A stretch of DNA of 64,000 nucleotides from a bacterium. Lineage in GTDB: Bacteria; Joyebacterota; Joyebacteria; Joyebacterales; Joyebacteraceae. Positions 1-64,000 of this stretch are shown piece after piece. Numbering within the stretch: the first letter of the stretch is position 1; each line of letters begins with the position of its first letter. A model generated the notes under the pieces. The model saw nothing but the letters and a program-made list of their open reading frames with translations, made no database searches and was not told the DNA's origin. The translations under genes and the position numbers were made by a program. The DNA is taken from NCBI GenBank assembly GCA_025774935.1, contig JALGZK010000001.1:186001-250000 (forward strand). The letters are read 5' to 3'.

Positions 1-1
1 C

Positions 2-367
2 GACGGCGTCGCCGTCGACCCCGCCGTCGTCGACCGGATCGAAGACGCCGTCGTCGGCACGCTCGAGTCGAAAGGGCTGGAGTTCGTTCAGTCGGGGGAC
101 CAGGACTTCGTGACCGTTGTCCGAGGCGGCAGGTTCCGTACAATCGTCTCGAAGTACCAGGATAACTGGTACGTCCCGGCGGAGGACTGGGTCGCCGACA
201 CCAAGTACTACGACGAGGGTGCGCTGGTCATCGGCATGAGGGTGGGCGGGGACCCAGAAGAAGTCTGGCTCGGGGTCGGGACGGTACGGCTCGGAACCGA
301 ACCGGCCACCCAGGAGTTCCTCAACGAACTGGCGGCGAAGATCCTCGAGGACTTCCCGCCGAAGTAG
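2..367 (+). CDS. DUF4136-like lipoprotein, C-terminal part (5' end outside window)
   Basis: The reading frame is open from the window edge, so the start lies upstream and only about 121 residues are visible. The tail has the layout of DUF4136 proteins: an early segment resembling 'E-D-A-V-x-x-x-L-x-x-K-G', then D-x-D-F, a GALVIGM beta strand, a W-L-G-V-G-T strand, and the end KILEDFPPK, which is the usual family ending. DUF4136 proteins are mostly predicted outer-membrane or periplasmic lipoproteins of unknown function; any signal peptide is outside the window. A hairpin with a T-rich tail follows the stop codon, so this looks like the last gene of its transcript. The family call rests on pattern memory, not a search. 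Confidence 0.6.
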   Translation, partial: DGVAVDPAVVDRIEDAVVGTLESKGLEFVQSGDQDFVTVVRGGRFRTIVSKYQDNWYVPAEDWVADTKYYDEGALVIGMRVGGDPEEVWLGVGTVRLGTEPATQEFLNELAAKILEDFPPK

Positions 368-392
368 CCGACGTCCAGTGAGTCGAAGGACG

Positions 393-424
393 CTCCGCCG
401 CATCGGCGGGGTGTCTTCCATTTT
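393..424 (+). terminator. Intrinsic terminator after the DUF4136-like gene
   Basis: An 8-bp stem CTCCGCCG/CGGCGGGG with a 3-nt CAT loop begins 25 nt after the stop and is followed by TGTCTTCCATTTT. It separates the gene from the promoter at 428. Confidence 0.6.
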
Positions 425-427
425 GGG

Positions 428-456
428 TTGACACGTCAAGAATCCGGGCATACTGT
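428..456 (+). promoter_or_regulatory. Sigma-70-type promoter for the lipoprotein gene
   Basis: TTGACA at 428-433 and TACTGT at 451-456 are separated by 17 nt. Transcription would begin near 463, about 75 nt before the lipoprotein start. The same spacing recurs at six other sites in the window. Confidence 0.6.
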
Positions 457-538
457 TGGCGCGTTGGGTGGTTCCGGCTCAAGAAACCGATCCCGGGCGG
501 GGAGAACGCCCGGCCAGGAAGCGGAGGAGGAGGACGGA

Positions 539-1792
539 ATGAAGAGGACTCGTTTGCTGCTGCTCAGCCTCGTGGCCGTCGGCACGGTGCTGTTCTTCGT
601 CGGTTGTGACCTTCTCGAAGAGGATGAGATCCCCGTCAGCGCTGATCTTCTGTTCGCGAGCGGCATGAACGATCTTCAGGGAGAGCTGACCGAGCTGAAC
701 CTCGAGAACCCGATCTGGGACTGGGATGTGAACGTCTCCGGTCCCCTCAGCGACTTCGAGGACGCGCTCGATGCCGACCCCGAGCACTGCGGGGCCCTCC
801 TGATGGCGGGCCTGACGAGGCTCATCGAGGTAGTGACGGATCCCGACCTCGCGGACATCCTCGAGGACATCTTCGGCGGCGATGTCCGGGCATCGCACAA
901 GTTCCCGCTCATGTGGTACGTGGACGTTCCCGGCGCCGTCGATGCGAAGCGGGTGCTCCAGTCGCTCGACCACAGGCGCCAGGACCCGTTCGAGATCTCA
1001 CTCCTTCAGGAGTACATCGAGGACGAGGTCATTCCGGCGCTCGAGTACACCGAAGGCAACCTGATGGACTTCCAGGACCTCGACTGCGAGGTCAACCTGG
1101 AGATCCCGATCGAGGACGCCTCGCGCGACACCATGTGGATGCTCGTGGATCTCGACGCGACCGACGTGGCCTTTGCGATGGCCCCGCTGCACGCGATCAT
1201 GGGCGCCCTGGAGATGATCGTCGCGTACAACATGGACGTGACTCAGGGCCAGACGCTCGAGGAGCTCCTCACGACGGATCCGGACTTCCTGAGTCTCAGG
1301 GCCGGAAGCCACATGCCGACCGCCTTCGGCTACTTCAGCGACATTCACGACGACCTGAGCGACGCGTGCACGATGCTCCAGAACGAGACGGGCGATCAGA
1401 CGTTCGACCTCATCACGGAGCTCTACTGGGACGGGGGGATGTACATCGTCCTCGAGGACATGTTCGGACCGGCGCCGTGTGACACGATCCGGGCGTACGC
1501 GGACCTGATCTACGACGCGCTGAACGAGCCGATCGTCATCAACCCGTCCGACGAGGAGCCGGGAGCTCCGGACATCGACATCACGATCGACGTCTCGCAG
1601 TTCTTCAACGATCCCCTCGATCCGCTGACCGACTACTTCCCGGAGTTCGTACCGGTCTGGCCGGACCCGAACGACCTGGACGGTGCGTTCGTCGAGCCGG
1701 TGAACTTCCCGGACCCGACGTTCGAGGGAATCCTCCCGGGCATGTCGAACGCCGAATGGCAGGAGATCATCGACTGGCTGGACGAGACGTAG
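539..1792 (+). CDS. Acidic predicted lipoprotein of unknown function
   Basis: The 417-residue product begins MKRTRLLLLSLVAVG and has a hydrophobic stretch ending in F-V-G-C (Cys23), a plausible although not ideal lipobox, so it is probably lipid-anchored and exported. I chose the ATG at 539 because a strong GCGGAGGAGG ribosome site lies directly upstream and the signal peptide starts there; a longer frame to 428 would begin inside the promoter. The mature protein is rich in Asp and Glu. Around residues 80-100 the pattern A-L-x-x-D-P-x-x-x-x-A-L-L-M-A-G-L is reminiscent of a single TPR-like helix pair. I do not recognise a family. A strong hairpin follows at 1864, so the gene is probably monocistronic. 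Confidence 0.75.
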   Translation: MKRTRLLLLSLVAVGTVLFFVGCDLLEEDEIPVSADLLFASGMNDLQGELTELNLENPIWDWDVNVSGPLSDFEDALDADPEHCGALLMAGLTRLIEVVTDPDLADILEDIFGGDVRASHKFPLMWYVDVPGAVDAKRVLQSLDHRRQDPFEISLLQEYIEDEVIPALEYTEGNLMDFQDLDCEVNLEIPIEDASRDTMWMLVDLDATDVAFAMAPLHAIMGALEMIVAYNMDVTQGQTLEELLTTDPDFLSLRAGSHMPTAFGYFSDIHDDLSDACTMLQNETGDQTFDLITELYWDGGMYIVLEDMFGPAPCDTIRAYADLIYDALNEPIVINPSDEEPGAPDIDITIDVSQFFNDPLDPLTDYFPEFVPVWPDPNDLDGAFVEPVNFPDPTFEGILPGMSNAEWQEIIDWLDET

Positions 1793-1863
1793 CCCAGCCG
1801 CCGCGCTCTGTCCGATCGAGCGAGAGGCCGGACCGCCGGGGGAAACTTACGGCAGCAGTTGCA

Positions 1864-1893
1864 GACGCGGGCATCGACGACGGTGCCCGCGTC
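1864..1893 (+). terminator. Strong hairpin, probable terminator
   Basis: A perfect 10-bp inverted repeat (GACGCGGGCA at 1864-1873, TGCCCGCGTC at 1884-1893) has a 10-nt loop. The downstream tract CGTCCGTTCC is only weakly T-rich, so termination efficiency is uncertain. Confidence 0.5.
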
Positions 1894-1940
1894 GTCCGTT
1901 CCGGGAGTGCAATGTTACGGTCCTCGGGCACGAGGTGTGC

Positions 1941-1969
1941 TTGACTTGGAGGACGCGCGCACATAGGAT
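1941..1969 (+). promoter_or_regulatory. Sigma-70-type promoter for the nuclease/ATPase/CHAT operon
   Basis: TTGACT at 1941-1946 and TAGGAT at 1964-1969 are 17 nt apart. The predicted start site near 1976 lies 30 nt before the TTG start at 2006, giving a short leader that contains the ribosome site CCGGAGG. Confidence 0.65.
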
Positions 1970-2005
1970 TTCAGACGAAAGCGCACTGCCCTCCCGGAGG
2001 CACCG

Positions 2006-3148
2006 TTGCCCGTTCTCGTCCACACCTCAGACGTCCACGTCGGCGCGCCGCTCGGCTGGCTCGGCGACCGCGCGGCCGAGCAGCGAGAGCAGATCCGGCG
2101 CACGTTCGCATCGATCGTCGACCTTGCGCTCGAGGAGAAGGCCGACTGCCTTCTGATCGCCGGTGACCTCTTCGATTCCGGCGTCCCGCCGTCATCGGAC
2201 GTCCGGCTCGTCCTGCAGGAGATCGGGAGGTTCACGAGTCAGTCGGAGGGTGCGGCGGTCATCCTCCCGGGCTCGCACGACTCGCTCGGGACCTCGTCCG
2301 TCTACACGAGCTACGGCGATGAGTTCGCGCGCGTCCCCCGGCTCTTCATCCTGGGCGACGACGATCGGACGACCGTCGATCTCGCGGCCCCCGGAGTCTC
2401 AGTGCGAGGGACCGCCCTCCGCTCGAACCGCTCCACGTCCCATCAGCTAGCGGGCCTCGCGCCGAGCGCCGACCTTCCGTTCAGCGTCGCCGTCGCGCAC
2501 GGCTCCGTGAACGTGGTCCCTGTGGATCCGGACGATCATCCCATCGAGCTCGACGAACTTGCCGCGCGGGGGTGGGCGTACTTCGCCCTGGGGCACTGGC
2601 ACTCCTGGCGGGAGATCGAAGGCGCGTCGGCGCCGGCGGTGTACGCGGGGGCGCCGGAGATCATGGCAGTCGATCAGACGGGGGCCGGGTACGTCGCGGT
2701 CGTCCACCTCGGCACGGACGGAGCGACGGTCCGGAAGCACCGCGTCGGTGTGAGGTCGGTCGCAGGACTCGCCGTCGACGTGGGCGAGACGGCGGACGCC
2801 TCGGCGTTCGCCGCACGCGTGCGCGAGACCGTCTCCCCGGACCCCGACACCATACTGAGGCTGGCTCTCTCGGGTCTTCTGGCCGTCGACTCCGGGTTCG
2901 ACGAGTCGACCTTCACGGAGGCCATCCGGGGCGACTACTTCCACGTCGTGCCGGGCGACCGGACGTACCACCTCCGGCTCGACGGCGACGACCTGGCGCG
3001 TCTGCCGGAGCGGCTCGTGATCGGCCAGTTCGCGCGCCTGATGAAGAGGCAGCTGGACGAGACGACGGGCGAGGAGCAGAGGCGCGAGATCGAGGACGCA
3101 CTCCAACTCGGCGTCGCGCTCCTGCAGGGGAAGGACGTTCTCCGGTGA
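2006..3148 (+). CDS. SbcD/Mre11-like (YhaO-type) metallophosphoesterase nuclease
   Basis: The 380-residue protein has the calcineurin-like phosphoesterase motifs in order: HTSDVHVG near residue 6, AGDLFDSG near 52, PGSHDS near 89, an AHGS histidine near 161 and ALGHWH near 196. This matches the SbcD/Mre11/YhaO family, exonucleases that work with a Rad50/SbcC-type ATPase at DNA ends. The usual GNHD motif reads GSHD, so the metal-binding Asn is replaced by Ser. TTG at 2006 is chosen because GGAGG lies 5 nt upstream and the conserved N-terminal strand begins there. The stop overlaps the GTG start of the ATPase gene, so the two are translationally coupled. I am sure of the fold and partner; activity is less certain because of the Ser. 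Confidence 0.88.
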   Translation: MPVLVHTSDVHVGAPLGWLGDRAAEQREQIRRTFASIVDLALEEKADCLLIAGDLFDSGVPPSSDVRLVLQEIGRFTSQSEGAAVILPGSHDSLGTSSVYTSYGDEFARVPRLFILGDDDRTTVDLAAPGVSVRGTALRSNRSTSHQLAGLAPSADLPFSVAVAHGSVNVVPVDPDDHPIELDELAARGWAYFALGHWHSWREIEGASAPAVYAGAPEIMAVDQTGAGYVAVVHLGTDGATVRKHRVGVRSVAGLAVDVGETADASAFAARVRETVSPDPDTILRLALSGLLAVDSGFDESTFTEAIRGDYFHVVPGDRTYHLRLDGDDLARLPERLVIGQFARLMKRQLDETTGEEQRREIEDALQLGVALLQGKDVLR

Positions 3149-5322
3149 GGATCCGTCGCGTCAGACTTGTGAACTTCCGGCGGTTCCGCGACCGCGAGGT
3201 CAGCTTCGGCCCGGGACTGAACCTGATCGTGGGTCCGAACGAGGCCGGCAAGAGCACGATCCTAGACGGAATCGCGACGGCTCTCTTCTGCGACGTCGCG
3301 TCGACGGCGAAGGCGGTGAAGGATCTCGAGCGCTGGGGCTCGAAGGGCGCCATGCGCCTCGAGCTCGACTTCGAGCACGACGGCGAGATCTACCGCCTGC
3401 GGAAGGACTTCGGGGCTCGTCGGGCCGTGCTCGAGAAGGGGGACGGGTCCGAGACTCTCGGCGACAGGGGAGAGGTTGAGGCCCGTCTTCGCGAGATGGT
3501 GGGATTTCGGGAGCAGCAGGCGTTCGAGTCGGTGGCGGCGGTCCGACAGGGAGAGCTCGCGGCTCTCGAGGGAAAGGGGGGGAAGTCGAGACGCTCGGAT
3601 CTCCTTCCCATGATCGAGAAGAAGATGACGAGCTCGAGCGGGGCGACCGACGCGGCGGGGGTCATCGGACGACTTGAGAAGTCGATCGCGGCAATGGGTG
3701 TGGGGGTCAAGCGCCTCGCCGACCGGCCGGGACCGATTCGATCGCTGATGGACCAGGAAGAGGAGCTCGCCGAGAGGATATCGAGGTCGGGTAAGGCGTG
3801 GGCCGACGCCGTGAGGACGCGGAAGGAACTGACGTCGGAGCGAGCAGATCTCGCGAAGGCGGAGCAGCGCCTCGAATCCATCGAGGGAATGCTCGAGTCG
3901 GAGGGTGCGAGGAGCAGGTACGTCGCGGAGCTCGAGGACGTGCGGCAGAAGCTCTCCCGGAACGCCTCCGAGGTCGGCAAGCTCCGGAAGCTCAAGACCG
4001 ACATCGCCGAAGCCTACGAGGGCATCGACGGGACCCTCCCGGAGCTCGGCAAGACCGTGGAGGAAGCGAAGCGCGACTTCGATGCCGCGGGAGAGAGGAT
4101 CGCGAAGCTCGAGGAGCGATCGCCGGCCGGCGATTGGAGGACCGCCTCGAAGCGACCGGGTGCCGCGGCCATCGTGCTCGGTGCCGCCGCGCTCGCGCTC
4201 TTCTTCGCGCCCGTCTACGCGCCGATCCCGCCGGGTGTGCGCCTGTGGCTCATCCTGGGCGGGGCCGCGCTCGGTGCGCTCACGGTCTACTTCTTCCGCA
4301 GGGGCGCCCGGCTATGGGGGTTCGCGCACGACATGCAGCGCGAGCTCGGGGAGAAGGAGAGGGCCGAGAGGTCGTACCGGGAGGCGCTCGGCGCTGCGGG
4401 CGTCTCCACGTACGAGGAGTACGGCCGCCTCGCCGCCAGGCAGCAGGAGCTCCACGCCAGCATCCAGAAGTGGAACGCGCTTCTGCAGGAACAGACGGGG
4501 GAGGGAGACGCCGACAAGTTCGAGGAGAGCTTGCTGACTGACGGCGCCGCCCTCGAGCGCCGCGCCGGTGAACTCGAGGAGAAGCTCGAGGAGAGCGGTG
4601 GCGCGGAGAACGTCCTGTCCCCTGTCGAGGCGGCGCGGCTGAGGAACGAGAGGAACGGACTGCTCGAGACGATCGACCGTCTGCGGAAGAGCACGATAGC
4701 GAAGGAGGTCCGGCTCGAGGAGGCGGCCGTGGACACGGCCCTGCCGGACCTGGAGGCGCGTCGTGAGAACGTCGCGCGCGAGCTCGCGCTCGTGCTCCGG
4801 AGGGAGCGCGTGCTGCGGCTCGCTCACGAGGGACTCCTCACCGCGCTCGACAGAACGAAGAGAGAGGCCTCGACGGCCCTTGCGCCGGTGGTGTCCCGCG
4901 TGCTGGGCGGAGTGACGCTCGGACGATACTCGGACGTCAGCGTTGCGACCGATCTCGAGTTCAGCGTGAAGAACCCGGACCCGGTCGAAGGTGCGCCTCC
5001 CACTCTCGGCGGGGACGAGCTCAGCGCCGGGACGATCGACCAGTTCTACCTGGCCGTCCGCTACGCGCTGCTCGAGTTCCTGTCCGGACCGTGTGGAGCG
5101 CCGTTCCTGCTCGACGACGTGCTGGTGCACTTCGATCCGGAGAGGCGGGATGCCGCGATCGGCGTCCTGCGGGAGATCGCGCGCCAGCGGCAGGTCATCA
5201 TGCTCTCCTGTGAGAACCACGCTGCCGAATCGGCGGACGAGGTCGTCCGGCTGGACGGAGTGAACGCGGGGAGCGCGTCGCCCGGAGGCGAGGCGCCTCA
5301 GGAGGTGCCGCGTGAGAGGTGA
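3145..5322 (+). CDS. SbcC/Rad50-like (YhaN-type) ATPase with two membrane helices
   Basis: The 725-residue product is an AAA-type coiled-coil ATPase. Walker A is GPNEAGKST (residues 30-38), the signature is LSAGTIDQ near 635, and Walker B with its Asp pair is FLLDDVLVHFD near 653-663. Two long coiled coils flank a central hydrophobic segment (roughly 340-388) that reads as two membrane helices. There is no CxxC zinc hook. This is the layout of YhaN rather than classical Rad50 and implies that the coil apex is anchored in the membrane. GTG 3145 overlaps the nuclease stop, and the gene's own end overlaps the CHAT gene by 11 nt. The protein presumably forms a nuclease-ATPase complex with the upstream product. 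Confidence 0.88.
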   Translation: MRIRRVRLVNFRRFRDREVSFGPGLNLIVGPNEAGKSTILDGIATALFCDVASTAKAVKDLERWGSKGAMRLELDFEHDGEIYRLRKDFGARRAVLEKGDGSETLGDRGEVEARLREMVGFREQQAFESVAAVRQGELAALEGKGGKSRRSDLLPMIEKKMTSSSGATDAAGVIGRLEKSIAAMGVGVKRLADRPGPIRSLMDQEEELAERISRSGKAWADAVRTRKELTSERADLAKAEQRLESIEGMLESEGARSRYVAELEDVRQKLSRNASEVGKLRKLKTDIAEAYEGIDGTLPELGKTVEEAKRDFDAAGERIAKLEERSPAGDWRTASKRPGAAAIVLGAAALALFFAPVYAPIPPGVRLWLILGGAALGALTVYFFRRGARLWGFAHDMQRELGEKERAERSYREALGAAGVSTYEEYGRLAARQQELHASIQKWNALLQEQTGEGDADKFEESLLTDGAALERRAGELEEKLEESGGAENVLSPVEAARLRNERNGLLETIDRLRKSTIAKEVRLEEAAVDTALPDLEARRENVARELALVLRRERVLRLAHEGLLTALDRTKREASTALAPVVSRVLGGVTLGRYSDVSVATDLEFSVKNPDPVEGAPPTLGGDELSAGTIDQFYLAVRYALLEFLSGPCGAPFLLDDVLVHFDPERRDAAIGVLREIARQRQVIMLSCENHAAESADEVVRLDGVNAGSASPGGEAPQEVPRER

Positions 5323-6814
5323 TCGCTGCCCGCGCTGCGGGGCGCGTCTCGAGCTCGTCGGTGAGCGGTGGGACTCTGGAGACGGTCGAATAGGCCGCAC
5401 GCTGCGCTGCGGCAGTTGCGGCGGCGTGTTCGACGCACGAGGAGGCGGTCCCGGGGGCCAACGAGGCCGGCCTGCCCCGGCCGCGTGCGCCGCAGCGGCG
5501 CTCCTCTGGGCCGTGGTCCTCCTCGCCGTTCTGTGGGTGGTTCTGAGACTGCTCCCGTACGGTGGGCGAGCGCAGGTCTACCGTGCGGCGTCTGCGTTCG
5601 TGGAGGGCTTCCTCCACCCGCTGTGGTTGGCGGCGCTCGTCCTCGCCGGCGTCGCGCTCTTCCTGTGGAAGCGGCGGGCGTCTCGCGTGGAGCTGGCGCC
5701 GGCCGCGGCGGTGGCGCCCGACGTCCATCTTCGTGCCGAGCCGCCCGGGAAGATCACCGCAGTGATCTCCGACTCGCGTGGGGCGGCGGTGCGGGACTTC
5801 GTCGTCGAGCGGAGCCCTGAGGCCGAGGAGCGCATACTCGCGGGCCTCCGCGAGCTGGCCGCCAGGAGCGCCGCCTTCGACCACGCGCGGGAGGGCGGAG
5901 CGACGGACCGTACCGCGTCCCCCGAGGAGGTGGCGGAGACGCAGCGCCGGATCTACTCCCTCGGGCTCGAGATCGGCGTGTCGCTTCTGGGAGGCGACTC
6001 GGGAGCGGGGCCCAGGATCGCCGATCTGCCGGGCGATCATCTGCTGCTCAGGATCCAACCCGAGCTCTCGCGCATTCCCTGGGAGCTCCTCGTGCCGCGC
6101 CCCGGGGGGCAGTTCCTGTGGCAGCTCTTCCACACGTCCCGACAGATCCGCACGGAGACCGCCGGACGGACGGCGGGAGCGAGACGGTGCGCTCCCCTCA
6201 GGGTGCTGCTCATGGCGAACCTCGAGGCCGGACGCTCCGGCCGCGATCTTCCGCACGCCGAGCGCGAGGCGGCCGAACTGCTCGAGCTCGCTGCGTCGCG
6301 CCCCGACCTCCTCAAGGTCGAGAGGAAGTCGCCGAGGACGCACGCGGAGTTCGCGACACTCCTCTCGGAGGGATTCGACGTCGTCCACTTCGCGGGTCAC
6401 TCGCTCGGTAGCCACGCGGGGGCGGGGTGGGATCTCGGTGAGGGGGAGGGTATCACCCTCGACGCACTCGGACCCTGTCCGGAACGGACCCCTTCGCTCG
6501 TCTTCGCGAACACGTGCGGCACGGACGGCGGCGATGTGGGAGCGGAGAGCCGCTCCTGGGACGCGGCCCGTCACTTCCTCGAGTGGGGCGTCCAGGCATA
6601 CCTCGGGACGCTCTGGGACCTTCACGACGGCGGGAGCGCGAGGTTCGCCGGCGTCTTCTACCGGCGGCTCGCCGCGGGCGCCACGCTCGCGGCGGCGGTC
6701 TCGGCGGCGCGCTCGGCACTCCTCGGCGTCGAGCCCGTCACCTGGGCGAACTACGTCCTGTACGGGGACCCCGCGCTCGTCGTAGCGGCCGCCTCCGGGC
6801 CGATTCGGTCGTAA
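5312..6814 (+). CDS. Membrane-anchored zinc-ribbon CHAT-domain cysteine protease
   Basis: The 500-residue product starts with a zinc ribbon (Cys6, Cys9, Cys33, Cys36), followed by two predicted membrane helices (about 58-82 and 101-120) and then a long cytosolic region. Residues about 240-490 form a CHAT domain (caspase/separase-like peptidase): the catalytic His lies in VVHFAGHS (His363) and the Cys in VFANTCGT (Cys402), followed by the typical W-G-V-Q-A-Y-L-G-T-L-W and Y-V-L-Y-G-D-P-A segments. GTG 5312 has GGAGG upstream and overlaps the ATPase gene, so the protease is co-expressed with a DNA-end nuclease and ATPase. CHAT proteases in other systems are activated by bound sensors and cleave defined proteins; the target here is unknown. 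The next gene is an ECF sigma factor 92 nt away. Confidence 0.9.
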   Translation: MRGDRCPRCGARLELVGERWDSGDGRIGRTLRCGSCGGVFDARGGGPGGQRGRPAPAACAAAALLWAVVLLAVLWVVLRLLPYGGRAQVYRAASAFVEGFLHPLWLAALVLAGVALFLWKRRASRVELAPAAAVAPDVHLRAEPPGKITAVISDSRGAAVRDFVVERSPEAEERILAGLRELAARSAAFDHAREGGATDRTASPEEVAETQRRIYSLGLEIGVSLLGGDSGAGPRIADLPGDHLLLRIQPELSRIPWELLVPRPGGQFLWQLFHTSRQIRTETAGRTAGARRCAPLRVLLMANLEAGRSGRDLPHAEREAAELLELAASRPDLLKVERKSPRTHAEFATLLSEGFDVVHFAGHSLGSHAGAGWDLGEGEGITLDALGPCPERTPSLVFANTCGTDGGDVGAESRSWDAARHFLEWGVQAYLGTLWDLHDGGSARFAGVFYRRLAAGATLAAAVSAARSALLGVEPVTWANYVLYGDPALVVAAASGPIRS

Positions 6815-6906
6815 AGCCCGTCCGGGGCCGACGACTGCCCCGCCGTGACGCTCGTACTCCCGCGAAGAAGACCGGGCTCCCGAACGACTGTTGTATGAGG
6901 AGAGGA

Positions 6907-7539
6907 ATGTCCGCCTTGGCGAGCCGTGGAAAGATCGGTGCCGACGATGCGCGCATGATCGACCGCCTGAGGGCCGGCGAGTCCGAGGCCTGGGAGGCGT
7001 TCGTGGAGCGCTATCGGAAGCTCATCTACAGCGCAATCGTGCGATCGAACGCTCGCTTTCGTGCGGAGTGGGACGAGACGGCGATGGAGGAGATCTTCCA
7101 GGAAGCGGTCTTCAAGCTCCTGCGGAGGAACGGCAGAGCGCTCGCGTCCTGGAAGGGCGACTGCCGCCTCGAGACCTGGATCTACCGGATCGTGCGGAAC
7201 GTCTGCATCGACGTACTGAGGAAGCGGTCGCGGCGCCGGGAGTCCGACGAGCTCCCAGAAGACGGTGAAGGTCGCGCGGTCGCGGGAACGCCACGCGGAC
7301 CGGGGACGCCGGAGAACAGGGATCTCAGGATATCCCTCGAGCAGGCGATCGACCGCTCGCTGTCATCGAAGGAGGCGCTCGTGGTCCGACTGATCTACTT
7401 CGAGGGGTTCACGTACCGGGAGGTCGCGGAACGCATGGGCGTGAGCGTGGGCGCGATGAGCGGTCTGGTCTTCCGCGCGCTCGCGAAGCTCCGCACGGAC
7501 GGCGGAGTGAACAGGGAGTGGGAAGGGGAACGAGGATGA
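6907..7539 (+). CDS. ECF-type RNA polymerase sigma factor
   Basis: The 210-residue protein has sigma region 2 (FVERYRKLIYSAI near residue 21, then the WIYRIVRNVCIDVLRK segment) and region 4 (YFEGFTYREVAERMGVSVG helix-turn-helix near the C-terminus), with no regions 1 or 3, as in extracytoplasmic-function sigma factors. ATG 6907 is chosen because AGGAGAGG precedes it; ATG 6895 in the same frame is the alternative. The zinc-finger gene that follows starts inside the stop codon (ATGA), the usual arrangement for a sigma factor and its anti-sigma. No terminator or convincing promoter lies in the 92 nt after the CHAT gene, so read-through from the upstream operon is possible. Confidence 0.92.
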   Translation: MSALASRGKIGADDARMIDRLRAGESEAWEAFVERYRKLIYSAIVRSNARFRAEWDETAMEEIFQEAVFKLLRRNGRALASWKGDCRLETWIYRIVRNVCIDVLRKRSRRRESDELPEDGEGRAVAGTPRGPGTPENRDLRISLEQAIDRSLSSKEALVVRLIYFEGFTYREVAERMGVSVGAMSGLVFRALAKLRTDGGVNREWEGERG

Positions 7540-8414
7540 CGAAGGACGGATGTCCTGCGGGAGAAAAGCTCCTGGGACTCGTGCGGGACGCTCTCGACGA
7601 CGGGGCGTCGAGTCGCGTCCGGGCGCACGTGAGTTCGTGCGAGGCGTGCCGGGAGCGAGCCGCCGGACTCGAGGAGCTCGTCGGACTGCTGGAACGCGCG
7701 GCGACGGAGCCGCTTCCTGACGATCTCGAGCCCTCCCGGGCGGCCTGTCCCGATCCCGAGCTCGTCGCGGCTTACGCGGACGGCTCATCGGACGAACACG
7801 CGTCCGCCCTCGTCGAGCGACACCTCGCAGGATGCGCTTCCTGTCTCGCCGAGGTCGCCGACCTTTGGCGCCTCTCTTCCGCCGGGAGCCCAGTCGACGC
7901 GCCAGACCGAGCGGTCAGCGCGGCAATCGCGCGTCTCGAGTCGGAGGCGCGGACCGCGATCGTACGGTGGGCAGGCGCGACCGTCTCCGTGGTGAAGGAC
8001 TTCGCGCGGTCCCAGGCGGAGGCCCTCGAAGGAGCTGGCCGAGGCGCGCACGAGCTCGCGCCCGCGTTCGCGCGGGGGAGCGACGAAGCCGTGCTGCTCT
8101 CCTGGCGCGGCGACGACGATCTCCTGCTCGAAGGCAGGATCGACATCCGAGGAGGAGGGCGTCCCGCCCTCACGGGGAGACTGACGCGTCTCGGGAGCCC
8201 CGATCTCAGCCTCTCCGCTGCCATGAGCGGGGACGGGGAGCGGCACGGCCCCGAGTCGCTGGACTCCGACGGGCGGTTCGGGCCCTGGGCCCTCGCCCGA
8301 GGCCAGAACACCCTTCGCGTCACTGGCAGGACCGTCGGCGAGCGGGGGCTCTCGCTGACGATCGAGATCACCGAGGACAACGCCGAGGATCCGACCGAGA
8401 TCCCGGCCGAGTAG
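7536..8414 (+). CDS. Soluble anti-sigma candidate with two zf-HC2 zinc fingers
   Basis: The 292-residue protein has two zinc-finger units with identical spacing: Cys6, His31, Cys35, Cys38 and Cys71, His96, Cys100, Cys103. The H-x3-C-x2-C core is that of zinc-binding anti-sigma (ZAS/zf-HC2) domains. No membrane helix is visible, so it should be cytoplasmic. The C-terminal half (about 170-290) looks beta-rich and unrecognised. Start ATG 7536 overlaps the sigma-factor stop and has AGGGGAACGAGG upstream. By family precedent it would hold the ECF sigma factor inactive; what releases it is unknown, but a CHAT protease is encoded two genes upstream. Confidence 0.8.
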   Translation: MTKDGCPAGEKLLGLVRDALDDGASSRVRAHVSSCEACRERAAGLEELVGLLERAATEPLPDDLEPSRAACPDPELVAAYADGSSDEHASALVERHLAGCASCLAEVADLWRLSSAGSPVDAPDRAVSAAIARLESEARTAIVRWAGATVSVVKDFARSQAEALEGAGRGAHELAPAFARGSDEAVLLSWRGDDDLLLEGRIDIRGGGRPALTGRLTRLGSPDLSLSAAMSGDGERHGPESLDSDGRFGPWALARGQNTLRVTGRTVGERGLSLTIEITEDNAEDPTEIPAE

Positions 8415-8446
8415 GGCCGCATCGAGGATTCCTCCTGAATCACTCC

Positions 8447-8476
8447 GCGGCCTCTTGAGCCCGTCCGGGCCGCTTT
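8447..8476 (+). terminator. Possible terminator after the anti-sigma gene
   Basis: GCGGCC at 8447-8452 and GGCCGC at 8468-8473 form a 6-bp stem with a 15-nt loop, followed by TTT. The stem is short for its loop, so the call is tentative. Confidence 0.35.
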
Positions 8477-8556
8477 GAGCACACGCGCAGGTTCCTTCCT
8501 CTATATCACATGACATCCACTCTCACGTGCCGGACGGCCGGCTGAGCCCGCCATCG

Positions 8557-8572
8557 TGGCACACGACTTGCA
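8557..8572 (+). promoter_or_regulatory. Sigma-54 promoter for the histidine kinase/GGDEF operon
   Basis: TGGCACACGACTTGCA matches the -24/-12 consensus TGGCACG-N4-TTGCA at every fixed position but one, with exactly 12 nt between the GG and GC elements. The predicted start is near 8583, about 125 nt before the kinase start. It lies in the 294-nt gap between 8415 and 8708; apart from the weak hairpin at 8447 I see nothing else there and no clear activator site. Confidence 0.75.
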
Positions 8573-8708
8573 TTTAGGGTGCGCACACGAGGTCTCTCGG
8601 GCGCGTGACCCGGAGGGGGTCGCGCGATTGAGAGGAACCGCCTTTCCCACGGGTGGTCCGGAGACGCCTCGGCGCGCGCGGGTCGAGAGGGTCTCGGGGG
8701 GTTGCACG

Positions 8709-10907
8709 ATGCACGACATCCCACGCCATCTAACGCCGGACATGGAAGAGGCGCCGGACCCGATGCGAGGTTCCGCGAGCGCCCCGGCAAAGGCCGCGAC
8801 CGGACGAGCGTGGTGGCGACCGGTGGTCGCCGCGGCGTTCGTCCTCGGTCTCGCCGTCCTGCAGATGGACTGGACCCACTGGGCGGCCGTCGGTCTCATG
8901 GGAGCGCTCGGACTCGCAACGGGCCTCTTTGCATTCCCGGTCGGGAAGAACACCTACGTCAGCTTCGGAGCGGCCGTCTTCATCGCCTCGACGGCGCTCT
9001 TCGGCCCGAGTGTCGGGGTTTGGGTCGCCGCGATGTCAACGGCCGCCGTCCAGCTCGTGTGCTTCCGGCACGACACGACGGTCGCGATGCGGGAGATGGG
9101 AGTACAGGTAGTGGCCGTGTTCGCCGCGGGGTGCGCGTACTCCTTCACGGGAGGGAAGCTCCTGACCGGCGGGATCACGTTCGCGGACTCAGCGCGATTC
9201 GCCTTGATGTTCGGAATCTACGGCGCGGCAAGTGTCCTCGTCCGGCGCGCCGCCGGGGGAGAGATGCGGAGGACCGTCGCGAGCTACCTCCGCTGGATGA
9301 CCGGGCGCGGGGTAGTCGTCGAGCTCGCCATGCTTCCCCTCGCGCTCCTCCTCGCTGCGGCTTACATACCCGGAGAGCCGGCGACCTTCCCGCTGCTCGC
9401 GGTCGTGCTCATCGTGTCGAGCGCAGCCGGGAAGATGATGTGGGACACCAAGCAGTCGCTCGAGAAGAGCGTCACCGAGCTCAGGACACTGAACACGGTC
9501 GGGAAGGTGCTCTCCTCGACACTCAAGCTGAACGACCTGCTCGAGGAACTCGAGGAGAGCACGAGCTCCCTCTTCGCGGACTCCATGTGCTCGGTCTGCC
9601 TCTACCACGAGTCCACCGGCGAGGTCGAGTACAGGGTGAACATGAGCAGCTCGCGTCGACTGCCGCCGCGCCGGAGGAAGCCCGGCGACACGCTCATCGG
9701 CTGGGTCATCCGCGAGCGCGCGATGCTCCTCGTCGACGACCTGAGGAGTCACGACGGACAGACGCTCGACCCCTGGCTCGCGGAGCAGAACGAGCGGGCC
9801 GGCGTGGAGGCGGTCACGTGGCTCGGCGTGCCCCTCGTCTCGCGCGAACGGCTGGTCGGCGTGCTCACGATCCTGAGCTCGCGTCCGAAGGCGTTCGGGA
9901 AGGACGAGGTCGATCTTATCGTCACTCTCGGAAGTCAGGTCGCGAAGGCCATCGAGAACGCGAGCCTCTACGCGGGGCTCGAGCAGTCGCGCACGAACGT
10001 CGAGGAGTGGAACAAGGAGCTCGAGGAGAAGGTCGAGGAGCGCACGGCGGAACTCGAGGAGATGAAGGCGGAGCTGGAGGTCCTGAACCGCGAGCTCGAG
10101 GAGCGCGTCGAGGTCAGGACGAACGAGCTCCAGGAGATGGAGGCGCGCGTCGTCCAGTCGGGGAGGCTTGCTGCGGTCGGCGAGATGGCCGCGGGCGTAG
10201 CGCACGAGCTCAACAATCCGCTGGGAGGCATCCTCGGCTACGTCCAGTACGATCTCGAGAAGATACTCGGGAAGGACGGCTCGCCGCTGACGCCGGATGA
10301 GGTGGACAAGCTCGCAAAGCACCTGGTCTCGATCGAGAAGGCGTCGCAGCGATGTCGGGGCATCGTCCAGAGCCTCCTGACGTTCTCGCAGGCCTCGCAG
10401 TCAGCGTACTCCGAGATCAACCTCAACGACGTCCTGAGCGAGGCCCTTCGCGTCACCGGCAGGCAGCTGACCGCACGCGGCATTCGGCTCACGTCCGGGC
10501 TGGACACCTCGGAGCTCACCGTGCTGGGCGACCCGTACCAGCTGCGTCAGGTCTTCGCGAACCTCATCTTGAACGCGAGGGACGCGATGACGTCGGGCGA
10601 TGCGCTGACCGTTCGCTCGATTCGGACGGAGGACGCCGACGGCACGACGAGCGCCGAGGCAATCTTCGAGGACACAGGGTGCGGGATCGCCGAGGAGAAC
10701 CTCGTGCGCGTCTTCGAGCCGTTCTTCACGACGCGGCCGACCGGTGAGGGCACCGGACTGGGGCTCTCCGTGAGCTACGGCATCATCAAGGACCACGGGG
10801 GACAGATCGAGGTGGCGAGCCAGGTAGATAAGGGGACGATCTTCACCGTCCGCCTGCCGCTCGTTGAGTCGCGCGTTCAGCTGGAACCGGTCGGAGGAGC
10901 CAAGTGA
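8709..10907 (+). CDS. Membrane-bound GAF-domain sensor histidine kinase
   Basis: The 732-residue protein has about eight predicted membrane helices (residues 40-240), a GAF domain (roughly 265-420), a coiled coil rich in Glu and Leu, then the HisKA box with phospho-acceptor His499 in GVAHELNNPLGG, and the ATPase domain: N-box NLILNARDAM, FEDTGCGI, FEPFFTTRP and GEGTGLGLS. The start is uncertain: ATG 8709 follows a G-rich tract, and in-frame ATGs exist at 8742 and 8763. A sigma-54 promoter lies upstream. The stop overlaps the GTG of the response-regulator gene (GTGA), so the pair is co-translated and likely forms a phosphorelay. The signal sensed is unknown. Confidence 0.9.
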   Translation: MHDIPRHLTPDMEEAPDPMRGSASAPAKAATGRAWWRPVVAAAFVLGLAVLQMDWTHWAAVGLMGALGLATGLFAFPVGKNTYVSFGAAVFIASTALFGPSVGVWVAAMSTAAVQLVCFRHDTTVAMREMGVQVVAVFAAGCAYSFTGGKLLTGGITFADSARFALMFGIYGAASVLVRRAAGGEMRRTVASYLRWMTGRGVVVELAMLPLALLLAAAYIPGEPATFPLLAVVLIVSSAAGKMMWDTKQSLEKSVTELRTLNTVGKVLSSTLKLNDLLEELEESTSSLFADSMCSVCLYHESTGEVEYRVNMSSSRRLPPRRRKPGDTLIGWVIRERAMLLVDDLRSHDGQTLDPWLAEQNERAGVEAVTWLGVPLVSRERLVGVLTILSSRPKAFGKDEVDLIVTLGSQVAKAIENASLYAGLEQSRTNVEEWNKELEEKVEERTAELEEMKAELEVLNRELEERVEVRTNELQEMEARVVQSGRLAAVGEMAAGVAHELNNPLGGILGYVQYDLEKILGKDGSPLTPDEVDKLAKHLVSIEKASQRCRGIVQSLLTFSQASQSAYSEINLNDVLSEALRVTGRQLTARGIRLTSGLDTSELTVLGDPYQLRQVFANLILNARDAMTSGDALTVRSIRTEDADGTTSAEAIFEDTGCGIAEENLVRVFEPFFTTRPTGEGTGLGLSVSYGIIKDHGGQIEVASQVDKGTIFTVRLPLVESRVQLEPVGGAK

Positions 10908-11875
10908 TTACCCCCGAACACCTGCATCACGAAGGCGAAGAGACCGAGGAGTGTCAGACTCCCAGACTCCTCATCGTCGACGATGAGGAGATCATGCGCG
11001 AGTTCCTGAAGGAAGTGCTCGGGGACGAGGGCTACGTCATCGATCTCGCGTGCTCCGGCACCGAGGCTGTGACGAAGATGACCGAGGGCAAGTACGATGT
11101 CGTGATCACTGACATCGTGATGCCCGAGCTCGACGGGCTCGGCGTGGTCGCGGCGGCCAAGCAGCTGCCGTACGAGGTCGCCGTGATCGTGATGACAGGA
11201 TACGCTTCCATGGAGACCGCGGTCGAGTCGATGAAGCTCGGCGCCTCCGACTACATCACGAAGCCCTTCAACATCGATCAGATCCGAATCATCGTGTCCA
11301 ACACGCTCGAGGCGCGCGCGCTCCGGAAGAGGGCGGCCGAGGGCGAGTTCTACAAGGAGCTGTCCCGGAAGGACGGCCTCACCGAGCTCTACAACCACAG
11401 GTTCTTCCACCAGCTCCTGGACACCGAGGTGTCGCGAGCCCAGCGCTACGGCAGGGTCGTGAGCCTTCTCATGATCGACATCGACGACTTCAAGCGGTAC
11501 AACGACTCCCACGGGCACCCTGCGGGAGACCTCATCCTGAGGCGGCTGGCGCGGCTCGTGAAGCGCTCGTCGCGTAACTGCGACTTCGTCGCCAGGTACG
11601 GTGGCGAGGAGTTCGCCGTCATCGTCCCGGAGGTCAAGGCGGACGCGGCGCGGCGCATGGCGGAGCGGGTCAGGGCCCTCATCGACGAATCGGAATTCGA
11701 GGGGGAGGAGACCATGCCAGGCGGGCGGCTGACGATCTCGATCGGCGTCGCCACGTTCCCGGTTCAGGCGGGCAGCAAGAGCGAGCTCCTCGGGAACGCC
11801 GACAAGGCACTCTACGAGGCCAAGGCGAAGGGTAAGAACCGCGTCGTCGTCTTCGGCGAGGAGGCCGTGAACTAG
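10904..11875 (+). CDS. Response regulator with GGDEF domain (PleD-like diguanylate cyclase)
   Basis: The 323-residue protein begins with a receiver domain (LIVDDEE near residue 24, phospho-acceptor Asp70 in VVITDIVMP, Lys in DYITKPF) followed by a GGDEF domain. The active site reads GGEEF (233-237), which is catalytically competent in the family, and RNCD (224-227) lies five residues upstream, matching the RxxD inhibitory site for c-di-GMP feedback. GTG 10904 overlaps the kinase stop and has GGAGGAG upstream. The product should make cyclic di-GMP when phosphorylated by the adjacent kinase, linking a sigma-54-driven sensor to the motile/sessile switch. A strong terminator follows. Confidence 0.93.
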   Translation: MITPEHLHHEGEETEECQTPRLLIVDDEEIMREFLKEVLGDEGYVIDLACSGTEAVTKMTEGKYDVVITDIVMPELDGLGVVAAAKQLPYEVAVIVMTGYASMETAVESMKLGASDYITKPFNIDQIRIIVSNTLEARALRKRAAEGEFYKELSRKDGLTELYNHRFFHQLLDTEVSRAQRYGRVVSLLMIDIDDFKRYNDSHGHPAGDLILRRLARLVKRSSRNCDFVARYGGEEFAVIVPEVKADAARRMAERVRALIDESEFEGEETMPGGRLTISIGVATFPVQAGSKSELLGNADKALYEAKAKGKNRVVVFGEEAVN

Positions 11876-11899
11876 GCACCGTCGATCCCGATCTCACGT

Positions 11900-11933
11900 A
11901 CCCCCGGCCCGAGACGCTCGGTTCGCCGGGGGT
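11900..11933 (+). terminator. Terminator after the GGDEF gene
   Basis: A perfect 9-bp stem ACCCCCGGC/GCCGGGGGT encloses an inner CCGAG/CTCGG stem, followed by CGTCTGTT. The T tract is weak but the stem is very stable. Confidence 0.6.
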
Positions 11934-11999
11934 CGTCTGTTGGGGGACGCGGTGGAGTCTCGATTCCCGGTCGGGTGGACGGCGACAGGTTCTGACGGC

Positions 12000-12028
12000 T
12001 TGACACCCCTCCGGGCCGTTGCTACGTT
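12000..12028 (+). promoter_or_regulatory. Sigma-70-type promoter for tadA and the tRNA cluster
   Basis: TTGACA at 12000-12005 and TACGTT at 12023-12028 are 17 nt apart. The start site near 12035 gives a leader of about 33 nt to the proposed ACG start at 12068. Confidence 0.65.
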
Positions 12029-12067
12029 CACAACTGCTCTGTCAGGGACCCTTTCGGGAGGGAGAAG

Positions 12068-12544
12068 ACGGAGAGCCTCCGAGCAGAAGACGAGAAGTGG
12101 ATGGAGGTCGCCCTCGAGGAGGCGGCCCGGGCCCTCGACGAGGGTGAGGTCCCGGTCGGCGCGGTCGTCGTGATGGACGGGCGCGTCGTCGGGCGCGGAC
12201 ACAACCAGACGATCTCCCTCTGCGACCCGACCGCACACGCCGAGATCATCGCGATCGGTGCCGCGTGCCGCTCTCTGGGGGTGCCGCGCTTGACGGAGGG
12301 GGGCATCTACGTTACGATGGAGCCCTGTCCGATGTGCGCGGGCGCGATCGTCCAGGCGAGGCTCAAACGTCTCGTCTACGGCTGCGCCGACCCCAAGGCT
12401 GGCTACGCCGGTTCGCTCGGGAACATCGTCGACGACCCGGCGCTCAACCACAAGGCCGCGGTGACATCGGGCGTCTGCGCGGAGAAGTGCGCGGCTCTCG
12501 TCTCCGGGTTCTTCGAGGGCGCGCGCGCGCGGAGGACGCGCTAG
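12068..12544 (+). CDS. tadA: tRNA adenosine(34) deaminase, probable ACG start
   Basis: TadA converts wobble adenosine 34 to inosine in tRNA-Arg(ACG). The zinc and proton-shuttle motifs are TAHAEII and EPCPMCAGAI, and EVPVGAVVV and the following G-x-N segment are typical. The first ATG in frame (12101) falls inside the conserved first helix, whose family pattern is D-E-x-x-M-x-x-A. The codons before it read ESLRAEDEKW, a normal TadA N-terminus, and no ATG, GTG or TTG occurs upstream before the stop at 11993. An ACG at 12068 sits about 4 nt after GGGAGGGAG, so I place the start there (158 residues); 12101 is the fallback. The tRNAs follow at once and are probably co-transcribed. Confidence 0.88.
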   Translation, partial: TESLRAEDEKWMEVALEEAARALDEGEVPVGAVVVMDGRVVGRGHNQTISLCDPTAHAEIIAIGAACRSLGVPRLTEGGIYVTMEPCPMCAGAIVQARLKRLVYGCADPKAGYAGSLGNIVDDPALNHKAAVTSGVCAEKCAALVSGFFEGARARRTR

Positions 12545-12570
12545 CAGGCGGCACCGGACGACACGACCGC

Positions 12571-12661
12571 GGTGGGGTGACGGAGCTGGTCGATCGTGGC
12601 GGTCTCGAAAACCGTTGTACCCCTTGGGGTACCGTGGGTTCGAATCCCACCCCCACCGCCA
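12571..12661 (+). tRNA. tRNA-Ser(CGA)
   Basis: The acceptor strands GGTGGGG and CCCCACC pair, with G discriminator and encoded CCA. The anticodon loop CTCGAAA gives anticodon CGA, reading UCG. A long variable arm (TACCCC...GGGGTA) and GGTTCGAATCC T-arm are visible. Confidence 0.95.
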
Positions 12662-12671
12662 GAACACCCGC

Positions 12672-12762
<91 letters not shown>

Positions 12763-12794
12763 GCACAAGGAACGCATTCGTCACACCTCAGGAT

Positions 12795-12870
12795 GGGGAT
12801 GTAGCTCAGTTGGGAGAGCGCTGCCTTCGCAAGGCAGAGGTCGGCGGTTCGAGCCCGCTCATCTCCACCA
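12795..12870 (+). tRNA. tRNA-Ala(CGC)
   Basis: A 76-nt tRNA with acceptor GGGGATG/CATCTCC (one G-U pair), D-arm AGCTCAGTTGGGAGAGC, anticodon loop TTCGCAA (CGC) and encoded CCA. Confidence 0.95.
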
Positions 12871-12879
12871 GATTCCCTC

Positions 12880-12911
12880 GGGGCCCGCTCGCGTCCTGTG
12901 AGTCGGGCCCC
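12880..12911 (+). terminator. GC-rich hairpin between tRNA-Ala and the SRP RNA
   Basis: An 8-bp perfect stem GGGGCCCG (12880-12887) and CGGGCCCC (12904-12911) follows tRNA-Ala directly. It lacks a T tract, so it may be a processing or pause signal rather than a true terminator. Confidence 0.4.
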
Positions 12912-12928
12912 GGGTGACAGAATCCCCG

Positions 12929-13226
12929 GAGGGTCTTTCGCTCTGGTGCGCTAGACGGGGAACTAGCGGTGCCCTGTGACCCGCAATCCGCTACAGCGGG
13001 GTCGAACATCCACACGAGGCCTTTCACCGTCGACAGCGAGCGCGGACAAGTAGCGTCGAAGGCCAGGTCCCGCGCAACCGAGTCCGGTGAAGCCGGTCAG
13101 GGCCGGGAGGCAGCAGCCGTAAGCCGGTTCCTCGGTGTGCCGCGGGGAAGCTTGGCTGGAGCCAACTGGCCGCGTGACCTTCGGTGGTGGGGGTCGACGT
13201 GGACGCGTGCCAGAGCGAAGTAACCT
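12929..13226 (+). ncRNA. ffs: Signal recognition particle RNA, large bacterial type
   Basis: The ends pair over a long helix: TTTCGCTCTGGTGCG near 12936 matches CGTGCCAGAGCGAAG near 13206. The 5' part has the conserved Alu-like domain (GCTAGACGGGGAACTAGCGG, then GGTGCCCTGT and CCGCAATCCGCT). The distal helix 8 with the Ffh-binding bulge is visible as GTCAGGGCCGGGAGGCAGCA near 13098. The length of about 290 nt fits the large SRP RNA class rather than 4.5S. It lies between tRNA-Ala and dnaX, as scr does upstream of dnaX in Bacillus subtilis. Exact ends are uncertain by about 10 nt. Confidence 0.92.
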
Positions 13227-13253
13227 CCCGCCCCGAACCGACCGGGAGTTGCC

Positions 13254-15041
13254 GTGTCCTATCTCGTTCTCGCCAGGAAGTGGCGGCCTGAGTCCTTCGC
13301 GGACGTGGTCGGTCAGAAGCACGTCGTCCTCACACTCTCGGCGGCAGTTCGCGCCGAGCGCATCGCGCACGCCTACCTCTTCGCGGGCCCGCGCGGCGTG
13401 GGGAAGACGACGGTCGCCCGTATCCTCGCGAAGGCCCTCAACTGCGACAAGGGTCCGACCGACAAGCCTTGCGGCAAGTGCTCGTCGTGCGCGGAGATCG
13501 CGACGGGCAAGAGCCTTGACGTCATCGAGATCGACGGAGCGTCGAACAGGAAGATCGAGGACGCGCGCGGAATCAGGGAGACCGTTCAGTACGCCCCGCT
13601 CTCGGGGCGGATGAAAGTCTACATCATCGACGAAGCACACATGCTCACGCGAGAGGCGTTCAACGCACTCCTGAAGACGCTGGAGGAGCCGCCGCCGCAC
13701 GTCGTCTTCGTCCTCGCCACGACGGAGCCCGGGAAGATCCCCGACACGATCGTCTCTCGATGTCAGCGGTTCGACTTCCACAGGATCGCCGCGTCCGAGA
13801 TCGAGACCCGTCTGACGGAGATCTCGAAGGCGGAGGGCTTCAACATCGACGAGGATGCGATCAGGCTCGTGTCCGCCAGGGCCGACGGGAGCATGCGCGA
13901 CGCGGAGAGTCTCCTCGACCAGCTGGTCTCGGTGGGGAAGGATGCAATCACGGTCGACGACGTGGCGAGCGTTCTTGGCATCCCCGACATCGATGTCTTC
14001 TTCGCGATCTCGGACGCCATCGCGCGCCACGACTCCGCGGCGACGCTCGGCGCGCTCGAGGTCGCGCTCGACTCCGGCTTCGACCCGCGGGATCTCATCG
14101 ACGGAGTCGTCGACCACCTGAGGAACCTGCTCCTCGTTTCGACGGCTCCCTCACCCGAGCGTCTGGTAGGGAGGATAGCGGACTACCGAGCGCACGAGGG
14201 GGAGTCGAAGGCACTGACCGAGGACGAGCTTGTCAGGCTAACGAGAATCGGCGTGGACGCCCAGGCGGCGGCGAAGTGGACGACGCAGCCCGGACTCATC
14301 GTCGAACTTGCGCTCATCCGAATGGCGAAGCTCGCGCGGGCGATCGACCTCGAGGACGTGGTACGCGCGATCGAGACCGGTCCGCAGGCGGCTCCCGGCG
14401 CCGGAGGAGGCGCGGGTGCCAGCGGGAAGGGCGCCGGCGGCGGCCGCGGCGCGGCCAGGAAGTCCTCGTCAGCCCAGACGGGAGGATCCGCCGAGGGGCC
14501 GCGCGGCGGGAGAGAAGCGTCGTCCGGCGTGAAGCAGGGAAGGAGCGCCCCGTCCACGGGCGGAGCGGAGGCTCGGTCCGGAGCCGGGACGAGCGCGACG
14601 GCAACGGCGGCCGGGGCTCCGGCGCCGGTCGCGGACGTCGACGTCGAACTGTGGCCCGACGTCCTGGAGAGGATTCGGACAGTGAAACCCGCCCTCGCGG
14701 CGTTCCTGACCGAAGCCGTGGCGTCGACGCCCTGTGTCGGCGAGGTCTCTCTCCTCGTCCCGAACGGCTCCCGGTTTCACAGAGAGCAGCTCCAGGACCG
14801 CGGCAACATGAGACTCATGGAGCGCGCCGCGTGCGAGGTGTTCGGAGGGAGCGTCCGGCTCGGACTGATCTTCGGAGCTTCTCCCGTTCGCGAGAGCCAG
14901 GGCGCCGCAGCTCCGGCGTCACCTTCGATGTCCTCGCAGATTGTGGGGAGCGCACCGGCTCCCGCAGGCGACGATCCAGTGGTGCGGAAGGTGCTCGAGA
15001 TCTTCGACGGCGAGATTACCTCGCGCGACAGCAAGGAGTAG
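13254..15041 (+). CDS. dnaX: DNA polymerase III subunit gamma/tau
   Basis: The 595-residue clamp-loader ATPase begins with YLVLARKWRPESFADVVGQ, the DnaX signature. Walker A is GPRGVGKTT near residue 45, a four-Cys zinc module follows (C-x9-C-x2-C-x2-C near 64-79), then IDEAHML and the sensor LATTEPGKIPDTIVSRCQ. A Gly/Ala/Ser-rich linker (about 380-460) joins the ATPase to the C-terminal tau-like domain. I see no A-rich slippery heptamer, so a separate gamma form by frameshift is unlikely. GTG 13254 has GGGAG upstream. The gene follows the SRP RNA and precedes ybaB and recR. Confidence 0.96.
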   Translation: MSYLVLARKWRPESFADVVGQKHVVLTLSAAVRAERIAHAYLFAGPRGVGKTTVARILAKALNCDKGPTDKPCGKCSSCAEIATGKSLDVIEIDGASNRKIEDARGIRETVQYAPLSGRMKVYIIDEAHMLTREAFNALLKTLEEPPPHVVFVLATTEPGKIPDTIVSRCQRFDFHRIAASEIETRLTEISKAEGFNIDEDAIRLVSARADGSMRDAESLLDQLVSVGKDAITVDDVASVLGIPDIDVFFAISDAIARHDSAATLGALEVALDSGFDPRDLIDGVVDHLRNLLLVSTAPSPERLVGRIADYRAHEGESKALTEDELVRLTRIGVDAQAAAKWTTQPGLIVELALIRMAKLARAIDLEDVVRAIETGPQAAPGAGGGAGASGKGAGGGRGAARKSSSAQTGGSAEGPRGGREASSGVKQGRSAPSTGGAEARSGAGTSATATAAGAPAPVADVDVELWPDVLERIRTVKPALAAFLTEAVASTPCVGEVSLLVPNGSRFHREQLQDRGNMRLMERAACEVFGGSVRLGLIFGASPVRESQGAAAPASPSMSSQIVGSAPAPAGDDPVVRKVLEIFDGEITSRDSKE

Positions 15042-15048
15042 CTGCCCG

Positions 15049-15363
15049 ATGGCCAAGGGACTCTCGAAGATGATGAAGGAGGCGCAGAAGCTCGAGAAGC
15101 GCCTCACGGAGGTGAGGGAGAGCCTCCTCAGCATGGAGGTGGAGGGGAGCGCGGGCGGCGGAGCCGTGAAGATCCGGATGAACGGACAGAGGGACGTCGT
15201 GGCGGTGTCGATCTCGCAGGACGCGCTCGAGGGCGCGGACAACGAGATGCTTGAGGATCTGCTTCTCTCCGCGCTGCGCGACGCCAAGCAGAAGTCGGAC
15301 GAGCTCGCCGCGAGCGAGATGGCCAAGGTCACAGGAATGGTCGCCCCTCCGGGGACGTTCTAG
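15049..15363 (+). CDS. ybaB: YbaB/EbfC family nucleoid-associated protein
   Basis: A 104-residue protein beginning MAKGLSKMMKEAQKLEKRL, a long charged helix followed by a beta strand region (EVEGSAGGGAVKIRMNGQ), the standard YbaB/EbfC layout. Members bind DNA as dimers and are almost always encoded between dnaX and recR, as here. ATG 15049 lies 7 nt after the dnaX stop, with AAGGAG in the dnaX tail as the ribosome site. Confidence 0.95.
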   Translation: MAKGLSKMMKEAQKLEKRLTEVRESLLSMEVEGSAGGGAVKIRMNGQRDVVAVSISQDALEGADNEMLEDLLLSALRDAKQKSDELAASEMAKVTGMVAPPGTF

Positions 15364-15382
15364 TCGCGGAAGGCAGTCCCCG

Positions 15383-15982
15383 ATGGCTTCCCTGCCCCCT
15401 TCACTCGAACGGCTCATAGGTCTTCTGTCGAGGCTCCCGGGCATCGGACGGAAGTCAGCCACGAGGATCGCGCTCAGACTGCTCGACTCCTCCGAGGCCG
15501 AGAGCCGCGAGCTCGCGCGCTCGATCGTCGAGGCCTGCGAGAAGACCATCCGCTGTTCCACGTGCGGCGGCCTCACCGAAGAAGATCCGTGCGGCATCTG
15601 CACAGACGTTCGACGCGACCGGGGCCTCATCTGCGTCGTGGAGCGTTCGAGCGACATCCTGGCCCTCGAACGCACCGGGAGATACCGCGGGCGCTACCAC
15701 GTTCTGGGCGGCCTCCTCTCTCCGCTCGACGGCGTCGGCCCGGAGAACCTCAGGATCGACACGCTCGTCGAGCGCGCGCGTGCCGGCGAACTGTCGGAGA
15801 TCATCCTCGCGCTCAACCCCACGGCGGAAGGTGAGGCGACGTCGCTCTACATCGCGAAGCTGGTGACCCCCGCGGGAGTGCGAGTGACGCGGCTCGCGAG
15901 CGGACTCCCGGTCGGCGGCGATCTCGATCTCGCGGACGAGCTGACCCTCGGAACCGCGCTCGAGGAACGCCGCGACCTGTGA
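15383..15982 (+). CDS. recR: Recombination mediator protein RecR
   Basis: The 199-residue protein has the N-terminal helix-hairpin-helix (LSRLPGIGRKSATRIALRLL), a four-Cys zinc finger (Cys57, Cys60, Cys69 and Cys72 by reading C-x2-C-x8-C-x2-C), and a Toprim domain (ICVVERSSDILALERTGRY, then ALNPTAEGEAT). RecR works with RecO, and in some lineages RecF, to load RecA onto SSB-coated single strands. It is the last gene of the tadA-SRP-dnaX-ybaB-recR run; the following 215 nt hold the por promoter. Confidence 0.95.
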   Translation: MASLPPSLERLIGLLSRLPGIGRKSATRIALRLLDSSEAESRELARSIVEACEKTIRCSTCGGLTEEDPCGICTDVRRDRGLICVVERSSDILALERTGRYRGRYHVLGGLLSPLDGVGPENLRIDTLVERARAGELSEIILALNPTAEGEATSLYIAKLVTPAGVRVTRLASGLPVGGDLDLADELTLGTALEERRDL

Positions 15983-16111
15983 ACGGGATCGGCTCCCGCG
16001 CTGACGCCGAACACACCTCAGTACGACACCCCCGACGATGCGCGACGGCTGATCGCGCGCGGTCGACGCCGGGTCGGCGCGCGGTCGGCGCCAAGCACCG
16101 GTCCTTTCCAC

Positions 16112-16140
16112 TTGACCCCCCTCATGCAGGATGCTAACTT
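16112..16140 (+). promoter_or_regulatory. Sigma-70-type promoter for the por operon
   Basis: TTGACC at 16112-16117 and TAACTT at 16135-16140 are 17 nt apart, followed by a T-rich tract. The predicted start near 16147 gives a 50-nt leader. Confidence 0.55.
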
Positions 16141-16197
16141 TTCTTTCTGGTTTGATTCGACGGTAGAGGTACTCCGGGCACTCGAGAAGGGGTCGTA

Positions 16198-16770
16198 ATG
16201 TCAGAGCTGATGGAGATCAGGTGGCACGCCCGCGGAGGGCAGGGGGCGAAGACCGCCTCGCTCCTCCTAGCGGAGGCCGCCGCGATGGACGGGAAGTACA
16301 GCCAGGGTTTCCCGGACTACGGTCCGGAGCGGATGGGGGCGCCGATGCGTGGCTTCACGCGCATCAGCGAGGAGCCGATCCACCTGCACTGCGCGATCTA
16401 CGCGCCGGAGATCGTCATCGTTCTTGACGACACGCTCCTGTCGGCGGTCGACGTGGCGGCTGGAACTCCCGAAGACGGCGTCATCATCGTGAACACCGTG
16501 AGGTCGGCGGCCGACGTGCGAAGCGAGATGGGCCTCAAGGGACGGAGCGTCCACACCGTCGACGCGACGGGCATCGCGATCGACGAGATCGGGCGGCCGA
16601 TCCCGAACGCCCCCATGCTGGGGGCCCTCATCAGGGTCGCCGAGCTCCTGTCGCTCGACACGGTGATTGCGCAGATCGAGAAGAAGTTCTCCCACGGCTT
16701 CAGGCCGGAGGTGGTGGAGGGGAACGTGCGCGCGATTCACAGGGCACACGAGGAGGTGAGGGGGGAATGA
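16198..16770 (+). CDS. porC: 2-oxoacid:ferredoxin oxidoreductase, gamma subunit
   Basis: The 190-residue gamma subunit shows the family start EIRWHARGGQGAKTASLLLAE and the Y-S-Q-G-F-P-D-Y-G-P-E-R-M-G-A-P segment. Together with the three genes that follow it forms a four-subunit oxidoreductase that decarboxylates a 2-oxoacid (pyruvate or branched-chain) to the acyl-CoA with reduction of ferredoxin. The order gamma, delta, alpha, beta is standard for this enzyme. The sequence alone does not fix the substrate. The stop overlaps porD by 4 nt (ATGA). Symbol given for the pyruvate enzyme by default. Confidence 0.92.
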   Translation: MSELMEIRWHARGGQGAKTASLLLAEAAAMDGKYSQGFPDYGPERMGAPMRGFTRISEEPIHLHCAIYAPEIVIVLDDTLLSAVDVAAGTPEDGVIIVNTVRSAADVRSEMGLKGRSVHTVDATGIAIDEIGRPIPNAPMLGALIRVAELLSLDTVIAQIEKKFSHGFRPEVVEGNVRAIHRAHEEVRGE

Positions 16771-17066
16771 GCGAGAAGACATGGACCGAGATTCCGATCG
16801 GCGGGGCCATTGAGGAAGCAGGAAACGCCGAGACGTACGAGACCGGATCGTGGAGGACCTACCGGCCGCTCTGGAACGAGGAGACCTGCATCCACTGCCT
16901 TCGCTGCTGGGTGGCGTGTCCGGACTCCTCGATCCTGCTCTCGGAAGGCAAGATGACAGGCATCGACCTCGAGCACTGCAAGGGGTGCGGCATCTGCGCA
17001 TTCGAGTGTCCGGTCGATCCGAAAGCGATCGAGATGAAGCTCGAGACGGACGTGGAGAACGGCTGA
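16767..17066 (+). CDS. porD: 2-oxoacid:ferredoxin oxidoreductase, delta (ferredoxin-like) subunit
   Basis: A 99-residue subunit with two [4Fe-4S] motifs: CIHCLRCWVACP and CKGCGICAFECP. It passes electrons from the alpha/beta core to free ferredoxin. The N-terminal 30 residues (E-T-Y-E-T-G-S-W-R-T-Y-R-P) are typical of PorD/VorD. It overlaps porC and lies 63 nt before porA. Confidence 0.94.
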   Translation: MSEKTWTEIPIGGAIEEAGNAETYETGSWRTYRPLWNEETCIHCLRCWVACPDSSILLSEGKMTGIDLEHCKGCGICAFECPVDPKAIEMKLETDVENG

Positions 17067-17129
17067 CCCAGCGAGAGACAGCCGGGATGGGGATTGCTCC
17101 CGCGTCCCGAGTCGGAAGGGAGACCGTTA

Positions 17130-18311
17130 GTGAGCAGACGACTGATACTGACGGGGAATGACGCGGCCGCCGAGGCGATGAGGCAGATCGACCCGGACGT
17201 CGTGGCCGCGTTCCCGATTACCCCGCAGACTGAGCTCATGCACAAGTTCGCGGAGCACGTCGCGGACGGAGAGGTGAAGGCCGAACTGGTGCTCGTCGAA
17301 TCCGAGCACAGCGCCATGAGCGCGACGGTGGGGGCGGCGGCGGCCGGGGCGAGGTCGATGACGGCGACGTCGGCGAACGGCCTTGCGCTCATGTGGGAGA
17401 TCGTGTACATCGCGGCGTCGTATCGGCTGCCGATCGTGATGCCGGTCGTGAACCGCGCGCTCTCTGGACCGATCAATATCCACTGCGACCACAGCGACAC
17501 GATGGGATGCCGCGACACCGGGTGGATCCAGCTCTACTCCGAGAACGCGCAGGAGGTCTACGACAACGTCATCCAGGCGATCCGGATCGCGGAGTCGCCA
17601 GAGGTGCTCCTCCCGGTGATGGTGACGTTCGACGGCTTCATCATCAGCCACACGGCGGAGGTTCTGGAGGCGCTCGAGGACGACCCTGTGAGGAACTGGA
17701 TTGGCGAGTACAAGCCGAAGTATACGCTGCTCGACACCGACAACCCGATGACCTTCGGTCCTCTCGACCTCCAGGATTACTACTTCGAACACAAGCGCCA
17801 GCAGATGGAGGCGATGCGCGCGGCGCCTGCGACCGTGAAGAAGATCGGGAAGCTCTACGGCGAGATGTCCGGGCGGCCGTACGACCTCATCGAGGGGTAC
17901 CAGCTGGAAGACGCGGAGCTCGCGGTGGTCGCGCTCGGCTCGACGTGCGGGACGGCAAAGGTCGTCATCGACGAGCTTCGCGCAAAGGGGACGAAGGCGG
18001 GGCTCCTCAAGATCAGGTGCTTCCGGCCGTTCCCCGAGGCAGAGATCGCCGCGGCGCTCAAGGGCGCGAAGGCGATCGCCGTACTCGACCGCTCTGTGTC
18101 GTTCGGCGCCCCCGGTGGACCCGTTCACAAGGAGATCAAGGCGGCGCTCTTCGGTTCCGGTTCCTCCGCGGGCCTGGTGAACTACATCTACGGGCTCGGC
18201 GGTCGCGACATCTCGATGGAGCACATCCACGAGGCGTTCGCGGACCTCGAGACGGTCGCCGGTGAGGGAACTCCTGCCGACGCCATTCGGTTCCTTGGAC
18301 TGAGGGAGTAA
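17130..18311 (+). CDS. porA: 2-oxoacid:ferredoxin oxidoreductase, alpha subunit
   Basis: The 393-residue alpha subunit has the pyrimidine-binding start GNDAAAEAMRQIDPDVVAAFPITPQTE (family Y/F-P-I-T-P), an ESEHSAMS segment, and the C-terminal transketolase-like region (KIRCFRPFPEAEI, DRSVSFG). I chose GTG 17130 because GGAAGGGA lies upstream and the family N-terminus starts there; a TTG at 17094 would add 12 residues without support. It pairs with the beta subunit downstream. Confidence 0.93.
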   Translation: MSRRLILTGNDAAAEAMRQIDPDVVAAFPITPQTELMHKFAEHVADGEVKAELVLVESEHSAMSATVGAAAAGARSMTATSANGLALMWEIVYIAASYRLPIVMPVVNRALSGPINIHCDHSDTMGCRDTGWIQLYSENAQEVYDNVIQAIRIAESPEVLLPVMVTFDGFIISHTAEVLEALEDDPVRNWIGEYKPKYTLLDTDNPMTFGPLDLQDYYFEHKRQQMEAMRAAPATVKKIGKLYGEMSGRPYDLIEGYQLEDAELAVVALGSTCGTAKVVIDELRAKGTKAGLLKIRCFRPFPEAEIAAALKGAKAIAVLDRSVSFGAPGGPVHKEIKAALFGSGSSAGLVNYIYGLGGRDISMEHIHEAFADLETVAGEGTPADAIRFLGLRE

Positions 18312-18326
18312 GAAAGGAAGAACCCG

Positions 18327-19256
18327 ATGCCTGGCCTGAAACAGCTGGCACAGCGGCCCGAGCTCATGGCCGGAGGCCATCGCGCGTGCGCGGGATGTCT
18401 GCCTATGACGGCGATGCGTCAGACGCTCCTCACTGCGGGGAAGGACACGGTCTGCGGATGTGCGACAGGGTGCGTGGAGGTGGTGACGACGATCTACCCG
18501 TACACCGCGTGGAGGACGCCCTTCATTCACAGCGCGTTCGAGAACTCCGCCGCGACGATCTCGGGAGCCGAGGCGGCCTATCGCTCGCTCCGGAAGCAAG
18601 GGAGGGTGGACAAGGAGATCAACTTCATCGCGTTCGGCGGTGACGGCGGAACGTACGACATCGGGCTCCAGGCGCTCTCGGGAGCGATGGAGCGCGGTCA
18701 CAACATGCTGTACATCTGCTACGACAACCAGGCCTACATGAACACGGGCATTCAGCGGTCGGGCGGCACGCCCAAGGGAACGGCGACCTCGACGACACCG
18801 GCGGGGAAGGTCGTCCCCGGGAAGAAGCAGTTCCCGAAGCCGCTGACGGAGATCATGATCGCGCACAACATCCCGTACGTGGCGCAGTGCACGCCGGGGT
18901 TCCCCAAGGACCTCTCCGACAAGGTCGAGAAGGCCCTCACGATCGAGGGCCCGGCGTTCATCAACATGCTCGCGCCCTGCACCCGTGGATGGCGGTATCC
19001 GATGGAAGAGTCGATGGAGGTCGCGCGGCTCGCGGTCGACACGTGCCTCTGGCCGATCTTCGAGGTCGAGCACGGCAAGATCCGCGTGACGCGGAAGCCG
19101 AAGGAGAAGGTGCCGATCGCCAAGTGGCTCGAGAACCAGGGACGGTTCCGCCACCTGTTCAAGGAAGAGAACAGGCACATCATCGACGAGATCCAGGAGG
19201 AAATCGACCGCTACTGGGAGCTGCTCCTGAAACGCGAGGAGCTCTCGCAGACGTAG
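18327..19256 (+). CDS. porB: 2-oxoacid:ferredoxin oxidoreductase, beta (TPP) subunit
   Basis: The 309-residue beta subunit binds thiamine pyrophosphate: GGDGGTYDIGLQALSGA followed by YDNQAYMNTGIQRSG is the TPP motif. Cys residues in the A-C-A-G-C and C-G-C-A-T-G-C segments supply the proximal [4Fe-4S] cluster. It ends the por operon 15 nt after porA; pgsA begins 52 nt later. Confidence 0.94.
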   Translation: MPGLKQLAQRPELMAGGHRACAGCLPMTAMRQTLLTAGKDTVCGCATGCVEVVTTIYPYTAWRTPFIHSAFENSAATISGAEAAYRSLRKQGRVDKEINFIAFGGDGGTYDIGLQALSGAMERGHNMLYICYDNQAYMNTGIQRSGGTPKGTATSTTPAGKVVPGKKQFPKPLTEIMIAHNIPYVAQCTPGFPKDLSDKVEKALTIEGPAFINMLAPCTRGWRYPMEESMEVARLAVDTCLWPIFEVEHGKIRVTRKPKEKVPIAKWLENQGRFRHLFKEENRHIIDEIQEEIDRYWELLLKREELSQT

Positions 19257-19307
19257 GCGCCGAGGGGGACGCGCCGGGGCTCCGAGCTCCGCGCGGCGTG
19301 AGAAACG

Positions 19308-19913
19308 ATGAACTGGCCGAACGGACTGACCGTCGCGCGCCTGGTCCTCGGACCGGTCATCCTCATGTGCATCATCTTCGGCGCCGAACGGCTCGCGTTC
19401 TACCTCTTCGTCGTCGCGATGATCACTGACCTCTATGACGGCTACCTCGCGCGCCGGTCGGGCAACGTCACCGAGTTCGGCAAACTGATGGATCCCCTGG
19501 CCGACAAGGTCCTGGTCTCCCTGGTCCTTGTCGGTTTTCTCGTTCTCGGTCTCCCTTACGTCCCGTTCTGGATGGTCGCGGCCATCGTCGGACGCGAGCT
19601 CCTCATTCTCGGGTTCCGGACGGGCGCGCTCAAGAGCCCCGAGGGCTTCGTGACGAGCAGGATCGCGAAGTGGAAGACGGCAGCGCAGATGGCCTGGCTC
19701 GCGTCGGTCCTGCTCTACGTGACGGTCCTCTCGCGGACAGGGGCGTCGCTCAAGGTCCCGGCGTCGCGGCCGGTGGAGGTCGTTCTGTGGGTCCTCGGCA
19801 TCGTCGCGGTCGTGCTCACGATCGTGTCGGGCGCCGAGTACCTGCTGGAGATGCGAGGCGTGGCGCGTCAGCGGGCTGCTGCCGCGCAGGCGAACCCTGA
19901 GAAAAGGGGCTAG
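19308..19913 (+). CDS. pgsA: CDP-diacylglycerol-glycerol-3-phosphate 3-phosphatidyltransferase
   Basis: A 201-residue membrane protein with the CDP-alcohol phosphotransferase motif D-x2-DG-x2-AR-x8-G-x3-D-x3-D, seen from DLYDGYLARR to KLMDPLADK. The N-terminal NWPNGLTVARL is typical of PgsA. It makes phosphatidylglycerophosphate, which the next gene product dephosphorylates; the two are 6 nt apart. The substrate assignment rests on this pairing with pgpA. Confidence 0.92.
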   Translation: MNWPNGLTVARLVLGPVILMCIIFGAERLAFYLFVVAMITDLYDGYLARRSGNVTEFGKLMDPLADKVLVSLVLVGFLVLGLPYVPFWMVAAIVGRELLILGFRTGALKSPEGFVTSRIAKWKTAAQMAWLASVLLYVTVLSRTGASLKVPASRPVEVVLWVLGIVAVVLTIVSGAEYLLEMRGVARQRAAAAQANPEKRG

Positions 19914-19918
19914 CGACG

Positions 19919-20416
19919 ATGGGCAACGGCGCACCACAGCGTCTCTCTCCGATCGTACGCTTCATCGCGACCGGCGCGTTCCTGGGTTACGCTCCCGTTG
20001 CGCCGGGGACGGTCGGCGCGGCGGGATGCGCCGTCGTCCTCTGGTTCCTGGCTCCCGCGATCGGACCGGGCACCGCCCCGCTCGTGGTCTTCGTGCACGT
20101 CCTCTCGGTCCTGGCCCTCGTCGCCGTCTCCGTGTGGGCGTCCGGCGAGGCGGAACGGACGTTTGGGAAGGACGCCTCGCGAATCGTCATCGACGAGTGG
20201 GCGGGGTTCGTCATCGCCATCTTCTTCCTCCCCAAGACCCTGCTGGTCTACGCGGTAGCTTTTGTCGTCTTCCGGGCGATCGACATCCTGAAGCCGTACC
20301 CCGCACGGCGTGCCGAGTCGCTCCCGGGAGGATGGGGCATCGTGATGGACGACGTCATCGCCGGCATCTACACCAACCTCCTCGTGAGACTCATGCTCCT
20401 GGTGCAGGGCGGATAG
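19919..20416 (+). CDS. pgpA: Phosphatidylglycerophosphatase A
   Basis: The 165-residue membrane protein has the PgpA landmarks: FLGYAPVAPGTVGAAG near the N-terminus, IVIDEWAGF in the middle and DILKPYPARRAESLPGGWGIVMDDVIAG. It removes the phosphate from phosphatidylglycerophosphate to give phosphatidylglycerol. The pair pgsA-pgpA shows that ordinary bacterial phospholipids are made, relevant to the GGGP synthase at 26881. pgpA next to cinA is common in bacteria. Confidence 0.94.
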   Translation: MGNGAPQRLSPIVRFIATGAFLGYAPVAPGTVGAAGCAVVLWFLAPAIGPGTAPLVVFVHVLSVLALVAVSVWASGEAERTFGKDASRIVIDEWAGFVIAIFFLPKTLLVYAVAFVVFRAIDILKPYPARRAESLPGGWGIVMDDVIAGIYTNLLVRLMLLVQGG

Positions 20417-20448
20417 CACACCGACCGACGCCCCGCGGAGAAACCCCC

Positions 20449-21696
20449 GTGAACGCAGAGATCATCACGATCGGCCGCGAGCTCCTCGACGGGAGTCTGG
20501 TCGACACGAACACCGCGTACGTCGGGTCGCGGCTGCGTGTCCTCGGCGCGACCGTGACGCGATCGACGAGCGTCCCGGACGACCCCCGGGCGATCGAGGA
20601 AGTGCTCGCGCGGGCCATGAACTCCGCGGACATCGTCATCACGACGGGCGGGCTCGGTCCGACGAGCGACGACCGCACCAAGCACGTCGTGGCCAGGCTC
20701 CTCGACCGACAGCTCGTGCTGGATGAGGAAGTTCTCGCGAGCGTGAGATCTCACTTCGAGTCGCAGGGGCTCGCGATGCCCGAGATCAACCTCTCGCAGG
20801 CGATGATCCCCGAGGGAGCGCGCGCAATCGACAACGCACTCGGGACCGCCCCCGGGCTTCTGCTCGAGCGCGGCGGCGTCATCCTCTTCGTCCTTCCGGG
20901 CGTCCCCGTAGAGATGAAGAGGATGGTCGAAACGTACGTGATCCCCTTCCTCGAGGGGCGCGGCCTCAAGCGCCTCGCCGAGGAGAGGCTCGTCCGGACA
21001 ACCGGCGTGCCCGAGTCCGAGGTGGCCGAGCTCGTCGACCCGGTCGCGAAGCGGCTGGCGCGGACCGACGTGGCCTATCTGGCGTCGGCGACCGGCGTCG
21101 ACGTCCTCCTCATCTGCCGCGGGGAGTCGGCCGCGCAGGCGCGCCGCACGGCCGACCGCGCGGCGGAGCGCGTCGCAGAGCTTCTGGGCGATGCGGTCTA
21201 CGCGACGGGGGAGGATTCGCTCGAACAGGTGGTGGGGTATCTCCTCTCGATGGCGGGGAAGAGCCTCGCGGTCGCGGAGTCGTGCACCGGCGGGAGGCTC
21301 GGGTGGCGCCTCACGAGGGTATCGGGGAGCTCCGAGTACTTCGTCGGCGGCGTGATCTCGTACTCGAACGAGCTCAAGAAGAAGCTCCTGGGTGTCAAGA
21401 CCGGCACCCTCAGGAAGCACGGCGCCGTCTCCGCGGAGGTCGCGGAGGAGATGGCGGACGGCGTCAGGGCCCGAACCAAGGCGGACTACGGCGTCGCGAT
21501 CACCGGGACCGCCGGGCCGGGAGGGGGAACCCCCGAGAAGCCGGTCGGTCTCGTCCACATCGCCGTGTCTTGGGAACGGGGGAGCAGGGGCGAGCGCTAT
21601 CAGTTCCGCGGCGGTCGCGACACCGTCCGCGAGCGCGCCGCGCAGGCCGCCCTCGACCTCCTCAGACGAGCCCTCATGAACCCCCGGGGGACCTGA
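20449..21696 (+). CDS. cinA: CinA family protein (competence/damage-inducible, NMN amidohydrolase type)
   Basis: A full-length 415-residue CinA. The N-terminal MoaB-like COG1058 domain shows IITIGRELLDGSLVDTNT and TTGGLGPTSDD; the C-terminal amidase domain shows AVAESCTGGRLGWRLT and GITGTAGPGGGTPEKPVG, with the catalytic Ser in ESCTGG. The protein hydrolyses NMN and/or ADP-ribose. GTG 20449 is the family start. The stop overlaps thpR by 1 nt, and the run cinA-thpR-recA-recX is often conserved. Confidence 0.95.
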   Translation: MNAEIITIGRELLDGSLVDTNTAYVGSRLRVLGATVTRSTSVPDDPRAIEEVLARAMNSADIVITTGGLGPTSDDRTKHVVARLLDRQLVLDEEVLASVRSHFESQGLAMPEINLSQAMIPEGARAIDNALGTAPGLLLERGGVILFVLPGVPVEMKRMVETYVIPFLEGRGLKRLAEERLVRTTGVPESEVAELVDPVAKRLARTDVAYLASATGVDVLLICRGESAAQARRTADRAAERVAELLGDAVYATGEDSLEQVVGYLLSMAGKSLAVAESCTGGRLGWRLTRVSGSSEYFVGGVISYSNELKKKLLGVKTGTLRKHGAVSAEVAEEMADGVRARTKADYGVAITGTAGPGGGTPEKPVGLVHIAVSWERGSRGERYQFRGGRDTVRERAAQAALDLLRRALMNPRGT

Positions 21697-22295
21697 TGGC
21701 GGTGCGGACGTTCGTCGCTTTGGAGTTGTCCCGCCCCCTCAAAGAAGGCATACTCGACCTCGCCCAGCGCATGGAGGCGCGCGGAGTGCGCGCCAGCTGG
21801 GCGCGTGCGTCGACCCTGCATCTGACACTCAAGTTCCTCGGGGACGTCGAGGAGGAGAACCTGCCCGACGTATTCGAGGCGGTGGCGCGTGCGGCCGCCC
21901 GGGTGGCCCCGTTCTCGTTCGAGTCGAGGTCGCTCGGGGCGTTCCCGTCGCCGCGGCGAGCGGGGGTGCTCTGGGTGGGCGTCGAGGCACCGCAGGAACT
22001 GTGGGACCTCGCGAGGGGCGTCGAAGACGAACTGGCGGGCCTCGGGTTCCCGAGGGAGAAGCGGAGGTTCCGTCCGCACATCACGCTCGGCCGCGTCAGG
22101 AACCCCCGGGACGACGCTCCCGTGGAGGAGCTCCTGAGGACCCTCGAGGCGCCGGCTGAGACGGTGGAGGCCCGCGAGGTCTTCACGATGAGGAGCGAGC
22201 TCAGGCCGGGAGGGGCGGTCCACGAGGTCATCGCGATGGCCCGACTCGCCGGCGGACGCGCTCCCGGTGTGCACGCGGGAGACCAGACCCCTTGA
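21696..22295 (+). CDS. thpR: RNA 2',3'-cyclic phosphodiesterase (2H family)
   Basis: The 199-residue protein has the two H-x-T-x motifs of 2H phosphoesterases, HLTL (in STLHLTLKFLGD) and HITL (in FRPHITLGRVRN), and the start MAVRTFVALEL typical of ThpR/LigT. Members open 2',3'-cyclic phosphates in RNA. The ATG overlaps the cinA stop (TGATG). Confidence 0.93.
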   Translation: MAVRTFVALELSRPLKEGILDLAQRMEARGVRASWARASTLHLTLKFLGDVEEENLPDVFEAVARAAARVAPFSFESRSLGAFPSPRRAGVLWVGVEAPQELWDLARGVEDELAGLGFPREKRRFRPHITLGRVRNPRDDAPVEELLRTLEAPAETVEAREVFTMRSELRPGGAVHEVIAMARLAGGRAPGVHAGDQTP

Positions 22296-22350
22296 AGACA
22301 CCGACCCTTGACGGACGACATTCGCACGACCCCTGACTTCGGAGGAGACG

Positions 22351-23460
<1,110 letters not shown>

Positions 23461-23502
23461 TGTCAGGGCGCTCCCGCGCGGCGGCCCCGGGTCCCAAGCG
23501 AG

Positions 23503-24171
23503 GTGCCGGTGGGCGGACGGATCACGGCCATCGAGAGGGCCAGTGAGGGCTCGGCTCGCGTGGCCGTCTTCGTAGACGGCAGTCGTGCCTTCACGGTGTC
23601 CCAGGACGTTGCCGAGCGACTCGGTCTCGCCGTCGGGGTCGACCTCGGCGAGACCGAGATCGCCACGATCGAGTCGGACGACCGTGTGGGAAAGGCGCGC
23701 GACAAGGCGCTCCGCCTCCTCGCGGTGCGGGCGCGCTCGAGACGCGAGCTCACGGACCGCCTGACGCGCATCGGCCACGAGGCCGACGCCGTCGAGGCGG
23801 TCATCGCCGACCTCGAGGCGTCCGGACTCGTCGACGACGTGGCGTTCGCGAGGGCCTGGGCCGACGAGCGGGTGAGGCTCAAGCCATCCGGGAGAAGAAG
23901 GCTCGAGAGCGAGCTCATCGGCAAGGGCGTCCCGCGGGACGTGATCGCGAACGTCCTCGAGGAGATCTTCGAGGAGCACAGCGAGCTCGAGCTGGCCGTG
24001 AAGGCCGCGGCGAAGAGGACGCGCAGGTTCGTGGGAGGAGCCGTGCCCCCGAAGGAGCGCGCGAGGCTGCGCGCCTTCCTCCTGCGGCGCGGGTTCAGCC
24101 ACGAGGTCGCGACAGCGGTCCTCAGGGGACTGCCGGACGATGACGACGGAGGGATGGATGACGTCGGCTGA
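23503..24171 (+). CDS. recX: Regulatory protein RecX
   Basis: The 222-residue protein has the three-helix repeat pattern of RecX (LLAVRARSRRELTDRL, then GLVDDVAFARAWADERVRLKPSGRRRLESELIGKGV read as separate helices). RecX binds RecA filaments and limits their growth. GTG 23503 after GCGAGG is chosen; GTG 23509 is possible. It follows recA by 42 nt and overlaps alaS by 14 nt; recA-recX-alaS is a common order. Confidence 0.93.
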   Translation: MPVGGRITAIERASEGSARVAVFVDGSRAFTVSQDVAERLGLAVGVDLGETEIATIESDDRVGKARDKALRLLAVRARSRRELTDRLTRIGHEADAVEAVIADLEASGLVDDVAFARAWADERVRLKPSGRRRLESELIGKGVPRDVIANVLEEIFEEHSELELAVKAAAKRTRRFVGGAVPPKERARLRAFLLRRGFSHEVATAVLRGLPDDDDGGMDDVG

Positions 24172-26848
24172 GATCAGGAAGGCGTTCTACGACTACTTCG
24201 TCGAGCGCGGGCACGAGCTCGTGCCGAGCGCTCCGCTCGTCCCCAAGGACGACCCGACGCTCCTGTTCACGTCGGCAGGCATGGTCCCGTTCAAGTCGCA
24301 CTACGTCGCCGAGAACCCGCCGTACCGCCGCGCGGTCTCCATCCAGCGGTGTTTGAGGCTCTCCGATCTCGAGGAGGTCGGCCGGAGCCCGTACCACATG
24401 ACGTTCTTCGAGATGATGGGCAACTTCTCGTTCGGCGACTACTTCAAGAGAGAGACGCTCGAGTGGGGCTGGGACTTCCTGACGAACGTCGTCGGCCTTC
24501 CGGGGGACCGCCTTTGGGCGACCGTCCACACGGACGACGACGAGGCGGAGGACATCTGGCTCTCCTCGATCGGCCTCCCCGCCGAACGGGTCGTGAGGCT
24601 TGGCGACGAGGACAACTTCTGGGGACCCGCGGGGGACGCGGGCCCCTGCGGCCCGTGCTCCGAGGTCCACATGGACATGGGCGTCGAGAAGGGGTGCGGC
24701 CGCGAGGACTGCGTTCCCGGATGTGACTGCGACCGCTTCTTTGAGGTGTGTAACCACGTCTTCCCGCAGTTCCTTCAGAAGGTGGACACGACGCGGGTGC
24801 CCCTGGCCCGTCCCGGGATCGACATGGGGATGGGTCTGGAACGCCTCTGCTGCGTCGTCCAGAAGGTCGACAGCATCTACCAGACCGACCTCCTGAAACC
24901 GATCGTCGAGGCCGCGGCGGGCGAGGTCGAGGCGGCGACGGGCCAGCGTCCTCCGACCGATGAGCTCGGCGTCGGCCTCTCGGTCATCGTCGACCACGCC
25001 CGCGCCGCGACGTTCACGATCGCCGAGAACATCAACCCGTCGAACGAGTCGCAGGGCTACGTCGTCCGTCGGCTCATCCGACGGGCGGTTCGGCGTGGTC
25101 ACGAGTTCGGCATCACCGAGCCGTTTCTCTACCGGCTCGCCGGTGTCGTCATCGAGAACCTCGGTGACGCGCACCCGCACATCGTGCAAAAGCGCGAGCA
25201 CATCGCGCTCGTGATCAAGTCGGAGGAGGAGCGTTTCCACGAGACGCTCTCCGCCGGGTCCCAGCTCTTCGAGGGGATCCTGGAGCGCGCACGGGGCGCC
25301 GGATCGAAGGTGATCCCGGGCGACGAGGCCTTCCGGCTCTACGACACCTACGGGTTCCCGGTCGACCTCACGCGCGAGATGGCAGCGGAACACGGTCTCG
25401 ATGTCGACATGCGCGGCTTCGAGTCCGCGATGGAGGAGCAGAAGGAGCGGGGGCGCCGCGCCTCGTCGTTCGGGAAGGGCGCCGGGACGCGCGAGTGGTC
25501 GGGCGAGGCGGGAGTGCGAGACGGTGGCGCCATCGTGGAGTCGCAGTTCGCGGGATACGATCTCGTGGCCGAGGACGCTGCTGGAACGGAACTCGCCGAC
25601 GGCGGGTCCTACTCCGAGCCCATGAAGGCGACGGTCGTGCGCGTGAGGCCTGCGGCGAAGGACGGCCGCGTAGAGTTCACGCTCGACCGGACGCCGTTCT
25701 ACGCCGAGGCGGGCGGGCAGGTCGCCGACACGGGGACCGTCGACGGCGACGGTGTCACGGTGGCCATCGTGAACGTCTACGTCGAGGACGGGCACTCCGT
25801 GCACGTCGGACGACCCGAGGGCGGCGAGATCCGGCCCAGCATGACCGTCGAGGCCCGCGTCGACCTTGCGCTCCGGAGGCGGACCGAGAAGAACCACACC
25901 GCGACGCACCTCCTGCAAGCGGCCCTGAGGCAGTTCGTGGGCGACCACGTCCACCAGTCGGGATCCTGGGTCGGTCCGGAGCGGCTGCGCTTCGACTTCA
26001 CCCACTTTTCAGAGCTCAACAACGACGCCCTCCACGCGATCGAGGACCGCGTGAACGCGTGGATTCGTGCCGACGTTCCCATCTGTCCGGAGTGGACGGC
26101 GCTCGACGACGCGCTCTCACGCGGGGCCATGGCCCTCTTCGACGAAAAGTACGACGAGGAGGTCCGGGCCGTCTCGATCCCGGGTGTGAGCCTGGAGCTC
26201 TGCGGCGGGACGCACGTCCGAAGGACCGGGGAGATCGGCCTGTTCACCATCGTCTCCGAGGGGAGCGTGGCCGCGGGAGTCCGGAGGATCGAGGCGGTCA
26301 CCGGAGCCGGGGCGCTCGCGCGGGCCCGCGGACACGCGGAACTCGTGCGGGATGCGGCTGGGGTCCTCAAGTGCACGCCGGAGGATCTCACCGGCCGGGC
26401 CCGCGCGCTTCAGGAGGAGCACTCCAGGCTCCGGAAGGACCTCTCGAAGGAACGGCAGAGGTCCGCGGGGGAGACGATCGGGGCGCTCGCGGAGACCGCT
26501 CGTGACGTCGGCGGCGTGCGGGTCGTCTCCGCGCGCACCGAGGCCGCGGACGTCGCCGATCTCAGGACGCAGTCCGACCGGCTGCGCGACGGGCTCGGGA
26601 GCGGCGTCGGCGTCCTCGGGGCAGCGATCGACGGGAGGAACACCGTCATCGCGGTCGTGAGTCAGGATCTGGTCGACGGAGGCCGCGTGAAGGCCGGCGA
26701 CGTCGTCCGAGAGGTGGCACAGCTCATGGGCGGGAAGGGCGGCGGCAAACCCCACCTCGCGCAGGGTGGGGGAGGCGACCCCGAGGGATTGGACGGCGCA
26801 CTCGAGGCGGTCTACGACATCGTGGCGAAGCTCCTGCCGCAGGGATAG
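24158..26848 (+). CDS. alaS: Alanine-tRNA ligase
   Basis: The 896-residue enzyme has class II motifs at the N-terminus (F-T-S-A-G-M-V-P-F, RCLRLSDLEEVG, GNFSFGDYFK), the editing-domain zinc motif NHTATHLL plus CGGTHV, and the C-terminal oligomerisation region ending in GGKGGGKPHLAQGGG. ATG 24158 is chosen because GGAGGG ends 4 nt upstream and the usual N-terminus (TSAEIRKAFYDYF) begins there; ATG 24140 is in frame without a better site. Confidence 0.97.
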   Translation: MTSAEIRKAFYDYFVERGHELVPSAPLVPKDDPTLLFTSAGMVPFKSHYVAENPPYRRAVSIQRCLRLSDLEEVGRSPYHMTFFEMMGNFSFGDYFKRETLEWGWDFLTNVVGLPGDRLWATVHTDDDEAEDIWLSSIGLPAERVVRLGDEDNFWGPAGDAGPCGPCSEVHMDMGVEKGCGREDCVPGCDCDRFFEVCNHVFPQFLQKVDTTRVPLARPGIDMGMGLERLCCVVQKVDSIYQTDLLKPIVEAAAGEVEAATGQRPPTDELGVGLSVIVDHARAATFTIAENINPSNESQGYVVRRLIRRAVRRGHEFGITEPFLYRLAGVVIENLGDAHPHIVQKREHIALVIKSEEERFHETLSAGSQLFEGILERARGAGSKVIPGDEAFRLYDTYGFPVDLTREMAAEHGLDVDMRGFESAMEEQKERGRRASSFGKGAGTREWSGEAGVRDGGAIVESQFAGYDLVAEDAAGTELADGGSYSEPMKATVVRVRPAAKDGRVEFTLDRTPFYAEAGGQVADTGTVDGDGVTVAIVNVYVEDGHSVHVGRPEGGEIRPSMTVEARVDLALRRRTEKNHTATHLLQAALRQFVGDHVHQSGSWVGPERLRFDFTHFSELNNDALHAIEDRVNAWIRADVPICPEWTALDDALSRGAMALFDEKYDEEVRAVSIPGVSLELCGGTHVRRTGEIGLFTIVSEGSVAAGVRRIEAVTGAGALARARGHAELVRDAAGVLKCTPEDLTGRARALQEEHSRLRKDLSKERQRSAGETIGALAETARDVGGVRVVSARTEAADVADLRTQSDRLRDGLGSGVGVLGAAIDGRNTVIAVVSQDLVDGGRVKAGDVVREVAQLMGGKGGGKPHLAQGGGGDPEGLDGALEAVYDIVAKLLPQG

Positions 26849-26880
26849 AGCGAACGCGCCGGACGAAGAGGGGGTTTGGA

Positions 26881-27639
26881 GTGACGGTTCCACCCGGGCC
26901 GGTGTTGAGCTCGATCACGAACGCCATCGAGGACAAGGGCGCGCTCTACCTGGTTCTTCTCGATCCCGACAGGCTCAAGCCGGCCGAGAACGTCCGGCTC
27001 GCGGAGATCTCCGCCGGGGCCGGGGTCGACGTCCTCCTCGTCGGAGGCAGTCTCTCTCTCGCTCCGCGCTGCTCGGAGACGATCGCAGCGATCAAGCGTG
27101 TGGTCGACATCCCCGTCGTGATATTCCCCGGCAACGTCGCGTTCGTCGCGCCGGAGGCCGACGCCATACTCTTCCTGTCGCTCGTGAGCGGCAGGAACCC
27201 GCAGTTCCTGATCGGGGAGCACGTGATAGGGGCGCCGATCCTCAAGGCCGCCGGAGTGGAGCCGATCCCGACCGCCTACATGCTGGTCGAGGGAGGCCGC
27301 ACGACGTCGGTCGAGTTCATGAGCGCGACGAGGGCCATCCCGAGGAACAAGCCGGACATCGCGATGGCTCACGCCCTCGCCGGGCAGTACCTCGGCATGA
27401 GGATCGCGTTCTTCGATGGAGGAAGCGGAGCGGACGCGCCGGTCCCCGAGGAGATCGTCGCGGCCGTCGCTGGGTACGTCGACATTCCGGTGATGGTCGG
27501 CGGCGGGATCAGGACGCCCGAAGCGGCGGCGAAGATCGTGGGCGCCGGGGCGAAACTGCTCGTGACGGGAGACGTGGTCGAGAGAACGCGAGACGCCGGG
27601 CTCGTGAAGGAGATGGCGGACGCCGTGCACGGTCGCTAG
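26881..27639 (+). CDS. Geranylgeranylglyceryl phosphate synthase family protein (bacterial group II)
   Basis: The 252-residue TIM-barrel protein carries the PcrB/GGGPS motifs: LDPD near the N-terminus, VLLVGGSLS, VIFPGN, the segment LSLVSGRNPQFLIGEHV, PIPTAYMLVEGGRTTSV, AFFDGGSGA and the phosphate-binding MVGGGIRTPE. This matches group II enzymes, which join a polyprenyl diphosphate to sn-glycerol-1-phosphate, the first step of archaeal-type ether lipids. In bacteria the family is known from FCB-group genomes. Whether it makes a membrane lipid here is open: pgsA and pgpA show conventional phospholipids are made too. GTG 26881 has AAGAGGGGG upstream. It stands between alaS and rmlA. Confidence 0.88.
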   Translation: MTVPPGPVLSSITNAIEDKGALYLVLLDPDRLKPAENVRLAEISAGAGVDVLLVGGSLSLAPRCSETIAAIKRVVDIPVVIFPGNVAFVAPEADAILFLSLVSGRNPQFLIGEHVIGAPILKAAGVEPIPTAYMLVEGGRTTSVEFMSATRAIPRNKPDIAMAHALAGQYLGMRIAFFDGGSGADAPVPEEIVAAVAGYVDIPVMVGGGIRTPEAAAKIVGAGAKLLVTGDVVERTRDAGLVKEMADAVHGR

Positions 27640-27693
27640 GCGGCGCGGCGTGGCGCGCGTCCGAACCTCATCGTTCGAAAGGCGGGTGATCGC

Positions 27694-28758
27694 ATCAAGG
27701 CACTGGTTCTGGCCGGAGGGAAGGGAACGCGGCTGCGTCCGATCACGCACACGAGCGCGAAGCAGCTCGTTCCCATCGCGAACAAGCCCATCCTCTTCTA
27801 CGGCCTCGAGGCGATCCGGGACGCCGGGATCGTCGACGTCGGGATCATCGTCGGCGACACGCACCGGGAGATCGAGGAGGCCGTCGGAGACGGCTCCCGC
27901 TTCGGGCTCAAGGTCACCTACATCCAGCAGGACGAGCCACTCGGGCTGGCCCACGCCGTCAAGATCGCCGGCGACTACATGGGGAAGGAACCCTTCGTCA
28001 TGTACCTCGGCGACAACCTCATCACGGGCGGCATATCCGGGTTCGTCGGGGAGTTCCAGAAGAACAAGCCCAACTCTCAGATCCTCCTTGCGAAGGTCGA
28101 TAACCCGGGTGAGTTCGGCGTCGCCGAGCTGTCCGAGGGGCGCGTCGTCCGACTCGAGGAGAAACCGGAGCACCCCAAGTCGAACCTCGCGCTCGTCGGG
28201 GTCTACATGTTCGACGCGGCGGTCTTCGAGGCGGTCAACAGCATCGAGCCGTCGTGGCGGAACGAGCTCGAGATCACAGACGCCATCCAGCATCTGATCG
28301 ACACCGGCAAGGACGTCCGTGCGCACGAGGTGACCGGGTGGTGGAAGGACACGGGCAAGCTCGACGACATCCTCGAGGCCAACCGCCTCATCCTCCAGAC
28401 GCTCAAACGGGACGTCAAGGGGAGCATCGACGCGGCGTCCCGGATCGACGGGAACGTCGTGATCGAGGAGGGCGCGGTCGTCGAGGGGAGCGTGCTCCGG
28501 GGACCTCTCGTCGTCGGACGGGGCAGCCGCGTCGTGAAGTCCTACGTCGGCCCGTTCACTTCGATCTACTTCGACGTGACGATCCAGAACTCGGAGATCG
28601 AACACAGCATCGTCCTCGAGCGCTCGCGCATCGTCAACCTCGGGGCCCGGATGGAGCGGAGTCTCGTCGGAAAGGACGTCGAGATAGTCAAATGCGCGAC
28701 GATGCCCGTGGCGTACAGGTTCATGGTGGGAGACGCGAGCAGGATCGAGGTCCCCTAG
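27694..28758 (+). CDS. rmlA: Glucose-1-phosphate thymidylyltransferase, long form, probable ATC start
   Basis: The 354-residue nucleotidyltransferase has the signature KALVLAGGKGTRLRPIT and GLAHAVKIA, YLGDN, VGVYMF, and EVTGWWKDTGK, plus a C-terminal left-handed beta-helix tail (VIEEGAVVEGSVL, RGPLVVGRG) typical of long-form RmlA. The frame is open from 27640, yet no ATG, GTG or TTG occurs before 27979, which lies deep in the enzyme. The codon exactly at the family's initiator position is ATC (27694), preceded by AAAGGCGGGTGAT as a possible ribosome site. I therefore place the start at ATC; a base error turning ATG into ATC is the alternative. It makes dTDP-glucose, used with rmlD downstream. 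Confidence 0.87.
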   Translation: MKALVLAGGKGTRLRPITHTSAKQLVPIANKPILFYGLEAIRDAGIVDVGIIVGDTHREIEEAVGDGSRFGLKVTYIQQDEPLGLAHAVKIAGDYMGKEPFVMYLGDNLITGGISGFVGEFQKNKPNSQILLAKVDNPGEFGVAELSEGRVVRLEEKPEHPKSNLALVGVYMFDAAVFEAVNSIEPSWRNELEITDAIQHLIDTGKDVRAHEVTGWWKDTGKLDDILEANRLILQTLKRDVKGSIDAASRIDGNVVIEEGAVVEGSVLRGPLVVGRGSRVVKSYVGPFTSIYFDVTIQNSEIEHSIVLERSRIVNLGARMERSLVGKDVEIVKCATMPVAYRFMVGDASRIEVP

Positions 28759-28780
28759 CAGGCGTGGAGGTGGTCGGACG

Positions 28781-29638
28781 ATGAAGAAGATCCTCGTCAC
28801 CGGGGCGCGCGGGATGCTCGGGACGGAACTCGTGCCGGTCCTGCGAGGGTCGGCGGAGGTGGTCGGCGTCGACGTCGAGGACTTCGACATCACGGACGCC
28901 GACGAGACGCGCGCCGCGATCGACAGTGTGTCGCCGGACGTCGTGGTCAACTGCGCGGGATACACCGACGTGGACGGGGCCGAGACCGAGCGCGAGCTCG
29001 CGTTCGCGATCAACGCGACGGGTGCCGGGAACGTCGCGAGCGGAGCGGCCGCCGCCGGGGCGCGGGTGCTTCAAATCGGGACGGACTACGTCTTCGACGG
29101 GAGCAAGAAAGAGCCGTACCTCGAGGCCGACGAGCCTGCTCCTCTCAACGTGTACGGCGAAACCAAACTCGCCGGGGAGAGGGAGGTCGCGAAGGCGACG
29201 GCCGACCATCTCATCGTGAGGACGTCCTGGCTGTACGGCAGCGCAGGCCGGAACTTCGTCGAGACCATCCTGTCGCTCGCAGAGCGGGAGGACACACTGA
29301 GGGTGGTGGTGGACCAGGTAGGGACGCCCACGTTCGCGCGCGACCTCGCCGTGATCCTGAAGGAGCTCGCCGCGAGCGGCGCCACCGGCGTCGTGAACGC
29401 GACGAACTCGGGGAGCTGCTCCTGGTTCGGGTTCGCCCGCGCGATCCTCGAGCTAGCCGGGAGGGACGGGGTGAGCGTGCTCCCCGTCGCCAGCTCGGCG
29501 TTCCCGCGGCCGGCGCGGAGGCCGACGAACTCGCTCCTCGACCTCGGGCGACTGGTGTCGCTCGTCGGGTGGGAGCCGCGGCCCTGGCGCGAAGCGCTGA
29601 CCGAGTACATCGCCGAGAGACAGACGGGCGAAAGGTAG
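28781..29638 (+). CDS. rmlD: dTDP-4-dehydrorhamnose reductase
   Basis: The 285-residue extended SDR enzyme has the NAD(P)-binding motif TGARGMLG (7-14), the family segments DITD and VNCAGYTDVDGAE, QIGTDYVFDG, and the catalytic Y-x3-K in VYGETKLAGE (Tyr near 124). It performs the last step of dTDP-L-rhamnose synthesis. Its neighbour rmlA performs the first; rmlB and rmlC are not in the window. ATG 28781 follows GGAGGTGG. Confidence 0.93.
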   Translation: MKKILVTGARGMLGTELVPVLRGSAEVVGVDVEDFDITDADETRAAIDSVSPDVVVNCAGYTDVDGAETERELAFAINATGAGNVASGAAAAGARVLQIGTDYVFDGSKKEPYLEADEPAPLNVYGETKLAGEREVAKATADHLIVRTSWLYGSAGRNFVETILSLAEREDTLRVVVDQVGTPTFARDLAVILKELAASGATGVVNATNSGSCSWFGFARAILELAGRDGVSVLPVASSAFPRPARRPTNSLLDLGRLVSLVGWEPRPWREALTEYIAERQTGER

Positions 29639-29643
29639 GAGAG

Positions 29644-30237
29644 ATGGCGAACACGAACATCGACGCAGAGGCCGTCGCCGAGAGGATCCTCCTGGCGTCT
29701 GCCGACGCGCTCCGCATTGCAGCCGAGACGCTCCCGCCCCTCGTGGCGCGCGCGGCCGACCTGGTCACCGCGGCGCTGGCTGCCGGGTCGAAGGTGCTCC
29801 TCTGCGGGAACGGCGGCAGCGCGGCAGACGCGCAACACATCGCCGCCGAGCTCGCCGGCAGGCTCAAGCGCGACCGGAAGGGACTTCCGGCGCTCGCCCT
29901 CACGGTGAACGCCTCGGTGATGACGGCGCTGTCGAACGACTACGGATACGACATGGTCTTCGCGCGGCAGGTCGAGGCGATCGGTTCCGCCGGCGACGTC
30001 CTCGTGGCCATCTCGACGAGCGGCGCGTCGCCGAACATCGTGAACGCTCTCAGGGAAGCGAAGTCGCGCGATCTGGTGACCATCGGGCTCATGGGGCCCG
30101 GCGGCGCTCCGATGGAGGAGTTCTGCGACGTGGCCGTGCGCGCGCCGGGGAGCGACACGCAGCGCATCCAGGAGGCGCACATCGCGATCGGTCACGCGAT
30201 CTGCGAGGTGGCGGAGCTCGCGCTCTTCGGCGACTGA
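29644..30237 (+). CDS. gmhA: Sedoheptulose-7-phosphate isomerase-like SIS protein
   Basis: The 197-residue SIS-domain protein shows [21 protein letters not shown] with the GNGGSA phosphate loop, the [15 protein letters not shown] segment, and [13 protein letters not shown], all typical of GmhA/DiaA. The C-terminal [12 protein letters not shown] motif also fits GmhA. It would make D-glycero-heptose-7-phosphate for surface heptose. Its place next to rmlAD supports a surface-sugar role; DiaA-type function is less likely. AGGAGAG precedes ATG 29644, which is 6 nt after rmlD. Confidence 0.85.
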
Positions 30238-30286
30238 CGTTCTCGACGACCAGATGTCTCTGCGACACACGGGAGGAGACGCGAAC

Positions 30287-30922
30287 TTGGATCCAATCAT
30301 CATCGGCATCGGTGGCGGCACGGGGTCCGGGAAGACGACCGTCGCGAAGGAGGTGCTCAAACACTTCCCGCAGGAGAGCGTCGTGATCGTGCACCACGAC
30401 TCCTACTACATCGACAGGAGCCCCCTCCCGCCGGAGGAGCGTGAGCGCATCAACTACGATCATCCCGACTCCTTCGACAACTCGCTCCTCATCGAGCACC
30501 TGAGCCAGCTCAAGTCCGGGAAGCCGATCGAGAAGCCGATCTACGATTTCGAGACTCACACGAGGCTCGTGGAGACGATCACCGTGCGACCGGCGAGGAT
30601 CATCCTCCTCGAGGGAATCCTCGTCCTGGCCGAGACGGACCTTCGCGAGATCATGGACATCCGGCTCTTCGTCGACACCGACGCGGACGAGCGATTCATC
30701 CGCCGCCTCAAGCGCGACATCGGGCAGCGGGGGAGGAACGTCGACCAGGTGATCGAACAGTACCTCGCGACCGTTCGCCCCATGCACCTCCAGTTCGTCG
30801 AGCCGAGCAAACGGTACGCCGACGTCATCATCCCCGAGGGCGGACTGAACGTCGTGGCGGTCGACCTCATCGTCACGAAGGTCCGCGACATACTGGCGCG
30901 TCACGACGAGCACGCGTACTAG
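30287..30922 (+). CDS. udk: Uridine kinase
   Basis: The 211-residue P-loop kinase has [12 protein letters not shown] at the N-terminus, the HHDSYYID and NYDHPDSFD substrate loops, and the lid R-R-L-K-R-D-I-x-x-R-G-R. It phosphorylates uridine and cytidine for salvage. I prefer the TTG at 30287, which has GGAGGAG 8 nt upstream and gives the family N-terminus; the in-frame ATG at 30254 has no ribosome site and would add 11 residues. Confidence 0.93.
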
Positions 30923-30947
30923 CGCAGCCAGGAAGGGAACCCGAGGC

Positions 30948-31835
30948 ATGTTGAGGAAGCTCATCACGACGATGCGTCCCGATCAGTGGACGAAGAACCT
31001 CGTCCTCTTCGCCGGCCTCGTCTTCGCCGGCGGGATCGGCGACCCCGCGCTCGTGAGGCTCGCGGTCCAGGGGTTCTTCGTCTTCTGCCTCCTCTCGAGC
31101 GCGAGCTACATCCTGAACGACCTCATCGACGTGCAGCGCGACCGGGAGCATCCGGAGAAGAAGAAGAGACCGCTCGCCTCGGGTGAGCTCTCGGTCGGGG
31201 TGGCGGCGACCGCCGCCTCCGTGATGGCGCTGGCGGCGCTCTTCTGGGCCTTCCGGCTCTACCCCGTCTTCGCGCACGCCGCTGCCGCGTACCTGGCGCT
31301 CAACATCCTCTACAGCGTAGCGCTCAGGAGGATGGTCATCCTCGACGTGATGGCCATCGCGATCGGGTTCGTCCTCCGAGCGGTCGGGAGCGTGGAGGTC
31401 CTCCGGGGGGCGGCGCCCGGCACCGAGCTGTCGCCGTGGCTCCTCGTCTGTACCTTCTTCCTCGCGCTCTTCCTGGGACTCGGCAAGAGGCGTCACGAGG
31501 TGATGCTCCTCGGCGAGGCAGCCGCCGCGCACCGCCCGGCGCTTCGCGCCTACCCGCCGATGCTCGTGGACTCGTTCATCGGGGTCGTCACGGCCTCGAC
31601 CGTGGTGTCGTACGCGATCTACGCCATCTGGCCGGGTACCGTCGAGAAGGTCGGAAGCGCGAACCTCGTCTACACCGTGCCGTTCGTCGTGTACGGAGTG
31701 CTCAGGTATCTCTACCTCATCTACACGACGCCCGCGGGCGGCGGGAAGCCGTCCCGCGCCTTGGTGACGGACGCGCCTCTGGCGATCAACATCCTGCTCT
31801 GGGTCGTAGCAGTCGTGGCAGTGATCTACACATGA
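30948..31835 (+). CDS. UbiA-family prenyltransferase, decaprenyl-phosphate phosphoribosyltransferase-like
   Basis: The 295-residue membrane protein has eight or nine predicted helices and the UbiA aspartate motifs: NDLIDVQRDREHPEKKKRPLASG and, later, DVMAIAIGFVLRAVGS. The start MRPDQWTKNLVLFAGLVF resembles decaprenylphosphoryl-phosphoribose synthases (MRPxQWxKN), which move a phosphoribosyl group onto a polyprenyl phosphate. A DGGGP synthase would be an attractive partner for the GGGP synthase 4 kb upstream, but the motif form favours the phosphoribosyl branch. It follows udk by 25 nt. Confidence 0.8.
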   Translation: MLRKLITTMRPDQWTKNLVLFAGLVFAGGIGDPALVRLAVQGFFVFCLLSSASYILNDLIDVQRDREHPEKKKRPLASGELSVGVAATAASVMALAALFWAFRLYPVFAHAAAAYLALNILYSVALRRMVILDVMAIAIGFVLRAVGSVEVLRGAAPGTELSPWLLVCTFFLALFLGLGKRRHEVMLLGEAAAAHRPALRAYPPMLVDSFIGVVTASTVVSYAIYAIWPGTVEKVGSANLVYTVPFVVYGVLRYLYLIYTTPAGGGKPSRALVTDAPLAINILLWVVAVVAVIYT

Positions 31836-31929
31836 TCGCCTGGAGGGGCGCTCGAGGGCGTGAGCGAGCATGATCGGCCGTTCGGGCGCCGTCCTCCGGG
31901 GCGGCGCTCTGTCGGAGAGGGGAGGCAGC

Positions 31930-32811
31930 ATGGCGAGCGTGCGGGTGGAAGCGCACGCGAAGGTGAACCTCGGGCTCGAGGTCGTGCGTCGGAGGACCGA
32001 CGGATACCACGACATCGATACCATCTTCCAGACGATCTCCCTCAGTGACACGCTCGAGGTGGCCCCCGGCGCGACCGTCGCGGACGACCCGACCCTGGAG
32101 GTGAAGGGGCTGCCCGTACCGCTCGACGCCGCGAACCTCGCCGTGCTCGCGGCGCGCGCCGTCATGAAGGAGACCGGGTGCGCCGCCCCCGCTCTGAGGC
32201 TCACGAAGCGGATCCCGGTCGCCGCCGGGCTGGGCGGCGGAAGCGCCGACGCCGCCGCCGTGCTCGTCGGCATGAACGAGCTCTTCGGCCTCGGGCTCGA
32301 CGAGGCGGCCCTGGCGGACCTCGCCATCGGGATCGGCTCTGACGTCCCGTTCCTCGTGCGTGGCGGGACCGCGAGGGGGCGAGGGAGGGGGGAGCTCCTC
32401 GAGCCTCTCCCCGCCGTCTCAGGGCTCGCGTTCGTCCTCGTCACGCCGGATTTCGAGGTACGGGCCGCAGAGGCGTATCGGAGGGCCAGAATCGGGTTGA
32501 CAGGTACGGGGTCCTTCACTAGACTCAATTGTTCAGCTATCCAGAATGGCGATTTCCGTGCTCTCGCCAGAGGACTCGGGAACGATCTGGAGGCTGGAGT
32601 TGTATCGTCCTATCCGGAAGTCGGACGAGTGAAGGCCCGCCTCATCGAGCTGGGTGTTCTCGCTGCTGTCATGTGCGGGAGCGGGCCGACCGTCCTTGGT
32701 GTGACGACACGCGAGGAGGACGCCACAGGAATCGCGTCGCGCCTCGAGGGGCGCGGCTGGCAGGTCCATGTCGCAGAGCCGATCGACACCGGGTGCACGA
32801 TCGTCAGTTAG
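31930..32811 (+). CDS. ispE: 4-diphosphocytidyl-2-C-methyl-D-erythritol kinase
   Basis: The 293-residue GHMP kinase has [21 protein letters not shown] at the N-terminus, the ATP loop [17 protein letters not shown], and the C-terminal [12 protein letters not shown]. It works in the methylerythritol phosphate route to isoprenoids. ATG 31930 has GGGGAGGC upstream; an ATG at 31870 lacks one. Around 32500-32640 the composition is clearly more AT-rich than the rest of the gene, and a complete promoter (TTGACA, 17 nt, TAGACT) lies within it at 32497. Confidence 0.94.
32497..32525 (+). promoter_or_regulatory. Promoter inside ispE, probably for spoVG and genes after it
   Basis: TTGACA at 32497-32502 and TAGACT at 32520-32525 are separated by 17 nt, one of the best matches in the window. 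The start near 32532 would give a leader of about 365 nt to spoVG at 32898. Confidence 0.55.
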
Positions 32812-32897
32812 AGATCGTATCCCTGAGACGTTCCCGCGCAGGCGGCGGAACCCGGACCGATCCAGTCCCTTTTTCCAGGCAAAGGGCGGTGAGACGA

Positions 32898-33227
32898 ATG
32901 GAGATCACTGAGGTCAGGCTGACGCTGCGTCACGAGGAGAGGCTCAAAGCGTTTGTCAGCATCACGTTCGACAACGCCTTCGTAGTTCGAGGCCTCAAGG
33001 TCATCGAGGGAAACACCGGCCTCTTCGTGGCCATGCCGAGCCGCCGGAGGAAGGACGGTGAGTTCCGGGACATAGCGCACCCGATCAACAACGAGACGAG
33101 GGAGATGATCGAGCAGGCGGTGATCAACGAGTACAACCGCCAGCTCGCCCAGGAGGGTGCCGAAGGAACCGAGCAGCGACCGCTTTCTGAACAAGAGCTG
33201 GTCCACGTGGACGAGTTTTCCGACTAG
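32898..33227 (+). CDS. spoVG: SpoVG family RNA/DNA-binding regulator
   Basis: The 109-residue protein has the full SpoVG pattern: [33 protein letters not shown] (read as two strands), [10 protein letters not shown] and [15 protein letters not shown]. SpoVG proteins bind nucleic acids and modulate expression in many phyla, not only spore formers. ATG 32898 follows GGCGGTGAGA. The gene lies 86 nt after ispE, and tRNA-Gln begins 12 nt after its stop, so the tRNA is probably processed from the same transcript. Confidence 0.95.
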
Positions 33228-33239
33228 GGAGGAGGTCGC

Positions 33240-33313
33240 TGGGGCGTCGTCAAGTGGCAAGACACGGGACTTTGGATCCCGCATCGGAGGTTCGAATCCT
33301 CCCGCCCCAGCCA
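33240..33313 (+). tRNA. tRNA-Gln(TTG)
   Basis: A 74-nt tRNA: acceptor TGGGGCG/CGCCCCA, anticodon stem CGGGA/TCCCG with loop CTTTGGA (anticodon TTG), T-arm GGTTCGAATCC, and encoded CCA. The T1-A72 type end pair is characteristic of tRNA-Gln. Confidence 0.95.
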
Positions 33314-33376
33314 GGCCGCCTGCTGGGGCGGTGGAGTGAATCGGCGCGATAGGCCGCGGTCCGCGGGAGGCAGTCG

Positions 33377-34309
33377 ATGCCAAATCAGCTAGGACTGTTC
33401 ACCGGGAACTCGAACAGGAAGCTTGCGGAGGAGATCGCGGGCTACCTCGACATGAGGCTCGGGGAGGCGAGCGTTACCCAGTTCAGCGACGGCGAGATCC
33501 GGGTGAGCATCTCGGAGAACGTCCGCGGCGTGGACGCGTTCCTCATCCAGTCGACCGCGCCGCCGGCCGATAACCTGCTCGAGCTTCTGATCATGATCGA
33601 CGCGATGAAGCGAGCATCGGCCCAGCGGATCACGGCCGTACTTCCGTACTTCGGCTACGCCAGGCAGGACAGGAAGGACAGGCCGCGCGTCCCCATCACG
33701 GCCAAGCTCGTCGCGAACCTCCTGACGGCGGCCGGCGCTGAGAGGGTCCTCACGATGGACCTCCACGCGCCGCAGATCCAGGGGTTCTTCGACATCCCCC
33801 TCGACCACATCTACGCGGCGCCGATTCTCCTTCGGTACTTCGACCAGCACGCGTCGGACGAGCTCGTGGTGATGGCGCCGGACACGGGGAGCATCAAGAT
33901 GGCGCGCGCCTTCGCGAAGCGTCTCGGGGGGTCCCTAGGATTCGTCGACAAGCGGAGGCCGAAGCCGGACGCCGCCGAGGTGATGAACGTCGTCGGCGAC
34001 GTCGAGGGCAAGCACGTCGTGATGGTCGATGACATCATCAACACGGCGAACTCGATGATCCAGGCCGCCGCGGCCATCAGGAAGCTGGGAGCGAAGAAGA
34101 TCACAGCGGGCGCTACGCACGCGCTCTTCTCGGAGGGGGCTCTCGAGAGGCTCGCCGAGTCGGAGATAGAGGAGATCGTCATAACCAACACGCTTCCCCA
34201 CGACGATCTTGAGGGGAGCCGCGTCAAGGTGCTGTCTGTCGCGGAGCTCCTCGGGGAGGCGATCGAGCGGATACACGAGGAGAAGTCGGTGAGTTCCCTC
34301 TTCGTCTAG
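33377..34309 (+). CDS. prs: Ribose-phosphate pyrophosphokinase
   Basis: The 310-residue enzyme makes PRPP from ribose-5-phosphate and ATP. Visible motifs are the flexible loop and signature FGYARQDRKDRPRVPI, MDLHAPQIQGFFDIPLDH, and the PRPP loop VVMVDDIINTANSM, a slight variant of the usual D-D-x-x-D-T-A-G-T. ATG 33377 has GGGAGGC upstream. The order spoVG, prs, rplY, pth is the same as in Bacillus subtilis apart from the tRNA and the missing glmU. Confidence 0.96.
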   Translation: MPNQLGLFTGNSNRKLAEEIAGYLDMRLGEASVTQFSDGEIRVSISENVRGVDAFLIQSTAPPADNLLELLIMIDAMKRASAQRITAVLPYFGYARQDRKDRPRVPITAKLVANLLTAAGAERVLTMDLHAPQIQGFFDIPLDHIYAAPILLRYFDQHASDELVVMAPDTGSIKMARAFAKRLGGSLGFVDKRRPKPDAAEVMNVVGDVEGKHVVMVDDIINTANSMIQAAAAIRKLGAKKITAGATHALFSEGALERLAESEIEEIVITNTLPHDDLEGSRVKVLSVAELLGEAIERIHEEKSVSSLFV

Positions 34310-34379
34310 GAGAGGAACGGGTCCCGGGCGCTCGCGACCGGGGCCGGAGTCCTGAACGGAATAACCCGGAGAGACACGA

Positions 34380-35066
34380 ATGGCCACGGTGAAGCTGCAG
34401 GGGCAGACACGGAGCGAGAGGGGCAAGCAGGCGGCAAAGCGGGTCCGGGCGAAGGGCCGGATCCCGGCCGTCCTCTACGGCGAGGAGCAGGAGAACGTCC
34501 CGCTCTCGATCGACGCGCACGACCTCAGAGTGGCGCTCTCGACGCCGTCGGGAAGAAACGTCATCATCCAGCTCGGCATGGACGGGGGTGACGAGGTCAC
34601 CAGAGCGGTCATCAGGGAGATGGACCGCGACCCGGTGACGAGGGAGATCGTCCACGTCGACCTCCAGCGCATTTCGGAGAACAAGCCGGTCATCATGCAC
34701 GTGCCTCTCACGCTCTCGGGCGAGTCCCTGGCGGTGAAGGAAGGGCGCGGCATCCTGGACCACACGATGCGCGAGCTCGAGGTCAAGTGCCTGCCGAAGG
34801 ACATCCCGGAGCGTATCGAGGTGGACATCTCCGGACTAGAGGTGAAGCACGCGATCCACGTGAGGGACATCGAGGTCGCCGACGTCGAGATCCTCGATCA
34901 CCCGGACCGACCTGTCGTCGAGATCCTTCAGCCGACGATCTACGCCGAGGAGGTCGAGGCCGAGGAGGCCGCGGCCGAGGAGGCGGAGGAGGGCGCCGAG
35001 CCTGCCGAGGGCGAGGAGGGAGCGCCTGCCGCGGAGGAGAGCAAGGAAGAGAAGAGCAAGGATTAG
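34380..35066 (+). CDS. rplY: Large ribosomal subunit protein bL25 (CTC form)
   Basis: The 228-residue protein is the long CTC form: an N-terminal L25 domain (R-x-E-R-G-K-Q-A-A-K-R-V-R-A-K-G-R-I-P-A-V-L-Y-G), a beta-barrel TL5 domain (KCLPKDIPERIEVDISGL) and an acidic, Glu/Ala-rich C-terminal tail of about 45 residues. It binds 5S rRNA. CCCGGAGAG precedes ATG 34380. The stop overlaps the GTG of pth by 1 nt. Confidence 0.95.
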   Translation: MATVKLQGQTRSERGKQAAKRVRAKGRIPAVLYGEEQENVPLSIDAHDLRVALSTPSGRNVIIQLGMDGGDEVTRAVIREMDRDPVTREIVHVDLQRISENKPVIMHVPLTLSGESLAVKEGRGILDHTMRELEVKCLPKDIPERIEVDISGLEVKHAIHVRDIEVADVEILDHPDRPVVEILQPTIYAEEVEAEEAAAEEAEEGAEPAEGEEGAPAAEESKEEKSKD

Positions 35067-35665
35067 TGAAGATCGTCGCGGGACTCGGGAACCCGGGAAG
35101 AGAGTACGAGGGGACCCGGCACAACGCTGGATTCGTTGTCGTCGACCGGCTGGCACGCGAGCACCGCATCAGGCTCGGCGCCGGCCGCGGCGACTTTCTG
35201 ACCGGGTCGGGCAGGATCGGAGGAACGCAGGTCACCCTCATGGTCCCGCTCACGTTCATGAACCTGAGCGGGAGGGCCGTGGCCGAGATACTCGAGGCCA
35301 AAGACGCCGCTCCCGGCGAGCTTCTCGTGATCTGCGATGACGTCTGGCTCGAACTCGGCCAGCTCCGGATCAGACGCCGCGGCGGCGACGGCGGGCACAA
35401 CGGGCTCGCTTCCGTGATCGAGTGCCTCGACACGGAGGACTTCCCGAGGCTCAGGCTCGGCGTCGGGATGCCGGAGGCCGACATCGACATGGCCGACTTC
35501 GTGCTCGACAGGTTCCTCACCGAGGAACTTCCCGTGGTGGAGACGATGGTCGAGGAGGCCGCCCGCGCGGTCGAGGGAATCCTCCGGGACGGCATAGACA
35601 GAACGATGAACGTCGTGAATCGGAAGGCGGTCCGTGAGGTTCCGCCGGACTCCGAGGAGGCTTGA
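35066..35665 (+). CDS. pth: Peptidyl-tRNA hydrolase
   Basis: The 199-residue enzyme begins KIVAGLGNPGREYEGTRHNAGF with the catalytic His in R-H-N-A-G-F, and continues with PLTFMNLSG and GGDGGHNGLAS, all diagnostic. It recycles peptidyl-tRNAs released prematurely. GTG 35066 is the family start and overlaps the rplY stop (TAGTG). Confidence 0.96.
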   Translation: MKIVAGLGNPGREYEGTRHNAGFVVVDRLAREHRIRLGAGRGDFLTGSGRIGGTQVTLMVPLTFMNLSGRAVAEILEAKDAAPGELLVICDDVWLELGQLRIRRRGGDGGHNGLASVIECLDTEDFPRLRLGVGMPEADIDMADFVLDRFLTEELPVVETMVEEAARAVEGILRDGIDRTMNVVNRKAVREVPPDSEEA

Positions 35666-37702
35666 ATGAGCGCGATAACGGCTCCGCTCGTCGCCAGCCT
35701 GGTGGGTCTTCTCTTCGTGGTCTTCCTCGTGATCGAGGTCCTGAGGAAGAGCCCGGGCAATGAGCTGATGGACCGCCTGTCGCGCGCCGTCCAGACGGGA
35801 GCGCGTGCCTTCCTGAAGCGGGAGTATTCGACGGTCGCCGTCGTCGTCGCAGTCGTGGCGCTGGCGATCGCGCTCGCTCCGCTTCTCGCCGGCAACCCGA
35901 ACCTCCCGCTCGGCTGGCGTACGTCCGTCGCGTTCATCATCGGGGCCGTGGTCTCGGCGATAGCGGGCTACGTCGGCATGAGCATAGCCACGCGCGCGAA
36001 CTCCCGGACCACTCAGGCCGCCGTCGACGGAGGAGTCAGGGGCGCGCTCGGCGTGGCCGTCTCAGCCGGCGCCGTCATGGGCATGAGCGTGGCGAGCCTC
36101 GCTCTCCTCGGTCTCGTGGCCGTCTACTGGATATTCCGCGAGCCCGCGATCGTGAACGGTTACGCAATGGGCGCGAGCCTCGTCGCTCTCTTCGCGCGGA
36201 CCGGAGGTGGCCTCTTCACGAAGGGCGCCGACATGGCCGCCGATCTCGTCGGGAAGGTCGAGGCGAACATCCCCGAGGACGATCCGAGGAACCCGGCTGT
36301 CATCGCGGACAACGTGGGCGACAATGTGGGCGACGTCGCCGGACTCGGCGCCGACCTGCTCGAGTCGTACGTCGAGTCGATCATAGCGAGCATGGCGCTC
36401 GCGGTGGCGCTCCTCGGCTTCGGGCACGTGGCGGCCGAGAGACTCGTCCAGCTCCCGCTGTTCATCGCTTCGGCGGGCATCATCGCGTCGATCCTGGGCA
36501 TCCTCTTCGTCAAGGCGGTAGGGAGGAGGAACCCCCAGGCGGCGCTCATGGGCGGAACGTACGTCGCCGCCGTCCTGACGGCCGTGGCCAGCTGGTTCAT
36601 CATTCGGAACCTCGGGACGTCGTTCACGTTCGGCGAGAAGACCTACTCCGTGATGGGGCCGTTCTACGCGACGGTCGCCGGCATCGCGTCAGGCGTCATC
36701 GTGGGCTTCGTGAGCGAGTTCTTTACGTCCGGCAAGTACAGGCCGGTCAGGAACCTCGCGGAATCCTCGCAGATGGGTCCGGCGATCACGGTGACGAGTG
36801 GTACCGCCGTCGGCATGGCGAGCACGGCGGTGCCCGTCGTCGTCATAGGTTTTGCGGTCGTCATCGCGCACCACTTCTCGGGGATGTATGGAGTGGCTAT
36901 GGCGGCGTTCGGGATGCTCGCGACGACGGGGATGGTGGTGGCGGTCGACTCGTACGGCCCGGTGGCGGACAACGCGGGCGGGATTGCCGAGATGGCGAAG
37001 CTCGATCCGTCAGTGAGGAAGATCACCGACAACCTCGACGCGGTCGGGAACACTACGGCTGCGATCGGGAAGGGCTTCGCGATCGGTTCCGCGGCGTTCG
37101 CGGCGATCGGACTCCTCACGGCGTACATGGTCTCGGCCGGGATCAAGCATGCCGACATCGCGGACCCGAAGGTCATGGCCGGGCTCCTCGTCGGGGGCAT
37201 GCTCCCGTTCTACTTCTCGTCGATGCTCTTCGGCGCGGTCTCGAAGGTCGCGTTCAAGATGATCGACGAGGTGAGGCGCCAGTTCCGGGAGATTCCCGGA
37301 CTCCTGAAGGGTGAGGTCATGCCCGACTCCGCGACGTGCGTGGATATCAGCACGCGCGGAGCCATCGCCGGCATGCTGGGACCGGGAGTCCTCGCGATCC
37401 TCGTGCCGGTCGCCGTCGGATTCTACGATCCGAAGGCGCTCGCTGGTCTCCTCGTGGGCGCTGTCGTCACGGGCGTCGTGCTCGGCATCCAGATGGCCAA
37501 CTCCGGCGGCGCTATGGACAACGCGAAGAAGTACATCGAGGACGGGAACTTCGGCGGCAAGGGCTCGGAGGCGCACAAGGCCTCGGTCGTCGGGGACACG
37601 GTCGGCGACCCGCTGAAGGACACGGTGGGCCCGTCGATCAATATCCTGATCAAGCTCATGTCGGTCATCGCGCTCGTCCTGGCGCCGCTCTTCGTGAAGT
37701 AG
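35666..37702 (+). CDS. hppA: Membrane-bound, K+-dependent-type cation-pumping pyrophosphatase
   Basis: The 678-residue protein has about 16 membrane helices and the M-PPase motifs TKGADMAADLVGKVEANIPE, DPRNPAVIADNVGDNVGD and GDTVGDPLKDTVGPS. The position that distinguishes the two classes reads GNTTAAIGKGFAIGSAA (Ala near residue 465), as in K+-dependent enzymes, rather than Lys. The sequence does not settle whether H+, Na+ or both are pumped. It couples pyrophosphate hydrolysis to an ion gradient, useful in an energy-limited anaerobe. ATG 35666 directly follows the pth stop with GAGGAGG upstream. Confidence 0.95.
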   Translation: MSAITAPLVASLVGLLFVVFLVIEVLRKSPGNELMDRLSRAVQTGARAFLKREYSTVAVVVAVVALAIALAPLLAGNPNLPLGWRTSVAFIIGAVVSAIAGYVGMSIATRANSRTTQAAVDGGVRGALGVAVSAGAVMGMSVASLALLGLVAVYWIFREPAIVNGYAMGASLVALFARTGGGLFTKGADMAADLVGKVEANIPEDDPRNPAVIADNVGDNVGDVAGLGADLLESYVESIIASMALAVALLGFGHVAAERLVQLPLFIASAGIIASILGILFVKAVGRRNPQAALMGGTYVAAVLTAVASWFIIRNLGTSFTFGEKTYSVMGPFYATVAGIASGVIVGFVSEFFTSGKYRPVRNLAESSQMGPAITVTSGTAVGMASTAVPVVVIGFAVVIAHHFSGMYGVAMAAFGMLATTGMVVAVDSYGPVADNAGGIAEMAKLDPSVRKITDNLDAVGNTTAAIGKGFAIGSAAFAAIGLLTAYMVSAGIKHADIADPKVMAGLLVGGMLPFYFSSMLFGAVSKVAFKMIDEVRRQFREIPGLLKGEVMPDSATCVDISTRGAIAGMLGPGVLAILVPVAVGFYDPKALAGLLVGAVVTGVVLGIQMANSGGAMDNAKKYIEDGNFGGKGSEAHKASVVGDTVGDPLKDTVGPSINILIKLMSVIALVLAPLFVK

Positions 37703-37765
37703 GGGTGACCGGGCCGCGACGGGCCCCCGACAGGCGACCGACGACCTCAGCTGGATGGAGCAGCC

Positions 37766-38860
37766 GTGTCGCTCGAGCTGGGCATCATCGGACTTCCGAA
37801 CGTGGGGAAGTCGACGCTCTTCAACGCGCTTGCGGGAACGAGCGTGCCCAGCGAGAACTACGCATTCTGCACCGTCGACGCGAACGTCGGCGTCGTCCCG
37901 GTGCCGGACGAGCGGCTGACGAAGCTGGGGACGCTCCTCGAACCGGAGGAGCTCACCCCTACGACGATCCGGTTCGTCGACATCGCCGGGCTCGTGAAGG
38001 GCGCGAGCCACGGTGAGGGGCTCGGGAACAAGTTCCTCGCCAACATCAGGGACGTCGACGCGGTCGTGCAGGTCGTCAGGTGTTTCGAGGACTCGTCGGT
38101 GAGCCACGTCGAGGGCAGCGTCGACCCCGAGCGGGACCTCGGCATCATCGACACGGAGCTCAAGTTCGCCGACCTCGAGACGGTCGGCAGGAACCTCGAG
38201 AAGAAGAGGAAGGACCTCCAGAGGGGGGACAAGGAGGCGGCCCCGACGGTGGCGGCTCTCGAGAAGGCGCTCGAGGGGCTCGACGCCGGAGCGAACGTGA
38301 GGGCGCTCGAGCTGTCCGAAGCCGAGGCCGCGATCCTCGATTCGTACGGCCTCCTGACCGCGAAGGACGTCCTCTACGTCGCGAACATCGCGGAGGCCGA
38401 CGCGGGAGGCGGGGAGGAAGGCTGGGTCGAACGGATCGCGAAGGCGACGGGCGACCCGTCGTGGAAGGTCCTGCCGCTCGCGGCCTCGCTCGAGGCCGAG
38501 CTCGTCGGGCTCGACGAGAGCGACCGGAGGGAGTTCCTCGCGGGTCTCTCGATCCCCGAGGCGGGACTCGAGCGGCTCGTGAAAGCAGGCTACAGGCTTC
38601 TGGAGCTCGTCTCCTTCTTCACGATCAAGGGGACCGAGGTCAGGGCTTGGACGGTTCCGAGAGGGACGCCGGTGTCGGAGGCGGCGGGGAAGATCCACTC
38701 CGACATGGAGACAGGGTTCATCAAGGCGGAGGTCGTCACGTTCGACGACCTCGTAGACGGCGGTTCCATGCACGGGGCCCGTGACGTGGGCCACGTGAGG
38801 ACGGAAGGGAGAGACTACGTCGTCCAGGACGGAGACGTGGTTCTCGTCCACTTCCACTAG
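37766..38860 (+). CDS. ychF: Redox-regulated ATPase YchF (Obg family)
   Basis: The 364-residue protein has G1 GLPNVGKST near residue 8, the switch segment FVDIAGLVKGASHGEGLGNKFL read as G3, NIAE in place of NKxD (the ATP-specific feature of YchF), and the C-terminal TGS domain (FFTIKGTEVRAWTVPRGT, then the final H-V-R-T-E-G-R-D-Y-V-V-Q-D-G-D-V). YchF binds ribosomes. GTG 37766 has GGATGGAGC upstream. Confidence 0.95.
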   Translation: MSLELGIIGLPNVGKSTLFNALAGTSVPSENYAFCTVDANVGVVPVPDERLTKLGTLLEPEELTPTTIRFVDIAGLVKGASHGEGLGNKFLANIRDVDAVVQVVRCFEDSSVSHVEGSVDPERDLGIIDTELKFADLETVGRNLEKKRKDLQRGDKEAAPTVAALEKALEGLDAGANVRALELSEAEAAILDSYGLLTAKDVLYVANIAEADAGGGEEGWVERIAKATGDPSWKVLPLAASLEAELVGLDESDRREFLAGLSIPEAGLERLVKAGYRLLELVSFFTIKGTEVRAWTVPRGTPVSEAAGKIHSDMETGFIKAEVVTFDDLVDGGSMHGARDVGHVRTEGRDYVVQDGDVVLVHFH

Positions 38861-38889
38861 CAGGAGAAGTGTTCGCTGGAGGGCAGTCC

Positions 38890-38937
38890 GGCCGCTTGGG
38901 GCGGCAGGATCTCCTCACCCCGCCTGCGTGGCGGGGT
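38890..38937 (+). promoter_or_regulatory. Paired hairpins in the rpsF leader, possible S6:S18 control element
   Basis: GCCGC/GCGGC (38891-38905) with a 5-nt loop is followed by an 8-bp stem ACCCCGCC/GGCGGGGT (38917-38937) with a 5-nt loop and no T tract. Many bacteria fold an S6:S18-binding element here, but I cannot confirm the conserved bulge. Alternatively the second stem ends the ychF transcript. Confidence 0.35.
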
Positions 38938-38969
38938 CGCAACGAAGACCGAGAGGAGGACTTCGAGAG

Positions 38970-39260
38970 ATGGCGAGGAACTACGAGGCCACGTTCATAT
39001 TCAGCAGTGCCCTCGACGACGAGGCGCTCGAGCGCGAGATGACGACCGTCGGCGAGATCGTGGCGCGCGAGGGTGGCACCGTCAAGGAGTGGGACAAGTG
39101 GGGGAGGCGCCGGCTGGCCTATGAGATCAATGGCCAGACCGACGGCGTTTATGCCTTCCTGACGTTCGAAGGCGAGCCCGCCGCGATCGAGCGGATGGGG
39201 CAGGTGTACCGCCTGAACGAGAACATCCTCAGGCACATGCACATCGTGCTGGACGACTAG
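38970..39260 (+). CDS. rpsF: Small ribosomal subunit protein bS6
   Basis: The 96-residue protein begins MARNYEATFIFSSALDDE and contains KEWDKWGRRRLAYEINGQTDG, the S6 core. It pairs with S18 on the 30S platform. GAGAGGAGG lies upstream of ATG 38970. The usual ssb gene between rpsF and rpsR is absent. Confidence 0.96.
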   Translation: MARNYEATFIFSSALDDEALEREMTTVGEIVAREGGTVKEWDKWGRRRLAYEINGQTDGVYAFLTFEGEPAAIERMGQVYRLNENILRHMHIVLDD

Positions 39261-39302
39261 GCGGACACGCCGCAACCGAATCGAAGAGACGCGGAGGCAC
39301 TC

Positions 39303-39539
39303 ATGGCGAGAAGAGAACGGCACGGCAAGTTCTGCCGGTTCTGCCAGGACAAGATCGTTAAGATCGACTACAAGGACGAGAAGCGGCTGCTCCGGTTCGT
39401 CTCGGAGCACGGGAAGATGATACCTCGAAGGGTGACCGGTACCTGCGCCAGGCATCAGAGACAGCTGGCCATCGCGGTCAAGCGCGCCCGCCAGATCGCG
39501 CTTCTGCCCTACGTGGGGAGACATCACAGGCACGGCTAG
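39303..39539 (+). CDS. rpsR: Small ribosomal subunit protein bS18, zinc-binding form
   Basis: The 78-residue S18 keeps Cys11, Cys14, Cys48 and His51, a zinc-binding (C+) version. The core [22 protein letters not shown] is typical. It follows rpsF by 42 nt and precedes rplI. Confidence 0.96.
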
Positions 39540-39571
39540 GAGCGGCGGACCGCCCACGGAGGGGAAGTACG

Positions 39572-40015
39572 ATGAAGGTGATACTGACGGAGGACATCAA
39601 GCGTCTCGGCTCACAGGGAGACGTGGTGAACGTGAAGGACGGGTACGGCCGGAACTTCCTCATCCCATCGGGGAAGGCGCTGCCGGCGACCCCCGGAAAC
39701 CTCGCCCGCTTCGAGGGCAGGATCAAGCTAGAGGAGAAGCGGGTCAAGCGCGACAAGCGGCTGGCCGAGGAGATGGCCGGACGCCTGAGCGCTGTCTCCT
39801 GTACCGTACGCGTGCAGGCCGACGAGACCGACAAGCTCTACGGGGCAGTGCACGAGCGCGACATCGCCGGTGCGCTCGAGGAGCAGGGCGTCGAGGTCGA
39901 TCCGAACATGATCAAGCTCGAGGAGCCGATCAAGATGCTGGGCGTCTACCCGGTCCGGATCGAGCTCTTCAAGGACGTGTTTGCAGAGATCAAGGTGTGG
40001 GTCATCAGGGAGTAG
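39572..40015 (+). CDS. rplI: Large ribosomal subunit protein bL9
   Basis: The 147-residue protein has the N-terminal L9 domain (MKVILTEDIKRLGSQGDVVNVKDGYGRNFLIP read in two parts), a long connecting helix (about 40-75) and the C-terminal domain ending in VRIELFKDVFAEIKVWVIRE. GGAGGGGAAG precedes ATG 39572. Confidence 0.97.
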   Translation: MKVILTEDIKRLGSQGDVVNVKDGYGRNFLIPSGKALPATPGNLARFEGRIKLEEKRVKRDKRLAEEMAGRLSAVSCTVRVQADETDKLYGAVHERDIAGALEEQGVEVDPNMIKLEEPIKMLGVYPVRIELFKDVFAEIKVWVIRE

Positions 40016-40084
40016 GCCGGGAGCCCCGCCGTCCGCGCGGCGCGGCGACGGGACGCCTCCCGCCAGGCAGACCAGGAGGGTGGT

Positions 40085-41257
40085 ATGCATCGAAGAGCCG
40101 TCGGGATTCTCCTGATCTCCCTCTCGCTCGCTGCGGTAATCCTGTCCGGCTGCGGGCAGGACGAGGGAGACAAGGTCGTGGCTCGCGTCGGACGGGTCAA
40201 CATCACCGAGAAGGAGCTCAGGCAGAAGCTCGCGGAGCTCCCGCCGTTCACGCGCCAGCAGTTCCAGGGACCGGAGGGGACGATCGACTTCCTCAAGAGG
40301 CTCGTCGACGAGGAGGTTCTCTACCAGGCGGCCGTGAAGGCCGGGTACGAGGACGACCCCGAGGTGAAGCGCACGCTGGAAGCCATCAAGCGCCGCTCGA
40401 TGATCCAGGCGTACTACAAGGGCGAGATCGAGTCGGCCGTAGAGGTCCCCGAGGAGGACGTGCAGGCGTACTACGACGAGCACGACGAGCAGTTCCAGCG
40501 CGAAGCGCGCATCAAGTTCAGGCACATCATGGCCCCGACGAGGTCGCAGGCAGAAGAAGGGCGCCGTCGCGTCCTCGCGGGGGAGGACTTCGCGTCGGTC
40601 GCGCGTGACATGTCGACAGACGGCGGATCGAGAGAGGCAGGGGGCCTCATGAAGTCCGTGAACGTCGGGAGCGCTCTCCCGAGCGCCGGCATGGACGAGG
40701 ACTTCATCAGACGCGTCTACGAGGACTGGAGGGTCGGACAGGTGACGGAGCCCCTCCGCTCGGGCAACGGCTGGCACGTCGTCGTGCTCGAGGAGCGGCT
40801 CGAGGCCGGCAAGAAGCCGCTCGACGAGGTCCGCGACAACATCGTCCAGAGCCTCATGCCCGCGAAGACGCGCGAGTACTACGACAGCGTGCTAGTCGAG
40901 TTGAAGGAGCAGCACGGGGCGAAGGTCAATGAGGACGCCTTCAGAACGAAGCCGCGCACGGAGGAGGAGCTGTTCACCCTGGCCCAGGACACCGACGATC
41001 CGCTGGAGCGGCTGAACTACTACTCCGAGCTCGTTTTCAACTACCCCGACGGCGCGCACGCGGCCGAGGCCCAGTTCATGATCGGCTTCATCCACGCGGA
41101 GGAGCTCCAGAACGAGGCCGCCGCAAGGAACGCCTTCCGACGCGTGATGGATGAGTACCCCGACTCCGACCTCGTCGAGTCGGCGCAGTGGATGATCGAG
41201 AACATGGGCAGCGAGGAGCCGCCCTTCGAGGAGTCGGACGTCCTCTCGACGGACTAG
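40085..41257 (+). CDS. Lipoprotein peptidyl-prolyl isomerase (PPIC) with TPR-like C-terminus
   Basis: The 390-residue product has a lipoprotein signal (lipobox L-S-G-C, Cys24), a SurA/PrsA-type N-terminal helix region (V-A-R-V-G-x-V-N-I-T-E-K-E-L), and a parvulin PPIC domain around 140-240 (IKFRHIMAPTR, FASVARDMSTDGGSREAGG, GWHVVVLEER). The last 90 residues look like a BamD/YbgF-type TPR pair (NYPDGAHAAEAQFMIGF, then A-F-R-R-V-M-D-E-Y-P-D-S-D). It is likely an exported folding factor for envelope proteins. AGGAGGG precedes ATG 40085. Confidence 0.85.
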   Translation: MHRRAVGILLISLSLAAVILSGCGQDEGDKVVARVGRVNITEKELRQKLAELPPFTRQQFQGPEGTIDFLKRLVDEEVLYQAAVKAGYEDDPEVKRTLEAIKRRSMIQAYYKGEIESAVEVPEEDVQAYYDEHDEQFQREARIKFRHIMAPTRSQAEEGRRRVLAGEDFASVARDMSTDGGSREAGGLMKSVNVGSALPSAGMDEDFIRRVYEDWRVGQVTEPLRSGNGWHVVVLEERLEAGKKPLDEVRDNIVQSLMPAKTREYYDSVLVELKEQHGAKVNEDAFRTKPRTEEELFTLAQDTDDPLERLNYYSELVFNYPDGAHAAEAQFMIGFIHAEELQNEAAARNAFRRVMDEYPDSDLVESAQWMIENMGSEEPPFEESDVLSTD

Positions 41258-41284
41258 CGGAGCGGTGAGAAAGGCCCGACGATA

Positions 41285-42598
41285 ATGTATCAGGTCGTCG
41301 CGGTGACGGTGATCTTCCTCGTCACGTACTTCTTCATCGTGACCGAACGGCTCCATCGGACAACGATCGCCCTGGCGGGAGCGCTTGCTCTCTTGCTCCT
41401 GCCGGGGCTTTCTCTGTCTCAGGACGAGGCGGTCGGGTTCGTCGACTGGAACACGATCGGCCTTCTCATCGGGATGATGCTGATCGTCGCGGTCCTGAAG
41501 AGGACCGGCGCGTTCCGATTCCTCGCGCTCACGGTCGCGCGGCGCGGACGGGGGCGCATGTTCCTGATCTTCGCCGGGTTCGGAGTCGTCACGGCCGTCG
41601 CGTCCGCGTTCATCGACAACGTCACCACCGTGCTCATGATCGTGCCGGTCGTCTACCTCATCGCCGACGTCCTCGGCAAGCGGGCCGTCCCGTTCCTGAT
41701 CATGGAGATCATGATGTCGAACGTCGGCGGCATGGCGACGATGATCGGCGACCCGCCGAACATCCTCGTCGGCAGCCGGGCCCTCATCCCCCCGGGAGGG
41801 GAGAGCCTGAGCTTCACGGACTTCCTCGTTAACCTGGGGCCGCTCGCGGCGATCTGCGCGGTCGCGGTCCTCCTCATGCTCCGGTTCCGGGTGGGCAGGG
41901 AGTTCCTCGAGCCGCCCGAGGCCTCCAAGATGGAGACGCTCGAGTCGATGGACCCCGCGCAGGTCATCAAGGACGCGGGTCTCCTGAGACGATCGCTCGT
42001 CGTCCTCGGACTGGTGCTCGGCGGGTTCCTCCTCCACCATCAGCTGGGGATCGAGCCGGCCACGGTCGCGCTTGCCGGGGCGGCACTCCTCCTCGTCATC
42101 ACGCGCGTGAACCCCGAGGAGGTTCTCGTCGACGTCGAGTGGGGCGTGCTCTTCTTCTTCATGGGGCTCTTCGTCCTCGTCGGGACGATGGAGAAGGTGG
42201 GCATAGTCGACTCGGTCGCGCAGGGCTTCCTCTCCTTGAGCGACAGCCCTGTGGTGCTCGTGCTCATCACGCTCTGGGGAACGGCCGTGCTCTCCGCCGT
42301 TCTCTCGGCGGTGCCGACCGTCACCGTGCTGATACCCGTCGTGCAGCTCCTCGCGAACCACTTCGGCGGGTCCGGCAGTCCCGAGATCGCCTTCGCCTTT
42401 TGGTGGGCGCTGGCGGCGGGCGCCTGTCTCGGCGGGAACGCGACCGTGGTGGGCGCCGCGGCCAACATGGCGGTCGTCGGGATCTCCGAGAAGTCGCGGG
42501 AGCCTCTCACGTTCCGGGCCTACGCTTCGGCCGGCGTGCCCGTGACGGCTCTCTGTCTGGCGATCACGAGCGTCTACATCGTCGTGAGGTACATCTAG
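41285..42598 (+). CDS. ArsB/NhaD-type SLC13-superfamily permease
   Basis: The 437-residue membrane protein has 10-12 predicted helices and ion-transporter superfamily motifs: DWNTIGLLIGMMLIV, SAFIDNVTTVLMIVPV, MMSNVGGMATMIGDPPNILVG, and near the C-terminus ACLGGNATVVGAAANMAVVG. The two Asn/Gly-rich re-entrant loops are typical of ArsB, NhaD and P-type permeases. Substrate (arsenite, Na+/H+ or an organic anion) cannot be told from sequence. No arsenic genes are nearby. It converges on the minus-strand gene at a shared terminator. Confidence 0.85.
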   Translation: MYQVVAVTVIFLVTYFFIVTERLHRTTIALAGALALLLLPGLSLSQDEAVGFVDWNTIGLLIGMMLIVAVLKRTGAFRFLALTVARRGRGRMFLIFAGFGVVTAVASAFIDNVTTVLMIVPVVYLIADVLGKRAVPFLIMEIMMSNVGGMATMIGDPPNILVGSRALIPPGGESLSFTDFLVNLGPLAAICAVAVLLMLRFRVGREFLEPPEASKMETLESMDPAQVIKDAGLLRRSLVVLGLVLGGFLLHHQLGIEPATVALAGAALLLVITRVNPEEVLVDVEWGVLFFFMGLFVLVGTMEKVGIVDSVAQGFLSLSDSPVVLVLITLWGTAVLSAVLSAVPTVTVLIPVVQLLANHFGGSGSPEIAFAFWWALAAGACLGGNATVVGAAANMAVVGISEKSREPLTFRAYASAGVPVTALCLAITSVYIVVRYI

Positions 42599-42635
42599 CG
42601 GAACTCCCGGTGCCCGAGACCGGGCCGAAAGAGAA

Positions 42636-42675
42636 GACGGGCAGCGCCGAGGCGCCGCCCGTCCTTGTGTGTCTG
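42636..42675. terminator. Bidirectional terminator between convergent genes
   Basis: The arms GACGGGCAGCGCC and GGCGCCGCCCGTC form a 13-bp stem with one mismatch and a 2-nt loop, followed by CTTGTGTGT on the + strand. It lies 38 nt after the permease stop and 47 nt from the end of the minus-strand gene. Confidence 0.65.
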
Positions 42676-42709
42676 ATGTCCGCGTGCGCGTCTCTTCCGC
42701 GCGCGCCTC

Positions 42710-43936
42710 CTACCGGTAGAGCGCCTTCAGCCTGCCCCAGGTCGTCTCCTCGACGGCCGAACCGGTCCAGTCCTCGACCCAGAAGTCGTCGAGCATGATG
42801 CCCGCGGCCCCGGTGACGCCCGGACCGCAACCGTTGTCGGTCGTGTGGAAGCTCAGTCGGAACTGGAAAGACGAGCCCGGGAGGAACGGCGAGATGTCGA
42901 TCCCGGTCAGGCCCGAAGTGCCCCACCCGTCGCACTGCCCGAAGTCACCCCACCACGCGCCGGTCAGATGCCACGTCGAACCGCCGTCGACCGTGACCTC
43001 CTCGGTCCAGTAGTCATTGTCGACCGTCGGGACCTCCGCGTGGAGGAACAGGCGCATGGTGCAGACCGTGCTGCCGGCGATGTTCACCACGGGGGAGAGG
43101 AGCGAGTTGCTGAGGTTCGGCGGGATCAGTGACGTGTCGCCGTCGTCGCCGCACCACCAGCTGTGCGGGTCGCTGTAGGCCGGGCACGACCGCGCGATCT
43201 GGTGCCACCAGTCGCCGGAGGCGGCCGGGACGCCAGGCGTGCAGAGCCCGCCTCCCTCGCCGTTGTCGTAGAAGAGGACGGTGCCGCCGTAGAAGTCGAA
43301 GACCTTGACGTTGTCGCAGTGGAAGGCCCCGCCGTCCGAGTCGTACAGGCCGTCGGCGTCCGACCACGCTCCGTCAGAGATGAACCTGAAGCGGGCGACG
43401 AACGGGTTGTCGTACGTTCCGAGCGCGAACCCGTACACCCCGAGATCCTGCCAGCCGCCGCTCGAGCCGTCGTAGCCGCGGTTGAGGTTCACGAAGGCGC
43501 CGAGACTCTCGGCCTGGACGTAGCTGAAGTCGTAGCCTGCCTCGGAATCGTACCTGAACGCGTACGTGAGAACGGGGTACGTGGCACCGGTCAGGTCGAC
43601 CGGCGGGACGTTGAGCCTCTGGTCCCAGCCGTTCGCGTAGCCGTCTCCGCCGGCGAACTCGGGGTTCAGCTCCCCGCACCACCAGGAGTACTCACCCTCG
43701 TACGCGTAGTACGTGTCGAGGTGGAACTTCGTCGCGGCCGTCGCCGTGTTGTCGACGGACGTCCAGCCGTTCGCACCGCTCTCCATGTCGTCGAAGAAGA
43801 CGACGATCGGCGTCCGCCCGTTCTTGGACGGGGCCGACGGCTTCTCCGGATAGGCGATCTCCTTCTTCGCGACGGCGGAACCGGCGACGAGGAGGAGAGC
43901 GAGCATCGACACTGCAACCAGTAGCTTTCCGTTCAT
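42710..43936 (-). CDS. Secreted protein with two jelly-roll-like modules and a WGRLKALYR tail
   Basis: The 408-residue product starts with a clear signal peptide (MNGKLLVAVSMLALLLVAG, cleavage after A-V-A). Two related modules follow, each with F-(F/Y)-D-(D/N) near its start and a W-W-C-G motif (YSWWCGE and HSWWCGD), resembling the beta-sandwich domains of immune-inhibitor-A-type secreted proteases, but without a protease domain. The C-terminus reads TTWGRLKALYR. I take ATG 43936 because GGAGT lies upstream and the signal peptide starts there; the frame continues upstream without support. It has its own sigma-54 promoter at 44133. Function is unknown; adhesion or surface binding is a guess. 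Confidence 0.8.
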   Translation of the reverse strand: MNGKLLVAVSMLALLLVAGSAVAKKEIAYPEKPSAPSKNGRTPIVVFFDDMESGANGWTSVDNTATAATKFHLDTYYAYEGEYSWWCGELNPEFAGGDGYANGWDQRLNVPPVDLTGATYPVLTYAFRYDSEAGYDFSYVQAESLGAFVNLNRGYDGSSGGWQDLGVYGFALGTYDNPFVARFRFISDGAWSDADGLYDSDGGAFHCDNVKVFDFYGGTVLFYDNGEGGGLCTPGVPAASGDWWHQIARSCPAYSDPHSWWCGDDGDTSLIPPNLSNSLLSPVVNIAGSTVCTMRLFLHAEVPTVDNDYWTEEVTVDGGSTWHLTGAWWGDFGQCDGWGTSGLTGIDISPFLPGSSFQFRLSFHTTDNGCGPGVTGAAGIMLDDFWVEDWTGSAVEETTWGRLKALYR

Positions 43937-44000
43937 CCGCGTGACTCCTTCTTCTGGTGTGGAAGACCTGTCCTGCAGACGGCCTCGCACGGGCCGCCCG

Positions 44001-44041
44001 ACAACAACGAACGCGCCGGGCGTCACACTCCCTGCCCGGCG
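44001..44041 (-). terminator. Leader hairpin with T-rich tail, possible attenuator
   Basis: On the minus strand CGCCGGGC and GCCCGGCG (44041-44034 and 44021-44014) form an 8-bp stem with a 12-nt loop, followed by CGTTCGTTGTTGT. It sits about 80 nt into the predicted sigma-54 transcript and before the gene. Confidence 0.45.
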
Positions 44042-44132
44042 TACACGGTCATGCTCTTCGTCTCCTTTCACCCCACCCCGTTCTACCGGGAAACCCCTTT
44101 GCCTGGACCGGGGGGCGTCCACGTCTACGTAC

Positions 44133-44148
44133 TGCAATTGACGTGCCA
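44133..44148 (-). promoter_or_regulatory. Sigma-54 promoter for the secreted-protein gene
   Basis: Read on the minus strand, TGGCACGTCAATTGCA matches TGGCACG-N4-TTGCA at every fixed position, with the correct 12-nt GG to GC distance. The predicted start near 44122 gives a leader of about 186 nt. Confidence 0.75.
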
Positions 44149-44455
44149 CAGGAGTTGTGCGGGCGTCCTGAATCCCGCCTAACTACTTGCACTGGACAAT
44201 GTTACGCACCACTGAGGCGGAGATCGTGAGCTCCACTCGGCGCTCGCCGGCCTCTCCTTCTGCACTCGAAGGCGCGCTGGATCGGTCCCGCTGGCTCCGA
44301 CGGGCACGGAGGGTGTAACGGCCGGCGCGTGACGGCCGGGCTTCGCCACCTCTGAGCTCGCTCTCTCCGGAGCGCCCGACTCCGCCCGTCCCCGCCGCGG
44401 TCGATGGGCGAGGCACTGGCCCCTCGCCGCGGCCTCCCAGGGAAGGCGAAATGGC
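44149..44455. other. Intergenic stretch without a recognisable gene
   Basis: About 300 nt between the divergent promoters. A 39-codon frame from 44201 has no ribosome site or family pattern and I do not call it. I see no tRNA-Sec, although selA follows. It may hold binding sites for a sigma-54 activator, but none is recognisable. Confidence 0.5.
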
Positions 44456-44484
44456 TTGACCACCCGTCAGCCTCGGGCTATTCT
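44456..44484 (+). promoter_or_regulatory. Sigma-70-type promoter for selA and the smc-ftsY run
   Basis: TTGACC at 44456-44461 and TATTCT at 44479-44484 are 17 nt apart. The start near 44491 gives a leader of about 120 nt to the chosen selA start. Confidence 0.65.
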
Positions 44485-44610
44485 GTCGAGGCTCAGAGCG
44501 GCGCGCCGCAACCGCAGCGCGGGACCGCTCTTACGTCGCGCTCGCTGGGGGTCCGCCGTGCGCGGATGCGCTCGATGGCACGCGGGGATCCCGGAACCCA
44601 CCAGACGCTC

Positions 44611-46020
44611 ATGAGCAGTCACGACATCCTCAAGGCGATCCCGTCCGTCGACGAGGCCATCCGCTACCTTGAAGGGCGCGGAGTCCTGAGCGAGCGCCCG
44701 CGTCCGCTGGTCGTACGTTCGGTCCGCGCGGCGCTCGAGAAGGAGCGGAAGGCGATACTCGCGGAGGACGGCCGCGAGGCCGCCTCCATCGAGGAAGCCA
44801 GGGAGGCCATCCTCGGGCGCCTGGAGAGAGAGGTCGAACGTTCCGCCCTCAGCGACCTCGTTCCCGTCATCAACGCCACCGGCGTCGTCGTCCACACGAA
44901 CCTCGGACGGGCCCCGCTATCGCAGTCCGCGCTGGACGCCGTGACGGCGGTCGCCCGCGGGTACTCGAACCTCGAGTACGACCTGACCCGGGGGAAACGA
45001 GGCAAGCGTGACTTCCTCGTTCGGGACGCTCTCTGCGAGCTGACCGGAGCGGAGGACGCGCTCGTGGTGAACAACAATGCCGCGGCGGTCCTCCTGGCGC
45101 TCAACACGCTCGCCGAGGGGCGTGAGGTCATCGTCTCCCGAAGCGAGCTCATCGAGATCGGTGGCTCGTTCAGACTCCCCGAGGTCTTCGAGAAGAGCGG
45201 AACGCGGATGGCCGCCGTGGGAACGACGAATCGCACCCACGTCTCCGATGTCGAAGGGGCGATCCGGGGAACCACCGGCGCCATCATGGCGGTCCACTGG
45301 AGCAACTACGAAATCGTCGGATTCGTGGAGCGTGTGGGCATTCGGGAGCTCGCGCAGATCGGGGGACGCAGGGGCATCCCGGTCATCCACGACCTCGGCA
45401 GCGGGATCCTCGTCGAGACCGATCGCATCGGTCTCCGCGGAGAGATGACCGTGGCCGAGAGCGTGAAGGCAGGGGCCACGGTGTCGACCTTCAGCGGCGA
45501 CAAGCTGCTCGGCGGACCGCAGGCCGGGATCGCCGTGGGGACGGCAGACGTGATCGGACGCATGCGCGCGAACCCGCTGACCCGTGCGCTCAGGCCGGGG
45601 AAGTTGACGCTCGGCGCGCTGCAGGCGACGCTCGCTCACTACCTCGAAGACGATGCTCTCGCAGAGATCCCCGTGCTCGCCAGGATCACCGAGCCGGTGG
45701 AGTCGCTGCGTTCACGGGCGGACGCCCTGGCCTCCATCGTGGCAGGGAAGCTCGGCGACCGCGCGTCCGTCGCGACGGCCGAGGTCAAGGCGCGGGTCGG
45801 GGGCGGGGCCGCGCCCGAGCGTGAGATCCCGAGCGTGGCGCTCACGATCGCGCCCCGGACGGCGTCGCCGTCCGCAGTGGCGGCGGCGCTCCTCGAGACG
45901 AGACCCGCCGTGATCGTGCTGACGAGGGAGGACGGAATCGTCCTCGACCTTCGAACCGTCGCCCCCTCCGAGGAAGAGGCCTTGCTCGCGGCTCTAGTGG
46001 AGGCTTTCGAAGAACGATGA
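44611..46020 (+). CDS. selA: L-seryl-tRNA(Sec) selenium transferase
   Basis: The 469-residue PLP enzyme converts seryl-tRNA(Sec) to selenocysteinyl-tRNA. Visible are INATGVVVHTNLGRAPLS, YSNLEYDLTRGKRG, NNNAAAVLLAL, HDLGSGIL and the PLP lysine in TFSGDKLLGGPQAGI. The length matches E. coli SelA (463). ATG 44611 gives this length but has a weak ribosome site; ATG 44575 and 44566 are in frame. Selenoproteins are therefore expected, yet selB, selD and tRNA-Sec are not in the window. The next gene overlaps the stop (ATGA). Confidence 0.94.
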   Translation: MSSHDILKAIPSVDEAIRYLEGRGVLSERPRPLVVRSVRAALEKERKAILAEDGREAASIEEAREAILGRLEREVERSALSDLVPVINATGVVVHTNLGRAPLSQSALDAVTAVARGYSNLEYDLTRGKRGKRDFLVRDALCELTGAEDALVVNNNAAAVLLALNTLAEGREVIVSRSELIEIGGSFRLPEVFEKSGTRMAAVGTTNRTHVSDVEGAIRGTTGAIMAVHWSNYEIVGFVERVGIRELAQIGGRRGIPVIHDLGSGILVETDRIGLRGEMTVAESVKAGATVSTFSGDKLLGGPQAGIAVGTADVIGRMRANPLTRALRPGKLTLGALQATLAHYLEDDALAEIPVLARITEPVESLRSRADALASIVAGKLGDRASVATAEVKARVGGGAAPEREIPSVALTIAPRTASPSAVAAALLETRPAVIVLTREDGIVLDLRTVAPSEEEALLAALVEAFEER

Positions 46021-47714
46021 GCGACATGGCGTATCGCGGGACGTTCGCCTCATCCGGTGACGACGCCGGCGCCCGCCGTCTGGTGGAAGCGCAGCTCTTC
46101 GACGCGGGAGCTGCGATCGTCATCAGACACCCGGTGGAAGAGCCGGTGCTCGTCCGCCCCGTCGTCGGCGAGCTCATGTACGACTGGATGGCGGCCCTCG
46201 AGACGGAGATGGGGGGCGAGGGCGGCGGAGTGGTCTGCGTGACAGCGGCGGAGCCCACGCTCGCCGCCGCCATCGCGCGGGACGCCGCGGTCTGGTTGGG
46301 CGACCGCGGACGCCGCGTCACCCTCGTGGACGGGAGCGTCTCCGCTCCGGCCATCGGCAAGGCGCTCATGGAGGACGGCGACGAGGGACTCGTCGACGCC
46401 GTCGTCTTCGGGGTCTCGCCGCGCGCGGTCGCGCGCAGGACGCTGGCGTCGGGCATCCGCCTCGTGACAGCAGGCTCCTATCCCGTCTCTGCCCGCGCCG
46501 TCTTCGAGTCGGAGGACTTCGCCCCGACGCTACGTGCCTTCCGCGACGACGGGGTCGTCATCGTTGCGCTCGACTCTGCGCACATCGACGCCGCCCTTCC
46601 CGCCTTCTCCGCCGTGGTAGTCGCCGGACGGAGCGAGCGCGAGGTCGAGGCGATCGGGCGCACCGTCGGGACCGCGACCGGTGAGGAGCCGCCTCGGCGC
46701 GTGGCGCTGATCGTGTCGGACGACACACACGTCCCGGAGGAGACCGAGAGGCCGGCCGCAGCGGCCGAGGCCGAAGCGCCCGCACCGGCGGACGTTGCCG
46801 CCGTCAGCAGGGGCTTCGAGACGGAGAGGGTCACCGACGCATCAACGCCGGGCGAGCCGACGCGCGAAGAGCCGGTCGAGGCCGTCAGCGACGGTGCCGC
46901 GCCCTCAGAGACCCCCGCGGAGGAGGAACCTGAGGCAGGCGCCGAGGAGGCGGTGGCAGCCGATCTCGAGAGGGAGCAGGAGCGCGACCGGGAACTCGGC
47001 TTCGCCACCGAGGACGCGGAACGCAGACGGACCCCGGAACATCACCCGCCGGTCGTGATGTCGGCCGAGCGGCCCAGACGACGCCGTCCGATCGGTGTCA
47101 TTCTCACGGTACTCGTCCTCGCGCTCGTCCCGGTCGTGGCACTCATCTGGTGGAGGGCGAGCATCGGGACCGGCGAGCTTCAGCCGGAGGAAGGCCCAGA
47201 GATCGTAGCAGCCGGCCCCGAGAGCCCCGGAGAGCCTCCCGGCGGAGGCGCGGACGCCGAGCAGGAGGAGGCATCCGTCTCCGGAGAGGACGACGTCGCG
47301 AAGCCCGCCGCGCAGGGCGCGGCTCAGGAGGAGCGCCCAGGGCAGACGACAGAGCGGCCCGCCGGGCAACAGCAGGAGGAGCAGGCTCCCACGACCACCG
47401 GGCCCGCCCCCGAGTCATCCCCGGCCGAGACGCTGACACCGGAGGGGTTGGTCCGGGGACCCGGAGGCCCGTACTTCGTCTTCGTGAGCTCCCACAAGCA
47501 CGAAGCCGCTGCGCGTACGGAGGGAGGCGAGCTCGAGTCCCGCGGGTACGAGTCGGCCGTCATGAGCGCGGAGGTCCCGGACCGGGGCACCTGGCACCGT
47601 GTGGCCATCGCCGGCGGGTACCCGAGTTTCTCCTCGGCGCGAGAAGTCCTTGACAGGGTCAAAGAACTCGGCTACGAAGGTGCCTGGGTTCAAAGGGTGT
47701 CCAGGAACGAGTGA
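46017..47714 (+). CDS. Degenerate P-loop (BY-kinase/CpsD-like) domain fused to a membrane helix and SPOR domain
   Basis: In the 565-residue protein, residues about 50-240 follow the order of capsular tyrosine-kinase/ParA-like domains (G-x-V-V-C-V-T-A-A-E strand, R-R-V-T-L-V-D-G-S Walker A' strand, L-V-T-A-G-S-Y-P, V-V-I-V-A-L-D-S), but the Walker A lysine loop is missing, so nucleotide binding is doubtful. An acidic linker, one membrane helix (near 363-380, after a basic R-R-R-R) and a second Pro/Glu/Gly-rich linker lead to a C-terminal SPOR domain (GPYFVFVSSHKHEAAA to YEGAWVQRV), which in other proteins binds denuded septal peptidoglycan. Placement between selA and smc, with ftsY next, hints at a division role. 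Confidence 0.72.
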   Translation: MSDMAYRGTFASSGDDAGARRLVEAQLFDAGAAIVIRHPVEEPVLVRPVVGELMYDWMAALETEMGGEGGGVVCVTAAEPTLAAAIARDAAVWLGDRGRRVTLVDGSVSAPAIGKALMEDGDEGLVDAVVFGVSPRAVARRTLASGIRLVTAGSYPVSARAVFESEDFAPTLRAFRDDGVVIVALDSAHIDAALPAFSAVVVAGRSEREVEAIGRTVGTATGEEPPRRVALIVSDDTHVPEETERPAAAAEAEAPAPADVAAVSRGFETERVTDASTPGEPTREEPVEAVSDGAAPSETPAEEEPEAGAEEAVAADLEREQERDRELGFATEDAERRRTPEHHPPVVMSAERPRRRRPIGVILTVLVLALVPVVALIWWRASIGTGELQPEEGPEIVAAGPESPGEPPGGGADAEQEEASVSGEDDVAKPAAQGAAQEERPGQTTERPAGQQQEEQAPTTTGPAPESSPAETLTPEGLVRGPGGPYFVFVSSHKHEAAARTEGGELESRGYESAVMSAEVPDRGTWHRVAIAGGYPSFSSAREVLDRVKELGYEGAWVQRVSRNE

Positions 47715-47723
47715 GGAGGTCGG

Positions 47724-50700
47724 GTGCTCCTTAAGAAGCTCGAGATCTTCGGGTTCAAATCATTCGCCCACAAGCTCTCCCTGGAGTTCGGTCCAGGGAT
47801 AACGTGTGTCGTGGGGCCCAACGGCTGCGGCAAGACGAACGTGGCCGACGCCATCCGGTGGGTCCTGGGCGAGCAGAGCCCCTCGGAGCTCCGTGGGTCG
47901 AGCATGGCCGACGTCATCTTCAACGGCACGAAGAAGCGGCGGCGCCTCGGCATGGCGGAGGTGACGCTCTCGATCGACAACTCGGAGGGTTTCCTCCCGA
48001 CCGACTACTCGGAGGTCGTGATAGGTCGGCGGGTATTCAGGTCCGGGGAGAGCGAGTATCTCATCAACAAGACCGAGTGCCGGCTGCGCGACATCCGCGA
48101 CCTCTTCCTCGACACGGGAATCGGAACCCGCACCTACTCGCTCATCGAGCGCAAGATGGTCGACTCCGTGCTGTCCGACTCCACGGGGCACCGGCGGTTC
48201 ATGTTCGAGGAAGCCGCCGGCATCATGAAGTACAAGGTCAGGAAGCGCTCGGCGCTCAACAAGCTCGCGGCGACCGAGACCGACATGCAGCGCGTCGCCG
48301 ACATCATCGTCGAGGTGGAGAAGCAGGTCCGTTCGTTGAAGCGGCAACTCGCGCAGGCCCGCCGCCACAGACGATACACCGACGAGCTCAGGGAACTCGA
48401 GATCGGTCTCGGACGGCGGGAATTCTGGACGTGGGAGTCCCAACGCGAGGAATCGGCCGCGAGGGCGGCCGAGCTCCGCAGCACGCTCGGCAAGCACCAG
48501 GGGACGGTGCAGGAGGCGGAGCGCTCGGGGCTCGGCATCCGCACGGAGCTCCGCGACAAGGAGGAGGCGCTCTCGAGCCTCGAGCTGGAGGTCAAGGACC
48601 TCGAGTCGAGATCGCGTCAGCTGGCCGACGGGCTCCTCGTCGCGCGCGAACGTCGAAGCGCCGCCGAGCGCCGCGTCAACGACCTCGACAAGGAGCTGAC
48701 CGACCTTCGCGCCGATCTGTCGCTCGCACTCAAGCGCGCCGCGTCCCTCGAGGGGGAGATCGAGCAGACTGCCGGGCTCGCGCAGGAACGCGAGGACGAT
48801 CTCTCGCAGAAGGACGAAGAGGCCGCCGAGATCGAGAAGAAGTACAAGCGTCTGAACGACCTCCTCGCGGGTCAGAAGCAGACGCGCCTGGCCGGCCTCG
48901 AGAGCTCCGCGGGGCTCAAGGGCGAGCTCGAGAGCTACCGCGCGCGGCTGGACGACCTCATGAGGGAGCACGTCGAGATCGAGAACTCGCTGGCGGCGGC
49001 ACGGCACGCTCTCGCCGAGAAGGAGGGCGAGGTCCTCTCGGCGCTCGAGGAGGAGAAGCGCTTCATGGGCGCTTCGCACGAGGCGAGAACCGCCGAGCAC
49101 GCCCGAACGACTGCGCTGAACGACGCCAGGGAGGCCCGGCTGAAGGCGCGCGAGCTGGCGAGCAGGGTGGAAGGCGAGCTCACCGCAGCGAAGCACAAGG
49201 CGGACCTGTTGTCCGAGATCAGGGACAGCTACGGAGGCTTCCAGGACGGCGTCCGGTCGCTCCTTGCCGATCGCTCCCACAGCATCGACGGACTGCTCGG
49301 AACCGTCGCGGACCTCCTGGACGTGGATCCCAAGATGGCGGGGGCCGTCGAGGCGGCCCTGGCGGGCACCGCGCAGTACGTCGTGACGCGCGACCTCTCC
49401 ACCGCGAGATCGGCCATGCACTTCCTCGCGTCGCGTTCTCTCGGGCGGGCGACGTTCCTGCCCATGTCCGAGCTTCGCAGAATCGAGGTCTCCCGCGTCC
49501 CGGACCACGTCGTGAACGGCGACGGGGTCATCGGCCGCGCTTCCGACTTCGTCTCGTCGGAAGGCTCCTTCTCCGCGCTCGTGGGATTCCTGCTCGAGGG
49601 CATCGTCATCGTGAGGGATCTCGGTGTGGCGCTCTCGCTCGCCGAACGTCCGGAGGGGCGCGACCTCGCCTTCGTGACACCCGACGGAGAGATGGCGACC
49701 TCGGAGGGCGTGATCTCGGGAGGACGGCAGGGAAGCAACGAGGCGGGGCTCCTCCGGCGCGCCGAACGCGTCGAGGCGGCGAAGCGGGAGATCGCGAGCC
49801 TGTCCGCTCACCTCGCGGAAGCGAGAAGAGCGGAGGCGGGGGCCGAGAAGCAGCTGACCGAAGCCTCGGGAGCCGCCCAGGCGGCGGAAGGACGCGCGGA
49901 GACTGCCGATGCCGAGCTCTGGGAAGTGAAGCGTCGTCTCACGGAGCACGAGCTCGCTAAGACCAATCTATCCGAGCGCATCGCTGAGCTGGCAGCCCAG
50001 CGCGACGTCCTCGCGGCGCGCATGGACACGACCCGAGGCTCCATCGAGTCTCTGGCCGAGCGGCTGTCGCTCCTCTCGAAGGGGGAGGACGAGCTCGGCG
50101 AGAAGCTCGACGAGCTCGAGCGCGAGTTCAGGCGTGTAGAGCACGCGCGCACCAGGGCCATCGAGGAGGAGAAGCAGTCCGGGATCGAGGCGGCGTCGGC
50201 GCAGTCCCGGCTCACTCAGCTCAAGACCGAGCATGCGCAGCTCACGGAGACGGCGAGGAACGCGAAGAGCGCCGACGAGCGGAAGACGATAGAGCGCACG
50301 GAGCACCTGCGCACCGTCGCGGAGCTCGACGAGAGGATCGCCGCCGACGCCCGCGCGCTCGATGAGTTGAACGAGCAGAAGCGGGCGCTCGAGACCGACC
50401 GCGACGCGATGCGGGAGGCAGCAGGCGGGCTGAAGGCACAGCTCGAGAAGCTGGACGACGACACGAGGTCGTCGCGCGAGGTAAAGGACCGCGTGCAGAC
50501 AGAGCTCCACGAGCTGGAGATTCGTGACACCGAGCGGCGGGGGCGTGCCGAGGCCATGCGCGACAGGCTCCGCGAGGAATACTCGATCGACATCCGCGAG
50601 ATGGGAAGCCTGGAGGACGATTCCGAGGCCGAGCCGTTCGACATCGCGAAGGTACGCGAGGAGGTCGAGCGTCTGCGCGCGCGGCTGCGCTCGATGGGAC

Positions 50701-51335
50701 CGGTGAATCTCCTCGCACTCGAGGAGTACGACGAGGAGAGCAAGCGTCTGGAGTTCCTCCAGGGCCAGTTCGAGGACCTGCAGAAGTCGAAGGCTTCCCT
50801 GTTAGAGGCCATCGAGAGGATCAACTCGACCGCGACGCAGATGTTCGTCGAGACCTTCAAGCTCGTCAGGGAGAACTTCATCGCGACCTTCCAGCGGCTG
50901 TTCGAGGGAGGCGAGGCGGACCTGAGGTTCCTCGAACCCGAGGACCCGCTGGAGTCCGCGATCGAGATCGTCGCCTCTCCGCGCGGCAAGCGGCTCGGTC
51001 GACTGAGTCTCCTCTCGGGCGGAGAGCGCGCTCTCACGGCCATCGCGCTTCTCTTCGCGATCTACCTGGTCAAGCCCTCGCCGTTCTGCATCCTGGACGA
51101 GGTCGACGCTCCGCTCGACGACGCGAACGTCGAGCGTTTCGTGAAGATGCTGAAGGAGTTCTCGGAGCGCACCCAGTTCGTCATCATCACGCACAACAAG
51201 GCGACTATGCGCGCCGGCGGCCGGCTGTACGGGATCACGATGGAGGAATCGGGCGTCTCGAAGGTGGTCTCCGTACGACTCGACACGGCCGACGAAGAGG
51301 TGCAGCGTGAGGAAGCGGTTCTCGAGGCTCGCTGA
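47724..51335 (+). CDS. smc: Chromosome partition protein SMC
   Basis: A full 1203-residue SMC. Walker A is GPNGCGKTN (31-39), followed by the two long coiled coils around a hinge (about 505-660, with DLLDVDPKMAGAVEAALAG and the Gly-rich E-G-V-I-S-G-G strand), the ABC signature LSGGERALTAIALLFAIY near 1095 and Walker B FCILDEVDAPLDD. SMC compacts and segregates the chromosome with ScpAB. GTG 47724 has GAGGAGGTCGG upstream. It overlaps ftsY by 29 nt. Confidence 0.97.
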   Translation: MLLKKLEIFGFKSFAHKLSLEFGPGITCVVGPNGCGKTNVADAIRWVLGEQSPSELRGSSMADVIFNGTKKRRRLGMAEVTLSIDNSEGFLPTDYSEVVIGRRVFRSGESEYLINKTECRLRDIRDLFLDTGIGTRTYSLIERKMVDSVLSDSTGHRRFMFEEAAGIMKYKVRKRSALNKLAATETDMQRVADIIVEVEKQVRSLKRQLAQARRHRRYTDELRELEIGLGRREFWTWESQREESAARAAELRSTLGKHQGTVQEAERSGLGIRTELRDKEEALSSLELEVKDLESRSRQLADGLLVARERRSAAERRVNDLDKELTDLRADLSLALKRAASLEGEIEQTAGLAQEREDDLSQKDEEAAEIEKKYKRLNDLLAGQKQTRLAGLESSAGLKGELESYRARLDDLMREHVEIENSLAAARHALAEKEGEVLSALEEEKRFMGASHEARTAEHARTTALNDAREARLKARELASRVEGELTAAKHKADLLSEIRDSYGGFQDGVRSLLADRSHSIDGLLGTVADLLDVDPKMAGAVEAALAGTAQYVVTRDLSTARSAMHFLASRSLGRATFLPMSELRRIEVSRVPDHVVNGDGVIGRASDFVSSEGSFSALVGFLLEGIVIVRDLGVALSLAERPEGRDLAFVTPDGEMATSEGVISGGRQGSNEAGLLRRAERVEAAKREIASLSAHLAEARRAEAGAEKQLTEASGAAQAAEGRAETADAELWEVKRRLTEHELAKTNLSERIAELAAQRDVLAARMDTTRGSIESLAERLSLLSKGEDELGEKLDELEREFRRVEHARTRAIEEEKQSGIEAASAQSRLTQLKTEHAQLTETARNAKSADERKTIERTEHLRTVAELDERIAADARALDELNEQKRALETDRDAMREAAGGLKAQLEKLDDDTRSSREVKDRVQTELHELEIRDTERRGRAEAMRDRLREEYSIDIREMGSLEDDSEAEPFDIAKVREEVERLRARLRSMGPVNLLALEEYDEESKRLEFLQGQFEDLQKSKASLLEAIERINSTATQMFVETFKLVRENFIATFQRLFEGGEADLRFLEPEDPLESAIEIVASPRGKRLGRLSLLSGGERALTAIALLFAIYLVKPSPFCILDEVDAPLDDANVERFVKMLKEFSERTQFVIITHNKATMRAGGRLYGITMEESGVSKVVSVRLDTADEEVQREEAVLEAR

Positions 51336-52272
51336 CGGTCTCGCCAAGACGAGACTCGCGATCCTCGACGGCATCAAGAACGCGCTCAGTCGCGGGCCCG
51401 CACTCGATGAGAGCGGGCTCGCTGACATCGAGGAGACGCTCATCGGGGCGGACGTCGGCGTCGACACGTCGGCGCATCTTGTGGACGTGCTTCGGGCGGG
51501 CTCCGGCGAACGGTCCGCGGATGGCGCCGGCGGAGTCACGACCCTCCTCGCCGCAGAGATCGGGCGGATTCTCGAGAGCGCGTGCGCGGACGCGACGCCC
51601 GAGCCGGCCACCCCGCCGCTCGTCGTCATGGTCGTCGGCGTCAACGGGGTAGGGAAGACGACCTCCATCGGGAAGCTCGCACGTCGCTACGTCGACGACG
51701 GCAAGACCGTCATCGTCGCCGCGGCCGACACATTCAGGGCCGCGGCGGGTGAGCAGCTCGCGGTGTGGGCGGAACGGAGCGGCGCACAGCTCGTGGGCGG
51801 GGTCGCCGGGGGCGACCCGGCCGCCGTGGCCTACGACGCGCTCGACGCCGCGGTCGCGCGACGGACGGACGTCCTGATCGTCGACACCGCCGGGAGGCTC
51901 CACACGCAGAAGAACCTCGTCGAGGAGCTTCGGAAGATCAGGCGCGTGATCGCGGGCAGGCTCGAGGGCGCGCCCCACGAGGTCCTCCTCGTGGTCGACG
52001 CGAACACGGGGCAGAACGCCATCTCGCAGACGAGGCTCTTCGACGAGGCGGTCGGCCTCACGGGCATCATCCTCGCCAAGCTCGACGGTACCGCGCGCGG
52101 AGGGATCGTTGTGCCCATCGCCCGCGAGCTCTCGATCCCGGTGCGCTACGTCGGCACCGGGGAGGCGATCGACGACCTGGAGGATTTCGACCCCGGGGTG
52201 TTCGCGGGGGGCCTCCTGGGCGTGGGTGGGGTCCGCGGAGGCACTGACGACGGCCCCAGGGACGATCGATGA
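51307..52272 (+). CDS. ftsY: Signal recognition particle receptor FtsY
   Basis: The 321-residue SRP GTPase receptor has the N domain (four helices, to about 95), G1 GVNGVGKTT (111-119), the insertion-box region AADTFRAAAGEQL, G3 DTAGRLHTQ, G4-equivalent AKLDGTARGG and the closing G-T-G-E-x-x-D-D-L-x-x-F. There is almost no acidic A domain. It docks the ribosome-Ffh-SRP RNA complex at the membrane; the SRP RNA gene is also in this window. The smc-ftsY order is conserved in many bacteria. Confidence 0.96.
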   Translation: MRKRFSRLADGLAKTRLAILDGIKNALSRGPALDESGLADIEETLIGADVGVDTSAHLVDVLRAGSGERSADGAGGVTTLLAAEIGRILESACADATPEPATPPLVVMVVGVNGVGKTTSIGKLARRYVDDGKTVIVAAADTFRAAAGEQLAVWAERSGAQLVGGVAGGDPAAVAYDALDAAVARRTDVLIVDTAGRLHTQKNLVEELRKIRRVIAGRLEGAPHEVLLVVDANTGQNAISQTRLFDEAVGLTGIILAKLDGTARGGIVVPIARELSIPVRYVGTGEAIDDLEDFDPGVFAGGLLGVGGVRGGTDDGPRDDR

Positions 52273-52301
52273 GGCATGGTGCGCCAGCGGCCTCAGAGGG
52301 C

Positions 52302-52330
52302 TTGACAGCGTTGCCGCTCGGTGGTAGATT
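52302..52330 (+). promoter_or_regulatory. Sigma-70-type promoter for the riboflavin operon
   Basis: TTGACA at 52302-52307 and TAGATT at 52325-52330 are 17 nt apart. The start near 52337 lies just before the FMN riboswitch. Confidence 0.75.
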
Positions 52331-52352
52331 GGCTAGCAGAGTCGAATAGCGC

Positions 52353-52473
52353 GTTCCTTCGGGGCGGGGTGGAAGTCCCCACCGGCGGTGAAAGCCCGCG
52401 AGCGGACCGAGAGGTCTCGCAGAGCCTGTGAAATCCAGGCGCCGACAGTGAGAGTCTGGATGGTAGAAGGAAC
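52353..52473 (+). promoter_or_regulatory. FMN riboswitch (RFN element)
   Basis: P1 is closed by GTTCCTTC (52353-52360) and GAAGGAAC (52466-52473). Inside are the invariant pieces GGGGCGGGGTGGAAGTCCCC, ACCGGCGGTGAAAGCCCGCGAG, and CCGACAGTGAGAGTCTGGATG. Binding of FMN should favour the terminator at 52508 and switch off ribD-ribE-ribBA-ribH. Confidence 0.97.
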
Positions 52474-52507
52474 AGCCGCGCGAGCGGAGTGTGCTCGACG
52501 CGTCGAT

Positions 52508-52533
52508 GCCCCGGAGGAATCCGGGGCGTTTTC
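52508..52533 (+). terminator. Riboswitch-controlled terminator
   Basis: GCCCCGG/CCGGGGC with a 6-nt loop is followed by GTTTTC. It lies 35 nt after the aptamer and 49 nt before the ribD start, the usual expression platform. Confidence 0.85.
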
Positions 52534-52581
52534 GTGTGGCGGGGAATGGAGCAGGGCGACGCAGCGCGGAGCAGAGGACAG

Positions 52582-53727
52582 ATGGACGACGCTCGGTACA
52601 TGAGAGAGGCGCTCGAGCTCGCAGCGCGCGGGAGAGGGTTCACGAGCCCGAACCCCGCGGTCGGCGCCGTGATCGTCAAGGACGGCGAGATCGTCGGGCG
52701 CGGATACCACGAGCGCTACGGCGGACCGCACGCGGAGGTGAACGCGATCGCCGAAGCCGGCGCCCGCGCGCGAGGCGCGACGATCTACGTGACCCTCGAG
52801 CCCTGCTGTGTCTGGGCCAACACACCTCCCTGCGTCGACGCCGTGCGCCGAGCGGGGATACGCCGTGTCGTCGCGGCAACGGAGGATCCGAACCCCCGAG
52901 TCTCAGGGGGAGGCATCCGCCAGCTAAGGGACGCAGGAATCGAGACCGAGGTCGGCCTACTCCGTCACGAGGCCGACGAACTGATCGCCCCATACCGCCG
53001 GTTCTGCAACACGGGGCTTCCCGACGTCACCCTCAAGCTCGCGATGTCGCTCGACGGCTGCATCGCGTCGCCGCCCGGAGGGGCCCGGTGGGTGTCGTCA
53101 GAGCCCTCGCGCGAGCGCGTCCACGCGATGCGGGCCGCGTGCGACTGCGTGATGGTAGGAATCGGAACGGTTCTCGCGGACGACCCGCTCCTGACCGACC
53201 GCCGGCCCGGGGCGAGCCGGCAGCCCGCGAGACTCGTCCTCGACAGCGGACTCAGGACGCCGCCCGATTCGGCGCTCGTGCGGAGCGCGAGCGAGGTGGA
53301 GACGATCGTGGCCTGCTCCGAGGACGCACCCGTCGACAGGCAGTCCGCCCTCGAGGAGCGCGGGGTCCGCGTGTGGAGGTGTGCCGTCTCCGGAGGCCGG
53401 CTGGATCTAGAGGACGTCCTGCGCAATCTCGCGCGCGACGGGAAGCTCGACGTCATATCCGAAGGCGGTGCCGACGTCGCCTGCTCGCTGCTCGAGAGCG
53501 ACCTCGTGGACCGCATCGCGTTCTTCGTGGCGCCGACCACGTTCGGGCCGGAGGGTCTCGCGGCCTTCGAGCGGCTTGGGCCGGGCTGGTGGGAGCGCGC
53601 GCGGAGGCTCCGGGACGTGAGATGGAGCGAGACCGGAGACGACCGGCTTCTCGAAGCCAGGGTCTGCCGTCGCTCAGGGGCGCCGGAGACGTCGGAAGGG
53701 AGCCTGACATGTTCACGGGCCTCGTAG
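52582..53727 (+). CDS. ribD: Bifunctional riboflavin deaminase/reductase RibD
   Basis: The 381-residue protein joins an N-terminal deaminase (zinc motif PHAEVNAI and EPCCVWANTPPCVDA) with a C-terminal reductase (LKLAMSLDGCIA, RVHAMRAACDCVMVGIGTVLADDPLLTDR read in parts, ISEGGADVA). It performs the second and third steps from GTP to riboflavin. ATG 52582 gives the family start M-x-x-A-R-Y-M-R-E-A-L-E-L-A; the in-frame ATG at 52546 is possible. The end overlaps ribE by 19 nt. Confidence 0.95.
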   Translation: MDDARYMREALELAARGRGFTSPNPAVGAVIVKDGEIVGRGYHERYGGPHAEVNAIAEAGARARGATIYVTLEPCCVWANTPPCVDAVRRAGIRRVVAATEDPNPRVSGGGIRQLRDAGIETEVGLLRHEADELIAPYRRFCNTGLPDVTLKLAMSLDGCIASPPGGARWVSSEPSRERVHAMRAACDCVMVGIGTVLADDPLLTDRRPGASRQPARLVLDSGLRTPPDSALVRSASEVETIVACSEDAPVDRQSALEERGVRVWRCAVSGGRLDLEDVLRNLARDGKLDVISEGGADVACSLLESDLVDRIAFFVAPTTFGPEGLAAFERLGPGWWERARRLRDVRWSETGDDRLLEARVCRRSGAPETSEGSLTCSRAS

Positions 53728-54374
53728 AGTCGGTCGGAACCGTAGAGGCGATCCGACGCAGCGGAGCCGTCACCGTGTTCGCGGTCCGCGCGCACTTCGC
53801 GAGCGAACTCGCGCGCGGCGAGAGCGTCGCGGTCAACGGAACCTGTCTGACCGTCGTCCGGACCTCCTCTCGGAGCTTTGAGGTCGAGGCCATCGGACAG
53901 ACCGTGGGGCGCACGACCCTCGGGACCCTGACGCCGGGGTCCCGCGTGAACCTCGAGCGCGCGGTCGTGGCGGGAGAGAGGCTCGGAGGCCACGTGGTCA
54001 CCGGCCACGTCGACGGTGTGGGGACCGTCACGTCGGTTACGAAGACCGACCGCGGCGTCCTCGTCTCGGTAGACCTCCCGAGCGACCTCACCCGATACGT
54101 GGTCGCGCGAGGGTCGGTCGCGATCGACGGCGTGAGCCTCACGGTGGCGAGCATCGAGGCAAAGGTCCTCACGGTCGCGCTCATTCCCGAGACACTCGGG
54201 GCCACGGTCGCGTCGTCCTACCGCCGCGGCACGTCGGTCAACATCGAGACGGACATACTCGCCAAGCACCAGGAGAAGCTCGCGGCCGCGGGTCCTCGTG
54301 AGGGCGACGAGGCGGCCAGTCGCGAAGACGGCGTGACACTCGATCGCCTGAGGGATCTCGGATTCCTGAAGTAG
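53709..54374 (+). CDS. ribE: Riboflavin synthase, alpha type
   Basis: The 221-residue protein has the duplicated lumazine-binding barrels: [23 protein letters not shown] and [13 protein letters not shown] in the first, [11 protein letters not shown] and LIPETLGAT in the second. It dismutates two 6,7-dimethyl-8-ribityllumazine molecules to riboflavin. It overlaps ribD, showing translational coupling. Confidence 0.96.
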
Positions 54375-54420
54375 CGGGGCCAGAGCGCCGCGCCGGCGCG
54401 GACGAGGAGAACGAATCCAC

Positions 54421-54472
54421 ATACGGGAGCCACGGAATCGGAGCCACGGTACGGGAGCCACGAACGGGAGCG
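54421..54472 (+). repeat. Three tandem 14-bp repeats before ribBA
   Basis: Units TACGGGAGCCACGG (54422), AATCGGAGCCACGG (54436) and TACGGGAGCCACGA (54450) are contiguous, followed by a partial ACGGGAGCG directly before the ATG. Each unit carries a GGAG core, so the array repeats Shine-Dalgarno-like sites. Confidence 0.7.
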
Positions 54473-55759
54473 ATGATTATGACTGACAGCATCCGAGCGG
54501 TCGAGCAGGCCGTCGACGACATCAGGCAGGGGAAGATGGTGATCGTCGTCGACGACGAGACGCGCGAGAACGAGGGCGATCTCATCATGGCGGCTGAGAA
54601 GATCACGCCCGAGGCCGTCAACTTCATCTCACGTGAGGGGAGGGGACTCATCTGCGTGCCGATGACGGGCGAGAGGCTCGACGCGCTCGATCTCCATCCC
54701 ATGGTCGGCAAGAACACCTCGAAGATGGGGACAGCGTTCGCGGTCTCGGTGGATGCGGTCAAGGGCACGACGACGGGCATCTCGGCCCACGACCGCGCGG
54801 CAACGATCGCGACGCTCGTCGACGAAGAGACCATCGCGGACGACCTCGCACGTCCCGGACACATCTTCCCCCTGAGGGCGCGCGACGGCGGGGTGCTCCG
54901 CCGCGCAGGACACACCGAGGCGAGCGTGGACCTTGCGCGTCTCGCGGGGCTCGCGCCCGTTGGCGTCCTCTGCGAGATCCTCAGCGAGGACGGAACGATG
55001 GCGCGGCTGCCCGAGCTTCAGAAGATGGCCGGACGCTTCGGCCTCAACATCGTCAGCGTCCGGGCGCTGATCGAGTACCGAGAACGGACGGAGAAGCTCG
55101 TCAGGCGGACGGTCAGGACGAAGCTCCCGACGAGATACGGGGAATTCGAGCTCAACCTGTTCCGCAGCGACATCGACGACTTCCTGCACATCGCTCTCGT
55201 GAAGGGCGACCCATCACCCGAGCGACCCGCCCTCGTCCGCGTGCACTCCGAGTGTCTCACCGGAGACGTCTTCGGTTCCAGGCGGTGCGACTGCGGAGAT
55301 CAGCTCGCGACCGCGATGAGGATGGTCGAGCAGGAGGGCGAGGGAGTCGTCCTCTATATGAGGCAGGAGGGCAGAGGGATCGGGCTCGAGAACAAGCTCC
55401 GGGCGTACGCGCTGCAGGACCAGGGCAGGGACACGGTCGAAGCCAACGAGGAGCTCGGGTTCGAGCCCGATCTCAGGGACTACGGCATTGGTGCCCAGAT
55501 ACTGGCGGACCTGGGTGTTCGACTCATCCGCCTTCTCACGAACAATCCGAGGAAGGTGGTCGGCCTGGAGGGGCACGGCCTGAAGATCGTCGAGCGCGTT
55601 CCGATCGTCGTCGAACCGACTGACAGGAACCTGGACTACCTGATCACGAAGCAGGACAAGCTCGGTCACCTGCTCGACCTCGCGACGGGGGAAGCTGACG
55701 AGGCCGGAGAGACCGACGCGCAGGCGGAAGCCCGCGAGAGGAAGGGAGTACGTTCATGA
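54473..55759 (+). CDS. ribBA: DHBP synthase/GTP cyclohydrolase II fusion
   Basis: The 428-residue fusion begins with a DHBP synthase domain ([47 protein letters not shown]) and ends with GTP cyclohydrolase II ([21 protein letters not shown] with the zinc cysteines, [24 protein letters not shown]). It supplies both precursors of the pathway. ATG 54473 is placed after the last repeat GGGAG; ATG 54479 is possible. The stop overlaps ribH (ATGA). Confidence 0.96.
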
Positions 55760-56223
55760 GCAAGGTGCTGGAAGGCAAGATCACAGGCGAGGGCCGTACG
55801 TTCGGGATCGTGGTCTCGCGGTTCAACGAGTTCGTGTCGCTCAGGCTCCTGGAAGGCGCGATGGACTGTCTGAGGCGCCACGGGGCGAACGACGACGACG
55901 TCACGATCGTCTGGGTGCCCGGCGCCTTCGACATTCCGGCCGTCGCCAAAAGAATGGGTGACGCTGGTAAGTACGATGCAGTAGTATGCTTGGGCGCTGT
56001 CATCCGAGGGGCGACCCCGCACTTCGACTACGTGGCAGCGGAGGTGGCGAAGGGCGTGGCGAACGCCGCGACCCACACTGGCGTGCCGACCGTCTTCGGC
56101 ATCGTGACCGCGGACAACCTTGAGCAGGCGATCGAACGCGCTGGAGCCAAGGCGGGGAACCGGGGCTGGGACGCTGCCCGCGCCGCCATGGAGCTCGCGG
56201 ACGTGTACGCCAGGATGGAGTAG
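55756..56223 (+). CDS. ribH: 6,7-dimethyl-8-ribityllumazine synthase
   Basis: The 155-residue protein has [48 protein letters not shown] and [16 protein letters not shown], all lumazine-synthase motifs, with the catalytic His in the T-P-H-F-D-Y segment. It joins the products of ribD and ribBA and feeds ribE. It overlaps ribBA and is followed by nusB after 23 nt. Confidence 0.96.
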
Positions 56224-56246
56224 CGCTCTTTGAAGAGGCGTCGCCA

Positions 56247-56699
56247 ATGGGTGTGAGACGGGAGGGGCGGGAGCTAGCCGTCAAACTTCTCTACCGCGAG
56301 GAGGTTACGGGGCTCACCGATCTCGCGATCCCCGGAATCGAGGAGGAGCGGGAGGAGGCCCTCGTCTTCGCCGGGCGCATAGTGGACGGAGTTAGGGAGC
56401 GCCTCGAGGCCATCGACGGCGCGATCTCCGAAGCGAGCGAGCACTGGGACATCTCGCGCATGGGCGCAGTCGACAGGACGGTGCTCCGGATCGGCGCGTA
56501 CGAACTGCTGTTCGCTCCCCGGATCCCGATCGGGGTCGTCATCAACGAGGCGGTCGACTGCGCGAGGAAGTTCAGCTCCGACGAGTGCGGACGCTTCGTG
56601 AACGGCGTCCTCGACCACATCGCGAAACTCGTCAGGCCGTCTGAGAAGGAGCAGGCCGAGCCCGCCGAGGAAGAGACGGAGGAAGAACCGACTTCGTGA
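56247..56699 (+). CDS. nusB: Transcription antitermination factor NusB
   Basis: The 150-residue all-helical protein begins RREGRELAVKLLYR and contains MGAVDRTVLRIGAYELLF and IPIGVVINEAVDCARKFSSDECGRFVNGVLD (two pieces), typical of NusB. The last 20 residues are an acidic tail. NusB binds boxA with S10 in rRNA antitermination. ribH-nusB is a widespread pair. The stop overlaps the next gene. Confidence 0.95.
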   Translation: MGVRREGRELAVKLLYREEVTGLTDLAIPGIEEEREEALVFAGRIVDGVRERLEAIDGAISEASEHWDISRMGAVDRTVLRIGAYELLFAPRIPIGVVINEAVDCARKFSSDECGRFVNGVLDHIAKLVRPSEKEQAEPAEEETEEEPTS

Positions 56700-57421
56700 G
56701 ATACGTCGTCCTGAGCGACATCCACGCAAACCTCGAAGCGCTCGAGGCAGTGTTCGAGGAGATCGAGAGCATTGAGCACGATGCCGTCGTCTGTCTCGGC
56801 GACGTCGTCGGCTACGGTCCCGACCCGGGACCGGTGGTCGAGCTCGTCCGCGAGCGCTCTGCGGTGACCGTGCGCGGCAACCACGACAACGCAGCCGTCG
56901 ACCCGCGCGAGGAGGCCTTCTTCAACGACTGGGCGGCCGCGGCGATCCGCTGGACTCGCGAGCACCTGTCCGACAGCCAGCAGGCCTACCTCGGCGGGCT
57001 GCCGTACACCGCATCGCTCGGAAGCGCACTCCTCGTCCACTCGTCGCCGAGCAGGCCGGAGGCGTGGCGGTACGTCCTGGGCAGACCGGACGCGATCTCC
57101 GAGTTCGACGCCTTCGACGAGCGGATCTGCCTGATCGGGCACTCGCACGTACCGATGATGGTCGCGAAGCTCGAGGAGCGAGTGTGGGAGCTCGTTTTGA
57201 GCGAGGTCTTCGTCACGCCCGGCATGAGGCTCATCGCGAACGTCGGGAGCGTGGGGCAACCGCGCGACCGCGACGTGCGAGCGAGCTTCGCGGTCCTCGA
57301 CCTCGACGAAGGAACCGTCGCCATTCGACGCGTCGCGTATAACGCGGAGAAGACCGCCGAGAAGATCATCGACGCCGGCCTGCCGAAGTTCCTCGGCGAG
57401 CGCCTGCTGGTCGGCCAGTAG
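56696..57421 (+). CDS. Predicted metallophosphoesterase (small YfcE/COG0639-type)
   Basis: The 241-residue phosphoesterase has intact metal motifs: LSDIHAN, CLGDVVGYGPDP, RGNHDN, HSSP and GHSHVPM. The small size and the GDVVGYGPDP form point to the bacterial YfcE/COG0639 group of predicted phosphodiesterases; the substrate is unknown. Unlike the nuclease at 2006 its GNHD motif is normal. GTG 56696 overlaps the nusB stop, and a 62-nt gap precedes the glycan cluster. Confidence 0.88.
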   Translation: MRYVVLSDIHANLEALEAVFEEIESIEHDAVVCLGDVVGYGPDPGPVVELVRERSAVTVRGNHDNAAVDPREEAFFNDWAAAAIRWTREHLSDSQQAYLGGLPYTASLGSALLVHSSPSRPEAWRYVLGRPDAISEFDAFDERICLIGHSHVPMMVAKLEERVWELVLSEVFVTPGMRLIANVGSVGQPRDRDVRASFAVLDLDEGTVAIRRVAYNAEKTAEKIIDAGLPKFLGERLLVGQ

Positions 57422-57483
57422 CAGTCCGACACGACCGCGGCGAGTCCTCGGCACCGCCGCGGAGAATCCCCCGGAGAGTCTCG

Positions 57484-58437
57484 ATGTTGACCGCGAGCGT
57501 CGGAGTGATGGCCTACAACGAGGAGCGCAACATCGGGAAGCTCCTCGAGGCGCTCGTGTGCCAGAACCTCACGAACGTCGAGCTGCGCCAGATCTTCGTC
57601 GTCTCGTCAGGCTCGACCGACCGCACGGACGCGATCGCCGCCGACTGGGCGTCGCGCGAGCCCCGGATCGAGCTCATCCGCCAGGAGAGCAGAGAGGGGA
57701 AGGCCTCGGCCATCAACCTCTTCCTCGAGCGCGCGGATGCGGACGTCTTCGTACTCGAGAGCGGAGACACGCTCCCGGCGCCAGACTGCGTCGAGGAGCT
57801 CCTGGCGCCGTTCGCCGATTCCGAGGTGGGCATGACGGGCGCGAGGCCGGTTCCGGTGGACGACCCCGGCACCTTCATGGGGTTTGTCGTCCACATGCTC
57901 TGGAGGCTCCACCACTGCCTGGCGCTCAGGACCCCGAAGCTCGGGGAGATGGTGGCGTTCCGGTCGTTCGTACGGGCGATTCCAGTCAACACGGCGGTCG
58001 ACGAGGCGAGCATCGAGGCGATCGTGATCGACCGGGGACAGGAACTCAGGTACGCGCCCGACGCGATCGTCTACAACAAGGGCCCCGACAGCGTCCGTGA
58101 CTTCCTCAAGCAGCGCCGGAGAATCTACGCGGGGCACCTCTGGCTCGAGAAGGAGCAGTCGTACGAGGTCTCCACGAAGAAGGTCGGCGGCATCTTCCGC
58201 GTCCTCCTCGACGACCTCGAATGGAAGCCCAGGACGGTCCTCTGGACGGTGGGCGGGATCTTCCTCGAGACCGTCGGACGGTTCCTCGGAGTAGTCGACT
58301 ACCGCGTCCTCAAGAAGAACCCGTACACCTGGGACGTGGCGGAGTCCACGAAGGACCTCGATGCCGCTCCGGAGGGCGGCGGAGCGGGTCGACCGACGAA
58401 CGCCGGCCGCGGCCCCGCGGCCGGAGGTGCGGGATGA
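57484..58437 (+). CDS. Family 2 glycosyltransferase with unusual acidic motif
   Basis: The 317-residue protein has the GT-A start VGVMAYNEERNIGKLLEAL, SSGSTDRT, and E-S-R-E-G-K-A-S-A-I-N. At the D-x-D position it reads VLESGDTLPAPD rather than the usual D-A-D-T. A C-terminal segment (about 235-275) may associate with the membrane. It is the first gene of a cluster whose members overlap or nearly abut; the stop overlaps the radical SAM gene (ATGA). The sugar and acceptor are unknown. Confidence 0.82.
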   Translation: MLTASVGVMAYNEERNIGKLLEALVCQNLTNVELRQIFVVSSGSTDRTDAIAADWASREPRIELIRQESREGKASAINLFLERADADVFVLESGDTLPAPDCVEELLAPFADSEVGMTGARPVPVDDPGTFMGFVVHMLWRLHHCLALRTPKLGEMVAFRSFVRAIPVNTAVDEASIEAIVIDRGQELRYAPDAIVYNKGPDSVRDFLKQRRRIYAGHLWLEKEQSYEVSTKKVGGIFRVLLDDLEWKPRTVLWTVGGIFLETVGRFLGVVDYRVLKKNPYTWDVAESTKDLDAAPEGGGAGRPTNAGRGPAAGGAG

Positions 58438-59564
58438 TCGAGGTGCTCGCGAGGATCCCCTTCTACAAGCTCATGTACTCGACGGGGTGGCCCCGCGTCC
58501 TGCCGCTCAACCTCACGGTGAGCGTCACCTACCGCTGCAACTCGCGTTGCCGGACGTGCAACGTGTACACGAAGGACGCGGAGGAGTTCACGGTCGAGGA
58601 GTTCGACCGCACGTTCGCGTCGCTCGGACGCGCTCCCTACTGGTACACGATGAGCGGGGGCGAGCCGTTCCTGAGATCGGACCTGCCGGACATCTGCGAG
58701 AGCGCATACCGCCACGGGGCGCCCGGGATCATAAACATCCCCACGAACGGGCTTCTGCCGGACAGGATCCCCGAAGCTGTCCGCGACATCGCGACGCGCT
58801 GCCCGAAGAGCCAGATCATCATCAACCTCTCGATCGACGAGATCGGGGACGCCCACGACGCCATCCGCGGCGTCGAGGGCAGCTTCGAGCGTGCGCTCGA
58901 GAGCTACCGAGGCCTCCGGGACCTCCGCCTGCCGAACCTGACCGTCGGGGTGCACACGGTCATCTCCGTCTACAACGTGGATCGCATCCCCGACGTCTAC
59001 GAGTACGTCACGCGTGAGCTCGAGCCCGACTCCTTCATCACCGAGATCGCCGAGGAACGGGTCGAGCTCGAAACGCTCGGAGCCGGGATCACGCCCGACG
59101 CGGCTTCGTACGCGAAGGCGGTCGACTACCTGATCGAGAGGATCAAGGAGGCCGATTACTCGGGGATCTCGCAGGTCACGCAGGCGTTCCGCATACGCTA
59201 CTACGAGCTCGTGAAGCGCTACATGCGCTCGGGGCGTCAGGAGATCCCCTGCTACGCAGGTGTCGCGTCGGCGCAGATCGCCCCGGACGGCGACGTCTGG
59301 TTCTGCTGCGTGAAGGCCGAGCCCGTCGGGAACCTCCGCGAGGCGGACTACGACTTCGCGACGGTGTGGTTCGGGGAGAAGGCCCGAGAGGAGAGGCGGA
59401 GGGTGCGAAACGGCGAGTGCGCGTGCCCTCTCGCGAACGCGGGCTACACGAACATGCTCATGCACGTCCGCACCGTTGAGGGCGTGGCCACCGAGGTCGC
59501 GGCCGGGCGCGTGGGACACGGACGGACGGGTTCCCGCGAGAGCGAACGCGAAGGGGAGCGCTAG
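58434..59564 (+). CDS. Radical SAM protein with SPASM-like C-terminus
   Basis: The 376-residue enzyme has the [4Fe-4S]-SAM motif in YRCNSRCRTCN (C-x3-C-x2-C, residues about 32-39), the SAM-binding M-S-G-G-E-P strand, and a C-terminal Cys set (CYAGVASAQIAPDGDVWFCC, then N-G-E-C-A-C-P-L-A-N) like the auxiliary-cluster SPASM or twitch domains. The N-terminal I-P-F-Y-K-L-M-Y may sit at the membrane. Its reaction is unknown; the context (two glycosyltransferases, DUF362, a methyltransferase-like protein and a flippase-like protein) suggests modification of a glycolipid or surface sugar. Confidence 0.87.
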   Translation: MIEVLARIPFYKLMYSTGWPRVLPLNLTVSVTYRCNSRCRTCNVYTKDAEEFTVEEFDRTFASLGRAPYWYTMSGGEPFLRSDLPDICESAYRHGAPGIINIPTNGLLPDRIPEAVRDIATRCPKSQIIINLSIDEIGDAHDAIRGVEGSFERALESYRGLRDLRLPNLTVGVHTVISVYNVDRIPDVYEYVTRELEPDSFITEIAEERVELETLGAGITPDAASYAKAVDYLIERIKEADYSGISQVTQAFRIRYYELVKRYMRSGRQEIPCYAGVASAQIAPDGDVWFCCVKAEPVGNLREADYDFATVWFGEKAREERRRVRNGECACPLANAGYTNMLMHVRTVEGVATEVAAGRVGHGRTGSRESEREGER

Positions 59565-60704
59565 GTGGCGGTCTATCTCGACGAGATCCGCGGCTACCGC
59601 GTCGCCGACATCGAGGCCTCGATCGAACGCGCGATCGAGGCGCTGTCGATCGACCTCGCGTCGGTCCGCACGGCCCTCGTGAAGCCGAACCTCGTGATCG
59701 CCGCCCTTCCGAAGACGGGAGTCGTGACGCATCCCGACGTCGTGGAGGCCATCGTCTCAGTGCTCCGGAAGCGAGGCTGCGAGCGGATCGTGCTGGCCGA
59801 CGGTCCGGGCGTCGGACTCGACGTCGAGGAGGTCTTCCGGAAGAGCGGGTACGCAGCGCTCGCGTCGCGGCTCGGAGTCGAACTCCTGAACTTCAACACG
59901 GCGGAGCGTCGCGAGCGGGAGTGGAAGTACGGCAAGCTCGGAGTGCCAGCGGTGCTCGAGGACGCTGACCTCTACGTCAACGTGCCGAAGCTCAAGACCC
60001 ACGGCTACACGACCCTGACGCTCTCCATCAAGAACCACAAGGGCATGCTCTCGGAGGAAGACAAGAAGCTCGACCACCACCTGGGACTCCACGAGCCGCT
60101 CGTGGAGCAGGCGAAGCTGAGGCCTCCCGACCTCATCGTGCTCGACGGGATCGTTGGAGTCGAGAAGGACGGACCGCTGAACGGGAAGGCCAAGCGCGCC
60201 GGCATCTTCGCCATCGGGACGAACATGCTCGAGGTCGACGCGACGGCAGCGAGACACGCGGGATTCGACCCGCGCGACATCGAGCACCTCGCGATCGCGG
60301 AGCGCGAGGGCATCGGGACGATGGACCCCGAGGTCCTCGGAGACGCGCCGCTGGTCAGGTTCATGCCTGCCAACGAGGACTACGGGCAGGTAATGAACAT
60401 CTACTCGTGGCGCGACTGCACGGCCTGCTCGATGTGCATCGACTCGTTCAGCGCGGGCGTCAAGCTCGCGGTCCGGGACCCCCGGTACTGGTTCACGCTC
60501 GTGCCGAAGCTCGTCTACTGGGGCTTCTTCGGGAAGCTCCACATCATCCAGGGACGCGAGGCGAAGGTCCCGGACGCCGAAGGGCGCGTCATCTGCCTCG
60601 GGAAGTGCACGAGGGACCTCGCGGAGAGCGAGGGCCTGATCCACTTCCCGGGATGCCCCCCGTCGGCGAGAGACGTCGCGGAGACCATGCGGAGGAAGCT
60701 CTAG
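59565..60704 (+). CDS. DUF362 protein with C-terminal cysteine cluster
   Basis: The 379-residue protein has the DUF362 layout: VKPNLVIAALPKTGVVTHPDVVEAI read in two pieces, the L-A-D-G-P strand, NVPKLKTHGYTTLTLSIKNHKGM in pieces, and LIVLDGIVGVEKDGPLNG. A C-terminal region contains Cys285, Cys288, Cys291 (CTACSMC), Cys344, Cys348 and Cys364, which could hold an iron-sulfur cluster. DUF362 proteins are of unknown function and often accompany redox enzymes. The GTG start directly follows the radical SAM stop, which argues that the two act together. Confidence 0.85.
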   Translation: MAVYLDEIRGYRVADIEASIERAIEALSIDLASVRTALVKPNLVIAALPKTGVVTHPDVVEAIVSVLRKRGCERIVLADGPGVGLDVEEVFRKSGYAALASRLGVELLNFNTAERREREWKYGKLGVPAVLEDADLYVNVPKLKTHGYTTLTLSIKNHKGMLSEEDKKLDHHLGLHEPLVEQAKLRPPDLIVLDGIVGVEKDGPLNGKAKRAGIFAIGTNMLEVDATAARHAGFDPRDIEHLAIAEREGIGTMDPEVLGDAPLVRFMPANEDYGQVMNIYSWRDCTACSMCIDSFSAGVKLAVRDPRYWFTLVPKLVYWGFFGKLHIIQGREAKVPDAEGRVICLGKCTRDLAESEGLIHFPGCPPSARDVAETMRRKL

Positions 60705-60708
60705 CGCT

Positions 60709-61572
60709 ATGGCTGCCACCGAGAAGGACACCGGACTCGGAACGACATACGAGAGGATCGCGGTCGCGCGTCTCCTCGAGCGCTTCGCCGAGCACCACCC
60801 GATCCGGAACGTGCTCGAGGGGCCGACCGACGGGATCACGGGGATCAGGGGACTCAACAGCGTCCCGCTCGCGCAGGGCGGAGCACGGGTCGAGCTCGTC
60901 CTCGGGGACCCGGACGAGGTCACGATCGCGCGCCGCGTGTGGCGAGAGCTCGGACTCGCCGACCAGGTCACGGTGCGGCACTCCCGTGACGGGCGCCTCG
61001 ACGTGCCGCCGCGTTCGTTCGACCTCGTGTGGAACTTCAACTCGCTGCCCCAGGCCGCGGACCCCGAGGCCATTCTGAGCGAGATGTGTGACGCGAGCGC
61101 GAGGTTCGTCCTCGTCTTCGTCGGGAACACCATGAATTACGGCTACCCGATCCACAGACTCCATCACCGGGCCGCGCGCGAGGAGTGGAGCCACGGCGAC
61201 GTCGAGATGATGAACCCACGACTCATCGAGAAGATGCTCGCGGAGCGCGGGTTCCGGGCCAGGGAGAGACTCCTCGTTGACACGCCGTGGTGGCCCGACA
61301 TCGACTCTCCGATCGAGGAGGTCGCTGCGACCTTCCTGCCGTTCCTCAGGAGGTTCGCGAGCGGCTCGAAGCGGCTCCAGCACTACACGTGGACGCCCGA
61401 GGACCTCCCGTACTTCGACCCCGACCGGCGCAGGAAGCTCGAGGCCGAGCTCGGGAAGCACTTCGCCATCGAGAACGCCGAGCGCTTCCCCTTCAGGGTC
61501 CTGTTCGCCCACCACCGCGGGATCCTGACCGAGAGGGAGGACGCGACGACTCCAGGAGGAGGGACCGCTTGA
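60709..61572 (+). CDS. SAM-methyltransferase-like protein, divergent
   Basis: The 287-residue protein has a class I methyltransferase-like order: an N-terminal nucleotide-binding-like strand (NVLEGPTDGITGIRG), V-E-L-V-L-G-D-P as motif II, and S-F-D-L-V-W-N-F-N-S-L as motif IV, but the first Gly-rich loop is poorly conserved. It may be a real but divergent methyltransferase or an inactive relative. It begins 4 nt after the DUF362 gene and shares TTGA with the next start. Confidence 0.6.
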   Translation: MAATEKDTGLGTTYERIAVARLLERFAEHHPIRNVLEGPTDGITGIRGLNSVPLAQGGARVELVLGDPDEVTIARRVWRELGLADQVTVRHSRDGRLDVPPRSFDLVWNFNSLPQAADPEAILSEMCDASARFVLVFVGNTMNYGYPIHRLHHRAAREEWSHGDVEMMNPRLIEKMLAERGFRARERLLVDTPWWPDIDSPIEEVAATFLPFLRRFASGSKRLQHYTWTPEDLPYFDPDRRRKLEAELGKHFAIENAERFPFRVLFAHHRGILTEREDATTPGGGTA

Positions 61573-62603
61573 GCCGGGGCTCCAAGATCGCGCTCGCCAC
61601 CGTTGCCGGAATAGTGCTCCTCGCGATCGCTCTGTACGGGGTCGACGTCGGGCGCGTCCGCGAGCTCATCGCGCACGTCAACGCACCGTGGCTCGCGCTC
61701 GCTGCCGTCCTCTACGTCTCGGCCTATCTCGTCAGGAGCCTCCGGTGGAGGCTCGTCCTGAGGCCGGTGCAGAGGGTGCGCGTCTCGGAGAGCTTCTTCA
61801 TGCTCATGGCGGGCTACTTCCTGAACTACATCATCCCGATCAGGGCGGGCGAGGTCGCCAAGTCGTTCTTCCTGAAGCGGCTGCGCGGCGTCCCGATCGC
61901 GACGAGCCTCCCGACGATCTTCGTCGACAAGCTCCTCGAGCTCCTGTCGATCGTGCTCGTCGTGCTCCTCATCCCGGTCCTTTCGATCGAGCTGAACGGC
62001 TACCTGGGGACGCTCATCGTCACGGTGCTCGTCGTCTTCGCCATTGCGCTCGCCCTCCTCGTCATGGCCATCTGGAGGGAGCGGGCGACCGCGCGGGTCC
62101 TGACGGCAGCCGTCTCCTGGCTCCCGGCCCGCGTCTCCTCGCGTCTGAGCGCGTGGCTCGAGCTCTTCGTCGGCGGGATGGGCGTCGCCCGACAGAACGC
62201 GAGGACGCTGGCGCCGCTCGTAGGATACACGGCCTTCGCGGTGCTTCTGGACGCCCTCTACTTCTCCTGCGTGTTCAGGGCCTTCTCCATGGATGTCCCT
62301 TTCGTGATGGTGCTTTTCGGGTATACTCTCATATCCTTGTCCTACATCCTCCCGACGCCACCCGCCCAGATCGGGCACAACGAGGCGGTGATGGTGCTCA
62401 TCTTCGCCGTCGGGTTCGGGCTCGGCAGGGACGAGGTGACGGCGGTCATGATCCTCGCGCACCTCATGACCGGGCTCATCGTGACCGGCATCGGGCTCTG
62501 GTCGTTCGGCGCGATGAGCATCAAGGTCAGCGAGAGCTTCAGGCACGTGGCGGAGGCTGCCGGGTCCGACTCACCGGACGCTGCCGCCGGAAGAGGAGGA
62601 TGA
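61569..62603 (+). CDS. Lysylphosphatidylglycerol synthetase/UPF0104-type flippase-like membrane protein
   Basis: The 344-residue protein has seven or eight membrane helices. Motifs of the LPG-synthase transmembrane (AglD/UPF0104) family include YLVRSLRWRLVL, MAGYFLNYIIPIRAGEVAKSF, TIFVDKLLELLSI and the late S-L-S-Y-I-L-P-T-P-P-A-Q-I-G-H-N-E. Such proteins are proposed to flip lipid-linked sugars or lipids. TTG 61569 overlaps the previous stop and has AGGAGGAGGG 5 nt upstream. Confidence 0.82.
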   Translation: MSRGSKIALATVAGIVLLAIALYGVDVGRVRELIAHVNAPWLALAAVLYVSAYLVRSLRWRLVLRPVQRVRVSESFFMLMAGYFLNYIIPIRAGEVAKSFFLKRLRGVPIATSLPTIFVDKLLELLSIVLVVLLIPVLSIELNGYLGTLIVTVLVVFAIALALLVMAIWRERATARVLTAAVSWLPARVSSRLSAWLELFVGGMGVARQNARTLAPLVGYTAFAVLLDALYFSCVFRAFSMDVPFVMVLFGYTLISLSYILPTPPAQIGHNEAVMVLIFAVGFGLGRDEVTAVMILAHLMTGLIVTGIGLWSFGAMSIKVSESFRHVAEAAGSDSPDAAAGRGG

Positions 62604-63562
62604 TGGGCGGCGCAGGGGACGGGAAGATCCTCGTGACGGGAGCGGCCGGGTTCATCGGCTCGCACGTCTCGGAACGACTGACGCGGGACGGGCGCTCCGT
62701 GAGGGGCGTCGACTCGTTCACGGACTACTACCCGCGGAAGCTGAAGGAACAGAACCTCGCCGGCCTCGAGGGAAGCGCTGGTTTCGAGCTCGTCGAGGCC
62801 GATCTGGCGACGTGCGACCTCGGCCCGCTCATGGAAGGCGTCTCGTCGGTCTGCCACCTCGCGGCGCAGGCCGGAGTCCGCGCGAGCTGGGGCGAGAGCT
62901 TCTCGATCTATCTCGACTGCAACGTCCGCTCGACGCAGAGGCTTCTCGAGGTGGCGCAGGGGACGGGTCTCGACAGGTTCGTCTACGCGTCCTCATCGTC
63001 GGTCTACGGGCAGACCGACGACCTCCCGATGCGTGAGGAGGGGCGGACGTGCCCGGTGTCGCCGTACGGTGTGACGAAGCTCGCGGGCGAGCACCTCGCC
63101 GTTCTCTACCACAGGAACTACGGGGTGCCGACGGTCTCGCTACGCTACTTCACCGTGTACGGGCCGAGACAGCGCCCTGACATGGCGTTCCACCGGTTCA
63201 TCCGCGCGGGGCTCGAGGGCAGTCCGGTGGCAATCCTCGGCGACGGCGCGCAGACGCGCGACTTCACGTACGTCGACGACGTCGTGGAGGCAACCGTGCG
63301 CGCGCTCGAGGACGGGCCGGAGGGCGAGGTCCTGAACGTGGGCGGAGGGAGTCGCGTTGCCTTGAGCGAAGCGATCGACCTCATCGAGTCGACCGTGGGG
63401 CGCCCGATCGAGCGGCACCACGAGAACCCGGCGCGGGGCGACGTAACCGACACCCTCGCGGACAACCGGAAGGCGCGCGACCTCCTCGGGTTCTCTCCGA
63501 GCGTCACCCTCGAGGAAGGCATCGCGCGCGAGTGCGAATGGCTGCGGAGCGTCTCGTTCTGA
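62600..63562 (+). CDS. NAD-dependent sugar-nucleotide epimerase/dehydratase
   Basis: The 320-residue extended SDR protein has ILVTGAAGFIGSHVSERL, the F-T-D-Y-Y-P-R segment typical of UDP-glucuronate 4-epimerases and relatives, CHLAAQAGVR, the S-S-S-S-V-Y-G element and catalytic Y-x3-K in PYGVTKLAGEHL, and TVYGPRQRPDMAF. It probably epimerises a UDP-sugar. ATG 62600 (next codon also ATG) overlaps the flippase-like gene. It supports sugar-nucleotide supply for the cluster. Confidence 0.9.
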   Translation: MMGGAGDGKILVTGAAGFIGSHVSERLTRDGRSVRGVDSFTDYYPRKLKEQNLAGLEGSAGFELVEADLATCDLGPLMEGVSSVCHLAAQAGVRASWGESFSIYLDCNVRSTQRLLEVAQGTGLDRFVYASSSSVYGQTDDLPMREEGRTCPVSPYGVTKLAGEHLAVLYHRNYGVPTVSLRYFTVYGPRQRPDMAFHRFIRAGLEGSPVAILGDGAQTRDFTYVDDVVEATVRALEDGPEGEVLNVGGGSRVALSEAIDLIESTVGRPIERHHENPARGDVTDTLADNRKARDLLGFSPSVTLEEGIARECEWLRSVSF

Positions 63563-63611
63563 CAAGCTCACCGGCAGTGCCGTCGCAAGGCGGCGCGGAG
63601 GTCATCCGAGC

Positions 63612-64000
63612 ATGGACGTCTCGATACTCATCCCGCTCCTGAACGAGGAAGAGAGCCTGCGCGAGCTCTATCGGAGGATCTCCGCTGCGATGGAGCCGCT
63701 GGGTAAGCAGTGGGAGGTCGTCTTCGTGAACGACGGGAGCACGGACGGCTCGATGGACGTCCTGAGGGAGCTCTACGAGGCCCACGGGAACGTCAAGGTG
63801 CTCGCGTTCGGCAGGAACCTCGGGAAGTCGGCCGCGCTCGCCGTCGGGTTCCGCGAGGTCCAGGGAGAGGCCGTCGTGACGATGGACGCGGACCTCCAGG
63901 ACGACCCCTCCGAGATCCCGAAGATGCTCGACCTCCTGAACGAGGGCTGCGACCTCGTCAGCGGGTGGAAGAAAGAGAGGCAGGACCCGCTCTCGAAGCG
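63612..64000 (+). CDS. Family 2 glycosyltransferase, polyprenyl-phosphate type (3' end outside window)
   Basis: The first 129 residues are visible: MDVSILIPLLNEEESLRELY, VFVNDGSTDGS, GRNLGKSAALAVGF and TMDADLQDDPSEIPKM. This is the DPM1/DPMS-like group that loads a sugar onto a polyprenyl phosphate, and the DADLQDDP motif is intact, unlike the enzyme at 57484. It begins 49 nt after the epimerase and runs off the window. Confidence 0.9.
   Translation, partial: MDVSILIPLLNEEESLRELYRRISAAMEPLGKQWEVVFVNDGSTDGSMDVLRELYEAHGNVKVLAFGRNLGKSAALAVGFREVQGEAVVTMDADLQDDPSEIPKMLDLLNEGCDLVSGWKKERQDPLSK

Follow-up and report, generated by a model that had tools for sequence, protein, structure and literature searches.

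Organization of the locus

The window, that is, the whole stretch of 64,000 nucleotides of bacterial DNA that was analysed, contains a conserved unit of five genes encoding an Mre11-like nuclease, a Rad50-like ATPase, a CHAT protein, an ECF sigma factor and an anti-sigma factor, as recognized from open reading frames and domain searches in the window and from its relatives. The genes and their putative promoters are as follows.

1941-1969, plus strand: sigma70-like promoter TTGACT-17-TAGGAT, the sole such match in 1790-8700
2006-3148, plus strand: Mre11/SbcD/YhaO-like metallophosphoesterase with a TTG start; PF00149 (Metallophos), 3.9e-9
3145-5322, plus strand: Rad50/YhaN-like ATPase; AAA_23, 8.6e-17, and AAA_27, 2e-12
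5312-6814, plus strand: zinc-ribbon, two-helix, CHAT caspase-like protein; PF12770 (CHAT), 9.8e-25
6863-6888, plus strand: candidate ECF-type promoter CGAAGAA-N15-CGAC, 5′ of the sigma gene
6907-7539, plus strand: ECF sigma factor; Sigma70_r4, 8e-12, and TIGR02937, 8.5e-28
7536-8414, plus strand: double-zinc-finger anti-sigma factor; zf-HC2 twice

Only 0.1 sigma70-like sites are expected in 1790-8700, and most relatives other than those of genus g4 have a comparable site ahead of the nuclease gene. The original prediction had described three overlapping genes served by one promoter. Its domain assignments agree with the reading frames and domain matches apart from minor corrections, and the lone sigma70-like site and the overlaps within the window stand, but the unit has five genes and a second candidate promoter lies at 6863-6888.

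The nuclease and ATPase genes share 4 nt, an overlap kept in all relatives read but one. The ATPase and CHAT genes share 11 nt in the window, and the distance between them varies from -11 to +181 nt among relatives, with overlaps in G000, G002 (-11) and G007 (-4). This second overlap is thus not unique to the contig, but neither is it conserved, and the proposed translational coupling to the CHAT gene is therefore not general. In genus g4 (L038, L044, L048, L049), a strong hairpin lacking a T-run, with seemingly compensating changes, was noted by eye in the gap between the ATPase and CHAT genes, where it may set CHAT levels.

Several further features surround the unit. A predicted lipoprotein (542-1792; signal peptide with a VGC lipobox, no Pfam match) is encoded directly ahead of the nuclease in most of the relatives read. 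A GAF-domain histidine kinase and response regulator/GGDEF pair (8556-11875) follows the anti-sigma gene across the phylum and is also present in G003, a genome without the CHAT, sigma and anti-sigma genes (hereafter the triad). The large bacterial SRP RNA (12946-13210) lies just 5′ of dnaX, and an FMN riboswitch is found at 52351-52475.

The Mre11/Rad50-like pair

A metallophosphoesterase and a Rad50-type ABC ATPase are encoded in one operon, the arrangement by which SbcCD and Mre11-Rad50 systems are recognized. The nuclease scores 61 bits against the NCBIfam SbcD model, short of the curated cut-off of 77.65, and the window's genome yielded no further strong SbcD-like gene. The residues at its ligand positions are D9, H11, D54, S90, H91, H165, H197 and H199. 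The full set of Mre11 metal ligands (D, H, D, N, H, H, H, H) is not present, with Ser or Cys in place of Asn in all members, and the window's protein carries GSHD where Mre11 has GNHD. GTHD occupies the same position in several related pairs from outside the phylum, so the missing Asn is in part a trait of the subfamily.

Erosion of the nuclease site goes further in genus g4, where the last His of GHxH is replaced by Arg, Gly or Pro and one member also lacks the first His. This genus nevertheless keeps its ATPase motifs and its CHAT dyad, a pattern consistent with a sensor role for the complex. The change of GDLFD to GDLFH in the same genus was considered as a further loss and rejected, as Mre11 of T. 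maritima has GDLLH.

The Walker A, signature and Walker B motifs of the ATPase are conserved. No CxxC zinc hook was found in any ATPase of the family; instead, as originally predicted, two hydrophobic helices (339-357 and 365-383) in the middle of the coiled coil form a hairpin in its place.

The CHAT protein

The third protein combines a zinc ribbon of four cysteines (C6, C9, C33 and C36), two helices (60-78 and 100-118) and a CHAT domain whose His/Cys dyad, H363 and C402, is invariant wherever the sequence is complete, which bears out the original description of its architecture and catalytic residues. By domain and dyad it belongs to the CHAT peptidases, and proteolysis is its predicted activity. 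The window's genome has a single CHAT gene. One relative, G008, has a CHAT protein without the first membrane helix (L132) and, on another contig, a CHAT start with the helix; these two forms possibly represent two strains.

In a structure model of moderate confidence (pLDDT 65), the closest fold match is separase, with a Z score of 23 over 320 residues, followed by Csx29 (Z 18.7), SAVED-CHAT (17.3) and DdvA (16). A separase-like pocket for a P1 Arg was also considered, given that D439 aligns with the aspartate of the separase LWDVTD motif. No specificity is claimed, because the pocket residue of separase lies four positions beyond that aspartate.

The sigma and anti-sigma factors and their candidate promoter

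The ECF sigma factor is the best conserved of the five proteins, with 69% mean column identity. Its regions 2 and 4 and an adjoining HxxxCxxC anti-sigma factor are the features by which ECF sigma/zinc-finger anti-sigma pairs are identified. The anti-sigma factor carries two HxxxCxxC zinc fingers in all members, and no membrane helix is predicted in most of them. Its model shows two zinc-finger domains, both helical, then a linker of low confidence (115-182) with an invariant Arg180 at its end, and a beta-sandwich (185-278). Residues 2-69 match ChrR (Z 9.9, from the structure model), and the C-terminal domain gives only middling sandwich matches (Z < 8).

At 16/16 loci that could be read, representing seven genera, the motif CGAAGAR-N15-CGWC lies 5′ of the sigma gene; its spacing is always exact, and the sequence of the spacer varies. 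The motif appears in shuffled 100-nt regions at a frequency of at most 3e-4. It falls within the CHAT coding end in genus g4 members (e.g. L044) and past the CHAT stop in others, and is thus conserved independently of coding. Its position and form fit a candidate ECF-type promoter for the sigma/anti-sigma pair, which probably has a promoter of its own, and its occurrence at every sigma gene, even where it is embedded in the last part of the CHAT frame, fits autoregulation. Folded as RNA, the spacer between the CHAT and sigma genes is no better than shuffles.

The window's genome contains 61 matches to the motif, the sigma-gene site included. When the regions around them were scanned for open frames, the remaining 60 all proved to lie inside frames of at least 116 codons, and none is convincingly placed as a promoter; the strict pattern therefore predicts autoregulation only. 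The sigma gene was likewise the sole clear case among the 24 sites of G013 and the 30 of 45 sites searched in G006, the latter genome also yielding additional weak candidates, L229 and L233 among them.

Distribution within and outside the phylum

The phylum was sampled with 20 genomes, all of one family, and tblastn with all five proteins showed that the relatives share the five-gene order. CHAT and nuclease genes are each present in 18/20 genomes, and the ATPase and CHAT genes adjoin in 16/20. The exceptions are G015 and G017, cut at contig ends, G012, which is 57% complete, and G003, which has no CHAT gene. The predicted link between an Mre11/Rad50-like pair and a membrane CHAT protein is thus real within the phylum, where CHAT adjoins the pair in related genomes as well. 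Conservation is mostly vertical within one genome family, and the kept order therefore counts for less than if the genes had come together independently.

G003, estimated to be 100% complete, is the informative exception. It keeps the nuclease and ATPase genes, has no CHAT match anywhere in the genome and lacks sigma and anti-sigma genes at the locus, where the pair is immediately followed by the same histidine kinase and GGDEF response regulator. The three genes are thus missing as a block, and the triad behaves as a single unit. The locus is single-copy and chromosomal and, across the phylum, syntenic with tadA and dnaX; as a core, syntenic locus it shows neither the patchy distribution nor the defence-island context of mobile defence systems.

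Searches of 386 genomes with CHAT and ATPase profiles found the two genes adjacent in this phylum only. Among the 15 nearest CHAT loci read outside the phylum, none has an Mre11/Rad50-like pair beside CHAT (0/15), and sigma and anti-sigma genes are close by in 8/15, a count in which some of the remaining loci stop at contig edges. In L116, L118 and L120, CHAT is fused to a guanylate cyclase (class III nucleotide cyclase), TPR and CsgG domains and lies beside ECF sigma/anti-sigma genes, and L123 and L124 encode CHAT proteins with PEGA and a redoxin neighbour. The cyclase, TPR, CsgG and PEGA domains of these outside proteins point to other signals, possibly from the envelope. Related Mre11/Rad50 pairs occur outside the phylum without CHAT, and the nearest of them (L128 and L129) adjoin UvrD-PDDEXK helicase-nucleases, which supports a DNA-end role for the pair. 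With each module separate elsewhere, the locus therefore represents the joining of two known modules in this phylum.

Proposed mechanism and alternatives

Our leading reading, held at somewhat below even confidence, is that the five genes form one signalling unit in which a DNA-end sensor would drive the CHAT protease to relieve the anti-sigma factor and so free the ECF sigma factor, by analogy with Craspase and with CalpL/CalpT/CalpS. Damage to DNA, or the ends of foreign DNA, might in this way turn on genes through proteolysis. A YhaO/YhaN-type Mre11-Rad50-like complex would be held at the inner membrane by the hairpin in the Rad50 coiled coil and, by way of ATPase cycling, would sense DNA ends or DNA that is stalled or blocked by protein. 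The complex would then activate the neighbouring CHAT protease, which is likewise anchored in the membrane and has a catalytic domain of predicted cytoplasmic orientation, for cleavage of the soluble double-zinc-finger anti-sigma factor, perhaps in the flexible linker. The freed sigma factor would transcribe its own gene and that of the anti-sigma factor from CGAAGAR-N15-CGWC, plus a regulon, while the housekeeping promoter at 1941 would maintain basal levels of sensor and protease. The original prediction of a proteolytic switch was right about the CHAT link but missed the sigma/anti-sigma pair, in view of which the likely output is a switch in transcription instead of general proteolysis. 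It is possible, though in our judgement less likely than not, that the locus serves as an SOS-independent bacterial DNA-break checkpoint, with the membrane Mre11-Rad50-like sensor activating a separase/caspase-like protease to free the ECF sigma factor.

The main rival is that the pair and the triad lie side by side but do not touch: a membrane Mre11/Rad50-like pair for repair would share its locus with a CHAT-sigma-anti-sigma triad responding to a signal from the envelope or elsewhere. We give this a substantial though minority likelihood. The pair and the triad are each found without the other outside the phylum, G003 has the pair and no triad, the sigma gene has its separate candidate promoter, and the variable gap between the ATPase and CHAT genes, reaching 181 nt and holding the hairpin in genus g4, speaks against a single unit. 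However, all genera with CHAT preserve the adjacency and order, both modules are membrane-anchored, the genes overlap in the three genomes named above, and in genus g4 the nuclease site erodes next to an intact triad.

Separase cuts the kleisin of cohesin and thus acts on an SMC complex. By analogy, and in view of the separase match of the CHAT model, CHAT might act on the Mre11/Rad50-like complex or a DNA-bound partner, with sigma and anti-sigma regulating expression only. This we consider unlikely: the five genes include no apparent kleisin-like product, CHAT is accompanied by sigma and anti-sigma genes also where Mre11/Rad50 is absent, and separases are CHAT relatives, so that the match may show common descent alone. 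Least probable is the anti-phage or abortive proteolytic switch suggested originally, since, although CHAT proteins and Rad50-like ATPases are known in defence systems and the ATPase gives weak PADLOC matches, mostly to its P-loop end, a core single-copy locus syntenic beside tadA and dnaX, with CHAT in nearly all genomes sampled and no PADLOC match for CHAT, sigma or anti-sigma, makes a mobile defence role unlikely and lends a phage trigger no support.

If the signalling-unit reading is true, a universal family of DNA-end sensors would be tied to a protease of the caspase/separase type and to a sigma factor of its own, as a non-CRISPR counterpart of Craspase, and the poorly studied membrane-anchored YhaN-type Rad50 proteins would gain a signalling role.

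Comparison with known systems

The phosphoesterase and Rad50-like ATPase genes are adjacent as in SbcCD/Mre11-Rad50 and in YhaO-YhaN of B. subtilis, and other YhaN/Rad50-like ATPases also have predicted membrane hairpins. The window's pair differs from SbcCD in falling below the SbcD cut-off, in lacking the zinc hook, in having GSHD for GNHD and in its link to CHAT and sigma.

Among protease-controlled sigma systems, a close parallel in composition is Craspase of type III-E CRISPR (Cas7-11/Csx29 TPR-CHAT, Csx30 and CASP-sigma), in which Csx29 cleaves Csx30 and thereby relieves CASP-sigma (PMC10028731). Both systems co-encode a nucleic-acid sensor (a role proposed here for the pair), a CHAT protein, an inhibitor and an ECF sigma factor, and their CHAT folds match with Z 17-19. 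The sensor of Craspase, however, is RNA-guided, whereas that of the window is an Mre11/Rad50-like pair; the window's inhibitor of ECF sigma is a tandem zinc-finger protein, its CHAT protein is membrane-anchored and lacks TPR, and the five-gene unit contains no CRISPR genes. A cascade of protease, anti-sigma and ECF sigma is also shared with CalpL/CalpT/CalpS of type III CRISPR, where CalpL cleaves CalpT, which is bound to CalpS (PMC11417357). Unlike the window's unit, that system uses a Lon protease with a SAVED sensor of cyclic oligoadenylate.

In DdvA of Myxococcus xanthus (PDB 8rot, 8rw5), a membrane protein, the zinc-finger anti-sigma and CHAT domains are part of one chain, whereas in the window they are separate proteins, accompanied by an Mre11/Rad50-like pair. 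CHAT genes adjoin ECF54 sigma genes, as one does the sigma gene of the window, but ECF54 has been described without an anti-sigma factor (PMC8999054), which the window's unit possesses, and no Mre11/Rad50 has been reported for it. A literature search for Mre11/Rad50 with CHAT found no description, in line with the original statement that no system of this composition was known. The combination of Mre11/Rad50, CHAT and sigma is real, conserved and undescribed in the literature searched, and would be a variant of protease-controlled ECF signalling.

Follow-up and report, generated by a model that had tools for sequence, protein, structure and literature searches.

What is made by an array that combines two glycosyltransferases, a radical SAM enzyme and a DUF362 protein, and do its members belong together? 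The question is raised by seven closely packed genes at the end of the analysed window, a stretch of 64,000 nucleotides of bacterial DNA. All seven open reading frames of the initial annotation were recovered at their positions, many of them overlapping. The features are as follows.

56696..57421, + strand: metallophosphoesterase, directly upstream of GT2a (PF12850, 1e-19)
57484..58437, + strand: GT2a, family 2 glycosyltransferase (PF00535, 4e-23)
58434..59564, + strand: radical SAM/SPASM enzyme, rSAM (PF04055, 6e-16; PF13186, 1e-6)
59565..60704, + strand: DUF362 protein, GTG start (PF04015, 4e-45)
60348..60701, + strand: NuoB-like predicted [4Fe-4S] domain, residues 262-379 of the DUF362 protein (CxxC, GxC, GCPP)
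60709..61572, + strand: methyltransferase-like protein, MT (PF08241, E 9e-4, below the curated cut-off)
61569..62603, + strand: integral membrane protein of the LPG_synthase_TM family, TTG start (PF03706, 1e-46)
62600..63562, + strand: SDR sugar-nucleotide epimerase/dehydratase (PF01370, 7e-59)
63612..64559, + strand: GT2b, 315 aa, of which 63612..64000 lies in the window (PF00535, 1.5e-29)

The end of GT2a and the start of rSAM have an ATGA in common, and the same 4-nt overlap was seen in four other loci (L110, L261, L262 and L265). The radical SAM and DUF362 genes had been described as abutting stop to start. This holds for the present copy, where the GTG start touches the TAG stop, but the exact contact is not conserved, since relatives show spacings of -4 to +75 nt; what is conserved is the tight packing. 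The cluster does continue past the window end, as had been supposed, and with L005 (L005:9612-10559) the GT2b gene could be completed at 64559. The metallophosphoesterase upstream keeps its position in all relatives. As the array itself is syntenic in relatives, it cannot be put down to chance.

The array turned out to open a cell-envelope glycan locus of roughly 29 kb in Candidatus Eisenbacteria. Counted from nusB through the final GT2, all 25 genes have identical order and strand in the six further genomes searched that far (5 genera), colinear at 42-84 % identity and with no gene gained, lost or relocated, so the concern that the members are not conserved together does not hold. At least GT2a-rSAM is present in 17 genomes. 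The flanks encode a Wzx-like protein, GT4, GT9, two PF01663 enzymes, Bac_transf, CapD, DegT and GT87; because of the Wzx-like, Bac_transf, CapD and DegT genes we regard the region as a glycan-assembly locus, and the product of the 25-gene block is almost certainly a sugar structure of the cell surface. These downstream genes, together with many further glycosyltransferases, would also suit a capsule or O-antigen locus of the ordinary kind, variable between strains and containing unusual genes by chance. Strain-variable capsule loci have no such fixed gene order, however, and with the block unchanged across those genomes we consider this explanation very improbable. The second concern, membership in a known capsule pathway, applies only broadly, in that the flanks are of the Wzx/Bac_transf/CapD type; in agreement with the initial annotation, no described pathway with this gene set was found in the literature (a limited open-access library).

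Regarding the less unusual members of the array, Pfam backs family 2 for both proposed glycosyltransferases. GT2a has ESGD where DXD is usual, as well as a QRRRI stretch; its best NCBIfam model is MftF, with 55 bits far under the cut-off of 280. GT2b is closest to ArnC/PgfS-type polyprenyl-phosphate glycosyltransferases (NF007986, 198 bits, below the model's cut-off). The epimerase call is borne out by Pfam, with no NCBIfam equivalog above cut-off, and the membrane protein, through its PF03706 match, is indeed a putative lipid flippase-like protein. Less clear is the divergent methyltransferase: it has an atypical motif I (VLExPxxGxxG), but its PF08241 score leaves the assignment weak. Relatives of MT are found close to rSAM in Chloroflexota, Delta, archaea and Firmicutes.

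The radical SAM enzyme carries CxxxCxxC, a CPLANxxYTN motif and a SPASM-like C-terminus with the later cysteines C273, C291, C292, C329 and C331. SPASM membership follows from 59.6 bits to PF04055 and 28.9 bits to PF13186 (cut-offs 29.5 and 21.5), and orthologs occur in many phyla. Its distant solved relatives in the PDB, which have mainly the common core in common with it, include the sugar-acting cytosylglucuronate decarboxylase (7vob/7voc), SkfB, MoaA and a lipid-linking enzyme. Two more specific identities were considered and rejected: tetraether lipid synthase Tes (NF045702, 35.5 bits against a cut-off of 450) and the mycofactocin equivalogs, where MftC reached 47 of the 265 bits needed and MftF fell short as given above.

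A SPASM enzyme beside a glycosyltransferase with MftF as its best model could nevertheless point to maturation of a peptide (RiPP, mycofactocin-like), and SPASM models do score for rSAM. Against this, there is no room for a precursor gene, because the stretch 57484-63562 is filled by abutting or overlapping genes; MftA/B/D/E and an RRE protein are absent among the neighbours found, and the flanks are glycan assembly genes. Such a peptide is hardly credible here. Alternatively, rSAM may act on a membrane lipid or isoprenoid (carrier lipid, quinone or membrane-spanning lipid), with GT2a glycosylating the modified lipid. This would fit the Chloroflexota/Anaerolineae, where rSAM often stands without glycan genes nearby, the Calditrichota, where it adjoins a GGR-like FAD oxidoreductase, and a weak PDB match to archaeal macrocyclic archaeol / GDGT synthase. 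That match is low and not above the one to MoaA, however, and most rSAM loci whose neighbours are annotated include glycosyltransferases and epimerases, so we think a lipid substrate unlikely.

The initial annotation changes most for the protein described as a DUF362 protein with six cysteines. As modelled (pLDDT 90.9), its N-terminal domain has the LarA fold, and the domain attached to it resembles NuoB of complex I and hydrogenase small subunits. To our knowledge, DUF362 proteins have no established function. The family assignment is secure (PF04015, 154.9 bits against a gathering cut-off of 24), and a search of the PDB returned no sequence relative. The N-terminal domain has the LarA fold by VIA (Z 16-18 over about 214 residues). 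By profile, the alignment of DUF362 with LarA is weak (probability 9.8 %), and Pfam reported DUF362 alone, with no match to Lar_N (PF09861) above cut-off. This alignment pairs H146, K156 and H171 with catalytic residues of LarA, which we take to be His174, Lys184 (cofactor tether) and His200 (Ni ligand). DUF362 and the LarA superfamily (DUF2088) are placed in the same Pfam clan, CL0471 (PMC11770544). The nickel-pincer cofactor of LarA was considered for the DUF362 protein and set aside as unlikely, because several near-complete carrier genomes lack LarC and LarE: in five genomes with the locus (G000, G003, G006, G007 and G013; completeness 96-100 %) neither was found above cut-off. Some carrier genomes without LarC and LarE have a separate LarA homolog, and therefore another route to this cofactor is conceivable.

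The six cysteines of the C-terminus are present in this copy (C285, C288, C291, C344, C348 and C364), but not all are constant among orthologs: C285 is Pro in several, two distant members lack C344, and one lacks C291. Four of the six fit a NuoB-type [4Fe-4S] site, and the remaining two are not constant. In alignments the domain displays the four-Cys CxxC/CC - GxC - GCPP pattern of NuoB, although in one member with an archaeal label (L091) the CxxC has lost its second Cys. Comparison with the NuoB profile by hhalign gave 92-96 %, against 0.3 % for a reversed control, and all 50 rows obtained by VIA were complex I or NiFe hydrogenase entries (Z 5.5-6.6); we base the NuoB-like assignment on this profile match with its control and on the VIA re-alignment. 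The whole model matched NuoB with Z of about 6, and plain Foldseek with the isolated domain placed complex I entries in the top three without reaching significance (best E 0.1). The domain is thus predicted to bind a [4Fe-4S] cluster, with which it would presumably be loaded.

Outside Eisenbacteria, the GT2/rSAM pair was found again in several lineages, among them Cloacimonadota and an archaeal MAG. GT2a is the commonest neighbour of rSAM in other phyla, no more than 6 kb away in 34 of 80 rSAM loci, and DUF362 lies within this distance in 8 of the 80. The distant genome G186 has a contiguous GT9-GT2a-rSAM-MT-rSAM2-DUF362, G323 has GT9-GT2a-rSAM-MT-rSAM2, G411 has GT2a-rSAM plus DUF362-MT, and L091 a three-gene group rSAM-phosphoesterase-DUF362. 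Both the DUF362 subtype and rSAM are present in 7 genomes, where 1.2 would be expected (P 3e-5); counted by family, which was the sole correction for kinship and assumed approximately 200-250 families in the sample, P is about 1e-3 to 3e-3. The two are adjacent in Eisenbacteria and co-occur above chance, but the pairing is not obligate, because loci of Cloacimonadota, Chloroflexota and Calditrichota have rSAM without this DUF362 subtype nearby, and most of those genomes, when searched, had no clear full-length copy.

The same data bear on whether the DUF362 protein might be a dedicated electron donor of rSAM or its auxiliary SPASM clusters, with the NuoB-like domain as relay, rather than a pathway enzyme. 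The adjacency in Eisenbacteria and in the L091 group, the co-occurrence and the NuoB-like domain itself would agree with such a role. It is at odds with the many rSAM carriers that lack the subtype and with G411, where DUF362 is coupled to MT and not to rSAM; moreover, the protein keeps a whole LarA-fold domain with conserved His and Lys, which exceeds the needs of an electron carrier. We regard this role as doubtful.

The reading we prefer, with a probability of about one half, is an invariant envelope glycan locus of Eisenbacteria (LPS-core- or glycolipid-like) with a reusable tailoring module of GT2a, rSAM, MT and DUF362, joined by GT9 in some lineages, that acts on a sugar unit. We infer the substrate, reaction and order of steps as follows. 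GT2a would most likely put a sugar onto a lipid-linked or membrane-associated acceptor, and rSAM would alter a carbon centre of the sugar unit by radical chemistry, e.g. epimerisation, deoxygenation or dehydrogenation. With its LarA-like pocket and NuoB-like [4Fe-4S] domain, the DUF362 protein might hand on electrons or a hydride, either in that step or in the one that follows. Completion of the unit would fall to MT, and transport of the lipid-linked product to the membrane proteins (PF03706 and Wzx-like). The redox chemistry on a lipid-linked sugar that was proposed initially is plausible as a hypothesis. A bolder version seems rather unlikely, if still worth considering: the DUF362 protein would be the first known example of a redox enzyme class that links a LarA-type pocket, working without the nickel-pincer cofactor, to a [4Fe-4S] domain of the hydrogenase/complex-I type; acting with rSAM and a dedicated glycosyltransferase, it would produce a sugar modification not known before and common to several bacterial phyla.

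The core of GT2a, rSAM, MT-like and iron-sulfur protein is undescribed and recurs in unrelated lineages, and the Eisenbacteria are little studied. A DUF362 subtype tied by synteny and co-occurrence to rSAM and a glycosyltransferase, with a LarA fold and a NuoB-like Fe-S domain, supplies a testable biochemical hypothesis; it also suggests that uncultured phyla have an envelope glycan that is uncharacterised and possibly essential. The Cloacimonadota, including a Candidatus Syntrophosphaera genome, are organisms where the GT2a/rSAM core could be studied.

Compared with known systems, the DUF362 protein differs from LarA in having no LarA second domain. With NuoB and the [NiFe]-hydrogenase small subunit (PF01058) its C-terminal domain shares the order CxxC, GxC, GCPP and the fold, but it is shorter, fused to the LarA-like domain and without a PF01058 match in Pfam, and the catalytic large subunit is absent from the Eisenbacteria locus. 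rSAM resembles cytosylglucuronate decarboxylase and other radical SAM enzymes with sugar substrates in the radical SAM core; it aligns with the decarboxylase over the core region only (35 bits), with nothing pointing to the same reaction. The locus as a whole has glycosyltransferases, an epimerase, a Wzx-like flippase, a Bac_transf glycosyl-1-phosphate transferase, CapD and DegT in common with Wzx-type O-antigen and exopolysaccharide loci. It differs from them in that no Wzy polymerase or export machinery was identified in it, in its GT2a/rSAM/MT/DUF362 module, and in a gene content and order that are invariant across the genera examined.

All seven genes that the initial annotation had placed in a tight array at 57484-64000 were found there, on the plus strand, in the order GT2a (a family 2 glycosyltransferase), rSAM (a radical SAM/SPASM enzyme), DUF362 protein, MT (methyltransferase-like), PF03706 membrane protein, epimerase and GT2b. 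As far as the epimerase, the genes overlap or are separated by no more than 4 nt, and a gap of 49 nt precedes GT2b. Pfam matched both GT2 proteins, rSAM (Radical_SAM and SPASM), DUF362 and the epimerase, and assigned the membrane protein, read from a TTG start, to PF03706 (1e-46); the match of the methyltransferase is sub-threshold. The annotation had also called the gene set unusual, and both the set and its oddity proved correct. The window is G000:C1:186001-250000, from a contig that runs on beyond it, and its named relatives are Candidatus Eisenbacteria.

The array lies in the first part of a 25-gene block that begins at nusB. We consider that the whole is best read as an invariant envelope-glycan locus with a recurring radical-SAM tailoring module, for which we infer the substrate and the chemistry. 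The genes on both sides of the array are listed here, those downstream in their order.

Genes flanking the seven-gene array
Upstream: genes of the riboflavin-synthesis type and nusB (identified by eye)
Upstream: metallophosphoesterase (Pfam)
Downstream: GT4
GT2
PF01663 enzyme
GT9 with a Cys-rich N-terminal extension (L005:14066-15211)
Second PF01663 enzyme
Wzx-like protein (weak match, E 0.05)
Large membrane protein without a Pfam match
DPM-like GT2
Fused GT2/Bac_transf protein
Two-component-like gene (read by eye)
CapD
DegT
FemAB-like protein
GT87
GT4
GT2

The downstream glycan genes stop near position 86190 in window numbering extended past its end. Directly 3′ of the locus, ~22.7 kb beyond the window end, lie microcompartment genes (L006:12671-17934) for phosphate propanoyltransferase PF06130, EutN, an aldehyde dehydrogenase, a PduS-like protein and BMC. 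A GT9 with the Cys-rich extension was also seen beside GT2a/rSAM at two other loci (L261 and L262).

Its sequence and its predicted model (pLDDT 90.9) make it likely that the DUF362 protein consists of two domains, one LarA-like and one NuoB-like. Residues 1 to ~270 of the model match LarA, of the lactate racemase superfamily (Z 16-18), and residues 277-379 match NuoB-type chains of complex I (Z ~6). When the C-terminal domain was isolated, all 50 of the 50 VIA rows, which re-align candidates supplied by Foldseek, were complex I or NiFe-hydrogenase entries (Z 5.5-6.6); Foldseek without re-alignment gave no significant match for this domain. Single-target profile-profile comparisons of the domain with NuoB reached 92-96 % probability (0.3 % in the reversed control), and the GxC and GCPP motifs line up in them. 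Given the NuoB-type fold and the profile match, the cysteines of CxxC, GxC and GCPP probably hold one predicted [4Fe-4S] cluster. Ligand use may vary, as the DUF362 protein of L091, a locus in a MAG labelled Methanomassiliicoccales, lacks the second Cys of CxxC and keeps an extra one, C344. In the N-terminal domain the key LarA positions His, Lys and His, whose roles we presume from the LarA literature, seem to be conserved, as aligned by a weak profile match (E 0.003). The nickel-pincer pathway is absent from five near-complete genomes carrying the locus. Separate LarA (Lar_N) homologues (e.g. G000:C39:48249-48833, L222) occur in Eisenbacteria genomes in which no LarC or LarE scored above the cut-off.

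A scan of genome contigs yielded 80 rSAM loci, in Cloacimonadota, Chloroflexota, Calditrichota, Delta lineages, Fermentibacteria, Planctomycetota, Gemmatimonadota, some archaeal MAGs and others. The commonest partner of rSAM is GT2a, with relatives at most 6 kb away in 34 loci, followed by the epimerase (25), GT4a and MT (18 each), GT2b (13) and DUF362 (8). Five Eisenbacteria loci are among those counted, and the figures are affected by where contigs end. The order nusB-GT2a-rSAM is common to Cloacimonadota and Eisenbacteria. In the rSAM tree, whose deepest fork is weak, a group of close relatives stands apart from a polysaccharide-locus group. The gene is alone in many Anaerolineae; in one MAG of this group (L131:11220-14892) a lone rSAM is followed by one unrelated gene and then, by eye, by PduS/BMC/EutN-like microcompartment genes. 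The Methanomassiliicoccales-labelled MAG has a three-gene group of rSAM, phosphoesterase and DUF362 (L091:9890-13641), with no glycosyltransferase found nearby in a record that is partly masked.

Outside the family, the NuoB-like DUF362 domain was present in 13 and rSAM in 33 of the 386 genomes sampled, and the two occurred together in 7 genomes, where 1.2 would be expected (P 3e-5 when genomes are counted, ~1e-3 to 3e-3 when families are). One genome (G186) carries a contiguous GT9-GT2a-rSAM-MT-rSAM2-DUF362, another (G323) GT9-GT2a-rSAM-MT-rSAM2, and a third (G411) two coupled pairs, GT2a-rSAM and DUF362-MT. The 4-nt overlap of GT2a and rSAM recurs in the window and at loci L110, L261, L262 and L265. 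The rSAM2 of G186 (L261:7669-8739), a SPASM radical SAM enzyme distinct from rSAM, lies between MT and DUF362; in G323 it adjoins MT.

Within the family, 17 genomes have at least GT2a-rSAM with the same genes and order, and DUF362 is on the same contig in 16 of them. The gaps among GT2a, rSAM, DUF362 and MT stay small in relatives (-8 to +75 nt), with one value of 121 nt that may come from start choice. The search for the complete block took in six genomes with downstream contig, leaving aside a seventh such stretch from G001, and recovered all 25 genes in identical order in every one, at 42-84 % protein identity. The block is thus a constant trait, and in this it differs from variable capsule loci.
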